From Candidatus Caldarchaeum subterraneum (GTDB lineage Archaea; Thermoproteota; Nitrososphaeria_A; Caldarchaeales; Caldarchaeaceae): a stretch of DNA of 53,051 bases. The position numbers and the translations under genes are program-made. This document shows positions 1-53,051 of this stretch, piece by piece. Location of the stretch: the NCBI GenBank assembly GCA_000270325.1, contig BA000048.1:404933-457983 (forward strand), in the 5' to 3' direction. Within the stretch, counting starts at the first letter, position 1. The number at the start of each line of letters is the position of its first letter. Under the pieces are notes generated by a model that saw nothing but the letters and a program-made list of their open reading frames with translations, searched no databases and was not told the origin of the DNA.

Positions 1-342
1 GCGGTGGCAGAGGCCTTCCTGAAGCTTCCAAACATCCCGCTCAAATACAGGAGGACAGGGGTCGTGATAGCGAAGAGAAACGATGTCCTGGATAACCTTC
101 TCGGCATCGGAGACATAGCGGTCCTCACTGTCCGAGGAGTCTACCGCGGAATAAACACCTTCGATGTCTACTCTCCGGGATGCGGGGTGATGCTCGCCAT
201 ATGCAGCGTCTGCGGAAATGTCTTGGACAAGAGGGACAACATTCTCTCATGTAGTAGATGTGGCAACAAGGAGCGGCGGAAAACAGTGTTAAAATACGGG
301 AACTTAGACATCCTTAAACAGTTGATCGGTGAGGAGCTTTGA
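1..342 (+). CDS. csl4: Exosome RNA-binding subunit Csl4, 3' part
   Basis: Csl4 is a cap subunit of the archaeal exosome, which degrades and tails RNA. The reading frame is open from base 1, so the N-terminus and part of the S1 domain lie outside the window; 113 residues remain, against roughly 180-190 for the family. The visible part has an S1-like beta stretch (GIGDIAVLTVRG, about residues 35-46) followed by a C-terminal zinc ribbon with two C-x2-C knuckles (CSVCG, CSRCG) and the family ending RRKT. The next gene, rpoL, begins three bases after the stop. Identification rests on the S1 plus zinc-ribbon order and the neighbouring transcription genes. Confidence 0.85.
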   Translation, partial: AVAEAFLKLPNIPLKYRRTGVVIAKRNDVLDNLLGIGDIAVLTVRGVYRGINTFDVYSPGCGVMLAICSVCGNVLDKRDNILSCSRCGNKERRKTVLKYGNLDILKQLIGEEL

Positions 343-344
343 AG

Positions 345-617
345 ATGAAAATCCTCGAGGAAACCGGAGATTTTTTGGCGATAAGCGTGTATGATGTTGA
401 TCAATCGATACTGAACCTTTTCACCGAAACCCTTAACAGTATAGAAGGAGTGAGCTACGCGGGCTACAGGGTTGAGCATCCTCTCACCGGAGAGATAACG
501 GTCTCGATAAAGGTTGAGTCCACTAAGATAACGCCTCGGAAAGCCGTTCAAAAGGCGTTGGAGCGGCTTCAGGAAACCTTCAAGATTCTTGATAAAGAGC
601 TTGAGGTGTTGAGGTGA
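345..617 (+). CDS. rpoL: DNA-directed RNA polymerase subunit L (Rpb11-like)
   Basis: RpoL pairs with RpoD in the assembly platform of archaeal RNA polymerase. The 90-residue product carries the Rpb11/RpoL core: a helix equivalent to the DHTLxNLL segment (QSILNLFTETL), then the hallmark GYRVEHPL and an amphipathic C-terminal helix (KAVQKALERLQE). An in-frame TTG at 339 would add two residues, but ATG 345 has a GAGGAG Shine-Dalgarno eight bases upstream (331-336) and is preferred. The stop overlaps the GTG of the transcription factor S gene as GTGA, so the two are translationally coupled. Confidence 0.87.
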   Translation: MKILEETGDFLAISVYDVDQSILNLFTETLNSIEGVSYAGYRVEHPLTGEITVSIKVESTKITPRKAVQKALERLQETFKILDKELEVLR

Positions 618-955
618 TAGGGTTGGAGTTTTGTCCAAAATGCGGTAAAACCTTGACTCCGTCGAGAGTTGGGGGCAAGGCTATGCTGGTTTGTAAGAGA
701 TGTGGTTATCAGAAGCCGCTGGAGGGAGAGAAGGTGGTTATCAAGCTTGAGAAGGAAAACACTGTCTCTAAAAACGTCGCTGCCATAGTTGAGGCTGAGG
801 AAGCTCCTTTACCAACTACATCTGACGTCGTCTGCCCACAGTGCGGACACAACGAGGCGAAATGGTGGACTGTTCAAACCAGGTCAGCCGACGAGCCGAT
901 GACACAGTTCTTCAGATGTGTTAAATGCGGGCACACATGGCGCGAATACGCCTAA
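614..955 (+). CDS. tfs: Transcription elongation factor S (TFS, TFIIS/RPB9-like)
   Basis: TFS rescues backtracked RNA polymerase by stimulating transcript cleavage. The 113-residue protein has an N-terminal zinc ribbon (FCPKCG, VCKRCG) and a C-terminal TFIIS-type ribbon (VCPQCG, CVKCG). Between the C-terminal knuckles is the acidic loop SADEPMTQFF, whose Asp-Glu pair reaches the polymerase active site; this marks a functional cleavage factor rather than a plain RPB9 subunit. It starts at GTG 614, overlapping the rpoL stop. Its last four bases overlap the convergent regulator gene. Confidence 0.93.
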   Translation: MIGLEFCPKCGKTLTPSRVGGKAMLVCKRCGYQKPLEGEKVVIKLEKENTVSKNVAAIVEAEEAPLPTTSDVVCPQCGHNEAKWWTVQTRSADEPMTQFFRCVKCGHTWREYA

Positions 956-1656
956 AAGGTCACGAAGCTTAGAATCTTCCCGAACTGGAAGGGCTTGATG
1001 TTTTTTAGAAACTCCTGAGAAGCGGCTATGGCGCAGACACCCACCAATTCGCCACGAGCCGAGACTATGTGTGTCCTTATCTCTCTCAGCGGAACATGCG
1101 AATCCAATACACCCGCCGAGACTAATATGTGGTTTTTTAACGCCTCGCTAGGTACATACAGCCTCTGGACAAGCCGTGCCTGTTTATTCTTGTACCTGAT
1201 TTCCAGCCATCTATCCGATGCATAGGATTCAGTGTTTTGAGCATAGAACACCCTCTTCATGGTCGACAGTCCGAAGCCGGTGGCAACAACTGTGCCAGCC
1301 CTGTCTACTCCGAGGACTGCGTCAATTCTGTATCCTGAGAACTCCCGCAGCATGTATGCGACAATGAGCTCGACCAAGCTGCTTTCAGAGACTACCTGTG
1401 AAACATCCACCTCGTCTTCGGTCAATACCAGACGTTGATTTACCAGTGCAGGTATGTCCACGTTTGATACAAGCTTCTCTATCAGGACCGCCGCACGTTT
1501 CCCATGAGGAATGGTCTTATTGGTCACATATCTTGTCAGGGTTGAGACAGGTATCCCAGTCTGCTTCGAGAGAATTTTATAGTCCATACCGGTTTTCAGC
1601 GTTTTCAAAATCTGTACAGCGAGGTATGATGAGTAAGCGTTCGGATTTGGCTTCAA
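952..1656 (-). CDS. HTH regulator with phosphoribosyltransferase-like domain (GfcR/PyrE-like)
   Basis: This 234-residue protein joins an N-terminal helix-turn-helix (about residues 20-55, LSKQTGIPVSTLTRY) to a type I phosphoribosyltransferase-like domain. The family is known in archaea as transcription regulators related to GfcR/PyrE. The domain keeps a GVDRAGTVVATGFGL element, but the place where enzymes carry the acidic PRPP loop (V-D-D-x-x-T-T-G-G) reads LVSAGVLDSHVPL, so catalysis looks lost and ligand sensing more likely. It starts at TTG 1656, 28 nt from the centre of a TATA-like box (1679-1688). It is divergent from the molybdenum hydroxylase large subunit, so control of the purine or hydantoin genes beside it is a reasonable inference. 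Confidence 0.75.
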   Translation of the reverse strand: MKPNPNAYSSYLAVQILKTLKTGMDYKILSKQTGIPVSTLTRYVTNKTIPHGKRAAVLIEKLVSNVDIPALVNQRLVLTEDEVDVSQVVSESSLVELIVAYMLREFSGYRIDAVLGVDRAGTVVATGFGLSTMKRVFYAQNTESYASDRWLEIRYKNKQARLVQRLYVPSEALKNHILVSAGVLDSHVPLREIRTHIVSARGELVGVCAIAASQEFLKNIKPFQFGKILSFVTF

Positions 1657-1745
1657 ACCTTCTCCACATCGGATTGCTCGAATATAGGATTTTCAACCTC
1701 GAGAATCATAAAAACTAAATACATACTCACCGAGATTCTTGTGGT
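1657..1745. promoter_or_regulatory. Divergent promoters, regulator / molybdenum hydroxylase
   Basis: This 89-nt gap separates two divergent genes. A TATA-like box on the minus strand (1679-1688) is centred 28 nt from the TTG at 1656. A plus-strand box (about 1713-1723, ACTAAATACAT) is centred 28 nt from the TTG at 1746. Both spacings fit leaderless transcripts. No clear operator repeat is visible. Confidence 0.5.
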
Positions 1746-3929
1746 TTGAAGAGGGTGTACACTGCGTATGACGCTGTGAGAGGTGCACCGATTTACACGG
1801 AGGATATCGTGCCTGAGGATAGTCTCTGTGTTAAGGCTCTTCGGTCTGAGCATTCTCATGCTTTGATAAAACGTGTCGATGTTTCTGCCGCGTTGGAGGT
1901 TCCAGGTGTTGTCGCAGTTCTTACTGCACGCGATATACCGGGTGAGAACATAACTGGTGCAGTTATTCTTGACAGGCCTTTCCTCGCATATGAAAAGGTT
2001 AGATGCTTGGCTGACCCCATAGCACTTGTGGCCGCAGTCGATGAAGAAACAGCCGACAAGGCGATTGAGAAAATAGTTGTCGACTATGAAGTGCTTGAGC
2101 CTGTTTACGACCCTGTAAAAGCACTTGAAGAATCCGCTCCAAAGGTTCATGAAAACAACCTTCTCCGCCACTACAAGCTACGAAAAGGGGACATTACACG
2201 CGGGTTCAACGAGTCGGACGTAATCGTGGAGGAAGAGTTTAGGACGCAGATGCAGGACCCGGCTCCTCTCGAGCCAGAGGCAGCATACGCTGTTCCCGAG
2301 AAGGATGGCACCTTAACGATTTACGGCAGCATTCAGAACCCCTTCTATGTCTTAACCGGTGTCTCAAGAATACTCGGGCTGCCCCGTGACAGGATTAACT
2401 TGGTTGTGATGGCTATAGGCGGTACGTTTGGTGGAAAATCCGACGAGGCGCCATGGGATGTATGCGCCATGGCTGGGCTAGCGGCTTTGAAGACAGGGAA
2501 ACCAGCCGCCTGCATATACGGCCGCGACGAGTCCATGATAGCTCACTCACATAGACACCCAGCCGTCATGCGCTACAAGATAGGAGCAACAACAGACGGA
2601 AGGCTGAAGGCCTTGGACGCCGACCTATACTTCGACACAGGAGCCTACGCCTCAGTCGGCCCCCTCGTCATGCTCAGAGCGGTCACCCATGCTGCTGGGC
2701 CCTATGTAGTGGAAAACGTGAGGGTGGACTCCTATCTCGTTTACACAAACAATTTGACAGCCGGGTCCATGAGAGGGTTCGGCTCACCACAGGTCCATTT
2801 CGCAGTGGAGTCGATGATGGATATTCTCGCGGACAAGCTTGGCATGGACCCCGTTGAGCTAAGGCTGAAAAACGCTTGGAGGCAGGGAGTGGTGACGGCG
2901 AGCGACGCGGTTTTGATGGATAACCCGGACTTCGGTGTTTTGGCTTCGAGGGTTTGCGAGGAGCTGGGATGGCGGCGTGGTGAGAAGGAGCCCGACGAAG
3001 GCGTGGGTATAGCTTTTATGGCTCATGGCAACAGCCTCGGCCCAGAAGGTGAAGACAAGTCATCTGCAACGGTTAGGATTTCGCCGGACGGCGTGGTTCA
3101 TGTTGCCACATCGCTGACCGAGTATGGTACAGGCGCTTCACGTGGTTTCGCTAAAATCGCTGCCTCGGTTCTCGGTGTTCCCGAGGAGAGGGTTGTCGTT
3201 GACCGTGTTGAGACAAAGAAGGTGCCGGACTCGGGTGGAACATTTGCATCCCGCTCCACGCTAATGGGTGGAAACGCTGTCTATCTTGCAGCCAAAAGAC
3301 TAAAAGAAAAGATTGAGAAACTCATGAAAGAATCAGGCCGCAGTGGCTTAGATGTCGCTGATTTTGTCCGTGACGTCTTCCATGAGGAGGTCTCAGAATA
3401 CGCTGAGTTTAAGCTACCCGTCTGCGACTACAATCCTGAAACGGGGAAGGGAACTCCCTACCTCCAGTATACTTATGGTGTGGTAGGTGTGCGTGTCAAA
3501 GTTGACAGAGAACTGGGTGTCGTGAGGGTGAAAGACATAGTTGCTGCTTTTGATGTTGGCCGCGTAGTTAACGAAGGTTACCTGACGGCTCAGCTGGAGG
3601 GCGGCATTACCCAAGGAGTTGCATATGGGCTACTTGAAGAATTGTTGATCGGCAAAAAGCACAAGGTTCTTAACCCCAACCTCGCCGACTACCTTGTCCC
3701 AACAGCCGCCGACATGCCAAGGGTAAAAGTCATCGTAATAGAAAACCCAAGCCCGTTAACACCCATCGGGACAAGAACGGCTGGCGAACCCGGAATAGAC
3801 GCACCAGCCGCAGCCATAGCAAACGCGGTCCACGACGCCCTCAAAATCAGAATAACCTCACTCCCTATTACGCCTGAGAAAGTGGTGGCCGCCTTAGAGA
3901 AATCCCAGGCTATCGCTGTAACAGTTTAA
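1746..3929 (+). CDS. Xanthine dehydrogenase-family molybdenum-binding large subunit
   Basis: This is the molybdopterin-cytosine-dinucleotide subunit of a molybdenum hydroxylase, which oxidises heterocycles or aldehydes with water as oxygen donor. At 727 residues it is slightly short for the family (about 750-790). Visible signatures are GGTFGGKSDEA (about residue 220), AGSMRGFGSPQ (about 340), TEYGTGASRGFA (about 460) and GTRTAGEPGIDAPAAA near the C-terminus, whose GEPG glutamate is the catalytic base. The AYxCSFR loop of form I CO dehydrogenase is absent, so aerobic CO oxidation is unlikely. The hydantoinase neighbour suggests purine or related N-heterocycle breakdown. Its FeS and FAD partners lie on the opposite strand just downstream, and the 3' ends overlap by 20 nt. 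Confidence 0.85.
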   Translation: MKRVYTAYDAVRGAPIYTEDIVPEDSLCVKALRSEHSHALIKRVDVSAALEVPGVVAVLTARDIPGENITGAVILDRPFLAYEKVRCLADPIALVAAVDEETADKAIEKIVVDYEVLEPVYDPVKALEESAPKVHENNLLRHYKLRKGDITRGFNESDVIVEEEFRTQMQDPAPLEPEAAYAVPEKDGTLTIYGSIQNPFYVLTGVSRILGLPRDRINLVVMAIGGTFGGKSDEAPWDVCAMAGLAALKTGKPAACIYGRDESMIAHSHRHPAVMRYKIGATTDGRLKALDADLYFDTGAYASVGPLVMLRAVTHAAGPYVVENVRVDSYLVYTNNLTAGSMRGFGSPQVHFAVESMMDILADKLGMDPVELRLKNAWRQGVVTASDAVLMDNPDFGVLASRVCEELGWRRGEKEPDEGVGIAFMAHGNSLGPEGEDKSSATVRISPDGVVHVATSLTEYGTGASRGFAKIAASVLGVPEERVVVDRVETKKVPDSGGTFASRSTLMGGNAVYLAAKRLKEKIEKLMKESGRSGLDVADFVRDVFHEEVSEYAEFKLPVCDYNPETGKGTPYLQYTYGVVGVRVKVDRELGVVRVKDIVAAFDVGRVVNEGYLTAQLEGGITQGVAYGLLEELLIGKKHKVLNPNLADYLVPTAADMPRVKVIVIENPSPLTPIGTRTAGEPGIDAPAAAIANAVHDALKIRITSLPITPEKVVAALEKSQAIAVTV

Positions 3930-4380
3930 GAGCAGTGGAGACAGCGTCTACAATTTTTGTGTATCCTCCGCAGCGGCAAATGTTAGCTATGAGTATGTGC
4001 CTGATGGTTTGTTCATCGGCGTCTGGGTAGTTGTCGGCGATGTACTTGGCTGTCATAATGATGCCGGGTATGCAGAAGCCGCACTGGGAGGCTGTGTAAT
4101 CTAGGAGGGCTGACTGTATGGGGTGAAGTTTCTCCTCTGGAGTTATTCCTTCTACTGTTGTGACTGTTTTTCCACGGGCTTGGACAGCGAGCATCATGCA
4201 GGAGTTGATGAGCTTTCCGTCGACGATGACGTTGCATGAGCCGCAGTCGCCTGTGCCACATGCCTCCTTCACGCTTTTCATCCCGAGTCGCCTGAGAAGG
4301 TCCATCAAACGCTCGTTTCCACGCAGCTCAGCGGAGACTTGTTTGCCGTTGAGAACAAACTCAATCCTCAACAAAACCAC
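3910..4380 (-). CDS. Molybdenum hydroxylase small subunit, two [2Fe-2S] clusters
   Basis: This 156-residue subunit passes electrons from the molybdenum centre to FAD. It has a plant-ferredoxin-like N-terminal domain with cluster ligands in EACGTGDCGSCNV and a later Cys (SCMM), and an all-helical C-terminal domain with CGFCIPG and NICRCGGY for the second cluster. Length and cysteine pattern match CoxS/XdhC-type subunits. It starts at GTG 4380, inside the end of the FAD subunit gene (20-nt overlap), so those two are co-transcribed. Its 3' end runs into the large-subunit gene from the other strand. Confidence 0.92.
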   Translation of the reverse strand: MVLLRIEFVLNGKQVSAELRGNERLMDLLRRLGMKSVKEACGTGDCGSCNVIVDGKLINSCMMLAVQARGKTVTTVEGITPEEKLHPIQSALLDYTASQCGFCIPGIIMTAKYIADNYPDADEQTIRHILIANICRCGGYTKIVDAVSTALKLLQR

Positions 4381-5230
4381 CTCTCGTCAAATAGCTCCAG
4401 CAAAACTCCAGCCCACGCCTCACCAAAACCTTGGAAACATGTTTCCTGAAGCTGCTGGATGCCCTGAAATCCGAAGCAGGCCTAATCCTCGAAACGCTTT
4501 CTTCAACAGCTGCTCTGAGTAGGCTCGGGTTAATCGCTTTTCCCGTCAAAATGTCCTCGAGGTCTGTGAGTCTGCCCATGGTTCTACCCTCTACCCTGTT
4601 CAAAACAACTGCAATCTTTTCAACTACCCCGTGGACAGCCTTCATCGAGACAGCAGCCGTCACAACCCCTATACCGTTAGAGGCTCTTTTCTCAAACTTG
4701 CCAAACCATGAAACAGAGCCTGGGCCCCAGTCTCTGAAGACCGCCTCTACAATAACCTCTCCACGGCGTAGAGTCAGCCCAAGTGGGCCAACAACCCTCT
4801 CCCCATCAATACCCATAATCTTCACCTGTCCGTCTAGAGAGGCCATTATGGCTGGAATATCTCTCTCCCCACCTGAGGCGAGGTTGCCTCCAACCGTAGC
4901 CATGTGACGGGTAGTTTCCGCTCCGAAGTATTTGCTGAGCCAGCGTATGGAAAAATAGTTTTCGGGAATGGCTGGAGAGGTGGCGAGTTCATGCACCGTC
5001 GTCAGCCCACCAACATGGATAAAATCACCCTCTCTTCTAACATACCTCAGCTCCCCTACACCCGACAAATCCACCACAGCCCTTGGCCGAACCTTTCCAC
5101 GCCGCATAAAGGGCATAAGATCAGTGCCCCCCGCGTATAGGACAACCTCTTCATCGAGGCTCGAGTAGATGTTTAGAACTTCCTGCAGCGACGACGGGGT
5201 GTATACTTCGAAGCTGGGGACAGCCTTCAA
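4361..5230 (-). CDS. Molybdenum hydroxylase FAD-binding medium subunit
   Basis: This 289-residue subunit binds FAD and delivers electrons to the final acceptor. The two FAD-contact motifs of the CoxM/XdhB family are present: YAGGTDLMPFM (about residues 32-42) and ATVGGNLASGG (about 111-121). The C-terminal CO-dehydrogenase-flavoprotein-like domain follows. It starts at TTG 5230, 27 nt from the centre of a minus-strand TATA-like box (5253-5260). It leads a two-gene unit with the FeS subunit, divergent from the hydantoinase. Confidence 0.88.
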   Translation of the reverse strand: MKAVPSFEVYTPSSLQEVLNIYSSLDEEVVLYAGGTDLMPFMRRGKVRPRAVVDLSGVGELRYVRREGDFIHVGGLTTVHELATSPAIPENYFSIRWLSKYFGAETTRHMATVGGNLASGGERDIPAIMASLDGQVKIMGIDGERVVGPLGLTLRRGEVIVEAVFRDWGPGSVSWFGKFEKRASNGIGVVTAAVSMKAVHGVVEKIAVVLNRVEGRTMGRLTDLEDILTGKAINPSLLRAAVEESVSRIRPASDFRASSSFRKHVSKVLVRRGLEFCWSYLTRGGFVED

Positions 5231-5324
5231 CCACGCTCTATTGGTAAAGCATGAATATAAGGAAGAGCCGGTGCAGATGGTTCGGTGGCTTACATCGTTA
5301 TATTTCTGTTTACAGCTTATAGAT
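5231..5324. promoter_or_regulatory. Divergent promoters, FAD subunit / hydantoinase
   Basis: A minus-strand box (5253-5260, read as TTATATTC) sits 27 nt from the FAD-subunit start. A plus-strand box TTATATTT (5298-5305) sits about 24-27 nt before GTG 5325 and TTG 5328. This placement decides the hydantoinase start, because a start further upstream would precede the predicted transcription start. Confidence 0.55.
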
Positions 5325-6719
5325 GTGTTGGCGAAAGACGGGTTCGACCTACTGGTCCGTAACTGCAGAATAGTTGACGTGGAGGGTGTTTACGAGGCTG
5401 ACATAGGTGTTGTCGGCGGCAGGATAGCCGCTATCGGCCGCAACCTGGAGACACGAGCCGAGAAGACATACGACGCCGGTGGGCGCTATGTTTTACCGGG
5501 CGCGATAGATGGCCACGTCCACTTTAAGCTCAAGTATTTTGAAGATGTCTATACCGCAGACGATTTTTACACTGGGACGGTTGCGGCCGCGTGTGGAGGT
5601 GTCACAACCATAATCGACTTCGTAACACCCGAGACCAAGGACTATGTAGAGGATTTCCGGAGAAGAAAAGCCGAGGCTGATGGAGATGTTGTTGTCGACT
5701 ATGGGCTTCACGTGAGCGTCACCGACTTCGACGAAAAAATAGCGAGGATGCTCACCAACCTATTCGAGAAAGAAGGACTCGCCAGCGTGAAGATGTTCAC
5801 AGCCTATAGCCGCAGAGGTCTCATGCTAGATGATGGAAAAGCCTACAAACTGATGAAGCTTTGCCGTGAAAAAAACGTATTGGTCATGGTGCATGCCGAG
5901 AACGAGCATCTCATCAACACACTTTTGGAAGAGTTTGTTTCACAGGGCAAAACTGAGCCGATATACCATGCGTGGAGTAGGCCGGATTTTGTGGAGGCAG
6001 AGGCTGTGGAGAGGGTTGCTTTTCTAGCAGGTTTAACCGGCGCTGAGATACTCATTGTTCATGTTTCCTCGGCTATGGGGCTTAACACGATATTGGAGGC
6101 GCGGCGGAAGGGTGTGAAGATTCATGGCGAAACTTGTCCACACTACCTCATGTTCACAGAGGATGTTTACAAGAGGCCTGACGGAGCCAAATTCATCATG
6201 TCTCCGCCTTTAAAGAAGGAGCATGACAAGGAAGGGTTATGGAAAGGTTTGTTGACCGACGGTTTTTCTGTTGTAGGTAGCGACCACGCCTGCTTCAACC
6301 TTTCTCAAAAACTTGGACACAAGAGCTTCACGACTGTCCCGGGTGGCGTGGCGGGGACAGAGGTCATAAACATGATTCTTTATTCTGAGGGGGTTGTGAA
6401 ACGTGGGATGCCGCTCAGCCGCTTTGTTGACTTGACAGCTCATAACCCTGCCAAGCTCTACGGCATCTATCCGCGTAAAGGTGTTATCAGGGTGGGTGCG
6501 GACGCAGACTTCTACATTCTAGACCCGTCGCAGAAAACACGACTCACCCGGGAAAACCTGCACAGCAACATCGACCACTCCATATACGAAGATGTAGAGG
6601 TCAGTTGCCGCATAGTTGCCACCTTCGCCCGTGGAGAACAGATAGTCGACAACGGAGAATTCATCGGAAAACGGGGAAGAGGCGAATATCTTCACATGAA
6701 AAGAGGTGAAGCTGAATGA
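5325..6719 (+). CDS. Hydantoinase/dihydropyrimidinase-type amidohydrolase
   Basis: This enzyme family opens cyclic ureides (hydantoins, dihydropyrimidines, allantoin) at a binuclear metal centre. The frame opens at 5169, but only codons from 5325 lie downstream of the promoter, giving a normal 464-residue protein. Metal ligands are visible: GHVH (about residue 60), the carboxylated-lysine context SVKMFTAYS, MVHAEN, VHVSSAMG, and the catalytic Asp in GSDHACF. The C-terminal YIxxDP and NxDHSIYE-type segments also match the family. It lies beside a molybdenum hydroxylase, a pairing expected for N-heterocycle degradation; the true substrate cannot be told from sequence. It overlaps the MEMO1 gene by 4 nt. 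Confidence 0.85.
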   Translation: MLAKDGFDLLVRNCRIVDVEGVYEADIGVVGGRIAAIGRNLETRAEKTYDAGGRYVLPGAIDGHVHFKLKYFEDVYTADDFYTGTVAAACGGVTTIIDFVTPETKDYVEDFRRRKAEADGDVVVDYGLHVSVTDFDEKIARMLTNLFEKEGLASVKMFTAYSRRGLMLDDGKAYKLMKLCREKNVLVMVHAENEHLINTLLEEFVSQGKTEPIYHAWSRPDFVEAEAVERVAFLAGLTGAEILIVHVSSAMGLNTILEARRKGVKIHGETCPHYLMFTEDVYKRPDGAKFIMSPPLKKEHDKEGLWKGLLTDGFSVVGSDHACFNLSQKLGHKSFTTVPGGVAGTEVINMILYSEGVVKRGMPLSRFVDLTAHNPAKLYGIYPRKGVIRVGADADFYILDPSQKTRLTRENLHSNIDHSIYEDVEVSCRIVATFARGEQIVDNGEFIGKRGRGEYLHMKRGEAE

Positions 6720-7570
6720 AGCCTCGGAGAAGGCCAGCGGTCGCCGGATATTTTTATGAGGGCTCGAGAGAGGCTCTGTTGAGGCAGGTTGAGCACTGTT
6801 TCCTCTCCCCTCACGGTCCTGGAAAAACTCCCGCAAGGGAATGGGGTAAACGCCGTGCGCCGGCCCTTATTTCGCCGCACGCGGGCCTCATGTACTCGGG
6901 CCCTGTGGCGGCCCATGGATACTATGAGTTAACAAAGTATGCAGTACCAGAGTCTGTTGTGGTTTTCGGGCCCAACCACTACGGAGTGGGCACAGTTGTA
7001 TCCATTTATCCGGGTGGAAGCTGGGTTACACCTCTCGGTGAAGTCAAAATTGATGAGAAGCTGGCGGCGGAGATTGCTGGACAGCGTGAGTTTTTCTACT
7101 TGGATGAGGTAAGCCACTCCCGGGAGCACAGCATCGAGGTCCAGCTCCCTTTTCTACAATACCTCTATGGCGATTTCCAGTTTGTGCCCATTTGCATAAA
7201 CGACCAGAGTCTCGAGACATGTGTTGAGATAGGTGAGGCTGTTGGAGAGGTTGTTGATGGAAGAAACATCCTGATGATTGCATCCACGGATTTTACACAT
7301 TATGAGCCGCATGAAACTGTGTTGAAGAAGGATAGGCTTGCCCTGGAGCGTATAGAGCGGCTGGACGTCGAGGGCCTGTACGGGGTGATTGAGAGACACG
7401 ACATAACGATGTGTGGATACGGTGCGGTGGCAGCCCTGTTGACCGCCGCGAAAAAGCTGGGAGCAGTTGAGGCCACCGTCTTGAAACAGGCCACCAGTGG
7501 CGACACAGGCGGAGACTATGGGTCTGTGGTTGGCTACGCGGCGTGTAGAATAGAGCTGCCGGAAAAATGA
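6716..7570 (+). CDS. MEMO1 family protein (AmmeMemoRadiSam system B)
   Basis: MEMO1-family proteins are redox-active, metal-binding proteins of unsettled function. The 284-residue product retains the presumed metal and active-site residues: His in SPHAGLMYSG, His in FGPNHYG, His in ASTDFTHYEP and Cys in ITMCGYGA. Length matches archaeal homologs. It overlaps the hydantoinase by 4 nt upstream and mevalonate kinase by 4 nt downstream. MEMO1 next to mevalonate-pathway kinases recurs in archaea, which hints at a link with isoprenoid synthesis; that link is inference. Confidence 0.9.
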   Translation: MKPRRRPAVAGYFYEGSREALLRQVEHCFLSPHGPGKTPAREWGKRRAPALISPHAGLMYSGPVAAHGYYELTKYAVPESVVVFGPNHYGVGTVVSIYPGGSWVTPLGEVKIDEKLAAEIAGQREFFYLDEVSHSREHSIEVQLPFLQYLYGDFQFVPICINDQSLETCVEIGEAVGEVVDGRNILMIASTDFTHYEPHETVLKKDRLALERIERLDVEGLYGVIERHDITMCGYGAVAALLTAAKKLGAVEATVLKQATSGDTGGDYGSVVGYAACRIELPEK

Positions 7571-8526
7571 GGAAACAGGTCAAGGTTTTTGCACCGGGAA
7601 AAGTCATTCTCTTTGGAGAACACTTCGTTGTCTCAGGCTATCCCGCGATAGTTACGGCGATAGACCGAGGCGTAACAGTGACAGCCAAAAAAACCGATGA
7701 CAAGTTCGTGATAGTCTCTAAACATTCAGCAGCAGCGTGGAACGCTACTGGAGAAACTATAACAGCCAAGCCGTCGGCCCTTGCACCGCTCTACAACATG
7801 GTCAGAGAGATGTGTTTGGACCATGGGGTATCATGCACGGGATGGGTGGAGATTGAATCAGACCTTATCAGCGGGGGTGGCCTCGGCTCCTCGGCAGCGG
7901 TCTCTGTAGCGCTGGCCAAAGCCGTATCGCTTTTACATGAAATCCAGCTATCTAAAGATCAGCTGATAAATTATGCGCTCAAAGCCGAGAAAGAGTTCCA
8001 CGGAAGGCCGTCGGGAATAGACCCAACCATATCCACGGTGGGCGGAACGATAGCTTACCGAGGCCTCGGAAATTACACAGCCATAGAGGTAGGAAAGCCT
8101 CTGGACCTAATAATAGTCTTCAGCGGTAGAAAGAGGAAGACCTCCAAGATGGTCGATGCTGTGCAGAGGTTTGCTGCAGAGAAAAAGGATATCTTCACAG
8201 AGCTTGTCAAACTCTATTCCCATGTCTACGAGATGGCGAAAGAGGCCTTGGTAGAAGGCGATTTTCAGGCTGTTGGACGTCTTTTCACATTAAACCATCT
8301 TCTTCTGAGAAGTGTCGGTGTCTCGGACAACGTGTTGGAGGAGATAGTGAGGAAGCTTAGAAACAAAGATGTGTATGGTGCGAAGCTGACGGGAGCAGGA
8401 GGAGGCGGATGCGTGATAGCGGTAGCTGATGGAAGGGCTGTGGAGATAGCGGAGGCGATGGCAAGGCTTTATCCAAGCGCTTGGATGAGCAGAACAGGCG
8501 TAGCAGGTGTAGGTGAAAAAGCTTGA
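7567..8526 (+). CDS. mvk: Mevalonate kinase
   Basis: The enzyme phosphorylates mevalonate with ATP, a step toward the isoprenoid chains of archaeal lipids. The 319-residue GHMP kinase shows APGKVILFGEH at the N-terminus, the phosphate-binding loop GGGLGSSAAVS (about residues 97-107), GRPSGIDPTIS with the catalytic Asp, and the C-terminal LTGAGGGGCVIA. Start ATG 7567 overlaps the MEMO1 stop by 4 nt, and the stop overlaps the isopentenyl phosphate kinase start by 4 nt. Co-expression with the following two isoprenoid genes is expected. Confidence 0.96.
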   Translation: MRKQVKVFAPGKVILFGEHFVVSGYPAIVTAIDRGVTVTAKKTDDKFVIVSKHSAAAWNATGETITAKPSALAPLYNMVREMCLDHGVSCTGWVEIESDLISGGGLGSSAAVSVALAKAVSLLHEIQLSKDQLINYALKAEKEFHGRPSGIDPTISTVGGTIAYRGLGNYTAIEVGKPLDLIIVFSGRKRKTSKMVDAVQRFAAEKKDIFTELVKLYSHVYEMAKEALVEGDFQAVGRLFTLNHLLLRSVGVSDNVLEEIVRKLRNKDVYGAKLTGAGGGGCVIAVADGRAVEIAEAMARLYPSAWMSRTGVAGVGEKA

Positions 8527-9305
8527 GCAACCTCGTAGTCCTCAAGATAGGCGGCTCAGTCATCACCGACAAAAAAAGAGAAAATTTTTTCAGACAAGAC
8601 GTTATGGCGAGAATAGCGAAGGAGATTGCACGATGCTGGCCCACGCCCTTAGTAATAATACATGGGGCGGGCTCATTCGGCCACCCAGTCGCCAAACAAT
8701 ACAGCGTAGATAAAGGATATAGGGAGCAGGGGCAGCTCGAGGGATTTGTGAAAACACTCCAATCAGTCAAAACCCTTAACCAACACGTCGTCAACACCTT
8801 GATCGAGACGGGAATAGGCGCCGTCGGCATGCCGGCGTCAACACTCTTCATTACAAGGAAAGGCATTATTGAGACAGCTCATCTAGACCTAGTCTTATCG
8901 GCCCTCGACCTAGGGGTAATTCCAGTAACCTGCGGAGACGCCGTCTTCGACCGAGAGCTAAAATTTACAGTGCTCTCGGGTGACCAGATAGCCATCCATC
9001 TTGCAAAATCCCTAAAAGCGTCGAGGATAGTTTTCGCCAGCGACGTTGACGGGGTTTACGATGTGGACAGGGAGACAGGTGAGAAAAGGCTACTCGACAA
9101 GCTTGACTACAGAAAACACACCACCCTGCTCTATGGCGGGGTAGAAGGCGAGGACATTACAGGCGGAATGTTTTACAAGGTTGAGAACGGGTTCGAGGCT
9201 GTGAAAGCGGGGGCTGAGGTCGTGATTGTCAACGGACTTGTCGAGGGGAGGATAGAGGCGGCTGTAAAAGGAAAACCCGTGACGGGAACGACACTGGTGA
9301 TGTAG
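8523..9305 (+). CDS. ipk: Isopentenyl phosphate kinase
   Basis: IPK converts isopentenyl phosphate to isopentenyl diphosphate, the last phosphorylation of the archaeal alternative mevalonate routes. The 260-residue amino-acid-kinase-fold protein has LKIGGSVITDK at the N-terminus, HGAGSFGHPVA with the diagnostic histidine that separates IPK from other members of the fold, and FASDVDGVYD for nucleotide binding. The start is TTG 8523, inside the mevalonate kinase stop. IPP isomerase follows after a single base. No decarboxylase or phosphomevalonate dehydratase gene is in the window. Confidence 0.95.
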   Translation: MSNLVVLKIGGSVITDKKRENFFRQDVMARIAKEIARCWPTPLVIIHGAGSFGHPVAKQYSVDKGYREQGQLEGFVKTLQSVKTLNQHVVNTLIETGIGAVGMPASTLFITRKGIIETAHLDLVLSALDLGVIPVTCGDAVFDRELKFTVLSGDQIAIHLAKSLKASRIVFASDVDGVYDVDRETGEKRLLDKLDYRKHTTLLYGGVEGEDITGGMFYKVENGFEAVKAGAEVVIVNGLVEGRIEAAVKGKPVTGTTLVM

Positions 9306-9306
9306 C

Positions 9307-10383
9307 GTGGGCATAGAAGCTAGAAAGAGCGACCACATCAAAATAAGCCTCGAAAAAGACGTCTCGTACAGAAAATCAACATGGCTCGAATACGTGGAGC
9401 TGGTGCATCAAGCGGCCCCCGAGATAGACCCGGACGACATCCAGACAGAAACCATCTTCCTCGGCAGAAGATTCAGCCACCCATTCATCATCGAGTCGAT
9501 GACAGGCGGAACCGCCGAGGCGGAGAGAATAAACGCAAACCTTGGAGAGGCTGCTGCCATCTTCAAGGTGCCCATGGGCGTGGGCAGCCAGAGAGCTGGC
9601 GTAGTGAAGCCAGAGACAGTGTACACGTTCAGAGCGGCGCGTGAACATGGACCCGACGCTTTTCTCATCGGCAACATAGGGGCTGTACAGCTTGTGGAAA
9701 ACGGTGTGGAGATGGGTGTGAAGGCGGTGGAGATGATAGACGCCGACGCGTTAGCCGTTCATCTTAACCCACTTCAGGAAATCATTCAACCAGACGGAAA
9801 AGCACGGTTCAGAAACCTCTCTAAAACACTAGAGAAGCTGCGGAAAGAAGTGAGCGTCCCCATAATACTCAAGGAGATAGGATGCGGGTTGTCTAGAGAA
9901 GTGGTGGCGATGGCTGATGAAGCTGGGGTGGACGCTTTTGACGTGGCTGGCTCGGGTGGAACAAACTGGACGATGATAGAGATGATAAGAGCCGAGGAAA
10001 TGAGAGACATCGAGAAGAAGGCCTTGGCTGAGGTTTTCCTCGAATGGGGCATCCCGACAGCGGCCGCGGTAATGGAGGCGGTTGACGCAACAACGAAGCC
10101 GGTAATAGCGTCGGGTGGGTTGAGGACAGGGCTTGATGCCGCGAAAGCCATCGCCCTTGGAGCGTCTATGGCTGGGTTGGCGAGGCCTTTTCTCGAGCCC
10201 GCCACCAAGTCTGTCGAGGATGTATTGGCTACGCTGAAGAGGTTATCTGACCAGCTGAAGACATCGATGTTTTTGACAGGTTGTAGGTCTGTTGATGAGC
10301 TGAGGCAGGCGCCCAAGGTGGTGCTGGGGCCTCTGAGGGAATGGGCGGCCCAGAGGCTCAGTCGTGGCAGTAGACAAACCTAA
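9307..10383 (+). CDS. fni: Type 2 isopentenyl-diphosphate delta-isomerase
   Basis: This FMN- and NADPH-dependent TIM-barrel enzyme interconverts IPP and DMAPP. The 358-residue product shows the family motifs IIESMTGGT, VGSQRAG, HLNPLQE, KEIGCG, AGSGGTNW and ASGGLRTGLDAAKA in the expected order. It starts at GTG 9307, one base after the IPK stop, and closes the MEMO1-mvk-ipk-fni unit. Its 3' end overlaps gltX on the other strand by 26 nt. Confidence 0.96.
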   Translation: MGIEARKSDHIKISLEKDVSYRKSTWLEYVELVHQAAPEIDPDDIQTETIFLGRRFSHPFIIESMTGGTAEAERINANLGEAAAIFKVPMGVGSQRAGVVKPETVYTFRAAREHGPDAFLIGNIGAVQLVENGVEMGVKAVEMIDADALAVHLNPLQEIIQPDGKARFRNLSKTLEKLRKEVSVPIILKEIGCGLSREVVAMADEAGVDAFDVAGSGGTNWTMIEMIRAEEMRDIEKKALAEVFLEWGIPTAAAVMEAVDATTKPVIASGGLRTGLDAAKAIALGASMAGLARPFLEPATKSVEDVLATLKRLSDQLKTSMFLTGCRSVDELRQAPKVVLGPLREWAAQRLSRGSRQT

Positions 10384-12082
10384 GCTCGTCGGGGCTGTCG
10401 CGTCTCACAAACCCGTAACGCTCAAACTGCACAACCTCCTCAAAAGCAACCGTCTCAACAGCGGCCTCAGCCAGCCCCTCCTCAACCCAGAGACTTTTTC
10501 TATCCACTGAGCCATCCTCGGTAAACAGCGGCCCATACCTGATTACTTTGACACGGCGGTTATCCTCCGAAACCCACTGAATAATCCTTCCATCTTTGAG
10601 AGGAGGCCCTTCAACCACTTCGCCCACAACCTCTCCAGCCCCTTTCTCAACAACCTTCACATTGGTTAGAAGCTTGAGGCGGAAAACTTCGCCGACGCCA
10701 AGATTCTCAGCATCAGGGCCGGAGATGTAGAGGGTTTCCCCGGCCTTTACCACCCTTTTCCCCATGTTTGTGGAGGGGTGGTACGGAACCTCCACCTCGG
10801 CTCTCTTGTGATTGATTAGTCTCAGCTTGACTGGTGAGGCCACAAACCACAGCCGACGCGCAACCGGGTCCAGATGCTTTCTGTTGATGCTGTGGAGGAG
10901 GCTCCAGTCAAAGATTTTCTTAGCCTGTGTAACTCCTGCGTAGGTTAGTGTGAATTCGCGTATAGCCTGCGGCAAAATTCCTCTTCTCTTCACAGCTTCA
11001 ATCGTCGAAAGCCTCGGGTCATCCCATCCAGAGACAACCTTCTCCTCAATCAGGCTTCTTATTTCTCTCTTGGATGTTGTGGCGCCACGGAACTCAAACC
11101 GTGAAAACTCTACGTAGACTGGGTTGCTTAGGCCGAGGATTCCCCTTATCATGTTTTGAAGCTCATCTCTGAAGGCGAATTCGCTGCTGCGGAGGACGTG
11201 GGTGACGCCGCACAAGGCATCCTGCACCGCGGCCGCGAAGTCGTACGTGGGCCAGACAACATACTCTCTTCCCTTGAGGGGATGGGGGTGGTCAACTATT
11301 CTGAACATCACAGGGTCGCGGAGAGCCGTATTAGGGCTGGACATTTCACCAACCAGCCTAAAAGAGACCTCACCCTCGCCATACACCCTGTTCAGAGCCT
11401 TTTCCCACGTCTCTAGACCAGCCTCACCCACGAGGCCACGATGTTTACAGCCAATTCCCTGAGCCCGCTGTCGATGCATCTCCTCAGAGCTGCAAAAACA
11501 CGGATAGAGAAAACCCTCCCTAATCATCCTCTCCGCATACATGTAATAGCTCTCCATGTCGTCGGAGTTGTTTTTCTCAAAATCCCATTCTATGCCGAGC
11601 CATCGGTAGCCTTTGCGGAAGCTTTCATAAAACTCGAGACGTGCTTTCCGCGGGTTGGTGTCCTCGAACCGGAGCCAGAGCTTGCCTCCGTATCTTCTTG
11701 CGTAGTGTTCGTTGATAAGGCCTGCGAGTGCGTGGCCGAGATGCATGTAGCCGCTGGGCTCGGGCGGAAGTCTTGTCACAACTTTTCCCTCGACAGCTCC
11801 GGGTAACGGCGGAGGTAGACGCGTTTCTCCGACATCTCTGCGCCTCATAGGTTCTTGTCCACCGAACTTTTCAGCCAAAACACGTTTCTGTACCCCGAGG
11901 TCCATGGAGTTGACCTCCTCCACCACCTCCTCAACAACCTGCTTAACCTCTGCGACCCGTTGACGGAGAGCGGGTTCCGAGCCGAGAATCTTCGACAAAA
12001 CAGCCTTAGCCACGGCCTTGCCTCCGTGTTCAACGGCGTTACGCAACGCCTCCTCCAAAACCCTGTCCCGGAGCGTCTTCAT
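10358..12082 (-). CDS. gltX: Glutamyl-tRNA synthetase, archaeal type
   Basis: GluRS charges tRNA-Glu. The protein has the archaeal layout: an N-terminal helical extension (about 95 residues), then a class I core with the HIGH-equivalent PSGYMHLGHA, the metal/ATP region, the KMSKS-equivalent TTSKREI, and a beta-barrel anticodon-binding half rather than the bacterial helical one. Three start codons are close together; ATG 12082 is chosen because a minus-strand TATA-like box (12103-12111) is centred 25 nt away, giving 574 residues. TTG 12091 would lie too near the box. The gene is monocistronic and convergent with fni. Confidence 0.93.
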   Translation of the reverse strand: MKTLRDRVLEEALRNAVEHGGKAVAKAVLSKILGSEPALRQRVAEVKQVVEEVVEEVNSMDLGVQKRVLAEKFGGQEPMRRRDVGETRLPPPLPGAVEGKVVTRLPPEPSGYMHLGHALAGLINEHYARRYGGKLWLRFEDTNPRKARLEFYESFRKGYRWLGIEWDFEKNNSDDMESYYMYAERMIREGFLYPCFCSSEEMHRQRAQGIGCKHRGLVGEAGLETWEKALNRVYGEGEVSFRLVGEMSSPNTALRDPVMFRIVDHPHPLKGREYVVWPTYDFAAAVQDALCGVTHVLRSSEFAFRDELQNMIRGILGLSNPVYVEFSRFEFRGATTSKREIRSLIEEKVVSGWDDPRLSTIEAVKRRGILPQAIREFTLTYAGVTQAKKIFDWSLLHSINRKHLDPVARRLWFVASPVKLRLINHKRAEVEVPYHPSTNMGKRVVKAGETLYISGPDAENLGVGEVFRLKLLTNVKVVEKGAGEVVGEVVEGPPLKDGRIIQWVSEDNRRVKVIRYGPLFTEDGSVDRKSLWVEEGLAEAAVETVAFEEVVQFERYGFVRRDSPDELRFVYCHD

Positions 12083-12197
12083 CCCAGTCAAGGTCTTAGG
12101 CCGTAAATTTATGCATGCAACATGAGCTACGCTAAAAACCTTGCCACAATAGCTTTAAGTTCTACACCTCTTGCAAAGTTCAAGGAGATGAAGGCCT
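12083..12197. promoter_or_regulatory. Divergent promoters, gltX / L7Ae operon
   Basis: A minus-strand AT-rich box (12103-12111) serves gltX. A plus-strand CTTTAAGT (12153-12160) lies 41 nt before the L7Ae ATG, which leaves a short leader containing a GGAGATGA Shine-Dalgarno (12184-12191). The L7Ae operon is therefore one of the few units here that seems to begin with a ribosome binding site rather than leaderless. Confidence 0.5.
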
Positions 12198-12569
12198 ATG
12201 CCCAATCCATACTACCAAACCTTCACACCGCCTGAGGAACTCGTGACAGCGGCCCTTGAAGCGGTCAGACTGGCGAAAACATCCGGTAAGGTGAAGAAGG
12301 GCGTCAACGAGGTCATCAAGGCAATAGAGAGAGGACAGGCCAAGTTTGTGCTCATAGCCACCGACGTCGACCCCCCTGAGATAGTCGCCTTCCTACCAAC
12401 GCTCTGTGAAGAGAGGAAAATAAGCTACATCTTCGTCAACTCCAAGGCGCAGCTGGGAGAAGTCGCAGGCCTCTCTGTTCCAGCCAGCTCCGTCGCGGTC
12501 GTCGACCCCGGCGAAGCGAAGGGCTACATAGAGGAAATCGTGAAAAAAATACAGGAGCTAAAGAAGTAG
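12198..12569 (+). CDS. rpl7ae: Ribosomal protein L7Ae
   Basis: L7Ae binds kink-turn RNA. Besides the large subunit it serves C/D and H/ACA guide RNPs and archaeal RNase P. The 123-residue sequence has the family core [28 protein letters not shown] and the RNA-contact segment ending [10 protein letters not shown]. It heads an operon of S28e, L24e, ndk and aIF2gamma with short gaps, an order common in archaea. Cbf5 and three RNase P proteins, all potential partners, are encoded elsewhere in this window. Confidence 0.96.
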
Positions 12570-12580
12570 GGTGAAGAGAC

Positions 12581-12802
12581 GTGAGTAAGGCGCCGCCGAA
12601 AGTAGAGGAGCCGGTGCCGGCGGTCGTCGAGCAGGTCGTGGGAAGAACAGGTGTGACCGGAGAGGTTACTCAGGTGCGTGTCCGCATACTGAAGGGTAAA
12701 GACGAGGGAAGAGTTATTTCGCGTAACGTCAAGGGCCCCGTTAGAGTGGGAGACATTCTGATGCTTCTCGACACGGAGAGGGAAGCGGAGAAGATAAAGT
12801 GA
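12581..12802 (+). CDS. rps28e: Ribosomal protein S28e
   Basis: This small OB-fold protein of the 30S subunit has 73 residues. The core [17 protein letters not shown] and the C-terminal [15 protein letters not shown] match S28e throughout. The start is GTG 12581, 11 nt after the L7Ae stop, with a GAAGAG-type ribosome binding site in the gap. Confidence 0.95.
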
Positions 12803-12809
12803 GGCAAAA

Positions 12810-12983
12810 ATGGTTAGGACACATCGCTGCTCGTTTTGCGGACGGGAGTTCACACACGGCAAAGGCATGCTCTACGTGAAAAACGACGGAACCCTTCTAT
12901 GGTTCTGCTCACGCAAATGCCGGATATACATGGTGGAGCATGGAAAGGACCCACGTAAACTAAAGTGGACGAAGGCTGGGTGA
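12810..12983 (+). CDS. rpl24e: Ribosomal protein L24e
   Basis: This 57-residue zinc protein of the large subunit carries CSFCG near residue 7 and FCSRKC near residue 32, the C-x2-C...C-x3-C pattern of L24e. The tail HGKDPRKLKWTKAG is also typical. It starts at ATG 12810, seven bases after the S28e stop, and the ndk start follows seven bases after its own stop. Confidence 0.95.
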   Translation: MVRTHRCSFCGREFTHGKGMLYVKNDGTLLWFCSRKCRIYMVEHGKDPRKLKWTKAG

Positions 12984-12990
12984 AGAAGGT

Positions 12991-13407
12991 TTGGATAGAA
13001 CGTTCGTGATACTTAAGCCAAACGCGGTCTCACGTGGTCTCGTGGGTGAAATTATTTCGAGGTTTGAGAGAAAAGGGCTGAAACCTCTGGCCATCCAGCT
13101 AAAACAATTGACAAGGGATGAGGCGGCGCGGCTTTACGAGGTTCACCGCGGTAAACCATTTTACGAGGATTTACTCACAGCCATCACCAAGGGCCCCGTG
13201 GTTCTGATGGTTCTAGAGGGGCGTCAAGCTGTCGAGGTGGTTAGAAAACTAATTGGTGCAACCGACCCTGTAAAAGCCGAGCCTGGAACAATCAGAGGAG
13301 ACTATGGACTCGATATCACTGACAACCTGGTGCATGCCTCCGACAGTGCGGAAGCGTATCAAAGAGAGTCTGCCATCTTTTTCACGGGATTAGAGAAAAC
13401 ACATTAA
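12991..13407 (+). CDS. ndk: Nucleoside diphosphate kinase
   Basis: NDK transfers the gamma-phosphate between nucleoside triphosphates and diphosphates through a phosphohistidine. The 138-residue protein begins RTFVILKPNAV and contains GTIRGDYG and the active-site signature NLVHASDSAEAY with the catalytic His. The start is TTG 12991. It lies between L24e and aIF2gamma, a placement found in many archaeal genomes. Confidence 0.96.
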   Translation: MDRTFVILKPNAVSRGLVGEIISRFERKGLKPLAIQLKQLTRDEAARLYEVHRGKPFYEDLLTAITKGPVVLMVLEGRQAVEVVRKLIGATDPVKAEPGTIRGDYGLDITDNLVHASDSAEAYQRESAIFFTGLEKTH

Positions 13408-13431
13408 GCGCTTTTCACCCGTGTTGGCAGA

Positions 13432-14670
13432 ATGGCGTTCCCTAAGCAGCCAGAGGTCAACATAGGTACGCTGGGACATGTAGACAACGGGAAAAGCACC
13501 ATCGTCCAGAGCATAACAGGCGTCTGGACAGCGAAGCACAGCGAGGAGCTTAAACGAGGCATAACGATACGAATCGGTTACGCCGACGCAGCCATCTACA
13601 TCTGCCCACGATGCACACCGCCGTACAATCACTACTCTGTCGAGAAATGCCCCATCCATGGTACGGCAAACGAGTTTCAGAGAGTTGTCTCCTTCATAGA
13701 CTGCCCTGGACACCACTCTCTCATGGTCACGATGCTCTCCGGAGCGGCGTTATTCGACGGCGCCATATTTGTGACGGATGTTAGGCAGAAGTTTCCACAG
13801 CCGCAGGACGGCGAACATCTACTGGCGGCGAAAATTCTCGGAATAAAGAACCTCGTCATAGCCCAAAACAAGATAGATCTTGTCGACAAGAAGAGGGCCG
13901 AGGAGAACTATGAAGAGATTGTCGACTACCTTGAGAAAAACGGCTTCGAAAGGCCACCGATCATACCTGTGTCTGGACAACACGGCGTAGGAATAGAGCC
14001 TCTACTCTACGCGATACAACATGTTATCAAGACACCGCAGCGGGACCCCTCCAAGCCGGCGCGCATGCCCGTGCTAAGGTCTTTTGACGTCAACGTCCCC
14101 GGCACACCCGCGAGAAACATCAAAGGAGCGGTGATAGGTGGCTCGATCACACAGGGAGTTTTGAGGGTGGGCGACGAAATTGAGATACAGCCTGGCCTGG
14201 CCAAACAGAAGATGGGTAAAACGGTTTACGAGCCTCTTTACACGGATGTGGCCAACATTGTTGCAGGTGGAAAAAACGTGGAAGAAGCTTATCCAGGCGG
14301 CTTGACCGGTGTCGAGACAACTCTTGACCCGTCGCTGGGCAAGGGGGATGGATTGGTTGGAAACGTGGCGGGCAAACCCGGCACCCTTCCACCTGTCTGG
14401 ACCACTTTAACCCTCGAATACCAATTGTTTGAAAAAGTTCTCGGGCTGGAGGGGAATGTTGCGGTGAAGCAGATTGCTGAGAAAGAAGCCTTGGTCATAA
14501 ATGTGTCATCGGCGGTTTCTAGCGGGGTGGTGGCCAAAAGGTCGTCTAACAGGATTGAAATTGTTTTGTCCCGTCCTCTCGTGGCGGAGCCTGGAAGCAA
14601 AGCAGCTATCTCTAGGAAAGTGGGCGCGGGCTGGAGGCTCATCGGATACGGCATCATATCGGGGAGCTAG
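13432..14670 (+). CDS. eif2g: Translation initiation factor aIF2 gamma subunit
   Basis: aIF2gamma is the GTPase subunit that carries initiator Met-tRNA to the small subunit. Across 412 residues it shows G1 GHVDNGKST, G2 with RGITIRIG, G3 DCPGHHSL and G4 NKID. An inserted zinc knuckle with CPRC and KCPIHG is typical of aIF2gamma and separates it from EF1A. Domains II and III follow. It starts at ATG 13432 downstream of ndk. A PIN-nuclease frame begins with GTG immediately after its stop, continuing the operon. Confidence 0.97.
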   Translation: MAFPKQPEVNIGTLGHVDNGKSTIVQSITGVWTAKHSEELKRGITIRIGYADAAIYICPRCTPPYNHYSVEKCPIHGTANEFQRVVSFIDCPGHHSLMVTMLSGAALFDGAIFVTDVRQKFPQPQDGEHLLAAKILGIKNLVIAQNKIDLVDKKRAEENYEEIVDYLEKNGFERPPIIPVSGQHGVGIEPLLYAIQHVIKTPQRDPSKPARMPVLRSFDVNVPGTPARNIKGAVIGGSITQGVLRVGDEIEIQPGLAKQKMGKTVYEPLYTDVANIVAGGKNVEEAYPGGLTGVETTLDPSLGKGDGLVGNVAGKPGTLPPVWTTLTLEYQLFEKVLGLEGNVAVKQIAEKEALVINVSSAVSSGVVAKRSSNRIEIVLSRPLVAEPGSKAAISRKVGAGWRLIGYGIISGS

Positions 14671-15058
14671 GTGAAGGTGCTGGTCGACTCGAGTTTTTTT
14701 GTTGTTCTGTGCAGAGCGGGGAGTGGATTACCTTTCGGTTCTCGAGAACAAGCTTGGGGAAAGGCTTGAGCTCGTCGTCCCATCATCTGTTGTGGAGGAG
14801 CTGCGTAGGCTAGCGGCTAAAGGTGGGGGGAAATCTATGCTTGCGAGGGTTGCGCTGGAGATTTTGAAGGATGCGGAGCAGCTGCCGGGGAAGGTGGGTG
14901 AAAACGTGGATGACGTCCTGCTCCAGCTGGGCCGTGAAACAGGATACCCGGTGTTGACGGTGGATGCTCGGCTGATGCGGAGGCTTGCGGCCAGAAACCT
15001 CGAGTATCTCGGGATATCTGCGGCTGGAAAGCCGATAGTTAGGCTTAAATTCCGTTGA
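14671..15058 (+). pseudogene. PIN-domain nuclease (FCF1/COG1412-like), frame broken in a T7 run
   Basis: PIN proteins of this type are implicated in rRNA processing and usually sit between aIF2gamma and rpoE'. From GTG 14671 the frame reads VKVLVDSSF with the first catalytic Asp, then hits seven Ts (14694-14700). The rest of the domain (ERGVDYL..., acidic DDVLLQLGR, TVDARLMRRL) is in another frame up to 15058. Removing one T restores one continuous PIN protein of about 128 residues. The break could be a sequencing error, slippage on the T run, or a recent mutation. A start at TTG 14699 is possible but would lose the first active-site Asp. Confidence 0.75.
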
Positions 15059-15110
15059 TATAGGCTCATTACATAACTGCAGATAGGTGATAGGGTGTAT
15101 TATCTTGTTC

Positions 15111-15668
15111 ATGCTGGTTGAGGTTTCGGAGATTGTTGGAATTCCCCCGGCGGACTTCGGCAAGCCGCTTGAGAAAGTTGTCCTCAACGAGTTGAGAAAA
15201 CGTTACGAGGGGGCTGTGGATGAGGAGCTGGGATACATCATCATGGTCATCGACGCCAAAGTGGATAAGGTGGGGAGAATACTTCCCCGCGACGGCTCCA
15301 CATACCATAGAAGCACATTCACCCTCCTCACATACATGCCGCTGCTCAACGAAGTTGTGTTGGGAGAGGTTGTTGAGATAACAGATTTCGGCTGCTTCGT
15401 GAGAATAGGGCCTATCGACGGCTTAATACACATATCACAGATAATGGATGATTACATCACATACGATGAGAAGAACAACATGTTGGTTGGCAGAAAATCA
15501 GGGAGGAAGCTCTTGGTGGGAGACGATGTCAGAGGACGCATTAATGCGGTCTCGCTCGCCGGTGGAGCGGGTGGAAAGGTGTCTCTTGTGACGAGGCAGC
15601 CGATGATGGGTTCTTTAAAGTGGATAGAAGAGGATTTGGCTAAGGCGGTGCAGTCAAGTGTCGGCTAA
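15111..15668 (+). CDS. rpoE: DNA-directed RNA polymerase subunit E' (Rpb7-like)
   Basis: RpoE' forms the polymerase stalk with RpoF and binds emerging RNA. The protein has an N-terminal RNP-like domain (VSEIVGIPPADFG) and a C-terminal S1/OB domain (GEVVEITDFGCFVRIG, GLIHISQI). The frame is open from GTG 15087, but ATG 15111 gives the usual family beginning (MLVEV) and 185 residues; the extra upstream residues would be an odd hydrophobic stretch. It overlaps the Spt4 gene by 11 nt. Confidence 0.93.
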   Translation: MLVEVSEIVGIPPADFGKPLEKVVLNELRKRYEGAVDEELGYIIMVIDAKVDKVGRILPRDGSTYHRSTFTLLTYMPLLNEVVLGEVVEITDFGCFVRIGPIDGLIHISQIMDDYITYDEKNNMLVGRKSGRKLLVGDDVRGRINAVSLAGGAGGKVSLVTRQPMMGSLKWIEEDLAKAVQSSVG

Positions 15669-15849
15669 GCCTAGGGCCTGTAGAAACTGCAAAAGAATAG
15701 TTGTGGGAAAAACCTGTGATGTATGCGGGTCCTCGAATCTAAGCACCAGCTACTCGGGGCTTGTGATAATACTCGACGTGGAGTCTTCTGAGATTGCGAA
15801 GGAGCTTGGGATAAGGAAATCGGGAAGATACGCGGTCAAAGTTGACTAA
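15658..15849 (+). CDS. spt4: Transcription elongation factor Spt4 (RpoE'')
   Basis: Spt4 partners Spt5 to raise RNA polymerase processivity. This 63-residue zinc protein shows ACRNCK and CDVCGSS knuckles, then the SxSGLVIILD segment that docks on Spt5. The start is GTG 15658, inside the rpoE' end, and its stop overlaps the next gene by 8 nt. The order rpoE'-spt4-dephospho-CoA kinase is conserved in archaea. Confidence 0.95.
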   Translation: MSAKPRACRNCKRIVVGKTCDVCGSSNLSTSYSGLVIILDVESSEIAKELGIRKSGRYAVKVD

Positions 15850-16348
15850 CATCTGGAGCCGTCCCATAGTCTTCACCGAAGACATGAAGAACCGTGTACG
15901 CAAACCTTTGGGGGAGCTGAGACACGGAGACCTAAACTACTCACCGGAGCTGGCGCAGGCCAAGCCGCTTGTCGTTGTTGGAGACTACACCTTCAGACGG
16001 ATGATTGAAGCAGGCTTGAGACCTGATGTCGTGGTTGTGGACGCTAAGGTTATGCGGAATGCAGCTGAGATGCCTAGGCTCGAGGGATACGAGGTGACAC
16101 GTGTTAGAAACATGGCTGGTGTCATCGAGCCTGAGGCTGCTGAGGCCGTGATGTCGGCTGTGAAGAAAGGCCGTGGAGCTGTGTTTGTAGATGGGGAGGA
16201 GGACCTCTTGGCTTTGCCGGCTATTCATGCTCTTCCTGATGGAGGTGTGGTTGTCTATGGTCAGCCTAGGCAGGGATATGTGGTTGTGAAAGCATCGGTA
16301 AAAGTGAAAAAACTGGTGGAGGAAATTATATCGATGGCTACTGTTTGA
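15842..16348 (+). CDS. GTP-dependent dephospho-CoA kinase (DUF359)
   Basis: This archaeal enzyme makes the last step of coenzyme A synthesis using GTP. The 168-residue sequence has the DUF359 marks KPLGELRHG, VVVGDYTFRRM, GLRPDVVVVDAKVMR and FVDGEEDLLALPAI. It starts at TTG 15842 within the spt4 end. It closes the operon begun by L7Ae and overlaps the 3' end of S27ae on the other strand by 11 nt. Confidence 0.92.
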   Translation: MTNIWSRPIVFTEDMKNRVRKPLGELRHGDLNYSPELAQAKPLVVVGDYTFRRMIEAGLRPDVVVVDAKVMRNAAEMPRLEGYEVTRVRNMAGVIEPEAAEAVMSAVKKGRGAVFVDGEEDLLALPAIHALPDGGVVVYGQPRQGYVVVKASVKVKKLVEEIISMATV

Positions 16349-16496
16349 ACCTGGTGTAGCCGCATTTCCCGCATGTGTATCTGTTGCCGTGGTCCGCCAT
16401 GAAGTATCCAACCCCGCATCTGGGGCATGAGACCAACGTCTTCTCCAGACGCCCATCCTTCAAAACATATCTTTTCCAAAGACCTTGTTTCGTCAT
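16338..16496 (-). CDS. rps27ae: Ribosomal protein S27ae
   Basis: This 52-residue zinc-ribbon protein of the small subunit has SCPRCG and TCGKCGYTRF knuckles, the S27ae pattern. In eukaryotes its counterpart is made as a fusion with ubiquitin; no ubiquitin-like domain is attached or adjacent here. It starts at ATG 16496, overlapping the S24e stop by 4 nt, and is last in the minus-strand aIF5B-S6e-S24e-S27ae unit. Confidence 0.95.
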   Translation of the reverse strand: MTKQGLWKRYVLKDGRLEKTLVSCPRCGVGYFMADHGNRYTCGKCGYTRFKQ

Positions 16497-16792
16497 TTCT
16501 TCGGCCTCTCCGCGAGCTTGTTCCTGATAAGTATGTAGAGCGGCTCAAAAACCTTGATTCCCTCAACTTTGTCATAGACATTCGCGTAAACATCCACCAA
16601 TCTCGACCCTGTGTGGTAGACAAGTTTCCTGACAACCACTCTGGCGGGGTCGATGCTGAGGTGAGCCGCTATCAGCTGCTTGGCCTCGTCTCGGGTAATG
16701 GGCTTGGTGAATGAAATTTTCGCAATCACCTCTCGACGTCCCACCAGCTTGTTTTCCACAAGCTTGGAGTCAACCAGCGACATCTTGCTCAC
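16493..16792 (-). CDS. rps24e: Ribosomal protein S24e
   Basis: This 99-residue small-subunit protein has the S24e core NKLVGRREVIAKI, ITRDEAKQLIA and VVVRKLVYHTGSR. It overlaps the S6e end by 23 nt and the S27ae start by 4 nt, so the three are tightly coupled. Confidence 0.95.
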   Translation of the reverse strand: MSKMSLVDSKLVENKLVGRREVIAKISFTKPITRDEAKQLIAAHLSIDPARVVVRKLVYHTGSRLVDVYANVYDKVEGIKVFEPLYILIRNKLAERPKK

Positions 16793-17195
16793 CTTTCTTG
16801 ACGAGGATTGCGTTTATCTGAGCTATCGCCTCGCTGATTGTGTCGCCCCTTACTGTGACCCGTTTCCTCAACCCCTTCACCAATCTTCTCGCCCTTTTCT
16901 TTTTCCTCTTCGACGCAGGTTTACGCCGTGGATGGAAACCTGGGCCACCGGAGAGCAGGACCCTCACCTTCCGAGGGCCCGATACGTCGGGACGCATGGG
17001 GAACCCGTCTTTGTCGGAACCGCCTGTAATCTTTATCAAGTATCCCTTGTAGCCGAAGACTCCGCCGTCAACAGTCTCGCCAATCCTCTTACCTATCAAC
17101 AGTGTTAACTGCTGAGGAGTGAGCTGTATGGTTGAGGCTTTTTTCTGGACGGGGTCTGACAAAACCATCCGAGGGCCAGCGGCTTGCTGCGACAT
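16770..17195 (-). CDS. rps6e: Ribosomal protein S6e
   Basis: S6e is a small-subunit protein of 141 residues here. The family signature GKRIGETVDGG and the motif GYLIKITGGSDKDGFPM are present, followed by the basic segment RRKPASKRKKKRARRL. The N-terminal 15 or so residues are less conserved. It lies 39 nt downstream of aIF5B on the same strand, with no strong promoter in between. Confidence 0.95.
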   Translation of the reverse strand: MSQQAAGPRMVLSDPVQKKASTIQLTPQQLTLLIGKRIGETVDGGVFGYKGYLIKITGGSDKDGFPMRPDVSGPRKVRVLLSGGPGFHPRRKPASKRKKKRARRLVKGLRKRVTVRGDTISEAIAQINAILVKKGEQDVAG

Positions 17196-17234
17196 CTAAA
17201 CACCTTCGCCTAAGCTCAGCAATTTAAACATGAG

Positions 17235-19481
17235 CTACCTCGCCCAGAGCGGGTTTTTGACACGCATTATCTCGACTAATTCTTCCAAGGCTCTGAGAGC
17301 ATGTGGCTCCAGCATGGCTGCGTAGGTGGTGAGAAGCTGTCGGGCGTCTCGCTCTGGAACGGCCACGTAAAGCTCCTCGTCGCCGTGAATTGTGCGGCCT
17401 ACAACTGCGTCTCTTATAGAGACAGCGACCTTCATCCCCGCCTTTGCGAGGCTTATCGCCTGCCCTCTGTCCTGTATCTGAGAGAGCTGGCCCACTGTTT
17501 TCCCCGTTTTGTTTACCAGCTGCACACCCGGCCGAACCTCGCCCGCCACAACCTCCACACCCACAATCGCCGGCTCACTACGCCTGAAAATAAAGTCCTT
17601 GAGTATCTTTATCTTTCCCGGCTTCACCAGCGACTCGAACTCAGCCGCCTGTCTCGCCCTGATAGTGTCGGCGACCCACTTCTCATAATCTTCGATGAGA
17701 CGAAAGAGAACGTCGTTTTTGAAGATGCGCACACCCTTAGACTGTGCTTCGTACTCAAGTTCGGGGTCTACCCTTACTCCGTAGGCGAGGATGACGCCGA
17801 GTAATTCGTCTTTCTGGCGAACAACATGTGCCTCAACCACGTCGCGTTTAGAGACATCTCCGATGTCGGCCAACCGGATTAATACACCTTTTTCGCGGAG
17901 ATAGTTGACCGCGGCCTCGAGTGTTCCAAGCGCGTCGGCCTTCACCACCACACCTATCTTGTCAGTTGAGAGAATAAACTCCTGAGCCTCCTCCGCAACC
18001 CGCCTAAGGTCCTCCTCTTCGTTTTTAACAGCTAGGATGGGTGAGCCGGCCACTGCTTCCTCAAGCATTTCCGCAACCATCTTGACACCTGCTGCCGCTG
18101 AGATTTGGCTGATGTTCTTCAACCTGTCCCGCGGGTCGCGTATCTCGTCGAGAGGCTTGGGTAACAGCAGCGCCTTAACCCTCGAGGTTATTGGTCCTCT
18201 GCGTGTGAGGAAAGCAACCTTATCGCCGACCCTTAAAGTTCCTGTGTGGATGAGGATGTTGGCTGTCGCTCCGAAGCCCTCTTCCTCGACTATTTCGAGA
18301 ATGACGCCTTCACATCGGTCGTCTTTTTTCATGAGACGCTGTTTCATGAATTGCTGCGCAAGTCCGAGGAGAAGCAGGAGAAGGTCGGGTATGCCTTCGC
18401 CTGTCTTGGCGCTCACGGGAACAATTGCAACCGTGTCTGTGAATGACCTTATCCGTGTGTAGAGGTCGGACCTGAAACCTAGGAAGCTTAGCTCCCCCAT
18501 CAAGTTGTATATCCTGTTGTCAAGGTCTTCGGCGACTGTTTTATGCTGGTTGTTGTAGGTTTTTATGAATGGGGCGTTGGGAGTCGGCCTCCATCCCGTT
18601 ATCATGTCGATTTTGTTGGCGGCTACCACAAATGGTGTCTTTCTTGAGCGTAGCAGCTGAATGCTTTCCCTCGTCTGCTCCTGAACACCCTTCATAACAT
18701 CGACGACCAGTATCGCCATGTCTGCGACAGAGCCTCCGCGTTTCCTGAGGTTTGAGAAAGCCGCGTGGCCCGGCGTATCGATGAAGAGGATGCCGGGAAT
18801 CTCGAGCTTGACTTTGAGCTCGCCAAGCAGCTGTCGACATGTCTCTTCTATGGCTCTTATCGGGAATATCGTGGCCCCTATGTGTTGTGTTATGCCGCCG
18901 GCCTCTCTCGCTGCCACGAGAGTTCCCCTCATCTTATCCAGTAGAGAAGTGTTGTGAAGTATGATTTCTTGGGCTTCGTAGAAATGTGTCGGCGGAACAG
19001 TGAAGTCATACACGTAGGGGTAGCAGGGTTTGACTTGTTCAACGTTTTCAACAGCCACGGATGCGACTTGGTTTTTTCTCATGCTCAATACCCTGTCCCC
19101 CGGCCTTAACCTGTCTGCTCTTGTGAAGATGTAGAATGAGCTGCTGTAAGCTCTTGCGTAGGGATGTTCGGGTGTTGTCTCCACAGTTTCCCCGTTCGAG
19201 AAATGTATTCGGATAACGGTCTCGGGTGCTTGACGTCTCCAGAGCATCACCGCCTCCGCCTCGTTGTTCCCGGTCAAGGTCGCGAGGCGAGGTTTCTTAG
19301 CCGGCTCAACCGCCACCCCATCAGAAACATGATAAACTCTACCGTCCCTGGTATATCTTGTGAAGATATCCTCCGCAGAGACGTATCCCTCACCAGCCTC
19401 ATGTACAAGTGTCCATGGGGCCACGCATTTTCCATGGTCCACATGGCCCAGTACAACCACTATCGGCTCTCGGTAGCTCAT
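17235..19481 (-). CDS. infB: Translation initiation factor aIF5B/IF-2, interrupted by a mini-intein
   Basis: aIF5B is the GTPase that promotes subunit joining. The 748-residue precursor starts VVVLGHVDHGK and is then broken by a 159-residue intein (precursor residues 19-177). The host protein resumes with TSLLDKMRGT, G3 DTPGHAAF and G4 NKID, domain II, and the C-terminal domains; without the intein it has 589 residues, normal for archaea. The intein splits the P-loop between Lys and Thr, so the factor cannot bind GTP properly until splicing. The gene shares a palindromic TATA element with divergent kae1, 30 nt from the start. Confidence 0.96.
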   Translation of the reverse strand: MSYREPIVVVLGHVDHGKCVAPWTLVHEAGEGYVSAEDIFTRYTRDGRVYHVSDGVAVEPAKKPRLATLTGNNEAEAVMLWRRQAPETVIRIHFSNGETVETTPEHPYARAYSSSFYIFTRADRLRPGDRVLSMRKNQVASVAVENVEQVKPCYPYVYDFTVPPTHFYEAQEIILHNTSLLDKMRGTLVAAREAGGITQHIGATIFPIRAIEETCRQLLGELKVKLEIPGILFIDTPGHAAFSNLRKRGGSVADMAILVVDVMKGVQEQTRESIQLLRSRKTPFVVAANKIDMITGWRPTPNAPFIKTYNNQHKTVAEDLDNRIYNLMGELSFLGFRSDLYTRIRSFTDTVAIVPVSAKTGEGIPDLLLLLLGLAQQFMKQRLMKKDDRCEGVILEIVEEEGFGATANILIHTGTLRVGDKVAFLTRRGPITSRVKALLLPKPLDEIRDPRDRLKNISQISAAAGVKMVAEMLEEAVAGSPILAVKNEEEDLRRVAEEAQEFILSTDKIGVVVKADALGTLEAAVNYLREKGVLIRLADIGDVSKRDVVEAHVVRQKDELLGVILAYGVRVDPELEYEAQSKGVRIFKNDVLFRLIEDYEKWVADTIRARQAAEFESLVKPGKIKILKDFIFRRSEPAIVGVEVVAGEVRPGVQLVNKTGKTVGQLSQIQDRGQAISLAKAGMKVAVSIRDAVVGRTIHGDEELYVAVPERDARQLLTTYAAMLEPHALRALEELVEIMRVKNPLWAR
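18951..19427 (-). other. Mini-intein in the aIF5B P-loop
   Basis: The in-frame 159-residue segment begins with Cys (CVAPWTLV, block A), has TPEHPYAR (block B, with the Thr-x-x-His), VYDFTVPPTHFYEA (block F) and ends ILHN followed by extein Thr (block G plus the +1 nucleophile). No homing-endonuclease domain fits in about 40 residues between blocks B and F, so it is a splicing-only mini-intein that cannot home on its own. The GHVDHGK/T site is a recognised insertion position in archaeal IF2 genes. Confidence 0.95.
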
Positions 19482-19541
19482 TCCAAGAAAGATGACAACA
19501 AGTATAACTAAAAGTTATCACAGAAGTGTGTCGGCTCAGGT
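19482..19541. promoter_or_regulatory. Shared palindromic TATA element between infB and kae1
   Basis: The 60-nt gap between two divergent starts holds ATAACT-AAA-AGTTAT at 19504-19518, a perfect inverted repeat around three bases. Its centre (19511) is 30 nt from the infB start and 31 nt from the kae1 start. No second TATA-like box is seen, so one element appears to serve both leaderless genes. Confidence 0.6.
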
Positions 19542-20522
19542 TTGACGATTGTTTTAGGCATCGAGTCCACGGCTCACACCTTCGGAGTTGGCGTGGCCAC
19601 AGACGAGGGCAAAATACTTGCGAACATCCAGAAAATCTACAAACCTGCAAAAGGGGGCATACATCCACGTGAAGCGGCTCAGCATCATGCAGCTAAAGCT
19701 GCCGAAGCCTTGGAAGAAGCCTTCAAAAAAGCAGGCATAAAGCCTAGTGAAATTGACGCGGTGGCTTTTTCGCAGGGCCCTGGCATGGGTCCCTGCCTGC
19801 GCACAGGAGCAACCGTGGCGAGGACGATTGCAACAGTTCTTAGGAAACCATTAATCGGCGTTAACCATGGAATAGCGCATATAGAGATTGGTAAGCTTGT
19901 GACGGGTTGTGGTGAACCTGTTGTGCTGTATGTTGCCGGGGGCAACACCCTGCTAACAGCTTTTGTAAACAAGAGGTACCGAATTTTGGGTGAAACGCTC
20001 GACATCGCAGCGGGGAATTGTCTAGACTCCTTTGGGATAACCGCTGGAATAGGGCCTATGCCCGCGCCAGAAATTAAGGCAAGTGAAGGCAACACAATTT
20101 ACGAGCTGCCTTACAGGGTTAAGGGCATGGATGTCTCCTTCTCTGGGATACTGACGGCCTCGGAGAAGCTGCTTCAGCAGGGTAAGCCGATTCCGGATGT
20201 CTGCCTATCTTTGACCGAAACGGTTTACAGCATGCTGACCGAGGTAGCCGAGAGAGCATTAGCCATGCTTGATAAAAGTTCCCTCCTTCTTGTAGGCGGG
20301 CTGGCGAGAAGCAGACGCCTGTATAACATGCTTGAAACCATGTGCAGAGACCGCGGAGCCCGTGTCTACGTGGTTCCCGATGAATATGCGGGCGACAACG
20401 GTGCGATGATTGCGTGGACGGGTGTGCTTATGCTGAAATGCGGAGCAACGCTTCCCGTTGAACAGAGCTACGTGAAGCCTCGGATGAGGATTGACGAGGT
20501 GGAAGCATGCTGGAGCAGCTAG
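19542..20522 (+). CDS. kae1: KEOPS catalytic subunit Kae1 (TsaD family)
   Basis: Kae1 transfers threonylcarbamoyl to A37 of ANN-decoding tRNAs (t6A). The 326-residue ASKHA-fold protein shows GIESTAHTFGVGV, the iron/zinc ligands in HPREAAQHHA, the PGMGPCLRTG loop, GVNHGIAHIE and the C-terminal GGLARSRRL and DNGAMIAW. It starts at TTG 19542. The usual DxAxGxALDK context reads DIAAGNCLDSF here. It overlaps bud32 by 16 nt; in some archaea the two are fused, here they are separate. Confidence 0.95.
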   Translation: MTIVLGIESTAHTFGVGVATDEGKILANIQKIYKPAKGGIHPREAAQHHAAKAAEALEEAFKKAGIKPSEIDAVAFSQGPGMGPCLRTGATVARTIATVLRKPLIGVNHGIAHIEIGKLVTGCGEPVVLYVAGGNTLLTAFVNKRYRILGETLDIAAGNCLDSFGITAGIGPMPAPEIKASEGNTIYELPYRVKGMDVSFSGILTASEKLLQQGKPIPDVCLSLTETVYSMLTEVAERALAMLDKSSLLLVGGLARSRRLYNMLETMCRDRGARVYVVPDEYAGDNGAMIAWTGVLMLKCGATLPVEQSYVKPRMRIDEVEACWSS

Positions 20523-21151
20523 AATTCGTGGAGAACAGGGTCATCAGGGTCGGAGCCGAGGCGGTCATTAGGGAGATGAGCTGGAAAGGGTTGAGACTTG
20601 TTGCAAAACATCGTGTTCCAAAACGCTACAGAGTAGCTGAGATTGATGAGAGGGTGAGGAGAAGCCGCACCCTTCACGAGGCCAAAGTACTCTCCCATTT
20701 ATCCGAAAACGGGCAACCAGTTCCGCTTGTTCTATTCTTAGACCTAGCCAACAGCATTATTTACATGCAGTTTATAGAGGGGGTTGAGCTCCGAAGCCAC
20801 CATAGCCCACAACGATATGCTGAAAGGCTTGGAGAAATTGTGTCCTCCATGCACAGCATGGACATAGTTCATGGTGACTTGACTCTTGCAAACATCTTAG
20901 CCGGAGAAGACACCGGGCTGTGGCTTGTTGACTTCGGCCTCAGCGCTTTCAACGCAGACCTTGAGGAGAAAGCTGTTGACATCCATCTTCTTGAACGCTC
21001 GGCGGCAGGCTCCTTCCCCGACAAGGCGCGAGAATTCATGCAGCTGTTTTTACGCGGCTATAGCAGAGTTGCTGGCCGTGAAAAAACCTCCGAAATCCTT
21101 GAGAAAGTGAAGGAGATTAGGAGCAGAGGCCGCTACGTTGTCCGTGGATAG
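20507..21151 (+). CDS. bud32: KEOPS kinase/ATPase subunit Bud32
   Basis: Bud32 is a minimal RIO-like kinase that supports t6A synthesis by Kae1. The 214-residue protein has an N-terminal lobe with VAKHRVPKRYR, the catalytic loop VHGDLTLANIL and the metal-binding DFGLSAF. The tail is short and basic (SRGRYVVRG), as in the family. ATG 20507 lies within the kae1 end; the 3' end overlaps the ITPase gene by 14 nt. Confidence 0.95.
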   Translation: MLEQLEFVENRVIRVGAEAVIREMSWKGLRLVAKHRVPKRYRVAEIDERVRRSRTLHEAKVLSHLSENGQPVPLVLFLDLANSIIYMQFIEGVELRSHHSPQRYAERLGEIVSSMHSMDIVHGDLTLANILAGEDTGLWLVDFGLSAFNADLEEKAVDIHLLERSAAGSFPDKAREFMQLFLRGYSRVAGREKTSEILEKVKEIRSRGRYVVRG

Positions 21152-21716
21152 CCTTATCTTCGTCACCTCTAATCCACACAAAGCCGAGGAGGTAAGTCAA
21201 ATCTTCAAGAAACACGGTCTAAGACTCAAAATCCACAGCATGAAAACTCTCGAGGTCCAGTCAACCAGCCTCGCCGAAATAGCCTGCATAAGCGCCGCCC
21301 AAGCCTACGCAAACCTGGAAAAACCACTTTTCGTGGAAGACTCCGGCCTCTTCATAGAGGCTCTCAAAGGTTTTCCCGGCCCCTACTCCTCATACGTATA
21401 CAAGACAATCGGTTTGGACGGTGTTTTGAAGCTGGTTGGCGAAAGGCGTGAAGCGGTATTCAAATCAATCATCTGCCTATACGGTTTGAAGGACAGGCCT
21501 ATTTTCTTTAGCGGGGAATCACTGGGAAGCATAGCGGAGGAGCCGAGAGGCGTGCACGGCTTCGGGTTCGACCCAATCTTCATACCGCGGGGAAGCCGAA
21601 AAACCCTAGCGGAAATGTCGCTTGAAGAGAAAAACCGGTTCAGCCACAGGGGCAGGGCTGTTGAAAGCTTGGTGAAATGGATTTATAAAGACCGCGGCAG
21701 GTCTGCTGGAAGGTAG
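21138..21716 (+). CDS. Non-canonical purine NTP pyrophosphatase (RdgB/HAM1/ITPase)
   Basis: This enzyme clears ITP, dITP and XTP from the nucleotide pool. The 192-residue sequence has the family motifs FVTSNPHKAEE, LFVEDSGLFIEAL, GPYSSYV, GFGFDPIFIP and SHRGRA. It starts at TTG 21138, or possibly GTG 21144. It overlaps bud32, and S15 begins five bases after its stop, all in one plus-strand unit. Confidence 0.95.
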   Translation: MSVDSLIFVTSNPHKAEEVSQIFKKHGLRLKIHSMKTLEVQSTSLAEIACISAAQAYANLEKPLFVEDSGLFIEALKGFPGPYSSYVYKTIGLDGVLKLVGERREAVFKSIICLYGLKDRPIFFSGESLGSIAEEPRGVHGFGFDPIFIPRGSRKTLAEMSLEEKNRFSHRGRAVESLVKWIYKDRGRSAGR

Positions 21717-21720
21717 CAAC

Positions 21721-22155
21721 ATGGCGAGAATGCATGCATCAAAAAGAGGCAAGTCCGGGTCCACGCGTCCGCTGAGCAAAATTCCGCCACCTTGGCTAAA
21801 GCTTATGCCCGAGGAAGTCGAGTCGCTCGTCATCAAGTATGCGAAAGAAGGTATGCCACCAAGCATGATAGGCGTGGTTCTCCGCGACCAGCACGGGGTC
21901 CCACTTGTCAAAACAGTAACAGGCAAAACCATACTCCAGATACTTGAAGAAAACAATCTCAAACCCCCTGTTCCCGAGGACCTTCAAAACCTTTTGGAGA
22001 AAATCAGACGGATGAGGATACACCTCGAGAAAAACAAGTCAGACGGCCACAACATCCACAGGCTACAGCTCGTCGAGTCCAAGGTTAGGCGATTGGTCAA
22101 ATACTACAAGTCTCGTGGCATACTGCCCCTCGAATACGACCCGCTGAAGGCTTGA
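21721..22155 (+). CDS. rps15: Ribosomal protein S15 (archaeal, S13-like in eukaryotes)
   Basis: S15 binds helices of 16S rRNA. The 144-residue protein has the archaeal N-terminal extension (HASKRGKSGSTRP, PPPWLK) and the core GMPPSMIGVVLRDQHGVP, followed by the RNA-binding KSDGHNIHRLQLVESKVRRL. It overlaps the downstream RecJ-like gene by 4 nt, a link also common in other archaea. Confidence 0.96.
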   Translation: MARMHASKRGKSGSTRPLSKIPPPWLKLMPEEVESLVIKYAKEGMPPSMIGVVLRDQHGVPLVKTVTGKTILQILEENNLKPPVPEDLQNLLEKIRRMRIHLEKNKSDGHNIHRLQLVESKVRRLVKYYKSRGILPLEYDPLKA

Positions 22156-23618
22156 AGAAGTTGGAGGGAGACTTTGAGGGCTTTGTTAAACAGGCTGAGA
22201 ACGCAGCAGAGAGAATACGAAACTGGGTAGCTCAGGGCGAGTTCATAGACATCTTCACCCACAACGACGCAGACGCACTCTCCTCTGCAGGAATAATTGC
22301 CGCGGCCCTGCGCAGGGAAGATGCAAGATTCAGGGTGCGGTCGCTCAACCGCATCGACGATTTCATCGAGCTCTTTAACAGTGGATATGTCGAGGCAAAG
22401 TGCATTATCTTCACGGACATGGGCAGCGGCTACACATCTGAGCTTTTGCCCCTTTTAGGGAATAGGTCGGTGGCCATATTCGACCATCACGAGCCTGTGC
22501 AAGCTTCGCTGCCACCAGAGTGGGTGCATGTTAATCCTCATCAATACGGCTTCGACGGAGCGAGGGAGATTAGTGCCTCTGGAGTATCCTACTTCGTTGC
22601 CAAAGCCATGAACCCAGCCAACATCGAATACTCCCCCATAGCAGTTGTGGGGGCCCTCGGAGACCTTCAGGACAAGAACACTCAGCGGAGGCTTCACGGC
22701 CTCAACGAATACATCGTCGCCGAAGCTGTTGAAAACAAGCTTCTTGAAGTGAAGGACGACATCATACTTTATGGACGCACCTTCAGACCACTCCATGTCT
22801 CGCTGGCCATGACGACAAGCCCCTACATACCAGGAATAAGTGGAAACGAGCAAGCAGCCTACAGCTTCCTAACTTCCCTGGGTATTGGGGTGAAGGAGGG
22901 TGAGCAGTGGCGCACCTTGGCCGATCTCTCGGAGGAGGAGAAGAAAAAGCTCTACAACGGCTTGATAGAGTATCTGGTCTCCAAGAACCTGCCGACAACA
23001 ATAGCCAACGAGCTCATAGGGAAAACCTACGACCTCGTAAAAGAATCTGTCTGGACATATCTAAGCGATGCAAGAGAGTTCGCCACTCTGCTCAACGCAT
23101 GCGGAAAATCGGGAAAAGCATGGGCGGGGATACTGGTGGCCATGGGGGCCCGTTCAGAGGCGCTGGAGGAGGCGCAGCGCATTCTGGAGGAATATCGTCT
23201 AAGCGTGGCCAGGGCTATGGATTATGTTTCTCAGCCCGGTGTCCTGGAAGAGCTTTCTCACATCGTAGTTCTCAAGGGCGGAGATGTGATAGATTATAGG
23301 CAGGTTAGCTCTGTGGCTTCGATACTTTCGTCGTCGGGGCTTCTGCCGCCCGATAAACCTTTGATTGCCTTGGCTAACGCGGGCAAGACCGTGAAAATAT
23401 CGGCTCGGGCGTCCAAGCAGCTTGTAGACAGAGGGCTTAACCTGGGCGCTATCCTCAGCCGCCTTGGGGCGCAGTTTGGTGGAAAGGGTGGGGGACACAA
23501 CATAGCCGCGGGAGCTGAAATTCCCTATGACCATATGATAAAGTTCTTGGCTGAGCTTGATAAGACGGTGGGCGAGAATGTCGCATCCAGTAAAGGTGAA
23601 GTCACGCATAACGATTAG
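22152..23618 (+). CDS. RecJ-like DHH-family nuclease (GINS-associated nuclease type)
   Basis: Archaeal RecJ/GAN-type proteins associate with the replisome and degrade single-stranded DNA or RNA 5'-3'. The 488-residue product has the DHH motifs HNDADALSS, FTDMGSG and DHHEP, the DHHA1 glycine motif FGGKGGGHNIAAGAEIP, and roughly the expected length. It starts at TTG 22152 inside the S15 end. Its last 41 nt overlap the pcc1 start. Whether it is the replisome nuclease or an RNA exonuclease cannot be decided from sequence. Confidence 0.85.
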   Translation: MKKLEGDFEGFVKQAENAAERIRNWVAQGEFIDIFTHNDADALSSAGIIAAALRREDARFRVRSLNRIDDFIELFNSGYVEAKCIIFTDMGSGYTSELLPLLGNRSVAIFDHHEPVQASLPPEWVHVNPHQYGFDGAREISASGVSYFVAKAMNPANIEYSPIAVVGALGDLQDKNTQRRLHGLNEYIVAEAVENKLLEVKDDIILYGRTFRPLHVSLAMTTSPYIPGISGNEQAAYSFLTSLGIGVKEGEQWRTLADLSEEEKKKLYNGLIEYLVSKNLPTTIANELIGKTYDLVKESVWTYLSDAREFATLLNACGKSGKAWAGILVAMGARSEALEEAQRILEEYRLSVARAMDYVSQPGVLEELSHIVVLKGGDVIDYRQVSSVASILSSSGLLPPDKPLIALANAGKTVKISARASKQLVDRGLNLGAILSRLGAQFGGKGGGHNIAAGAEIPYDHMIKFLAELDKTVGENVASSKGEVTHND

Positions 23619-23844
23619 GCCGAAAAATAGTCAAGACGCCATAGCCATATACAACGCTCTAAAGCCTGATGACAAACCGCTTCCTAGAGGCCTTTTCGTT
23701 GAGACGAGACAGGAGAACGACGCGGTGGTGGTTGACATAGTCTGTGAACGGGGGCTAGCCTCTTTTCTCGCAACCGTCGACGACATACTTAGAAGCGCCG
23801 CCCTGTCAGAGAAGGCCGCCGAAGCCATAAGGACAAAAATATAG
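23578..23844 (+). CDS. pcc1: KEOPS dimerisation subunit Pcc1
   Basis: Pcc1 dimerises the KEOPS complex and helps hold tRNA. From ATG 23578 the product has 88 residues with the family pattern: a first strand (SRITIRPK), a helix with AIYNALKPDD, LPRGLFVETR, and the C-terminal SFLATVDDILRSA helix. An upstream TTG (23557) would lengthen it, but the ATG matches homologs better. It lies about 3 kb downstream of kae1-bud32 in the same direction, so three KEOPS genes cluster here. Confidence 0.85.
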   Translation: MSHPVKVKSRITIRPKNSQDAIAIYNALKPDDKPLPRGLFVETRQENDAVVVDIVCERGLASFLATVDDILRSAALSEKAAEAIRTKI

Positions 23845-23851
23845 CTATATA
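23836..23851 (+). promoter_or_regulatory. TATA-like box before S3ae
   Basis: AAAATATAGCTATATA lies at the very end of pcc1, with TATATAG centred about 24-30 nt before the possible S3ae starts (TTG 23871 or 23877). It likely gives S3ae its own leaderless transcript despite following pcc1 closely. Confidence 0.45.
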
Positions 23852-23870
23852 GAGACCAAGTAATCCGTTC

Positions 23871-24491
23871 TTGGAGTTGTCGAAGAAAGTAAGTGAGCAG
23901 AAGAAGCCGAAGAAAGTCTATGAAGTCTACGCTCCACCATATTTCGGCGGGAGATGGCTGGGGAGCACTGTAGCCGACGACCCGTCCAAAGTGCTGGGCA
24001 GAGTGCTGAGAACAAGCCTGTACGCGATAACCGACGACTTCACCAAACAATACATGCTGATGCGTTTCAAGATAACCGAGGTCAAGGACAGCGTCTGCAA
24101 CACAGTCTTCTACGGACATGAATACGGTCGAGAATATCTCAGAAGCCTCGTCAAACGGGGGACAAATAAGATAGAATACATCTTTGACGTAACCACCAGA
24201 GACGGCTTCGTCATACGCGTCTATCCAGTAGTATTCACAACCTCTCGAATATCCTCCTCCAAGAAGAGGGCAATCAGGAAAACTATGCGCGAGGTGTTGG
24301 AGGAAGCTGCCGCCAACCTGACCCACGACCAGCTTGCTCAGGAGCTTGTGCTCGGAAAAACCGCTTCCGACATATACAACAGGGTTAAGAAAATTGTGCT
24401 CCCCCGTCACGTCGGCGTCTACAAGAGCAAGATAATCAAACTCGGCAGAATAGAGGCCGCCAAACCCGTGGAGCAGGAGGCGTCAGCCTAA
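23871..24491 (+). CDS. rps3ae: Ribosomal protein S3ae
   Basis: This 206-residue small-subunit protein matches S3ae along its length: YEVYAPPYFGG, GRVLRTSLYAITDDF, MLMRFKITEV, DVTTRDGFVIRV and a basic SSKKRAIRKTMRE helix. TTG 23871 or TTG 23877 could be the start. The DUF2095 gene begins with GTG directly after the stop. Confidence 0.94.
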   Translation: MELSKKVSEQKKPKKVYEVYAPPYFGGRWLGSTVADDPSKVLGRVLRTSLYAITDDFTKQYMLMRFKITEVKDSVCNTVFYGHEYGREYLRSLVKRGTNKIEYIFDVTTRDGFVIRVYPVVFTTSRISSSKKRAIRKTMREVLEEAAANLTHDQLAQELVLGKTASDIYNRVKKIVLPRHVGVYKSKIIKLGRIEAAKPVEQEASA

Positions 24492-24821
24492 GTGGAGATC
24501 GATGTGGAAGAATTTAGGAGAAGGTTTCCCGCTCTCTACAAGGAGATGGTGGAGAGAAGAATGGCTCTCCGCATCTCCGGTGTCAGAAACATGAAGGAAT
24601 TTGCGGAAGATGAGGCGGCCCACAAGGGTCCCACGGTAATAGATTATCTGCGGCGATGTGACACTGAGGAGCAGGGACGCGAGGTTATAAACTACCTGCG
24701 TAACCGTGGGGAGATATCTGAAGAGACTGCTGAGAGTCTTCTAAAGCAGCTGGATGAAAAAGGGATTAGAAGCTTCGGCTCCCGCAAGCAGCCTGGACAC
24801 TATTTACGGGAAGGTCTTTAA
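24492..24821 (+). CDS. DUF2095 family archaeal protein
   Basis: This 109-residue protein fits the archaeal DUF2095 family, whose function is unknown. Recognisable elements are FRRRFPALYKEM near the N-terminus, PTVIDYLRRCDT in the middle and RGEISEETAESLLKQL with IRSFGSRKQPGHY near the end. It is soluble and mostly helical by appearance. It starts at GTG 24492, the base after the S3ae stop, so co-translation with S3ae is likely. Its stop overlaps the convergent YchF-like gene by 4 nt. Confidence 0.75.
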   Translation: MEIDVEEFRRRFPALYKEMVERRMALRISGVRNMKEFAEDEAAHKGPTVIDYLRRCDTEEQGREVINYLRNRGEISEETAESLLKQLDEKGIRSFGSRKQPGHYLREGL

Positions 24822-26026
24822 CCCCTTTTCTTCGCCGATACGATAGACACAATTTCACCAGGTTGTAGCAAGTGGTCGTCGGCGAGCCTCAGCCCAGTTT
24901 TTGCGTCGACCGCATAGAGATATCCCTCCCCAAGCTCTGTATGTATTTTGTATGCGAGCTGCCTTGGTGTGGAGTTGCGCGGCATCAGGTAAACGTCTGG
25001 AAGGACGCGGCCCTCGTGGTCTGTGAGGGTGTGCGGGTTCTCGACGGGGTAAACCGGTATGTATCCTAGTTTTTCGAGATAGGCCATGTTCACAAGCTTC
25101 TGCACACCTGTTCCACCCCATCTCTCAAACACGTTCTCCCTAATGTATTCGAGAGCCTTCTTCTGCTGAGGAGTGAGCTTCGAATCGTCAACCACTTCAA
25201 AATCACTGTCGCCCGAGACATATTTGACTAAGCCTTTCGAGGCGGCGAGGCGGAGGGTTCTCTCGGCTTCTGCTGAGACCGGCACCACGTCATAGCCATG
25301 TTGAACAAGCTTCTCAACGTTTTTCTCAGAGCCTTTAACATCGGCCTTGTTGGCGGCCACGATGAAGGGCTTCGACCTTCGCCGTATCATGGTGGCCAGC
25401 CTGAGAAGATCCCCCTCTCTCCAGGACACAGGCTTCGACCTGTCCAAACCAGCCGCTTCGATAGCCTCCAAAACCATGTTCTCGTCAACACCAAGTCCCG
25501 AGAGCTTCCTCGTCAGCTCCTGCGTAAGCGAAACCTGCTTGGCTTCAGCGGCCCTTGATATCCGTGGCCAGTCTCGTGAAATAATTTCAGCAAGCCACGC
25601 GTCGAATTCGTCGAGAACCATTTCCACGTCCTCCACCGGGTCGTGGGTGAATGGCGCGGCGGGGGTGCCATCGGCTAGTGTTGCACCAGAGACATCCGCG
25701 ACTATGATTAGTAGCGAGGCCTGTCTTATTTCGTCGAGAAACTTGAGGCCGAGGCCTTTGCCCTTGTGGGCCTCACGTATTATTCCGGGGCAGTCGATTA
25801 TTTGTATGGGGACGAGCCTTACACCCTCTATGCAGATAGAGTTTCTTGGGTTGTCTTTGATGCCGAGCTTTTTACAGACACATTCCACACGCACATACGT
25901 GACGCCTACGTTCGTTTTCTTCGTGGTGAAAGGGTAGTTGGCTATCTCGACGTTGACCATGCTGAGGGCTGAGAAAAGAGTGCTTTTCCCGACGTTTGGT
26001 TTACCCACTATACCAGCTATCTCCAT
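24818..26026 (-). CDS. OBG/YchF-related GTPase with TGS domain
   Basis: YchF-like P-loop NTPases bind ribosomes, and archaeal members are thought to act in translation. The 402-residue protein has G1 GKPNVGKST, G3 DCPG, an alpha-helical insertion, G4 NKAD, and a C-terminal TGS domain (about residues 320-400, HTELGEGYLYAVD, LQPGEIVSIV). The strict YchF nucleotide motif NxxE is not present; the G4 motif is NKAD, so GTP preference is likely. It begins three bases after the L15e stop and shares its promoter. Confidence 0.9.
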   Translation of the reverse strand: MEIAGIVGKPNVGKSTLFSALSMVNVEIANYPFTTKKTNVGVTYVRVECVCKKLGIKDNPRNSICIEGVRLVPIQIIDCPGIIREAHKGKGLGLKFLDEIRQASLLIIVADVSGATLADGTPAAPFTHDPVEDVEMVLDEFDAWLAEIISRDWPRISRAAEAKQVSLTQELTRKLSGLGVDENMVLEAIEAAGLDRSKPVSWREGDLLRLATMIRRRSKPFIVAANKADVKGSEKNVEKLVQHGYDVVPVSAEAERTLRLAASKGLVKYVSGDSDFEVVDDSKLTPQQKKALEYIRENVFERWGGTGVQKLVNMAYLEKLGYIPVYPVENPHTLTDHEGRVLPDVYLMPRNSTPRQLAYKIHTELGEGYLYAVDAKTGLRLADDHLLQPGEIVSIVSAKKRG

Positions 26027-26028
26027 AT

Positions 26029-26460
26029 CTAGTTAGCCTGAACCGCTGGATGACTTGGGTCCACGGCCACAACCTCGTACCATCGATATAGCGAATCCTG
26101 TGCGAGGGGATAGGCTCCGAGAGGCTTAAGGTTGGGGAAGTGTTTGATGAACCTCTGAACAGCCTCCTCCTTCATCGACACGTTGACCTTGTGCCTAACC
26201 ACACCGAGAGCTTTCTGCCTTCTGCCCGACCTTGGCCTCGGCTTGCTGAACCCGCCTCTCCGCACCCGCACTAATGCGACTACGTAGCCTTGCTTAGCCT
26301 TGTAGCCCAGTTCTCTTGCACGGTCTATTCGCAGAGGCTTCTCCACACGTTCAACAGCCCTCATCCTACGCCAAGCAACCATCCTCTTCCTCAACTGGGA
26401 GCGGAGAGCCTCGGGCCTCTCACGCCACAGCTTCTGCATCATCTTATACATGGACGTCAA
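26029..26460 (-). CDS. rpl15e: Ribosomal protein L15e
   Basis: This 143-residue protein is basic throughout. It shows the L15e pattern MYKMMQKLW, RIDRARELGYKAKQGYVVALVRVRRGG and PRSGRRQKALG, but is shorter than the usual 190 or so residues, mostly by missing C-terminal sequence. The sequence ends WYEVVAVDPSHPAV, which in longer homologs is followed by an extra basic tail. A minus-strand TATA-like box (26487-26494) is centred 30 nt upstream of the start. Confidence 0.92.
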   Translation of the reverse strand: MTSMYKMMQKLWRERPEALRSQLRKRMVAWRRMRAVERVEKPLRIDRARELGYKAKQGYVVALVRVRRGGFSKPRPRSGRRQKALGVVRHKVNVSMKEEAVQRFIKHFPNLKPLGAYPLAQDSLYRWYEVVAVDPSHPAVQAN

Positions 26461-26534
26461 GCTAACAACGACGGGAAAAGGTTGTTCTTAAACCTTGAAA
26501 ACCTAATAACGCCTTTGGACCGAGACAGGACAGG
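26461..26534. promoter_or_regulatory. Divergent promoters, L15e / RNA-binding protein
   Basis: Two separate boxes lie in the 74-nt gap: CTTAAACC (26487-26494), centred 30 nt from the L15e start on the minus strand, and CTAATAAC (26503-26510), centred 29 nt from the ATG at 26535. Both fit leaderless initiation. Confidence 0.5.
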
Positions 26535-26936
26535 ATGCTTAAGCTGGTGAAGCTCACCTGCAGAACACACGTCTACTCGACCGAGAATATAGAGAAAGTG
26601 AAAAAAGCCGTCAAAAACATTTTAGGAGAAAACATTCTACCGTCGAGTAAAACAAGCCTCACAGGTCATTTCGGAGACAATATAACAGTTTTGGAGTATG
26701 TGGGAGAAAACCCTGACCAAGTTGGCGAGATCTTTAAACGCGTTGTTGCAAGGGTCGGCATGAGTGTTGTAGGGGTTGAGGAAAGAGGAGGGGGCGGCGG
26801 GAAACTACACATTCGCCTTGACAAGCAAAAGGCCTACCTGGGTGAAGTTGCGGCGGAGGACATCGACCCAATCAAGCTCGAGTTCACATACGTCGGTGAC
26901 TGGCGAGAGGCGTTGAAATGGCAAAGCATTACGTAG
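26535..26936 (+). CDS. COG1325-type RNA-binding protein (PF01877-like)
   Basis: This 133-residue protein resembles the archaeal RNA-binding family that shares a fold with L5 and is often encoded beside L15e and RNase P genes. Visible elements are LTCRTHVYSTENIEKVKKAVKNIL at the start (first strand and helix), LTGHFGDNITVLE and GKLHIRLDKQKAYLGE. The RNA substrate is unknown. It overlaps the Rpp30 gene by 19 nt, so the products are probably made together. Confidence 0.8.
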   Translation: MLKLVKLTCRTHVYSTENIEKVKKAVKNILGENILPSSKTSLTGHFGDNITVLEYVGENPDQVGEIFKRVVARVGMSVVGVEERGGGGGKLHIRLDKQKAYLGEVAAEDIDPIKLEFTYVGDWREALKWQSIT

Positions 26937-27529
26937 ACTTTTACCTGAGAAGGCTTGACGCCGAGATGGCGTCCACTCTTAGCCTTCATGGGTTTGGAAC
27001 AGTCTGCGTGGAGGAACCTGTACGGAGTGATGTTTTAAAGAGCTTGGAAGGGGTGAGGGTTTACGGAAAAGCCGTGGCTGATGCCTCGAGCAGAGGAGAG
27101 GTTTTAGAGTTTGCCCGAAAAAATTACGGTAAACGGGTCATAAGCATTAGGCCCTTTTCCCGCGAAGCTTTAATGACTGCGGGGAGGGATGAAAGAGTTG
27201 CATCTGTGATTGTTCACGGCGAAGTTGCTGATTTTGACAGACACGTGGCCGAGGTTCTTCTCAACCCGCTGGAAGTCACGGTTGCTGATTTGGTGGAGTG
27301 TTTTCAGAACGTGAACAGCTGGGGCAGGGTCACGAGGTTTCTGCAGCGTGCATCAGCCGTCGGCAAAAAGATAATCGTGTCGAGTGGAGCCTCTGATGCC
27401 GAGGAAATACTGCCGCCACATCAGCTGGGCTACGTTGCCGCAGCCTTGACCGGTGGAAAAAACCTAGACACTAAGCCTGTCTCGGAAACTCCGTTGAAAA
27501 TTTTGAGGGATAAGGTGTTTGGGCGTTAG
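26918..27529 (+). CDS. rnp3: RNase P protein component 3 (Rpp30)
   Basis: Rpp30 is a TIM-barrel-like subunit that pairs with Pop5 to activate RNase P RNA. The 203-residue protein contains LEVTVADLVECF and IIVSSGASDAEEI, both characteristic Rpp30 segments, and the order DFYLRRLD...GFGTVCVEE of early strands. Its gene overlaps the upstream RNA-binding gene and is followed within 11 nt by Pop5. Confidence 0.9.
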   Translation: MAKHYVDFYLRRLDAEMASTLSLHGFGTVCVEEPVRSDVLKSLEGVRVYGKAVADASSRGEVLEFARKNYGKRVISIRPFSREALMTAGRDERVASVIVHGEVADFDRHVAEVLLNPLEVTVADLVECFQNVNSWGRVTRFLQRASAVGKKIIVSSGASDAEEILPPHQLGYVAAALTGGKNLDTKPVSETPLKILRDKVFGR

Positions 27530-27539
27530 AGTGTATAGG

Positions 27540-27827
27540 ATGAGGCAGCGCTACGTCAGCGTAATTTGCGGCTGTAAAGTTTCTGGAGTGGTTTTGGAGA
27601 ATGCGGTGAAAGAATGTTTCATAAGGCTCTATGGGGTTGAGGGGCTTGTGCAGTCTGGGTTGAGGCGAGTTAGCGTCGGGGGACAGCCTGTCTTCCTCTG
27701 CGGCCATCTATGGGTTCCGAGGCTCGTGCTTGCTTTGACCTTGGTGAGACATATCGGCGACACCCCGGTGGTTCTCAAGACTGTCAAGGTTTCGGGGACG
27801 GTAAGAAGCCTATGGAAGACGAGATAA
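27540..27827 (+). CDS. rnp2: RNase P protein component 2 (Pop5)
   Basis: Pop5 forms a heterotetramer with Rpp30 around the RNase P catalytic RNA. From ATG 27540 the product has 95 residues with RQRYVSVI, an amphipathic helix (ENAVKECFIRLYG), GLVQSGLRRV, CGHLWVPRLVLALTLVRHI and the ending VSGTVRSLWK, matching Pop5. The frame is open from TTG 27519, which overlaps Rpp30, but the ATG agrees with homologs. The 3' end overlaps the CPBP start by 16 nt. Confidence 0.87.
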   Translation: MRQRYVSVICGCKVSGVVLENAVKECFIRLYGVEGLVQSGLRRVSVGGQPVFLCGHLWVPRLVLALTLVRHIGDTPVVLKTVKVSGTVRSLWKTR

Positions 27828-28483
27828 GCAGAGAGATACGAGACATTCTTCTTGCTTTAGCACTTGCCTTGGCTGCTCTCTACGCGGCCGGTGGCGGCTC
27901 GGCCGCCGCATACACAGGGTTCGGCAACATATGGGCTCCTCAGCTGGCTCTGCTCGCAGTTGCACTTATCCTCAGCAGGACGAGGATGCTCGACCCAGTC
28001 CTCAGAGAACTTAGAGGAGTTTTAACAGGGTTTATCCTCGCGCCTTTCGCCACATTCTCAGCCATCATCGCATCCCTGCTCTGGTCAACCATGTTCCCAC
28101 AAACTCCTGCAGCACGGCAGCTCACGTTAGCACTCACCCCATCAACCCCAGTCGAATACCTGCTTTACATTGGTCTTACTATTTTTGTGGTAGCGCCTGC
28201 CGAGGAGATTATTTTCCGCGGAATTGTTCACGAAAAATTGTCAAAGATTATGAAAAGAGGATTTGCAGACGTAGTTTCTTCGACGGTTTTTGCACTGGCT
28301 CATTTGGATTTGTCGAGGCTTGGGCCCACGTTTGTCCTCGGCCTTTTCCTCGCCCACAGCGTCGACAGGGCCCGGTCACTTACACCAGCCGTAATAATTC
28401 ACGCTATAAACAACACAGTCTACATCACACTACTATTCCTGAGCTCTTCCACATTTGCTGCAGAAAATCTCATTCTCTCTTAG
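27812..28483 (+). CDS. CPBP-family intramembrane protease
   Basis: These membrane metalloproteases (CAAX-protease/bacteriocin-processing family) cleave within the bilayer; substrates in archaea are unknown. From ATG 27812 the protein has 223 residues and about six to eight hydrophobic segments. The motifs are EEIIFRG (motif 1, catalytic Glu-Glu), FALAHLDLS (motif 2, His) and HAINNTVY (motif 3). The start lies inside pop5, so it continues the RNase P unit. Its last 51 nt overlap the tatC end on the opposite strand. No isoprenylated-protein system is visible nearby. Confidence 0.87.
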   Translation: MEDEISREIRDILLALALALAALYAAGGGSAAAYTGFGNIWAPQLALLAVALILSRTRMLDPVLRELRGVLTGFILAPFATFSAIIASLLWSTMFPQTPAARQLTLALTPSTPVEYLLYIGLTIFVVAPAEEIIFRGIVHEKLSKIMKRGFADVVSSTVFALAHLDLSRLGPTFVLGLFLAHSVDRARSLTPAVIIHAINNTVYITLLFLSSSTFAAENLILS

Positions 28484-29296
28484 CCCGTTCCCGCAGAACT
28501 TGCAGTAACCAACAATCATGGATTTCAACCGGTTCCTCTCAACCCTTTTAGCGATAAACAGTGACGACTCTATCAACGCGACGAGGGGTAGGAATAGGAC
28601 GGCGTTTCCCACCAGCCATCCGTCCGGTGTAATGATTGCTACCAAGATGTAGAGTATGCCGTAAACGTATAGCCTGTTACGGCTTATCAAATCGGTGCTG
28701 ATTATCCCGAACCTGACGAGAAGGACTAGAACCACGGGCGATGTGAAAACCACTCCGATGAGTAACACGGTTGTGAAGACGAGGCTGTAGAAATCCATGG
28801 CGCAGACGGTTGGTATCACGCCAGCCAACTCGAAGAAGAAGACCATAGCCCGCATGATGAGAGGAGCGGCGACAAAGTAGCCGAACACTCCTCCCACCGC
28901 AAAAAGAGCCACAAAAGCCAGAGTAAACCCGTAGATCAACCTACGCTCATGAGGATAGAGAGCAGGGTCAACGTAGGCATATGTCTCATAGCCGATTACA
29001 GGCATTATAGTGGCTAAAGCCAAAAACGCTGCGGCGAGAAAAAATATCTCAAAAGGCGAAGTCATCGAGCAGCCTATTATCTCGATTCTGGCGCCCGCCA
29101 AGTCCTGCACTATTCTTTTGAGAACAAGGGTCACCATAGGCTCGTAAAACTCTGGGTTGCGAATAATCTCTGTTAGGTCCGCCGGGAATGCCAGCCAAAA
29201 GATGAGAGCGACCACGAAAGAAATCATCACAACTTTTACTCGGTCCTTTAGCTCACGTAAATGCTCGATAAGAGGCATTTCCTTATCTTTGCTCAA
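28433..29296 (-). CDS. tatC: Twin-arginine translocase TatC with C-terminal zinc ribbon
   Basis: TatC recognises twin-arginine signal peptides and starts folded-protein export. The 287-residue protein begins EMPLIEHLRELKDRV, the conserved cytoplasmic N-terminus, and has about six membrane segments including TSPFEIFF and VDPALYPHERRLIYGF, all as expected for TatC. After the last segment comes an additional cytoplasmic tail with CKFCGNGL and FCSKCGRAQ, a compact zinc ribbon not part of typical TatC. A minus-strand AATTAATTAG-type box (about 29315-29325) sits 25 nt before the start. The zinc-ribbon codons overlap the convergent CPBP gene. Confidence 0.92.
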   Translation of the reverse strand: MSKDKEMPLIEHLRELKDRVKVVMISFVVALIFWLAFPADLTEIIRNPEFYEPMVTLVLKRIVQDLAGARIEIIGCSMTSPFEIFFLAAAFLALATIMPVIGYETYAYVDPALYPHERRLIYGFTLAFVALFAVGGVFGYFVAAPLIMRAMVFFFELAGVIPTVCAMDFYSLVFTTVLLIGVVFTSPVVLVLLVRFGIISTDLISRNRLYVYGILYILVAIITPDGWLVGNAVLFLPLVALIESSLFIAKRVERNRLKSMIVGYCKFCGNGLRENEIFCSKCGRAQE

Positions 29297-29333
29297 CCGT
29301 CGTCAACCAAAAAATGGATTAATTAGTTCTACT

Positions 29334-29627
29334 TTAGGCTGTTTTCTGAGATTTTTCCACAATCTCCTTGGCTATCTGGTCCCTTGTCTTGCCCTCGGTA
29401 GATATGTTGAGGGCTCTGGCGACCTCGAGAAGCTTGTCATCCGGAGGAGATGCCGCCGTTGTGGCTGCTTTTGATATCTCCTCCTCCAGCCCCTTCTGAG
29501 CTTTCTCGAACTCCCGCTTAGCCTGACCTATTGACTTGGCGATTTTAGGCAGTTTATCTGGCCCCCATAGGAAAAGGACCAACACTACAACCGCTACAAC
29601 AATCCACTCGATGCCTTGTATCGCCAT
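29334..29627 (-). CDS. tatA: Twin-arginine translocase subunit TatA
   Basis: TatA oligomerises to form the Tat pore or to weaken the membrane. The 97-residue protein has a single N-terminal membrane helix (EWIVVAVVVLVLFLWG), the FGPxKLP-equivalent WGPDKLPKIAKSIG hinge and an amphipathic helix. A C-terminal tail (LLEVARALNISTEGKTRDQIAKEIVEK) looks like a small helix-extended-helix (SAP/HeH-like) module and is more than the minimal TatA. tatC follows 37 nt downstream with its own probable promoter. Confidence 0.92.
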   Translation of the reverse strand: MAIQGIEWIVVAVVVLVLFLWGPDKLPKIAKSIGQAKREFEKAQKGLEEEISKAATTAASPPDDKLLEVARALNISTEGKTRDQIAKEIVEKSQKTA

Positions 29628-29671
29628 GGTCTCGCCCGATTATGGTTCTAAGCGGCTCCTCTTAAGCGTTG

Positions 29672-30442
29672 CTATCTTAAAACAGCTCCTCCGTCGACGA
29701 CGATGGACTGGCCGTTTATGAAGCTCGCCATGTCTGAGCACAGGAAACCCGCAACAGCAGCCACCTCCTCGGGCCTACCCCATCTCCCGAGAGGAGACTC
29801 GGCTGCGAGTGCCGCATAATCCGCTTTTGTGAGATGCTTGGTGGATGGCTCTGTCTCTATGCTTCCGAGGACAAGGGTGTAGGCCCTGACGCCGAAGCGT
29901 CCATATTCGTAGGCTATGTGTTTGGTTAGGCCGAGGATGGCTGATTTGGCGAGAGTGTATGCAAGCCCTCTATCGTAGCCCGTTATGGCGGGTGTTGAGC
30001 TGAAGTTGACGTAGACGCCTCCCCGCTGCTTCACCATACGTTCTATGGTGTGTTTGACCATGTTGAAAGACCCGAGCAAGTCAACGCTCATCACATCGAT
30101 TATTTCCTGTGTAGTTGTTTCGGCTAGACCCTTGTTCCACAGCCTCGGCTCCAGAACATATCCCGCGACATTGACAACGGCGTCAATGCGTCCGAATCGC
30201 TCCAGCGTCTTAGCCACAAAGCTCTCCACAGATTTTTCGTCGGCGACGTTGAGCATGTCAACATGAACCTTCACCGAGCCATATCTAGCAGCCCAGGTCT
30301 TCTCCAATTCACGGAGAACCTGTAAACGCCTCGCTCCCGCCGAGACAAAAGCCCCTTGCTCAAGAAACCAGTCAGCAACAGCTCTCCCGATATCGCCCGA
30401 CGCGCCTGTAACTATACAGATTTTGTTATCTAAAATTCCCAC
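29672..30442 (-). CDS. Short-chain dehydrogenase/reductase
   Basis: This 256-residue classical SDR binds NAD(P)H at TGASGDIG (residues 13-20). It keeps the catalytic Ser in VNFSSTP and the Tyr-x-x-x-Lys in YTLAKSA. The fold ends with the usual FINGQSIVVDGG. An Ala-Gly-Ala-Arg-Arg segment after the second strand suggests NADP preference. The substrate cannot be told. It starts at GTG 30442, 27 nt from the centre of a TATA box shared with divergent S13. Confidence 0.9.
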   Translation of the reverse strand: MGILDNKICIVTGASGDIGRAVADWFLEQGAFVSAGARRLQVLRELEKTWAARYGSVKVHVDMLNVADEKSVESFVAKTLERFGRIDAVVNVAGYVLEPRLWNKGLAETTTQEIIDVMSVDLLGSFNMVKHTIERMVKQRGGVYVNFSSTPAITGYDRGLAYTLAKSAILGLTKHIAYEYGRFGVRAYTLVLGSIETEPSTKHLTKADYAALAAESPLGRWGRPEEVAAVAGFLCSDMASFINGQSIVVDGGAVLR

Positions 30443-30496
30443 GGCGGTGTCGTGTTGTTGGCATATTTAAATAGACCATCTGGACACCTAAACCGG
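30443..30496. promoter_or_regulatory. Shared palindromic TATA box between SDR and S13
   Basis: TATTTAAATA at 30464-30473 is a perfect 10-nt palindrome and the only TATA-like element in the 54-nt gap. Its centre lies about 26.5 nt from the SDR start and 28.5 nt from the S13 start, the spacing expected for two leaderless transcripts initiated in opposite directions. Confidence 0.65.
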
Positions 30497-30982
30497 ATGT
30501 CGAAAGACCTCCGCCTAATCGTCCGAGTGCTGAACACCGACGTCGATGGTACACTCAGGCTACCCTATGCACTTGCACGCGTGAAAGGCATTGGTGTAAA
30601 CCTCGGTTATGCTATTGCGAGGGCGGCTGGCATAGACCCAGCCACTAGGTTGGGAAACCTCACCGAGAAACAGATTGAAAAAATTGAGCAGATAGCTAGA
30701 AACCCCACACGCTTCGGCATACCCGCCTGGCTCCTAAACAGACGTTTTGACCCTGTGACCGGAGAGGACAGGCATCTTACAGGAGCCGACCTCGAACTGG
30801 CCATAAAAGAAGATATCCAAACCATGATGAGAACTAAGAGCTGGAAAGGGATACGTCACTCGCTGGGGCTGAAAGTCAGGGGTCAAAGGACACGGACAAC
30901 AGGCAGAAAGGGAATGACTGTCGGTGTATCTAGGAAAGCTATTGCGCAGCAGAGTGGGCAGCAGAAAGAGGAGAAGAAATAG
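30497..30982 (+). CDS. rps13: Ribosomal protein S13
   Basis: S13 sits at the head of the small subunit and touches tRNA and the large subunit. From ATG 30497 the protein has 161 residues, starting SKDLRLIVRVLNTDVDG, with LARVKGIGVNLGYAIARAAG and the basic C-terminal LKVRGQRTRTTGRKGMTVGV. The frame is open from further upstream, but that start would precede the TATA box. It stands apart from its usual S4-S11-RpoD partners; here it is followed by the convergent MetE gene three bases away. Confidence 0.95.
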   Translation: MSKDLRLIVRVLNTDVDGTLRLPYALARVKGIGVNLGYAIARAAGIDPATRLGNLTEKQIEKIEQIARNPTRFGIPAWLLNRRFDPVTGEDRHLTGADLELAIKEDIQTMMRTKSWKGIRHSLGLKVRGQRTRTTGRKGMTVGVSRKAIAQQSGQQKEEKK

Positions 30983-30984
30983 CT

Positions 30985-32099
30985 TCAGCCAAACGTTTCA
31001 CGCGCCAGCGCCGCACCCCTCACGAGGCTCAGCTGCTTCTGGTAAGCCACGTCCCAACTACGGGTACGCAGGCCGCAGTCGTTGCAGGCCACAACTTTAC
31101 CAGGGTCTCCCAAGACCTTAGCAGCGTAGAGGACCCTTCCCGAACAAGCTCAGGAGGCTCGATAAAATCGGTGTGGACGTCGACGAGCCCGGGAGCCACT
31201 TTGAATTTTACGTCGTATTCTTTGAAGACCCTGAGAACCTCGAACCCTGTTCTCGCATCGGGGTCGGTGCCGAGGCGTGTGGTGTCTGCGTTGGAGCATG
31301 AAATTGAGAGGACGTCTATCTTTAGCTCGAGGAGTGCGGGGAATAGTGCCTTGTAATCGGTGTAGCAGATGTGTACGGCTTTCTTGGCGCCTACGCTTCG
31401 GAATGTTTCGTTGATGCTTTCAACCACGAGCTCTGATTCATGGGGCTTGGTTGCCGCCGCCGGCTCATCCAACTGTATGTAGTCTACTCCTTCGCTGTCA
31501 AGCGCCATGACGACTGGCCTCAGCACCTCTTTCACGAGGTCGAGAACAAAGTCCCGCCTTGCAGCACCGGTTTTAGCCACTAAATCCTCTCCAGCCGCAT
31601 GTTTTGCGTAATATTCGTCAAAGGACCAGTCCACGAGTGTGTAGGCTGAAGTGACGGGGACTTTCAAAGGCTTTTTCGCATGTTTCTTGTTGAACTGGAG
31701 CTCGTCTATATGATAGGGCTGGATGAGCCTTGGCCTTTTTACCACAGCGGCCTTGCGGTAGAACTCGTTGTCCCAGACCCGCACCACTCCACGGTACTCA
31801 AACCCGTCGATGAATCTCAGCGGATGCTCATACATCTCAACCCTTCTCTGCTCACCATCATAGACAACATCCAGTCCAGCTGACTCAAAAAACCTTAGTC
31901 CATAGACACAAGCCCAATCAACCAACAAATCCTCAGAGACTTGACTGCTTCTAAGCAGGTCAACAAGTTCTTCATAGTTCTCCACGCCCAGAGCCTTCCC
32001 CCATTTCGCCGCCTGTTCAACAGCTCTAGCCACGTCCTTGACCCTGAACGGCGCCTTGTTGAGGCTTCCAACCTCCATAACAGGGAACAGTTTACTCAT
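30985..32099 (-). pseudogene. metE: Cobalamin-independent methionine synthase, C-terminal-type, frame broken
   Basis: MetE-C proteins transfer a methyl group to homocysteine using a zinc-bound thiolate. The main frame (32099 to about 31140) covers the N-terminal three quarters, including zinc ligands in VHICYTDY. It then loses register near 31137-31138: reading on with one base restored gives RERVLYAAKVLG, the zinc Cys in NDCGLRTRSW and a stop at 30985, for 371 residues, a normal length. Unrepaired, the frame ends at 31029 with an unrelated tail and no zinc Cys. The glutamate zinc ligand of other MetEs (ETSRSD) reads SCSNAD here. The start overlaps the upstream metE-N by 4 nt. Confidence 0.8.
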
Positions 32100-33043
32100 A
32101 ACAAGTCACCAGCCAGCTTCACAACCTCTCCCAAAACATCTATCTTCTTCAAAGCATATTCATGTGGAAGATGCTCCAGCTCGCAGTTCGGGCCCACATG
32201 TAGCTCTCTGAAACTCGCCATGGACGATACTTTCTCCAACAAGGAGACTGTAGGTGCGGCGTCCTCAAGTAAGGTGTTTCTACCGTCGACTAGTCCGAGG
32301 AAAATGCTCTTATCCGTGTTCAGGCCACGCAAACATTCCACCCTTGTCTTAAACATGTCTAAGCCAATCACGTCAACAGGAAAATCAAGAAAATCTTCGA
32401 GGTTCTTCTCGGCTGAGCCGAACTGAAGGTGGAGCATAAGCTCAGCGTCAACCGTTCTCCTCAACACCTCGACGGCTGAGCGAGACAATTCCAAATCCTC
32501 TGGAGAAATCTTTCCAGAAACGAGAAAAGGCGCCGTTAGCTGAACCTGCGCAAACTCCCCTAACTGCTTAAGATAAAGTGCTAAAGCCTGCGCAACATCG
32601 TATACAAGTTCATCAAGTCTATTGTAGAATTTGTTGATTGAAAGTTTTGCAAAAGTGAGGGGCTCGGGGACGACAATCTTTCTTTTCGCGGTCTCGATAG
32701 ATTGGTGGAAAAAAGGGGATGTGTCTATTTTGTTTCGTAGGCTGAGCCTACCTGTGATAACTGGTGCTTTGTAGAAAAAGTTGTTGTCAAACCATCGGCT
32801 CAGCCCGTTGACCGCAACGTTTTCGAGAGATGATGCAAAGGGTCTGAGGAGGTCGTTCCAGCCGAGCATCCCGTCTATGATGTAGGTGAAGCCGTTTCGT
32901 CGCTGGGCTTCGATATAGGCTAGGGAGGTGGTCTCTAGCTCATTCAGGAGAGCTGTTTCGGGTATCTTGTTCTTGGCCCTGTCCCGGTAGGCTTTTATGA
33001 GCTTCTCCGTGCGGGGCAGAGCACCCACGAGATATGCCTTCAT
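32096..33043 (-). CDS. MetE N-terminal-domain-like protein
   Basis: MetE consists of two homologous barrels; this 315-residue protein resembles the N-terminal one and is encoded just before the C-terminal one, as in several Crenarchaeota where MetE is split into two genes. Visible marks are GALPRTEKL at the start, GMLGWNDLLRPF, VPEPLTFAKL, LHLQFG, GLDMFK, LGLVDGRNT and VGPNCELEHLP. It keeps a Cys in the last motif although the HxC zinc pair is replaced by HLQF. It begins one base after the flavoprotein stop and overlaps metE-C by 4 nt, so all three are co-transcribed. Confidence 0.8.
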   Translation of the reverse strand: MKAYLVGALPRTEKLIKAYRDRAKNKIPETALLNELETTSLAYIEAQRRNGFTYIIDGMLGWNDLLRPFASSLENVAVNGLSRWFDNNFFYKAPVITGRLSLRNKIDTSPFFHQSIETAKRKIVVPEPLTFAKLSINKFYNRLDELVYDVAQALALYLKQLGEFAQVQLTAPFLVSGKISPEDLELSRSAVEVLRRTVDAELMLHLQFGSAEKNLEDFLDFPVDVIGLDMFKTRVECLRGLNTDKSIFLGLVDGRNTLLEDAAPTVSLLEKVSSMASFRELHVGPNCELEHLPHEYALKKIDVLGEVVKLAGDLL

Positions 33044-33044
33044 T

Positions 33045-34049
33045 CTACATCCTTCTCTCAGAGCTGTGGCCTGGGAAGTAGCCTGCCTTCGGGTCTATGT
33101 AGTTTTTGGCTACGTTTACCGCTATGGCTGCCTGCGCAAACCCTATTACGAGAAGTGCAAGTTTTACAGAGTCGGGCTGTGTCGCGATGTCTCCCGCGGC
33201 GTAGACCCCTGGAATGTTTGTCTCGCATCTGGCGTTGATTTTGATGGCGTTGCCCTCCATGTCGAGGCCCCATTTCTTGAAAAGCGAGACATCAACTATG
33301 TGGCCTAGCTGTAGCAGCAGTGCGTCGCATTCTATTGTCGTCTCCTCACCAGTCTTGTTGTTGTAAACTGTAATCTTCTCCAGGTGTTCGCCGCCATGTG
33401 CTTCCTTGACCTCGTATGGTATCAAGACTTTAACAGGTGAGTGGAATAGCTCTATGACGCTCCCCTCATGTGCTCTGAATTCGCTCCGTCTGTGAACAAG
33501 GTAAACCTCGGACGCGATGTCTTTGAGGTTGAGGGCCCAGTCGACAGCGGAGTCACCGCCTCCGACAATAACTACCCGCTTGTTCCTGAACATCCACTTG
33601 TCCCTGACCGTGTAGTAGACACCCTTGTTCTCAAACCGCTCAACCGAGGGGTTCCCAAGTTTACGAGGTGTAAACGCTCCATGTCCGGCGGCTATGAGCA
33701 CGGTTTTGGAGAAGTGGACGCCCTTGTCAGTGGTCAGCTCGATTATTCCGCCGTCAAGCCTCGTCAAGTTAAGAACTCTCTCGGAGAAATGGAAAGTCGG
33801 GTTGTATGCGCTCGCCTGCTCATACAAATTTTTCGCCAAATCTTTGGACAATATTTTCGGGAATCCTGCGACGTCGTAGATGAATTTATCTGGGTAAAGG
33901 GTTGTCAATTGCCCGCCATAGGTGTCCAAAGCCTCAATCACTTTCGTCTTCATACTTCTCATACCCGCGGCGTAGAAAGCCGCGAACAGGCCCGTGGGTC
34001 CGGCGCCGATTATGGTGATGTCGTAAACATCAAACGGCTCCATGGTCAT
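33045..34049 (-). CDS. Ferredoxin-NAD(P) reductase type 2 (thioredoxin-reductase-like flavoprotein)
   Basis: This 334-residue two-dinucleotide-fold flavoprotein has FAD-binding IIGAGPTGLFAAFYA, the ATG-like AAGHGAFTP, NAD(P)-binding VVIVGGGDSAVDWAL and GVYAAGDIA. The active CxxC of thioredoxin reductases is absent (GGGDSAVDWA at that place), which points to the FNR2 branch. It may supply electrons to an iron-sulfur or flavin partner. The frame is open from TTG 34055, but ATG 34049 is 27 nt from a minus-strand TATA-like ATTTAAGT (34072-34079), which lies across the phoU stop. Confidence 0.9.
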   Translation of the reverse strand: MTMEPFDVYDITIIGAGPTGLFAAFYAAGMRSMKTKVIEALDTYGGQLTTLYPDKFIYDVAGFPKILSKDLAKNLYEQASAYNPTFHFSERVLNLTRLDGGIIELTTDKGVHFSKTVLIAAGHGAFTPRKLGNPSVERFENKGVYYTVRDKWMFRNKRVVIVGGGDSAVDWALNLKDIASEVYLVHRRSEFRAHEGSVIELFHSPVKVLIPYEVKEAHGGEHLEKITVYNNKTGEETTIECDALLLQLGHIVDVSLFKKWGLDMEGNAIKINARCETNIPGVYAAGDIATQPDSVKLALLVIGFAQAAIAVNVAKNYIDPKAGYFPGHSSERRM

Positions 34050-34071
34050 CTTCAATTATGCACTTGTGCAG

Positions 34072-34079
34072 ATTTAAGT
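34072..34079 (-). promoter_or_regulatory. TATA-like box for the flavoprotein-metE unit
   Basis: ATTTAAGT (plus-strand reading) is centred 27 nt before ATG 34049. It overlaps the last codons of the PhoU-like gene, so the flavoprotein operon can be transcribed independently of it. Confidence 0.4.
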
Positions 34080-35066
34080 TTGCCTCGCCACATACGGCTT
34101 TATGGGTAGGCTTAGCTCAGCCACGTCGGCGAGGTCCTCGCATACTCTCGCGAGATGGAAGTGTAGCTTATAGAGTGACGCGGTTTCGCCTCGTCCCGAC
34201 ACTTTTCTGAGAAATTCTTCGCTTCGCTTCATGAACTCGGTTCTAAGCCCCGTGACTCTGTTGACAAGTGTGATTTCGTGGCTGAAGAAGGCCTCGATTG
34301 GGTCAAAGCCTGTTGAGAGAACAATTTTGGCGATGTTTCTGAACTCTTGCTTAACATCATCGCTCATGGGCTTTTTGTTTCTCAGTTTCTCCTTAGCCAT
34401 CTCAGCGGCTTGGTCTCCGGCGTCTTCTATGAACTTGGCCGCGACCCTTATGTCTAGGAGACTGAGGGGTGAGGTGTTTAACCGTTTGGCGAGAGCGGGG
34501 TCAACCAGCGCAGACCGTAGAACACGCACCAGAGTGAAGTAAAGCCTGTCAACCTCTTCATCCCGTGTGACCGCAACTCTCGCAAGCGAAGAATCATCCA
34601 TCAACACCGAGTTAACAGCATACTCAACCATCCCCATCACAAGGTTGTACTGACGTCTCAGAAGCTTCTCAGGGGCCACCGTTTGCTCGTCGAGAACAAT
34701 CTGCACCTCCACGCTTTCATCGGCCTCGTCAACTATCTCAGCCCCGGCCAACCCGCGGACAACCCGCCTTATCACCTCGAGCCATGTATCGGTTATGGGG
34801 GTTTTTGAGACAATTTTTATTGTGTCGTATCCATAGAGGTATGCGCCGACGAGCAGCTGGCTAAGGTCCTCCGTCAACGCAATCTCAACCGATGAAGGGC
34901 GCCGCGAAGACGGCTTGTCTGGGTAGATGTACAGCCCCCCATCCTCCGCAGGTCTTATAATTACTTGAGAACCTTTAGACAGCCCCATCCTCTCCACCCA
35001 TTCCTTAGGAAGGGTGACTGTGAAAGAGCTTCCCCCCGTAAGCTGAACCGCTCTCCTTACCTCCAC
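34074..35066 (-). CDS. AbrB/SpoVT-domain PhoU-like regulator
   Basis: This protein pairs an N-terminal swapped-hairpin AbrB-type DNA-binding domain (VQLTGGSSFTVTLPKEWVERMG, about residues 5-26) with PhoU-like helical bundles; such archaeal proteins are thought to regulate phosphate uptake. The PhoU region includes acidic helices (FIEDAGDQAAEMA, RVCEDLADVAEL) that could bind metal. GTG 35066 gives 330 residues; the frame is open up to 35105 but those residues are Thr/Ile-rich and non-conserved. No pst genes are in the window. An imperfect inverted repeat overlaps the start codon. Confidence 0.82.
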   Translation of the reverse strand: MEVRRAVQLTGGSSFTVTLPKEWVERMGLSKGSQVIIRPAEDGGLYIYPDKPSSRRPSSVEIALTEDLSQLLVGAYLYGYDTIKIVSKTPITDTWLEVIRRVVRGLAGAEIVDEADESVEVQIVLDEQTVAPEKLLRRQYNLVMGMVEYAVNSVLMDDSSLARVAVTRDEEVDRLYFTLVRVLRSALVDPALAKRLNTSPLSLLDIRVAAKFIEDAGDQAAEMAKEKLRNKKPMSDDVKQEFRNIAKIVLSTGFDPIEAFFSHEITLVNRVTGLRTEFMKRSEEFLRKVSGRGETASLYKLHFHLARVCEDLADVAELSLPIKPYVARQT

Positions 35067-35155
35067 AATAATGGTTATTATCGTGGTTGTTGTTAAGCCT
35101 ATCACAAGATACCTTTATAACATGACTTGAAGGGTGGGATAATTTAGACGCGAAA
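35067..35155. promoter_or_regulatory. Divergent promoters, PhoU-like / ribosomal cluster
   Basis: A plus-strand TTTATAA (35114-35120) lies about 39 nt before the L22 ATG, giving a short leader. A minus-strand TTGTTAAGCC-type box (about 35088-35097) is centred 28 nt before GTG 35066. CACAATAATGGTTATTATCGTG (35064-35085) is an imperfect inverted repeat across the PhoU-like start, a possible autoregulatory operator. Confidence 0.4.
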
Positions 35156-35614
35156 ATGCCGACCTGGAGATATTCAACAACAGTCGGTGAAAAGGAGGAC
35201 GAGGTCCGAGCCAGCCTCAGAGAGATAGATGTCTCACCGAAGTGGGCGAGGGAGGTCTGCGAGGCTCTTAAGGGCTTGACCATCCCCGAGGCCAAGAGAC
35301 TGCTCGAAGACGTGATAAACAAGCGGCGGATGATACCCTACAAAAGATATAGGAAGAAGCGCGCGCATCATGCGGAGACAAAGGGCCCAGGAGGCTACCC
35401 GGTGAAGGTCTCCCAGTATCTTCTCAAACTTGTTGAGAGCCTAGAGGCAAACGCGGAGTTTAAAGGCCTTGACCCAGAGAAGACGGAAATTGTCCACGCG
35501 GCGTCCCACAAGGGCCGCGTTCTTAGGAAAAACATCGAACGGGCCTTCGGACGTTCAAGCCCATATAATCGGACTTATGTTCATATTGAGCTCGCGGCGG
35601 TGAGCAGAGGATGA
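35156..35614 (+). CDS. rpl22: Ribosomal protein L22
   Basis: L22 lines the exit tunnel. The 152-residue archaeal form has RASLREIDVSPKWAREVCEALKG, KRYRKKRAHHA and the C-terminal RAFGRSSPYNRTYVHIELA. It is the first gene of the large ribosomal cluster. In most archaea L3, L4, L23, L2 and S19 precede it; here the PhoU-like gene lies upstream in the opposite direction, so the cluster is broken at this point. It overlaps S3 by 4 nt. Confidence 0.96.
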   Translation: MPTWRYSTTVGEKEDEVRASLREIDVSPKWAREVCEALKGLTIPEAKRLLEDVINKRRMIPYKRYRKKRAHHAETKGPGGYPVKVSQYLLKLVESLEANAEFKGLDPEKTEIVHAASHKGRVLRKNIERAFGRSSPYNRTYVHIELAAVSRG

Positions 35615-36222
35615 CGCTGGTTAAACAGATTCTCGAAACGAGGATTAAGAAGGCGGATATTGAGGAGTATTTGAGGGAGAAGCTAAAGAACGCTTTCTTC
35701 GGTGGAGTTAGCATCAGCTTTACTCCCCTCGGCACAAGAGTTACAATCTATGCCATGAGGCCGAGCAGGGTTATTGGCCCCAAAGGGAAAGTCATCAAGG
35801 AGATTACAGAGGCGCTGGAGAAACAATTCGGGGTTGAGAACCCTGTGGTGACCGTGGTTGAGGTAGAGGTTCCAGAGCTTAACCCCTACGTCATGGCTGA
35901 GAGAATTGCCCAGGACCTTGCCAGAGGCCTCCGATACAGGAGAGTTGGTTTCTGGGCCGTGAAGCGGATAATGGAGGCAGGGGCAAAGGGGGTGGAGGTT
36001 CACATAAGCGGAAAACTTACATCAGCAAGGTCAAGGACGGAGAAGTTCACAGAAGGGTTTATGCCCAAATCAGGAGAGCTGGCGATGAACTACGTCCTCG
36101 AAGGCAAATCTTCGGTGCTGCTGAAAACCGGGCTCTTCGGCGTAAGAGTTCTCATCTATCCACCCGACGCGCCTCTTCCAGAGGAGATAAAGGTGAAGCA
36201 GATTGAAGCTCCAAGAGCTTAG
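35611..36222 (+). CDS. rps3: Ribosomal protein S3
   Basis: S3 contacts mRNA at the entry tunnel. The 203-residue protein has a KH domain with RPSRVIGPKGKVIKEITEALEK and the C-terminal S3 segment GAKGVEVHISGKLTSARSRTEKF. It overlaps L22 by 4 nt and L29 by 20 nt. Confidence 0.96.
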   Translation: MTLVKQILETRIKKADIEEYLREKLKNAFFGGVSISFTPLGTRVTIYAMRPSRVIGPKGKVIKEITEALEKQFGVENPVVTVVEVEVPELNPYVMAERIAQDLARGLRYRRVGFWAVKRIMEAGAKGVEVHISGKLTSARSRTEKFTEGFMPKSGELAMNYVLEGKSSVLLKTGLFGVRVLIYPPDAPLPEEIKVKQIEAPRA

Positions 36223-36403
36223 AGAAATGAATGAGAAGGAGCTGGCTGAGAAAATCGAGGAGCTCAAAGCCGAGCTGAGGCAAGTGGTCTCGGAGATAGG
36301 GAAGGGAGGCATGGTTGAAAACCCGATGAGAAAAAGGGAGCTACGGAAAGAAATAGCAAGAGCCTACACGGTACTTGCTGAGAAGAGGCGACAGAAGGTA
36401 TGA
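36203..36403 (+). CDS. rpl29: Ribosomal protein L29
   Basis: This 66-residue, two-helix protein at the tunnel exit begins KLQELREMNEKEL, continues with ELRQVVSEIGKGG, and ends with RELRKEIARAYTVLAEK, as L29 does. It starts at TTG 36203 inside the S3 end. The next gene is RNase P Rpp29; the SUI1/eIF1 gene often found between them is not here. Confidence 0.95.
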   Translation: MKLQELREMNEKELAEKIEELKAELRQVVSEIGKGGMVENPMRKRELRKEIARAYTVLAEKRRQKV

Positions 36404-36639
36404 CCAAGCCACTTAACATCTACCTTCTCGGCAAAAGGGTCAAAGTCATGTACAACAACAAAACATCAGAAGGAGTTGTGGTGTCCGAGACACGTAACAT
36501 GGTTATGGTGAAGACTATGAAAGGCGCGAAAAGCTTTCCCAAGATGAACTCCGTATTCATCGTTGACGGCAAGGTTGTCGAGGGTGTGAGGATGGTTGCA
36601 AGGCCTTTCGAGAGATTGTTGAGAGGTGGTGGGAGATGA
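36400..36639 (+). CDS. rnp1: RNase P protein component 1 (Rpp29/Pop4)
   Basis: Rpp29 is an Sm-like subunit that pairs with Rpp21 and improves substrate binding by RNase P. The 79-residue product has YLLGKRVKVMYN, SEGVVVSETRNMVMVKT and VFIVDGKVVEGVRMVARPFERL, matching the family core. Location between L29 and S17 is standard in archaea. It overlaps L29 and S17 by 4 nt each. Confidence 0.92.
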   Translation: MTKPLNIYLLGKRVKVMYNNKTSEGVVVSETRNMVMVKTMKGAKSFPKMNSVFIVDGKVVEGVRMVARPFERLLRGGGR

Positions 36640-36965
36640 GTGAGACACGGAACATAGGCATCCCGGTCAACCCGCCGAAAACATCCTGTAACGACCCCGA
36701 CTGCCCCTTCCACGGAAAATTATCGGTGAGAGGTATTTTGCTAAGCGGCGTCGTCTACAAAAAGAAGATGAACAAAACCGTGGTCGTCGAGAACGAGCAC
36801 ATCGTCTACGTCAAGAAATACAAGAGATACATGCGGAGAAGATCACGGATATCTGCACACCTGCCTCCCTGCATAGACGCTGATGTAGGTGATCGGGTGA
36901 GGCTGGGCGAGTGCAGGCCTCTGAGCAAGACTGTCAGTTTCGTGGTTCTGGAGAAGATGGGGTGA
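36636..36965 (+). CDS. rps17: Ribosomal protein S17
   Basis: This 109-residue OB-fold protein has the archaeal N-terminal extension with CNDPDCPFHGKL, then GVVYKKKMNKTVVVE and ECRPLSKTVSFVVLE. The Cys-containing extension is typical of archaeal S17. It overlaps rnp1 by 4 nt, and L14 begins four bases after its stop. Confidence 0.96.
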   Translation: MSETRNIGIPVNPPKTSCNDPDCPFHGKLSVRGILLSGVVYKKKMNKTVVVENEHIVYVKKYKRYMRRRSRISAHLPPCIDADVGDRVRLGECRPLSKTVSFVVLEKMG

Positions 36966-36969
36966 GAGT

Positions 36970-37404
36970 ATGGCAAAGCGAACACGTGCAGTTGCAGCTG
37001 TAGGGGTTCTTGAGAGAAGGCCCAACATTCCACGCACCATAGTGCCCGGCTCGTTGATAACATGCGCCGACAACTCGGGGGCTCAGATTCTCAAGATTAT
37101 ACAGGTTCATGGAGTATCTACAAGGCTTCGCCGAGTTCCTGCCGCAGCGGTTGGAGACAAAGTGAGCGTAACCGTGAAGAAGGGCTCAGCAGACTTGAGG
37201 AAGAAGCCGATGCACGCCATAGTGATACGGCAGCGGAAACCCTATCGGAGAAGCGACGGAACATGGATATCTTTTGAGGAAACAGCCGCGGTGCTTGTAA
37301 CACCTGAGGGAGACCTCAAGGGAACAGAGATCAAGGGCCCCGTAGCCAAGGAGGCGGCGGAACGCTGGCCACGCGTCGCAAACGCGGCCAGCATGATAGT
37401 ATGA
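36970..37404 (+). CDS. rpl14: Ribosomal protein L14
   Basis: L14 lies at the subunit interface. The 144-residue protein has SLITCADNSGAQILKIIQV, VGDKVSVTVKKG and AIVIRQRKPYRR, the universal L14 pattern, followed by an archaeal C-terminus KEAAERWPRVANAASMIV. It starts at ATG 36970 with a GGGGTGAG ribosome binding site upstream. Confidence 0.97.
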   Translation: MAKRTRAVAAVGVLERRPNIPRTIVPGSLITCADNSGAQILKIIQVHGVSTRLRRVPAAAVGDKVSVTVKKGSADLRKKPMHAIVIRQRKPYRRSDGTWISFEETAAVLVTPEGDLKGTEIKGPVAKEAAERWPRVANAASMIV

Positions 37405-37405
37405 G

Positions 37406-37774
37406 GTGAAAATCATGTCTTCAGCTTCTCCGAGGAAACAGCGTCTACGCCGCTACAACGCTCCTAAACACATTCTAGGCAAGTTTCTATCGGCTCATCT
37501 CTCGCCTGAGTTGAGGAATAAATACGGCAGACGGGCAGTTAGGCTCAGGCAAGGTGACACGGTGAAGGTGATTAAAGGCACTTTCAAGAACATAGAGGGG
37601 AAGGTTAAGAGAGTGGATGTAAAGAGACAGATGGCCTATGTCGAAAACGTATCAATCAAGAAAGCTGACGGCTCCACCGTCGACGTCCCGATTAGGATAC
37701 CCAACCTCATGATAACCCAGCTCAACCTCGACGACAAATATCGTAAGGAAAAGCTGGAGGACGAAAAGGCATGA
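37406..37774 (+). CDS. rpl24: Ribosomal protein L24
   Basis: This 122-residue protein carries a KOW motif (RQGDTVKVIKGTFKNIEGKV) and the archaeal N-terminal extension RRYNAPKHILGKFLSAHLS. The start may be GTG 37406 or ATG 37415; the GGTGA just before the ATG could be its ribosome binding site. It overlaps S4e by 4 nt. Confidence 0.95.
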   Translation: MKIMSSASPRKQRLRRYNAPKHILGKFLSAHLSPELRNKYGRRAVRLRQGDTVKVIKGTFKNIEGKVKRVDVKRQMAYVENVSIKKADGSTVDVPIRIPNLMITQLNLDDKYRKEKLEDEKA

Positions 37775-38487
37775 CGCATCTAAAAACCTTGGCAGCACCC
37801 CGCCATTATCCGAAGAAGGCGACGGTCTTCACCGTAGCTCCCAGCCCAGGCCCACATGCCAAGAAAAAATCTATCCCACTTCTCATAGCTGTGAGAGACC
37901 TGCTGAACTATGCAGACAACGCCCACACAGCGCGAAGGCTCATAAAACAGGGCAAGTTCATGGTGGATGGACGGGTGGTGAAAGACCCCCGGTTCCCGCT
38001 GGGTTTGATGGATGTTTTATCGATACCTGAGTTGGGTGAAAACTATCGGGTACTAATTAAACCGGGTAAAGGACTGACATTAGCCAAAACATCCAGCGAA
38101 GAGGCAGGGTTTAAAATCTGTCAAGTTGTGAGGAAAAACCATGTACGCGGCGGCGCATTAATGATTGGGCTTCACGACGGCAGAACAATACTCTTCCGTG
38201 GAGAGATGCTTGATAAAGGACGCGCGATAAAAACCCTAGACACGCTCAAAATCGCGGTCCCCAGTCAGGAAATACTTGAAACAATTTCTCTCGACAACGG
38301 AGTTTATGCGTACATTCACAGCGGCGCCCGAGCAGGCCTGCACGGTAAAATCATGAGGATAAGGCGGGAGGTGGTTTTCCCCGACAAGCCAACCGCCACC
38401 GTGGAAACAGGGCAAGGAACCGTAACAACGCTTCTCCGCAACTTGATGCCAGTTGGAGGTGAGGCACCATGGATAACGCTTCTGTAG
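37771..38487 (+). CDS. rps4e: Ribosomal protein S4e
   Basis: This 238-residue archaeal/eukaryal protein has an N-terminal segment LKTLAAPRHYP, an S4-like RNA-binding domain (IPLLIAVRDLLNYADNAHTARRLIKQGK), a middle domain and a C-terminal KOW motif (SGARAGLHGKIM). It overlaps L24 by 4 nt and L5 by 19 nt. Confidence 0.96.
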   Translation: MTHLKTLAAPRHYPKKATVFTVAPSPGPHAKKKSIPLLIAVRDLLNYADNAHTARRLIKQGKFMVDGRVVKDPRFPLGLMDVLSIPELGENYRVLIKPGKGLTLAKTSSEEAGFKICQVVRKNHVRGGALMIGLHDGRTILFRGEMLDKGRAIKTLDTLKIAVPSQEILETISLDNGVYAYIHSGARAGLHGKIMRIRREVVFPDKPTATVETGQGTVTTLLRNLMPVGGEAPWITLL

Positions 38488-38993
38488 AGCTGTTAAGGAG
38501 GCCGAGGATAGAGAAGGTCGTCGTCAACTGCGCCGTTGGTGAGGGAGGAGCTAGGCTTGAGAGAGCGCAGAAAATCCTCGAGTCGCTAGTCAACCAGAAA
38601 CCAGAGGTACGGAAAGCGAGGAAAACCATACGGGGCTTCGGCATACACAAAGGTGAGCCAATAGCGCTCAGAGTAACCCTGAGGAAAGCCGCCGCGGAGG
38701 AGTTTCTCAGAAAAGGTTTGGCAGCGGTAAACAACAGGATAAAAAAGTCTTCGATAGACAGCATGGGGAGCTTCTCCTTCGGCATCAAGGAACATCTTGA
38801 CATTCCGGGGACACGTTACAATCCCGAGCTGGGGATAATCGGTATGGATGTGACGGTTCACTTGGTCAAGCCCGGATACAGGGTTTCTAAGAGAGCTTAC
38901 CGAAGGTCGAAGATCGGCATGGGTCAGCGGGTATCGGTGGATGAGGCAATCGAGTTTCTGAGGCAAATGGGTGTGGAGGTGGTTGAAGAGTGA
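38469..38993 (+). CDS. rpl5: Ribosomal protein L5
   Basis: L5 binds 5S rRNA in the central protuberance. The 174-residue product has PRIEKVVVNCAVGEGG, KARKTIRGFGIHKGEPIALRVTLR, FGIKEHLDIPG and GMDVTVHLVKPGYRV. It overlaps S4e by 19 nt and S14 by 4 nt. Confidence 0.97.
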   Translation: MDNASVELLRRPRIEKVVVNCAVGEGGARLERAQKILESLVNQKPEVRKARKTIRGFGIHKGEPIALRVTLRKAAAEEFLRKGLAAVNNRIKKSSIDSMGSFSFGIKEHLDIPGTRYNPELGIIGMDVTVHLVKPGYRVSKRAYRRSKIGMGQRVSVDEAIEFLRQMGVEVVEE

Positions 38994-39151
38994 AACACAA
39001 ACCGCCTAAGCAGAGGAAATTCGGTAAAGGCGTCCATGTCTGCAGGAGATGTGGCACAAGCGTCGGCGTCATCAGAAAATATGGACTCTACATCTGCAGA
39101 AGATGCATTAACGAAATCGCTCCTAAGCTAGGTTTCGTTGTGTATGATTAG
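38990..39151 (+). CDS. rps14: Ribosomal protein S14 (zinc form)
   Basis: This 53-residue small-subunit protein carries VCRRCG and YICRRC zinc knuckles and ends GFVVYD, as archaeal S14/S29e does. It starts at GTG 38990, overlapping the L5 stop, and has the expected place between L5 and S8. Confidence 0.95.
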   Translation: MKHKPPKQRKFGKGVHVCRRCGTSVGVIRKYGLYICRRCINEIAPKLGFVVYD

Positions 39152-39162
39152 GTGATGATGAT

Positions 39163-39546
39163 ATGACGGACCTCGTTTCAGCTTTGTTCACAACTTTGCA
39201 AAACAACGAGATGGTTCGAAACAGAGAATGCATAGTTAAAGCGAGTAACCTAGTAGCAGAGATTCTGAAGGTTCTTCAGAGGACTGGATACATCGGAGCG
39301 TTTGAATACATAGACAACGGCCGTGGAGGATTGTTTAGAGTGCAGCTTCTAGGTAGAATAAACAGGTCCGCCCCAATACGGCCTAGGATGAGCGTGAAAG
39401 CAAACCAGTTCGAGATGTTTGAACAACGCTACCTGCCGGCTAGAAATGTGGGCATCCTCGTTGTCACAACACCCAAGGGCGTCATGTCCCATGAAGACGC
39501 TAAAAAAATGAAGACAGGAGGGAGGTTGCTGGGCTATGTCTACTAA
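39163..39546 (+). CDS. rps8: Ribosomal protein S8
   Basis: S8 binds central-domain 16S rRNA. The 127-residue protein begins DLVSALFTTLQNNEM and has GYIGAFEYIDNGRGG and the conserved ending NVGILVVTTPKGVMSHEDA. A GGTGATGATG ribosome binding region precedes ATG 39163. It overlaps L6 by 11 nt. Confidence 0.97.
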   Translation: MTDLVSALFTTLQNNEMVRNRECIVKASNLVAEILKVLQRTGYIGAFEYIDNGRGGLFRVQLLGRINRSAPIRPRMSVKANQFEMFEQRYLPARNVGILVVTTPKGVMSHEDAKKMKTGGRLLGYVY

Positions 39547-40078
39547 GTTTATTGAAGAAGAATTCCAGATACCTGACAAAGTGAATGTCAGGATTGACGG
39601 GAAAACTCTCGTCTTCGAAGGCACTAAGGGCAGAGTCTTAAAGGACATAAGCCATATCCCTGCGGAGGTTAAGATTGAGGATGGAAAGATTGTTTTCAGA
39701 GTTCCCGGGAGGTCGAGAAAAGCGAAAGCCCTACTAGGCACCCTCGTCTCTATTGCCAGAAACGCGGCGACGGGCGTCACCAAAGGATATGTCTACAAAA
39801 TGAAGGTTGTTTCTTCACACTTCCCGATAACTGTTAAGGTGGTGGGTGGAGAGGTTCACATAACAAACTTCATTGGAGAGAAATATGTGCGGCGGGCTAA
39901 GATTGTCGGCGATGTGAAGGTGCAGGTGAAGGGCGACGAGATAATAATAACTGGTGTTGACAGGGAGAGCGTTGGCCAGACGGCGGCAAACATAGAGAAC
40001 GCCACACGTATCCCGAGAAAAGACCCACGCAAGTTTCTCGACGGGATTTATGTGATGGAGAAGGCTGTGGGTGAGTAG
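39536..40078 (+). CDS. rpl6: Ribosomal protein L6
   Basis: This 180-residue protein has two homologous alpha-beta domains, with VTKGYVYKMKVVSSHFPITVKV and FIGEKYVRRAKIVGDV, and the C-terminal IPRKDPRKFLDGIYVMEKA. It overlaps S8 and L32e at its ends. Confidence 0.97.
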   Translation: MSTKFIEEEFQIPDKVNVRIDGKTLVFEGTKGRVLKDISHIPAEVKIEDGKIVFRVPGRSRKAKALLGTLVSIARNAATGVTKGYVYKMKVVSSHFPITVKVVGGEVHITNFIGEKYVRRAKIVGDVKVQVKGDEIIITGVDRESVGQTAANIENATRIPRKDPRKFLDGIYVMEKAVGE

Positions 40079-40457
40079 CATGTTGCCCGCCAAGGTGTTG
40101 AGGAAAAGGAGAAAAACTCCAAAGTTCGTGCGGCAGGAGAGCTGGAGATACGTAAGGCTTGAGACAGGCTACAGAAGGCCGCGGGGAAAAGACAGCCGCA
40201 TGAGGCTTCAGAAAAGCGGCTCACCTCCTCTTGCGAAAATCGGCTACGGGTCGCCCAAAACATATCGGGGTCTTCACCCATCTGGCCTGCGAGACGTTCT
40301 CGTTGCATCGGTTGCTGAGTTAGAGAGGCTCTCACCGGAGAGGGATGCTGTGCGTATTTCGGGGCGGCTTGGCCTGAGGAAGAAGCAGGAGGTTTTCGAG
40401 GCAGCTAAGTCCCGTGGCTTCAAGGTTCTTAACCCGCCTGCTAAACAGGGTGGTTGA
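40071..40457 (+). CDS. rpl32e: Ribosomal protein L32e
   Basis: This 128-residue large-subunit protein is archaeal/eukaryal. It has RRKTPKFVRQESWRYVRL, WRRPRG-like YRRPRGKDSRMR and IGYGSPKTYRGLHPSGLRDVLV. The start is GTG 40071 or ATG 40080. Archaeal L32e proteins vary at the N-terminus; this one is at the short end. Confidence 0.95.
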   Translation: MSSMLPAKVLRKRRKTPKFVRQESWRYVRLETGYRRPRGKDSRMRLQKSGSPPLAKIGYGSPKTYRGLHPSGLRDVLVASVAELERLSPERDAVRISGRLGLRKKQEVFEAAKSRGFKVLNPPAKQGG

Positions 40458-40900
40458 CGATGACGCTTGAGATGCAGAAAAGGTTAGCCGCTGATTTGCT
40501 CAAATGCGGCGTGACCCGTGTGAGGTTTGACCCGGAGAGACTGGAGGACATCGAGTCAGCGATTACAAGAGACGAGATAAGGGGGCTGATAAAAGACGGG
40601 GCAATATACAAGGTTCCTGAAAAAGGTGTCAGCAGGGCGCGTGTCGAGCGCGGCCGTAAAAGAGGTGAAGGAAGCAGGAAAGGCGCCAAACACTCTCTCG
40701 TGCCGAGAAAAAGAATGTGGATGACCCGTGTCAGAGCACAGAGACGTTTCCTCAAACAGCTTCGCGAGAAGGGTTTGATAGACTCACGTGGATACAGGCT
40801 TATTTACAGCTTCGTGAAGGCAGGCAACTTTAAATCCGTCGCCTCTCTCCGCGAATTCATTAAAAGCAAAGGATTGTTAAAGGAGGTATCGACACCATGA
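40454..40900 (+). CDS. rpl19e: Ribosomal protein L19e
   Basis: This 148-residue helical, very basic protein has QKRLAADLLKCGVTRVRFDP, RDEIRGLIKDGAI, GRKRGEGSRKGAK and the C-terminal SLREFIKSKG. The start may be TTG 40454 or ATG 40460. It sits between L32e and L18 as in other archaea. Confidence 0.96.
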   Translation: MTMTLEMQKRLAADLLKCGVTRVRFDPERLEDIESAITRDEIRGLIKDGAIYKVPEKGVSRARVERGRKRGEGSRKGAKHSLVPRKRMWMTRVRAQRRFLKQLREKGLIDSRGYRLIYSFVKAGNFKSVASLREFIKSKGLLKEVSTP

Positions 40901-41475
40901 CAGAAGTTTTGCAGAGGGTTAAGCCACGGCGAAGGCGTCAGGGCTACACCGATTACAGAAAACGACTCAAGCTGGTGAAGTCAGGGCTTGAAAGACTGGT
41001 CATCCGCCGTGGAAGCAGGCGAATAGTTGTTCAAATCGTGAAATCCAAGGCCGGCGGCGACGAAACACTCGTGACCGTCGGCTCAGAGGTTCTCAGAAAA
41101 TATGGTTGGAGAGCGTCGCTGAAATCTGTTCCAGCGGCCTATTTGACGGGTTTGCTGGCGGGTAAGAAAGCTCTGGAGAAGGGTGTGGAGAAGGCGATTG
41201 TCGACATCGGTGTCTACAGGTCTGTCAAAGGCTCGAGGCTTTACGCTGTTGTCAAGGGAGCCTTGGACGCGGGGCTCGAAATCCCTGTCAGTGAAGAAGT
41301 TTTACCCGACGATGACAGAATCCACGGAAAACATATCTCAGACTATGTAGCAGCGATTGGCGACAGCCCAGTTGGTTTCCAGTTCATCGCCTCGGACAAG
41401 GAGTATCTTCGCAAACTCGGTGAAGAGGTTGAGAGAATCAAGCGCGAGATTTTAGGAGGTGGAGAAGATGAGTGA
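40897..41475 (+). CDS. rpl18: Ribosomal protein L18
   Basis: L18 binds 5S rRNA. The 192-residue archaeal form has RRRRQGYTDYRKRLKLVKS, the AAYLTGLLAGKKALEKG helix and IVDIGVYRSVKGSRLYAVVKG. The C-terminal extension after the last motif is typical of archaea. It overlaps S5 by 17 nt (8 nt if S5 starts at ATG 41468). Confidence 0.96.
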   Translation: MTEVLQRVKPRRRRQGYTDYRKRLKLVKSGLERLVIRRGSRRIVVQIVKSKAGGDETLVTVGSEVLRKYGWRASLKSVPAAYLTGLLAGKKALEKGVEKAIVDIGVYRSVKGSRLYAVVKGALDAGLEIPVSEEVLPDDDRIHGKHISDYVAAIGDSPVGFQFIASDKEYLRKLGEEVERIKREILGGGEDE

Positions 41476-42082
41476 GTGGGTTCCTCGGACACGTTTGGGT
41501 CGTCTAGTCCAAGAGGGTAAGATAAACTCGCTGGACCAGATTTTCCAGATGCATGGTCGTGTGCTTGAGCCGGAGATTGTGGATAGACTGCTGCCTAACC
41601 TCGAGCAGGAGGTTATAGATGTCAAGCTTGTTCAGAGACAGACCGATGCGGGAGAAAAAACACGGTTCAAGGCCCTTGTCGTAGTCGGTAACAGAGACGG
41701 ATACATCGGAATAGGCACAGGCAAGTCAACCCAAGTGGTCCTCGCCATAGAGAAAGCCATCCGCAACGCCAAGCTCAACATCGTCCCCGTTGTACGTGGA
41801 TGCGGAAGCTGGGAATGCGCATGCGGAGAACCCCACAGTCTTTTGGTCAAATCCGAGGGAAAGTATGGGAGCGTGAGGGTTCAGCTACTACCCGCTCCAC
41901 GAGGCCTCGGACTGGTCGCTGGCGAGTCGCAGAAGGTTGTTCTGGCTTTGGCGGGTGTTAAAGATTGCTGGACGAGAAGCTTCGGCGAAACAAGGACATC
42001 GCTTTCGGTGGTCGGCGCCGTCTACGAAGCCCTGAAACGCACAGCCGAAGCCGTGTTACCCAGTCTATGGAGGACTGTGTAA
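41459..42082 (+). CDS. rps5: Ribosomal protein S5
   Basis: S5 shapes the decoding site and mRNA entry. The protein (207 residues from GTG 41459, 204 from ATG 41468, the more likely start) has WVPRTRLGRLVQEGKI, the double-stranded-RNA-binding segment FKALVVVGNRDGYIGIGTGKS and GCGSWECACGEPHSL, a Cys-bearing loop usual in archaeal S5. Confidence 0.97.
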   Translation: MEKMSEWVPRTRLGRLVQEGKINSLDQIFQMHGRVLEPEIVDRLLPNLEQEVIDVKLVQRQTDAGEKTRFKALVVVGNRDGYIGIGTGKSTQVVLAIEKAIRNAKLNIVPVVRGCGSWECACGEPHSLLVKSEGKYGSVRVQLLPAPRGLGLVAGESQKVVLALAGVKDCWTRSFGETRTSLSVVGAVYEALKRTAEAVLPSLWRTV

Positions 42083-42084
42083 CC

Positions 42085-42495
42085 ATGGCCCTAGTCGCGG
42101 TTATAAGAATCAAAGGCCACGTCGGAATAAAACCCGAGATCAAGAAAACTCTCGAGTCGCTCAAACTTGATAAGGCTTTCAAAGCCGCGCTGTTCAACGA
42201 AAGCGACACTCTCAACGGGATGTTGAAGAAGGCGCAGCGGTATCTGACATGGGGGAGGCCCAACAAGCACACCATCCTGACGCTGCTGAAGAAAGCAGGC
42301 GTAGGCGGCGAAGACGTGGAGACATTTGCAGAAAAGCTGGAGAAAGGAGAGGAAAAACTCAGCCAACCGGTCTACGTCTCGCTGCATCCACCGAGCCAAG
42401 GCTTTAAAAACACAGTCAAAAGAAGCTACAAATACAAAGGCGAATATGGCGACAGAGGCGAAGCCATAAACGAACTAATCCGACGCATGGTTTAG
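42085..42495 (+). CDS. rpl30: Ribosomal protein L30
   Basis: From ATG 42085 this 136-residue protein has LVAVIRIKGHVGIKPEIKKTL, the L30 ferredoxin-like core, and the archaeal C-terminal extension with FKNTVKRSYKYKGEYGDRG. The frame is open from 41965 but that part lies inside S5 and is not conserved. Confidence 0.96.
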   Translation: MALVAVIRIKGHVGIKPEIKKTLESLKLDKAFKAALFNESDTLNGMLKKAQRYLTWGRPNKHTILTLLKKAGVGGEDVETFAEKLEKGEEKLSQPVYVSLHPPSQGFKNTVKRSYKYKGEYGDRGEAINELIRRMV

Positions 42496-42505
42496 CCCGG
42501 AAACA

Positions 42506-42513
42506 TTTAATAA
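42506..42513 (+). promoter_or_regulatory. Possible internal promoter before L15-secY
   Basis: The 54-nt gap between L30 and L15 is the largest in this cluster and holds CATTTAATAAC with a TATA-like TTTAATAA at 42506-42513. It could start a separate L15-secY transcript. The distance to GTG 42550 (about 40 nt) leaves room for a short leader. Confidence 0.35.
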
Positions 42514-42549
42514 CAAACACGGCACTCGAGACGAGGGAAAGCACAACTG

Positions 42550-42972
42550 GTGAAAATTATGCCGACAAGGCTTCGTAAGGTCCGGAAGCACAGGGGCTCG
42601 CGGACACATGGATGGGGCCAGATAGGACAGCATAGAAAAACCGGTGCAAAGGGAGGCAGAGGAATGGCCGGTGGACACAAACACAAATGGACGAAACTGC
42701 TGAACACAGACTACTTTGGGAAAAACGGCTTCGCACCACTAGTAAGGCGGGAGGAGAAGACAGCCAATCTTTTGACAGTCTCGATGCTGGCCGAAAAGAG
42801 TGGAAACAACCTCATAAACCTCGTCGAAGCAGGCTACACCAAATTACTCGGAGATGGAAAAATAACCACACCGCTTACAATAGTGGTGGAGAAGTGGAGT
42901 AAAAAAGCGGAAGAAAAAGTGAAGCAAGCGGGCGGAAACCTTGTTAAGCCAGCTGAGCTGGTGCAGCGATGA
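42550..42972 (+). CDS. rpl15: Ribosomal protein L15
   Basis: The 140-residue protein has RLRKVRKHRGSRTHGWGQIGQHRKTG, the glycine-rich L15 N-terminus, and GRGMAGGHKHKWTKL. The start is GTG 42550 or ATG 42559. It overlaps secY by 4 nt, a conserved link. Confidence 0.96.
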   Translation: MKIMPTRLRKVRKHRGSRTHGWGQIGQHRKTGAKGGRGMAGGHKHKWTKLLNTDYFGKNGFAPLVRREEKTANLLTVSMLAEKSGNNLINLVEAGYTKLLGDGKITTPLTIVVEKWSKKAEEKVKQAGGNLVKPAELVQR

Positions 42973-44402
42973 GCGAAAAATCAGCCACCAGAACACTCAT
43001 AGAAAAAGTCTCGAAAATTCTTCCCGAAATTAAGAAGCCTGGAAGAAAAGTTGGCCTAGGAGAGAAACTGGTCTGGACAGCCCTCGCCCTCATAATCTAC
43101 ACCTGGATGGGCCACACAATTCTCTATGGTCTTCCGCAAGGGACACAGGTGGGACAAAGCCCAGCCCTTCTAAACGTCGTCTTCGCACAGAAGACAGGCA
43201 CACTAATCACTTTGGGCATAGGCCCGATAGTTACAGCAGGCCTCATATTGCAGCTTCTCGTCGGAGCTGAGCTGATAAAGCTCGACCTAAGCAAGCCCGA
43301 GGACAGAGGACTATTCACGTCGACGAGCAAGCTTCTCGGTATAGTGATAGCGTTGTTCCAGAGCGCCGCCTATGTCTACGCAGGTTTCTTCGGACCAACC
43401 AACGCAACCCAGAACATAGCCATCTTCATACAGCTTGTAGCCGCCACCATACTCATCATGCTTCTCGACGAGCTTGTCCAGAAAGGATGGGGCCTAGGAA
43501 GCGGCATAAGCCTCTTCATAGTCGCCGGAGTAGCCGAGGAAATCTTCGTCGCGCTCTTCTCGCCAATCATCTTACCCGACCAAGCCTACCAAGGAATAAT
43601 ACTGGCATCAATACAGGCAATCTTTACCGGAAATCTACCAAGCATCCTAGTTCGTCAGAGCGGATACCCAGATTTAGTCGGACTCTTCTCAACAATTTTC
43701 CTAGTTCTCGCGCTGATATACATTGAGGCAATCCGTGTAGAAATACCTATATCATATGCAAAGTTCCAGGGCTACAGGGCCAAGTATCCGGTAAAGCTTC
43801 TCTATGTCTCAAACGTGCCCATAATCTTCGCCACAACAGTCTTTAGCAACATCTTCTATCTCGGCTCACTTGTCTGGAGCCGCTTCAACCCCAACAACGA
43901 CAACATCTTCCTAAACCTAATCGGCACATACAGGTTTGACGAGCAGCTGGGAACAGTCGTATCGACGGGAGGGTTAGCATATTATGTAATAGGACCCCGA
44001 GGAATAGCCTCAGTGCTCCAAGACCCTGTCAGAGCGGTTGTCCACGCAGCTCTGTTGATAGTCTTCGCTGTCTTGTTCGCCAAATTCTGGGTACAGGTAT
44101 CTGGGCTGGCTCCCGAGAAAGTTGCCGAGCAGCTCATTCAGGCAGGTATGCAGGTGCCTGGCTTCAGGCGCTCTCCTGAAGTCATCGCAGCGGTCATCGG
44201 CAAGTATATCGGAACAGTGACCATCCTCGGCGGCCTCATCATAGGCCTGGTGGCTAGCGTGGCAGACTATGTGGCGGTTTTCGGCTCCGGCATAGGGCTT
44301 CTGCTGACCATAGGCATCCTCCAACAGTACTACCAGCTGCTCATACGTGAAAGAATATCGGAGATGTACCCTGGGTTGGGCAAGCTATTGGGGAGGGAGT
44401 AA
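42969..44402 (+). CDS. secY: Preprotein translocase SecY
   Basis: SecY is the channel for Sec export and membrane insertion. The 477-residue protein has about ten membrane helices, the plug-region start (LPEIKKPGRKVGLGEKLVWTALALIIY type N-terminus), GIGPIVTAGLILQLL for helix 2, GWGLGSGISLFI and cytoplasmic loops with RVEIPISYAKFQG. It overlaps L15 by 4 nt. An adenylate kinase gene often found next is absent; the YidC-like gene follows one base later. Confidence 0.97.
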   Translation: MSEKSATRTLIEKVSKILPEIKKPGRKVGLGEKLVWTALALIIYTWMGHTILYGLPQGTQVGQSPALLNVVFAQKTGTLITLGIGPIVTAGLILQLLVGAELIKLDLSKPEDRGLFTSTSKLLGIVIALFQSAAYVYAGFFGPTNATQNIAIFIQLVAATILIMLLDELVQKGWGLGSGISLFIVAGVAEEIFVALFSPIILPDQAYQGIILASIQAIFTGNLPSILVRQSGYPDLVGLFSTIFLVLALIYIEAIRVEIPISYAKFQGYRAKYPVKLLYVSNVPIIFATTVFSNIFYLGSLVWSRFNPNNDNIFLNLIGTYRFDEQLGTVVSTGGLAYYVIGPRGIASVLQDPVRAVVHAALLIVFAVLFAKFWVQVSGLAPEKVAEQLIQAGMQVPGFRRSPEVIAAVIGKYIGTVTILGGLIIGLVASVADYVAVFGSGIGLLLTIGILQQYYQLLIRERISEMYPGLGKLLGRE

Positions 44403-44403
44403 A

Positions 44404-44946
44404 ATGTTCCTCGACATGCTTTTGCTTTCTTCACTTGCCGCAGCCATCTCTGCATCAACCACAGCCATTAGAAAAATCGTCTTCAAGAAAGAAGATTTGG
44501 CGAAAATGGCTGAGATACAGTCCTACAACCGTGAGCTAATGAACGCGACACGGAAAAAAGATCAGAAAACCATCCAAAAGCTGCAGAAGAAACAGGACTA
44601 CATCAGGCAGATAAATGCGGAGGTGACCAAGAAAAACATGATAACGATGTTCGCAAGCCTCCTCATTTTCTTCACAATCTACCCCACTTTAGGAGGATTT
44701 TTCGGCACGCAGATGCTCGGATATGTTCCAGCGGGTCTTGACATACCTTTTGTGACAGACTCTGGCAAACTCTATTTTTACGGATGGTTTATTTTGTCGT
44801 TTTTCGGAGTAAGCTCGCCCATAACAAAGATTTTTGGGCTGGGGTTAGCTGGTATGCCTGTGTCGGGAGGTGGTGAGGATGAGAAGAAGGCTGAGGACAA
44901 GAAGCAGGAGGAGAAAGCAGGTAAGAACACCGAGCGGCGTAAATAG
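44404..44946 (+). CDS. YidC/Oxa1/EMC3-like membrane insertase (DUF106)
   Basis: DUF106 proteins are archaeal relatives of Oxa1/YidC and EMC3 that help insert membrane proteins. From ATG 44404 the protein has 180 residues: a first membrane helix (DMLLLSSLAAAISASTTA), a charged coiled-coil cytoplasmic loop (YNRELMNATRKKDQKTIQKLQKK), two more membrane helices and a Lys/Glu-rich C-terminal tail (EDEKKAEDKKQEEK). It is placed right after secY, as in many archaea. The tail overlaps the L34e gene by 68 nt. Confidence 0.88.
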   Translation: MFLDMLLLSSLAAAISASTTAIRKIVFKKEDLAKMAEIQSYNRELMNATRKKDQKTIQKLQKKQDYIRQINAEVTKKNMITMFASLLIFFTIYPTLGGFFGTQMLGYVPAGLDIPFVTDSGKLYFYGWFILSFFGVSSPITKIFGLGLAGMPVSGGGEDEKKAEDKKQEEKAGKNTERRK

Positions 44947-45139
44947 GCTTCATTTCTTCGAGGAAAGGCCAGGGCCCAGGAGATGCCGTTTCTGCGGAGG
45001 CATCCTGAGCGGGTGCTCAGCCGACCCACGTGCCGCCCATAGCATGAAGACGGTTGAGCGGAGATACGGCGGAGAAGTATGTCACAGATGCCTCGAGAGG
45101 TCTATTCTTGTCTCCGCCGCCGCCGAGTGGGGGCTTTGA
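44879..45139 (+). CDS. rpl34e: Ribosomal protein L34e
   Basis: From ATG 44879 this 86-residue basic protein has RLRTRSRRRKQVRTPSG, CRFCGG and a second pair CHRCLERS, the zinc pattern of L34e, and the KPGPxRC-like RPGPRRC. A GTG at 44870 would add three residues. Its first 68 nt are inside the insertase gene. The 3' end overlaps convergent cmk by 38 nt. Confidence 0.88.
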   Translation: MRRRLRTRSRRRKQVRTPSGVNRLHFFEERPGPRRCRFCGGILSGCSADPRAAHSMKTVERRYGGEVCHRCLERSILVSAAAEWGL

Positions 45140-45704
45140 AAAAGTTCCTAGCCGTCTGGACAACAACTTCGGCGACCTGCTTCGGACTAAGCCCTGAGGT
45201 ATCGACTATAAGATGTAAAGGAGAAAAATCACGGCCAATCCTGATGTCGTAAAGCCGTTCATAGATTGCTGCGCTTTTCCTATCACGGCTCCTCAACAAA
45301 CGTGACGCCTGCTTCACAGAGATTTTGCTACGTTTAGCCATCCTCTCAGCCCTGCTCCTATAATCTGCGGTAAGCCACACCTTAAACGCTCTCCCTTTAT
45401 AGAGCCACGGCATCACCCACGAATCAACCACCACACCGCCACGTCTACAAATCTCCAACAGCTTCCTGTCAACCTTCCTATCAAAGCTGGGGTCACGGGC
45501 CCTCAGGCTGAGAAACTCTATCCCCTTAGCTGTCTCCCACCAGCCTGGGCCACCGGGCCGGTATCCCATCTCCGCGGCCAGCTCCTTGAGGGCGTCGCCT
45601 CCAGAGACATACTTTAGCCCAAGACGTTTAGCGACAATTTTTCCAACGGTGGATTTGCCTACGGCGGCGAACCCGGCGAGACAGATGACTGGTTTACCGG
45701 ACAT
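45102..45704 (-). CDS. cmk: Cytidylate kinase, archaeal type
   Basis: CMP kinase phosphorylates CMP and dCMP. The 200-residue P-loop protein has GFAAVGKSTVGKIVA, the archaeal CMK segment KYVSGGDALKELAAEMG, the VVVDSWVMPWL core and RSKISVKQASRLLRSRDRKSA. In most archaea cmk lies in the same direction as L34e, L14e and cbf5; here it is inverted, so it must use its own promoter, the shared TATA element with L14e. Confidence 0.92.
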   Translation of the reverse strand: MSGKPVICLAGFAAVGKSTVGKIVAKRLGLKYVSGGDALKELAAEMGYRPGGPGWWETAKGIEFLSLRARDPSFDRKVDRKLLEICRRGGVVVDSWVMPWLYKGRAFKVWLTADYRSRAERMAKRSKISVKQASRLLRSRDRKSAAIYERLYDIRIGRDFSPLHLIVDTSGLSPKQVAEVVVQTARNFFKAPTRRRRRQE

Positions 45705-45767
45705 GGCGAGACCCGGCTCCAGCGGAATTTATGTATAAAAATCGTCGGTGCACGTGTTTTTGCAGCC
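45705..45767. promoter_or_regulatory. Shared TATA element between cmk and L14e
   Basis: The 63-nt gap holds ATTTATGTATAAAAAT (45727-45742), a near-palindromic AT element with TATAAAAA on the plus strand and a TATACATAAAT reading on the minus strand. Its middle is about 30-33 nt from each start codon. No other TATA-like box is seen in the gap. Confidence 0.55.
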
Positions 45768-46091
45768 ATGGTTGATGAATCGTTTGTAGGACGTGTAGTG
45801 GTCAAGACGCGGGGCAGGGACGCAGGGCTGAAGGGAGTGGTTGTATCAGTCTACGGAGACGGCTACGTCCTTGTCACAGGCCCCAAACCCCTAACTGGAC
45901 TGAGAAGGAGAAGAGTGAACGCTTCACACATCATTCCCACACCTCACAAGCTTTCAATAACGAAAGAAGCTTCAGACGAGGATGTGATGAAAGCCATAAA
46001 GGAAGCCGGTTTGGAAAAATATATGGCTGAACCACATGCAATCAAACAATCCGCCTTGGAAGCGGAGCTACGAAGTCCTCGTCAAACGTGA
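45768..46091 (+). CDS. rpl14e: Ribosomal protein L14e
   Basis: This 107-residue KOW-type large-subunit protein has GRVVVKTRGRDAGLKGVVVSV near the N-terminus and GPKPLTGLRRRRVNASHIIPT, matching archaeal L14e. It is followed by cbf5, a conserved order, and the two genes overlap by 56 nt in different frames, which is long for this window. Confidence 0.94.
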   Translation: MVDESFVGRVVVKTRGRDAGLKGVVVSVYGDGYVLVTGPKPLTGLRRRRVNASHIIPTPHKLSITKEASDEDVMKAIKEAGLEKYMAEPHAIKQSALEAELRSPRQT

Positions 46092-47060
46092 AGCGGAGAC
46101 GGACCAGAGGTACGGCAAGCCACCTGACCAACGAAGCCTAGACGAGCTGCTGAACCTTGGGGTAATAAACCTTGACAAGCAACGGGGGCCGACAAGCCAC
46201 GAAGTAGCATACATGGCTAAGAAAATCATGGGCGTGGAGTTGGCTGGTCACGGCGGGACCCTAGAACCGTATGGGGAAATCCCGCCGTCTCCGGCGTCCT
46301 ACCAATTCTCCTGAATGAGGCTACAAAAGTTTCAAATGTGTTCATGCATGGGGGCAAGGAATATGTCGGGTTGATGGAGCTTCATGGCGACGTCTCTGAC
46401 GATAAGCTGCTGGAAGCCTTCAAAATCTTCACGGGAGACGTTTACCAAGTTCCTCCGGTGAGGGCCTCTGTAGCGAGAAGGCCGAGGATTAGGCGTGTCT
46501 ACTATTTTGATTTGCTTGAGAGAGACGGTCGCTACATCTTATTCAGAATAGGGTGCTCAGGCGGAACCTACGTCAGAAAAATCTGTCATGACATGGGGCT
46601 CTACCTCGGGGTCGGCGCACACATGGAAGAGCTTAGAAGAACGAGAGCAGGCTCGCTGGAGGAGAAAAACAGCGTAACACTTCTGCAGGTCTACGAAGCC
46701 TTTGAAAAATACAGAGAAACAGGGGACGAAGAGGCGGTGCGTAAAGTAGTGTATCCTGTTGAGAAATGTCTGGAGCTTTTGCCCAAGGTCTACATTCTGG
46801 ATACGGCAGTTGACGCCGTATGCCATGGCGCCGACTTGATGGTGGCAGGTGTCTCGATGATTGACTCCGACGTTGCGGAAAACAGCGAAGTGGCTGTGAT
46901 GACTTTGAAGAACGAGCTGGTGGCTCTCGGGAAAGCCGCGATGGATGCACAATCAATCCTAGAAGCATCCGAAGGAATGGCCGTTGACGTAACACGAGTC
47001 ATCATGCACAAGTCCACTTATCCACCAGTCTGGAAAGGAGGTCTACAGCGTGTCCAATAA
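46036..47060 (+). CDS. cbf5: Pseudouridine synthase Cbf5, interrupted by a 14-nt intron
   Basis: Cbf5 is the catalytic subunit of H/ACA guide RNPs and also modifies tRNA U55. Two exons, 46036-46264 and 46279-47060, join in frame into 336 residues. Exon 1 has PWKRSYEVLVKREAETDQRYG, GVINLDKQRGPTSHE and GHGGTL; exon 2 continues DPAVSGVLPILLNEATK, GTYVRKICHDMG and a C-terminal PUA domain ending VIMHKSTYPPVWKGG. The split codon is GAT for the catalytic Asp (residue 77). Unspliced, the frame ends at 46314 without that Asp. BHB-type cbf5 introns are known from Crenarchaeota. tRNA-Ser follows 33 nt downstream. Confidence 0.9.
46265..46278 (+). other. Archaeal protein-gene intron, 14 nt, in cbf5
   Basis: Exon flanks CGGCGGGA (46251-46258) and TCCCGCCG (46280-46287) pair perfectly over 8 bp. 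Inside, CCCT (46259-46262) pairs with GGGG (46273-46276), leaving AGA and AAA as the two 3-nt bulges with a 7-nt loop. Cutting after the second bulge base on each side removes exactly 46265-46278 and joins CTAG to ATCCC, restoring GGTLDPAVSG. The internal stem is almost absent, so the motif is nearer bulge-helix-loop than full bulge-helix-bulge. A one-base shift of both junctions gives the same mRNA. Confidence 0.85.
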
Positions 47061-47069
47061 AACCTAATA
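47058..47069 (+). promoter_or_regulatory. Possible promoter of tRNA-Ser
   Basis: AAAACCTAATAC, beginning at the cbf5 stop codon, is centred about 30 nt before the first base of the tRNA, the expected box A position for an archaeal tRNA promoter. Confidence 0.4.
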
Positions 47070-47093
47070 CAACCCGCTCAGTGGATGACATGA

Positions 47094-47180
47094 GCCGGGG
47101 TCCCTCAGCCAGGTAGAGGGCAGGCCTGGAGAGCCTGTGGCCCTAACCGGGCCGCGTGGGTTCAAATCCCACCCCCGGCG
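47094..47180 (+). tRNA. tRNA-Ser (GGA)
   Basis: The 87-nt sequence folds as a type II tRNA. The acceptor stem pairs GCCGGGG with CCCCGGC, with discriminator G at 47180. The D stem is CCTC/GAGG, the anticodon stem CAGGC/GCCTG with loop CTGGAGA, so the anticodon is GGA. The variable arm is long (GGCCC/GGGCC with loop TAACC), and the T stem is GTGGG/CCCAC with TTCAAAT. The long arm and anticodon both indicate serine (UCC/UCU codons). There is no intron and CCA is not encoded. Confidence 0.97.
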
Positions 47181-47185
47181 TTTTT
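47181..47185 (+). terminator. Poly-T terminator after tRNA-Ser
   Basis: Five Ts directly follow the discriminator base. Archaeal RNA polymerase terminates on short T runs, so this probably ends the tRNA transcript. Confidence 0.4.
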
Positions 47186-47233
47186 GAGAGAACCCGTGTG
47201 AATTTTGCTCGTCGAATGCGCCCGGTTTTCACA

Positions 47234-47243
47234 TGTTTATATA
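47234..47243 (+). promoter_or_regulatory. TATA box of the CBS-domain gene
   Basis: The strong TTTATATATT element is centred 29 nt before ATG 47268, giving a leaderless transcript. It is the clearest TATA box in the window. Confidence 0.6.
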
Positions 47244-47267
47244 TTTGCTGACCCCTTATCCTATTGA

Positions 47268-47654
47268 ATGTTGCTGAAGCAGCTGGTGAGAAGAGGGCCT
47301 ATAACCATAGATTCTTCTGCGACTCTTTATGATGTTGTCAGGATTATGGCGGAGCAGAACATCGGGTTTATTGTTGTTTTGGAGAATGGGCGGATGGTTG
47401 GGGTTTTGTCTGAGCGGGATGTGGTGCGGACGCTTGCTGAGCGGAGGGACTTTGGTGTGAAGGTGGGTGAGATTTGTAAAAGAGATATTATCACCCTTCC
47501 CGCTGACGCCTCTGTTGAGGATGCTGCCGAGGAGATGGGGAGGCATAGGATAAGACATATTGTTGTGGTCGATAACGCGGGCAAGCTCGTGGGGGTGGTG
47601 TCGGCGAGAGACGTTCTCCAGGAGCTATACGCCCAGGAGAGTGGAACAGACTAG
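47268..47654 (+). CDS. CBS-domain pair protein
   Basis: This 128-residue protein consists of two CBS domains (about residues 8-60 and 72-125), each with the usual strand-helix order (IGFIVVLENGRMVGVLSERDVV and IRHIVVVDNAGKLVGVVSARDVL). Stand-alone CBS pairs bind adenine nucleotides or S-adenosyl compounds and sense energy or ligand state. No partner enzyme domain is attached. It is transcribed toward the ABC ATPase, whose start is 46 nt further on, so it might modulate that transporter; this is only a positional hint. Confidence 0.9.
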   Translation: MLLKQLVRRGPITIDSSATLYDVVRIMAEQNIGFIVVLENGRMVGVLSERDVVRTLAERRDFGVKVGEICKRDIITLPADASVEDAAEEMGRHRIRHIVVVDNAGKLVGVVSARDVLQELYAQESGTD

Positions 47655-47700
47655 GTTACTCTCAACCAGCCGCCGTTTAAGTTGCCGGCAAGAGCTTTGC

Positions 47701-48675
47701 ATGGGAAGTGACATGGGATTGGTCGTTCTCGAGAACGTAACCGCCTCGTATAACATGCGGCGAGGCCTGTTGGGGTCGCGTTCAGTAAAGGTTGTCGACG
47801 GCGTCAGCCTCTCCATACCCGAGAACGAGGCTGTGGCTTTGGTTGGTGAGTCGGGTAGCGGGAAAACAACCGTCGGGAAACTGAGCATAAGACTTCTCAA
47901 ACCACTCACCGGCCGAATATTCTACGATGGATTAGATGTGACCCGTCTGCCTGAAAATAGGTTGGGAAAACTGAGGCGGGAGACACGCATGATTTTCCAA
48001 GACCCCTACGCAAGCCTCAACCCTTACATGAGTGTAGGAGAGTTTGTTGAGGAGCCGCTGCTTATCCATGGTGTGGAGGACAAAGCAGAGAGGGTTGAAA
48101 TTGTTTACAAGGCTCTCGAGGAAGTGAGGCTCACTCCGCCTCAGGATTTTGCGCAGAAATATCCGCATATGCTTTCGGGAGGCCAGCGTCAACGTGTCGC
48201 GATAGCACGAGCAATCGTGTTAAAGCCAAGGTACCTGGTCGCGGATGAGCCCGTCTCGATGATTGACGCATCTAGCAGAGCTGAGGTGCTTGAAGTGCTT
48301 AAGACGCTTCAGAAGGATTACCGCATGGCCATTCTATACATCGCCCATGATCTTGCGACGACGCGTTACTTCGCTGACAGGGTTGCGGTCATGTATCTGG
48401 GAAGGATAGTGGAGATGGGTGAAGTTGAGGAAATTTTGTCCGAGCCTCTGCACCCATACACACAGGGGTTGATAGCATCTATCCCCGAGCCTGACCCCGG
48501 CAACAGGTTTGTTGAGCGAGAGACTATACAAGGCGAGCCCCCCTCACCCCAGAACATCCCAAGCGGCTGCAGGTTTCATCCACGTTGTCCTAAGGCCTTT
48601 GAACGCTGCCGAGTTGAAGACCCGCCGCTCCGTGAAGTGAGAAGGGGCCGGTGGGTGGCCTGTCATTTATACTGA
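47701..48675 (+). CDS. Oligopeptide/dipeptide ABC transporter ATP-binding protein (OppF/DppF-like)
   Basis: This ATPase powers uptake of peptides or similar solutes delivered by family-5 binding proteins. From ATG 47701 the protein has 324 residues with Walker A GESGSGKTT, Q-loop QDPYASLNP, signature LSGGQRQR, Walker B YLVADEPVS and switch His in YIAHDLATT. It ends with the Opp-type C-terminal Cys motif GCRFHPRCPKAFERC. In DEPVSMID the residue order VSMID replaces the common TSALD, as in many OppF-type domains. The frame is open back to 47560, over the CBS gene, but that part is not conserved. No permease gene is in the window. Confidence 0.92.
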   Translation: MGSDMGLVVLENVTASYNMRRGLLGSRSVKVVDGVSLSIPENEAVALVGESGSGKTTVGKLSIRLLKPLTGRIFYDGLDVTRLPENRLGKLRRETRMIFQDPYASLNPYMSVGEFVEEPLLIHGVEDKAERVEIVYKALEEVRLTPPQDFAQKYPHMLSGGQRQRVAIARAIVLKPRYLVADEPVSMIDASSRAEVLEVLKTLQKDYRMAILYIAHDLATTRYFADRVAVMYLGRIVEMGEVEEILSEPLHPYTQGLIASIPEPDPGNRFVERETIQGEPPSPQNIPSGCRFHPRCPKAFERCRVEDPPLREVRRGRWVACHLY

Positions 48676-49347
48676 CGTGGTTGATGGGGGTTTCTGCTCT
48701 TCTGGCGGTTGTTTGTGACGGCTTTTCAACGCCTCGGATGCTGCGTGTCCTGTGTAGAGGAGGGCCGCCGCCAATATGGCTAAACCAGCCGCCGTCCATG
48801 GAGCCTTCTCCACCTCAACCCGCTCCGTGTCAACAACTGTGACAATCCTTTCCGAGACCACGGTGTTAGTGTTGAAGACATGCGTTGTCACGGTTTCGGT
48901 AACCCGTTCAGTCACGACAGCCGTAACTGTCTGTGTCACCGTTTTCGGCCTGATAACCGAGATGGTGAGCGAATAAACGCCGGCGGAGTCGCCGAACCCA
49001 AGCACAACTATGTAATGCGGCCCCTTTTCCACAGCCGTGTATTCAACTGCGTCAGTCAAACCGGTGGCGCGAACACTTTGTCCAACAATTTCCCTAAGAG
49101 GGTTGAGAAGATAGAGGTCAAAATCTTGGTTGGCGGCCATCCGCACCTTAGCGACCAGGATGTCACCCGGCTCAAGCATTATCTTGAAAAAATGTATCTC
49201 ACCCGGGGCGAGGGCGAACGAGTATGAGCCTGGTGTCAGCTCAAGAGCCGAGCTAAACCCTGTTCCCGGAACCAACCCCTGCCCATAAGCAGAAGAGGTA
49301 AACATTAGAGCCAGAAGCCAAGCTGCTAGAGCGACTCTCGGAACCAC
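48667..49347 (-). CDS. Surface protein with PPC-like domain, Thr/Val stalk and C-terminal anchor
   Basis: The 226-residue protein has a signal peptide (residues 1-22, VALAAWLLALMFTSSAYG). It then has a PPC-type beta domain (about 28-130, ALAPGEIHFFKIML, DFDLYLLNP, GPHYIVVLGFGDSAGVYSL), a Thr/Val-rich stalk (TVTQTVTAVVTERVTETVTT) and a membrane helix with a short basic Pro-rich tail inside. Such domains often assist secreted proteases or bind ligands at the surface; its own function is not known. A CGTTTAAACG box is centred 26 nt before the start. It overlaps the ABC ATPase end by 9 nt. Confidence 0.75.
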   Translation of the reverse strand: MVPRVALAAWLLALMFTSSAYGQGLVPGTGFSSALELTPGSYSFALAPGEIHFFKIMLEPGDILVAKVRMAANQDFDLYLLNPLREIVGQSVRATGLTDAVEYTAVEKGPHYIVVLGFGDSAGVYSLTISVIRPKTVTQTVTAVVTERVTETVTTHVFNTNTVVSERIVTVVDTERVEVEKAPWTAAGLAILAAALLYTGHAASEALKSRHKQPPEEQKPPSTTSV

Positions 49348-49440
49348 GTCTTCAACCCGACGCGACCACGTTTAAACGTTGCTCTACCTAATCGGTGTTT
49401 TTGGAAAAACGTTTAATGCCTTAGTTTATGATGTTTTTCC
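49348..49440. promoter_or_regulatory. Divergent promoters, PPC protein / Asp-box propeller
   Basis: ACGTTTAAACGT (49368-49379), a perfect 12-nt palindrome, is centred 26 nt before the PPC gene start. A related AACGTTTAA (49408-49416) is centred 29 nt before the ATG at 49441. The repeated core suggests both genes use the same TATA/BRE context and may be co-regulated. Confidence 0.5.
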
Positions 49441-51634
49441 ATGCGTTTCGGAGCAATAGTGTTGGTTCTGCTCCTATCTGCAGGTTTAGCGGTTCCTCTT
49501 GGAATGGGGGCTGAGTGGGGTGAGGAGTTTGCGGAACGGGCACCAACTTGAAAGCTTATGACCTCTTCAGATTTGCTTGGCGAAAGAATTTCAGGCGGTG
49601 CAGCCTACAGGCTTGGAGCCGAGTTTCAAGATGAGGGAGTTTGAGGGGTTTGCTCTTCCTTCGGTAACCGATGCGGCGAAGCCCATGGGCCCGTTGATAA
49701 ACATACCCTACCGCTCGCCGACTGCAAAATTCAGCCGAAACATCATGTTAACCTATGACATCGGCAACAGGCCTTACCAGAACGAGCCACATGTCGCCGT
49801 AAAACCCCAACAACCCTGACCACATCGTCGTCGTGTCACATGACTTCGACGTCTCATTGCGCCGTCTCCTACGTCAGCTTCGACGGAAGGTGAGACGTGG
49901 CGGGGCCCCGGCATGCCTTCGCCGGGTCCGGAGGACACTTTTTGCAGCGACCCTGTCGTGGACTTTGGCAGAGATGGAACGGTCTACTACACGCTTCTCT
50001 CGATAGGTGCAAGGCCCTTGAGGATAGGGAGGCTGCTTTACGAGACCGAGGTGGCGAGCGTTACAGTCTCAGTATCCAAAGACGGTGGCCTCAGCTGGAG
50101 CGCCCCACACGTTGCCTCACGTGGTAGAGTTGTCCCACAGGCGGACAGAGCCTCTGTTTCTTTCCTGGACAAGCCTTGGATGGATGTGGGGCCCGACAAA
50201 AACGACCCGGCGAAAGACGCGATATATGTAACATACACCGAGTTCAGAATAATCTACCCATTCCTAGACTTTTACCCCTTCGTGGGCGAGCCGACCATCG
50301 AGGTTTCGATAAAGCTTGTCAAGTCAACCGATGGAGGATTGACGTGGACATCGCCCGTGGCTGTCAGCCCCGTTTACAGCGGGTTGGCAGGTGACGAAGA
50401 GGCTAGGCTTGTTCAAGGAAGCCACGTCCACGTAGCCGAGGATGGGACAGTTTACGTTGCATACTATGATTCCCGCGACGACGGGCCTTTCAAGGGATTG
50501 TTCACACCTATGGTCACTGTTTCGAGGGATGGAGGCAGAACGTGGTCAAAGCCTTCGCCGGTGATACCGGGCGGCACGTGGGAGCAGCCGTTCTTCCTCA
50601 CACCCACATACTTCAGGTCATGGTCCTCCATGTTTCCTGTTCTGAAGACTAACCCAGCCAACAGCAACGAGGTTTACATCGTCTTCGGAGCCACGGGAAC
50701 GAACTCCGGCGACCTTTCAGACGTCTATTTCTCAAAATCAGTCGACGGCGGCGCCACATGGTCAAAGCCAAAGAGAGTAAACGATGACCTGACGCTGAGG
50801 AACCAGTTCTTCCCAACGATGGCTGTCTCACCCAACGGAACCATCCACATAATCTGGGGAGACATGAGAGACGACCCAGACAACTACCGCTACCACATCT
50901 ACTACACACGTTCAACAGACGGCGGGGCAACATTCATGGAGAACTCTCGGGTAACCGATTACCCCTCAAACCCAGCCTATGGAATACCGCAGTTTGTCGG
51001 GGACTACTGGGGAATAGTGGCGACTAACACGGATGTTTTCATGGTTTGGACGGACTCGAGAGCTGGGTTCCGCGGAGCACCTAACCAAGACATCGGGTTC
51101 GCGAGACAAAGACCAGTGAAGTCTCCCAGCATTTTCATTAGCCCGCCGCAGGGTCCCGCTGGACAGGTGATAACAATTATCGGAGACGGATTCGCTCCTC
51201 GTCAGCGCGAAGTCTTCATAGAGTTTGACGGTGTCGTTGTCTCGTCTTTCGCAACAGATTCGGTGGGCAGGTTCACCGCAACCATATACATACCAGTGTC
51301 CGGCGAAGGCGCTCACCTAATCAGGGCCATAGACGTGCTGGGCAACGTTGCCGAGGCAACCTATTACACAAGCTTCGGCTTCAACAACATCAACGACCAG
51401 CTCAGGGCTGCGAGGGATGAGGTGGTTAAATCGGTCGAGGAAAAGTTGTCGGCACTCACGCCGTCAATAGATGTGGACAGGCTCGCCGACGCCCTCACCG
51501 AGAGGCTGAAACCCCAGCTAAGCCAAACAGGCTCCAGCGCCATGCTGGACATAGTTCTTGGTCTGGCGATAGTCGCGCTTGCCGCAGCCTTGATTAGCTT
51601 GGTGATTTCCGCCAGAAAGGTGAGGAAGCAGTGA
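49441..51634 (+). pseudogene. Secreted Asp-box beta-propeller protein (sialidase/BNR-like), 5' part frame broken five times
   Basis: The product would be a membrane-anchored, extracellular six-bladed propeller. It has a signal peptide (RFGAIVLVLLLSAGLAVPLG), six Asp-box repeats (SFDGGETW, SKDGGLSW, STDGGLTW, SRDGGRTW, SVDGGATW, STDGGATF), an Ig/IPT-like domain (GPAGQVITIIGDGFAP), a coiled coil and a C-terminal membrane helix with a basic tail. Frame changes are needed near 49540, 49576, 49802, 49857 and 49886; from 49913 on it is open for 573 codons. The catalytic Arg triad of sialidases was not located. Its stop overlaps the substrate-binding protein start as GTGA, so the two work together. 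Confidence 0.7.
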
Positions 51635-53051
51635 GAAAGGCGTTGACCCTTTTACTGTTGTTGATGTTGTCCACGGCCACCGCATGGGGTCAAGAATACA
51701 ATCCGCCCCATGATAAGCCTGGCCCAGCAACCGATGTCATCAGGGTAAGGGCCTATGCCGAGGAGATTGCGCCGCAGGTCCTTGAGAAAGGCGACATCGA
51801 CCTCTATCTCTACAACATGAGGGTTTCCCGTGTCCAAGCACTTGAGAACAACCCGGGCATAAAGATGGTGAAGGCTCCTTCACTGCTTCTCTCAATCATA
51901 CTAAACCCAGCCCCCGACCCAAACGGGCTGAACCCCTTCAGCATCAAAGAGGTGCGAAAGGCCTTCCAATACCTCGTGAACAGAGACTACGTCGTCAAAG
52001 AGCTCTATAGAGGATATGCATCACCCATGACAACACCCCTATCACCCTACGACTATGACTACGCACAGTTCTTCGAATCAATCCTTGAGACGGGGATAAG
52101 GTATGACCCTGAGTATGCCAGCCGCCTCATCACAGCCGCCTTGACCTCAGCGGGAGCGGAGAAGAGGGATGGCAAATGGTTTTACAGAGACAAGCCTGTA
52201 TCAGTCAAGTTCGTTATAAGAACAGAGGATGAGCGGCGGGAGCTTGGAGACCTTGTCGCCTCAGAGCTCGAGAAAACCGGCTTCACCGTCGAGAGAATCT
52301 ATCTACCATTTGCACAAGCCATCGCACGTGTCTACACAACGGACCCATCTGAGTTTACTTGGCATCTTTACACCGAGGGATGGGGGCGTGGGGCGCTTGA
52401 GAAATATGACTCCACATCAATCAACCAGTTCTGCGCCCCATGGCTTGGAAACATGCCCGGCTGGCAGGAGTTTGGCTACTGGCAGTACAGCAACCCGTTG
52501 CTAGACGACCTTGGGCAAAGGATTTTCAAAGGCCAGTACAGCGGAAAGGAGGAGAGAAACCAGCTCTATCTCCGCGCCTTGAGCGAATGTATGTCGGAAA
52601 GCGTTAGGGTCTGGGTGGCGGTGGTTCTTCAGAGCACACCCATGAAAGCCGAGGTCCGAGGGGTCTCCGAGGACCTTGCGGCGGGTGCGAGAGGTCTATG
52701 GACGTTCCGCGAAGCATACATACCGGGCAAGGATGTTCTAAACGTGGGGCATCTCTGGGTTTGGACGCCGAGAACAGTCTGGAACCCTGTGGGAGGTTTT
52801 GGCGACGTATACAGCGCCGACCTCCTGAGAGCGGTCTCCGACCCCTCGCTAACACGTCATCCATTCACGGGACTGCCGATGCCTTTCCGAGCAAGCTACA
52901 AAGTTGAGACAGCGGGGCCGTCGGGGAAGCTCAACGTTCCGCCGGATGCTTTTGTCTGGGACCCTGTTTCAAAAACTTGGAAAAATGTCGCCACTAACAC
53001 GGTGGCAATCAGCAAAGTAACTTTCGACTACAGCCTCTACACCTCGTCCAA
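51631..53051 (+). CDS. Family-5 ABC substrate-binding protein, apparently circularly permuted, 3' end outside window
   Basis: The 473 visible residues start with a signal peptide (ALTLLLLLMLSTATAWG). They go straight into what is normally the middle of a family-5 binding protein (DVIRVRAYAEEIAPQVLEKGDID, EVRKAFQYLVNRDYVVKELYRG), then on to its usual C-terminal end (RGLWTFREAYIPG). After this come N-lobe-like segments that normally open the protein (VWTPRTVWNPVGGFGDVYSADLL, HPFTGLPMPFRASYKVE, KVTFDYSLYTSS). The order therefore appears rotated. The frame is still open at the window end. It overlaps the propeller stop by 4 nt; the OppF-like ATPase is 3 kb upstream. Confidence 0.75.
   Translation, partial: MRKALTLLLLLMLSTATAWGQEYNPPHDKPGPATDVIRVRAYAEEIAPQVLEKGDIDLYLYNMRVSRVQALENNPGIKMVKAPSLLLSIILNPAPDPNGLNPFSIKEVRKAFQYLVNRDYVVKELYRGYASPMTTPLSPYDYDYAQFFESILETGIRYDPEYASRLITAALTSAGAEKRDGKWFYRDKPVSVKFVIRTEDERRELGDLVASELEKTGFTVERIYLPFAQAIARVYTTDPSEFTWHLYTEGWGRGALEKYDSTSINQFCAPWLGNMPGWQEFGYWQYSNPLLDDLGQRIFKGQYSGKEERNQLYLRALSECMSESVRVWVAVVLQSTPMKAEVRGVSEDLAAGARGLWTFREAYIPGKDVLNVGHLWVWTPRTVWNPVGGFGDVYSADLLRAVSDPSLTRHPFTGLPMPFRASYKVETAGPSGKLNVPPDAFVWDPVSKTWKNVATNTVAISKVTFDYSLYTSS

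Follow-up and report, generated by a model that had tools for sequence, protein, structure and literature searches.

A probable 14-nt bulge-helix-bulge-class intron in the catalytic Asp codon of cbf5 in Candidatus Caldarchaeum subterraneum

The closest described systems are the cbf5 introns of Crenarchaeota (Watanabe 2002; Yoshinari 2006; Yokobori 2009, PMC2738675). The 2009 survey reported introns of 16 to 44 nt in Sulfolobales and Desulfurococcales, located directly after the first letter of the catalytic Asp codon and in some cases verified by cDNA, and listed the intron as absent in Thermoproteales, two Thaumarchaeota and Korarchaeum (PMC2738675). The survey dated its gain to the ancestor shared by Desulfurococcales and Sulfolobales (PMC2738675); in 2020 the cbf5 intron was still termed the only such additional bulge-helix-bulge (BHB) intron, in crenarchaeota (PMC7714728). 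A role as a negative regulator was proposed in 2002. By the canonical rule, cleavage falls between the second and third bulge residue (Yokobori 2009, PMC2738675). Heteromeric EndA accepts relaxed motifs (PMC2738675), and bulge-helix-loop substrates are competent for some enzymes (PMC12397907).

We analyzed a 53,051-nt stretch of Ca. Caldarchaeum subterraneum DNA (the window), taken from a genome that consists of a single contig of 1,680,938 bp. The cbf5 reading frame in the window is lost at GGTL/DPAVSG, after position 46264, where the letters read ...GGT CAC GGC GGG ACC CTA G/AACCGTATGGGGAA/AT CCC GCC GTC TCC GGC... Unspliced, the upstream frame continues as ...GHGGTLEPYGEIPPSP and terminates at 46314, and DPAVSGVLP picks up in a different frame from the upstream GGTL. 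Excising 14 nt (46265-46278) restores GGTLDPAVSG, as a first-pass annotation of this DNA had proposed, and gives a single 336-amino-acid open reading frame (46036-47060) that encodes a full-length Cbf5. The spliced protein scores 392.9 bits against the NCBIfam CBF5 profile (TIGR00425; cut-off, 238 bits), compared with 65.8 and 288.2 bits for the two unspliced open reading frames (ORFs), and it aligns without gaps across GGTLDP to the P. furiosus Cbf5 structures (3lwo). We found no second full cbf5 match elsewhere in the same genome. The features of the locus are as follows.

46036-46264, plus strand: cbf5 exon 1, from the ORF list; its start overlaps the upstream gene, its last base, G, is base 1 of the Asp codon, and alone it gives 65.8 bits to TIGR00425
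46251-46258, plus strand: 5' strand of the outer helix, CGGCGGGA, from the folds
46259-46262, plus strand: exon side of the central helix, CCCT, paired in 99% over 105 introns, with compensatory changes
46263-46265, plus strand: 5' cleavage trinucleotide AGA, within the terminal loop; predicted cut after 46264 by the second/third-residue rule
46265-46278, plus strand: putative 14-nt BHB-type intron, AACCGTATGGGGAA, from frame restoration and same-site inserts in Caldarchaeia
46273-46276, plus strand: intron side of the central helix, GGGG, from the same 105-intron comparison
46277-46279, plus strand: 3' bulge AAA, from the folds; predicted cut after 46278 by the second/third-residue rule
46279-47060, plus strand: cbf5 exon 2, opening with AT, the rest of the Asp codon, and continuing as PAVSGVLP; it includes the PUA domain and ends at the stop codon 47058-47060
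46280-46287, plus strand: 3' strand of the outer helix, TCCCGCCG, from the folds

A tRNA-Ser(GGA) gene (47094-47180) lies on the same strand as cbf5 and begins 34 bp 3' of it.

We read the insert as a 14-nt archaeal pre-mRNA intron of the BHB class, in bulge-helix-loop form, that would be spliced by EndA and RtcB, belongs to the same family as the Sulfolobales/Desulfurococcales cbf5 introns and was inherited at least from the Caldarchaeia ancestor (probability of about 0.95). We infer splicing here from the sequence and its potential to fold, from conservation and covariation, from the synonymous constraint and from the enzymes that the genome encodes. The question of a shared position with the crenarchaeal introns has a direct answer, since both interrupt the Asp codon after its first letter (Yokobori 2009); with the same gene and position, the kind of intron is therefore already known. 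The likeness extends to BHB-like exon pairing, commonly relaxed motifs, a variable interior and a heteromeric EndA. The Caldarchaeum intron differs in its host, which is outside Sulfolobales and Desulfurococcales, in its length (14 nt, and 13 nt in relatives, versus the published 16 to 44 nt), in having no intron-internal helix and in that its splicing is predicted, whereas that of the crenarchaeal introns is cDNA based.

The order to which the organism belongs makes up the whole class in the collection used, and the cbf5 site was readable in 41 of its genomes. An insert is present at the identical nucleotide in 27 of the 41 and missing from the other 14. The inserts are 13, 14, 16, 17, 19, 20, 21, 22 or 23 nt long, so that they span all three classes modulo 3, and they carry in-frame stops. 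The 21-nt intron of G007 (L047) preserves the frame but brings an in-frame TAG with it, and gene callers might take it for a split gene or for recoding. All four members of the window's genus have a 14-nt insert in which the loops have diverged and the stems are conserved. The first-pass annotation had placed the insert near the smallest possible size. However, 14 nt is not the minimum, with 13 nt found in relatives and tRNA introns down to 11 nt. We rejected an apparent 11-nt intron in L043 as a chance pattern match, the true intron there being 20 nt. In-frame stops in family f8 that could have been taken for unspliced inserts or recoding are simply gene ends. The 14 intronless genes have an uninterrupted GGTLDP and all come from one family-level group. 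In L005-L009 and L011-L019 (f4; genera g10, g11, g12 and g14), there is a clean apparent single intron loss, and the GGG-ACC-CTA codons are relaxed.

The exon flanks can form an 8-bp exon-exon outer helix (46251-46258 with 46280-46287), followed by a 4-bp central helix that includes one G-U pair (46259-46262 with 46273-46276). These two helices and the AAA bulge agree with the structure first drawn for the site, which had two 3-nt bulges; RNAfold gives one bulge and a loop instead, an 8-nt terminal loop with the 5' AGA inside it and no closed 5' bulge. The strict hBHBh' motif was thus not found, in that the RNAfold structure has a loop where an intron-internal helix would be expected after the 5' bulge. 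The observation that there is almost no internal stem holds more widely, since the 13- and 14-nt introns have at most two possible intron-internal pairs. On these folds, the element is modeled as a bulge-helix-loop that has no helix inside the intron and is therefore a relaxed substrate. The minimum free energy for 51 nt is -28.3 kcal/mol (z, -3.7), and none of 200 shuffled sequences folded equally well. With longer flanks included, z falls to -1.9, and the fold alone is therefore only moderate evidence. In the 53 kb, each strand has a single occurrence of a strict motif with this geometry and an outer helix of 8 bp. Chance is ruled out because the motif coincides exactly with the frame break and is conserved in relatives: cuts between bulge residues 2 and 3 of the BHB-like geometry give exactly the frame-restoring cut (G^AT of Asp). 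A group I or group II intron finds no counterpart among the Rfam matches (E of ≤1, 45500-47500), which include no intron family, and the insert is only 14 nt.

We compared structures across 105 loci, each with a distinct intron. For the central 4-bp helix, 99.0% of cells are paired, a value that drops to at most 68% when the helix is slid by one base, and exon and intron sides change in a coordinated way (CCCT/GGGG, CTCT/AGAG, CCTT/AAGG and CACT/AGTG, that is, CG to TA and CG to AT). For the outer exon helix, covariation hardly exceeds what composition alone gives (65.9% paired versus a shuffle mean of 63.4%), and comparing codons between genes with and without the intron is more informative there. 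Leu is encoded by CTA at the site in 82% of intron genes; the share of CTA is 18% elsewhere in those genes, and among genes that lack the intron only 8.5% have CTA at the site. The corresponding values are 76%, 19% and 15.5% for Gly GGG and 78%, 24% and 31% for ACC. The GGG-ACC-CTA bias exists only where the intron exists and therefore reflects a synonymous constraint that vanishes without it. In 13 of the 105 loci the first intron base is G, T or C rather than A, so that the cut can no longer be shifted by one base and only G^AY remains.

Splicing endonuclease (PF01974, EndA) is represented by two genes in the genome. The catalytic EndA, in which Tyr, His and Lys are retained, has its nearest match in EndA of Aeropyrum pernix (3p1z_B; 2.6e-51), and the second aligns to EndA but is without the catalytic Tyr and His. 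The pair has the make-up of a heteromeric enzyme that accepts relaxed motifs, and its assembly is predicted. A gene for the RtcB ligase is also present (L222; G000:C1, about 46552-49290) and carries an intein, so the expected exon ligase itself needs protein splicing, a point that counts against our reading.

In the mechanism that we propose, the exon flanks of the transcript would pair around the Asp codon, and the heteromeric tRNA-splicing endonuclease (catalytic plus structural EndA) would cut after base 2 of each trinucleotide, at 46264 and 46278. RtcB would then ligate the exons to give the junction ...ACCCTAG/ATCCCGCC, and the product would read GGTL-D-PAVSG, an active pseudouridine synthase. 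Cleavage and ligation in Ca. Caldarchaeum are predicted from gene content and the site itself, and splicing is probably constitutive rather than regulated. Active Cbf5 would require splicing because the catalytic codon is split; this much of the first-pass annotation is borne out and had already been stated in 2009, when the unspliced form was noted to lose the catalytic codon (Yokobori 2009, PMC2738675). That an intron of 14 nt splits this codon is likewise supported by the relatives, the covariation, the synonymous constraint and the encoded enzymes.

Two other classes of short archaeal inserts bear comparison. Archaeal tRNA introns with relaxed BHB motifs would be processed by the same endonuclease and ligase, and the range quoted for them in PMC2738675, 11 to 175 nt, includes similar sizes; unlike these, the cbf5 intron lies in an mRNA, and the exon sequences on both sides of it are constrained by protein coding as well. 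The putative 12-bp introns of archaeal virus genes (Peng et al., as described in PMC2738675) are also very short and in protein genes. By that same account they keep the frame, with splicing undemonstrated, whereas the cbf5 insert must go for an active enzyme to be made.

The wider sample comprised 299 genomes of the phylum plus 80 named loci. Within it, an intron at the same site is found in dozens of family-level groups. Carriers in TACK include many Bathyarchaeota, one Methanomethylicota metagenome-assembled genome (MAG), two Thermofilaceae MAGs, Terraquivivens and Pelearchaeum. Asgard carriers are MAGs labeled Jordarchaeia, Freyarchaeota or Sigynarchaeota, and further Asgard clades have introns of 29 to 41 nt. 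The intron was not found in the euryarchaeal genes read or in Methanomethylicaceae, nor in f7, f12, f22, f39 and f43 as sampled (f7 from ungapped matches only). We excluded two second copies with introns because their contigs may be contaminants. They are L261 in G393 and L268 in G360, two Asgard-phylum genomes in which the extra, TACK-like cbf5 lies on a short contig and would reflect contamination or recent transfer. Compared with the published survey, the occurrences in Caldarchaeia, Bathyarchaeota, Methanomethylicota-type and Thermofilaceae MAGs and several Asgard clades are new, as are sizes down to 13 nt, although they may be noted elsewhere in a literature that we covered in part. The intron is thus much more widespread than that survey recorded, taking in the majority of deep TACK lineages and part of the Asgard archaea.

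Inteins occur in the Cbf5 of three genomes, two from Asgard archaea and one from the window's phylum (f5, which groups with Bathyarchaeota), at an identical site in all three, the active-site motif GTY(I/V)RKL/C. In addition to its intein, the f5 gene (G044) carries an intron of 22 nt at the Asp codon.

L273, 295-2802, minus strand: Cbf5 intein (Pfam Intein_splicing and LAGLIDADG)
L274, 175-2742, plus strand: Cbf5 intein (Pfam Intein_splicing and LAGLIDADG)
L137/L138: Cbf5 intein, from sequence resemblance

The best-surviving alternative accepts a real BHB intron but holds that it was gained independently of the crenarchaeal one, at a hot spot created by conserved GGTLDP codons that can form the needed helices. 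Intron state changes at least 19 to 20 times on Cbf5 gene trees, a count from one gene with weak deep support, and intronless sisters stand beside the Asgard intron clades. Under a two-rate model, the probability of the intron is 0.997 to 0.999 at the Caldarchaeia ancestor and at least 0.996 at the node joining Caldarchaeia and Bathyarchaeota. At the node shared with the crenarchaeal group (Sulfolobales/Desulfurococcales), it runs from 0.13 with all rows kept to 0.82 to 0.94 when poorly placed euryarchaeal rows are dropped, and at the TACK-plus-Asgard node it is at most 0.05. A model without losses fits much worse (lnL, -86.5) than one without gains (-74.2) or the free model (-70.1). Taken together, these fits and node probabilities make frequent loss of the intron very likely and an origin before Caldarchaeia well supported. 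A single origin for TACK or for TACK plus Asgard is possible under the same models, with recurrent gain or transfer as its main rival for the deepest part. Against independent gain stand the identical nucleotide position in dozens of families, the high probability for the shared ancestor once the misplaced rows are dropped, the poor resolution of the deep gene tree and losses that are demonstrably common, as in a whole Caldarchaeia subclade. We therefore regard independent gain as unlikely, though with appreciable weight. A deeper history is tentative, and we put it slightly below even odds: the mRNA intron would be ancient, fixed at a single nucleotide position from the TACK ancestor onward, or even from that of TACK and Asgard together, and would since have been lost many times and shortened repeatedly to a physical minimum of 13 to 14 nt.

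Programmed translational bypass, in which ribosomes would hop over the 14 nt with the aid of a hairpin and without RNA splicing, is very improbable. A strong hairpin does bridge the gap, and the crenarchaeal cases have been confused by others with translational frameshifting (Yokobori 2009, PMC2738675). However, the gap varies from 13 to 41 nt across genes with no constant pair of take-off and landing codons, what is conserved is an EndA-type bulge-helix geometry with canonical cut sites at the codon break, and in the crenarchaeal homologues the insert is removed from the RNA by splicing (Yokobori 2009, PMC2738675). An assembly or sequencing artefact, which the first-pass annotation had allowed for and which the composite reconstruction of this genome from an environmental population (PMC3293823) might suggest, or a decayed pseudogene is less probable still, being contradicted by 14-nt inserts of different loop sequence in independent same-genus MAGs (G001-G003; L200), by the order-wide conservation of the insert and by the lack of another full cbf5 match in the genome.

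For the intron reading, the same-nucleotide occurrence in Caldarchaeia, Bathyarchaeota, Asgard and other groups reopens the age of the cbf5 intron. If it does date to the TACK or TACK-Asgard ancestor, few introns of protein genes with a conserved position would be older, and it would not be the crenarchaeal novelty that was published. The more than 100 intron sequences and many losses are a large natural data set for intron gain, loss and size limits, and they carry the warning that cbf5 is probably split or misannotated in many archaeal genomes.
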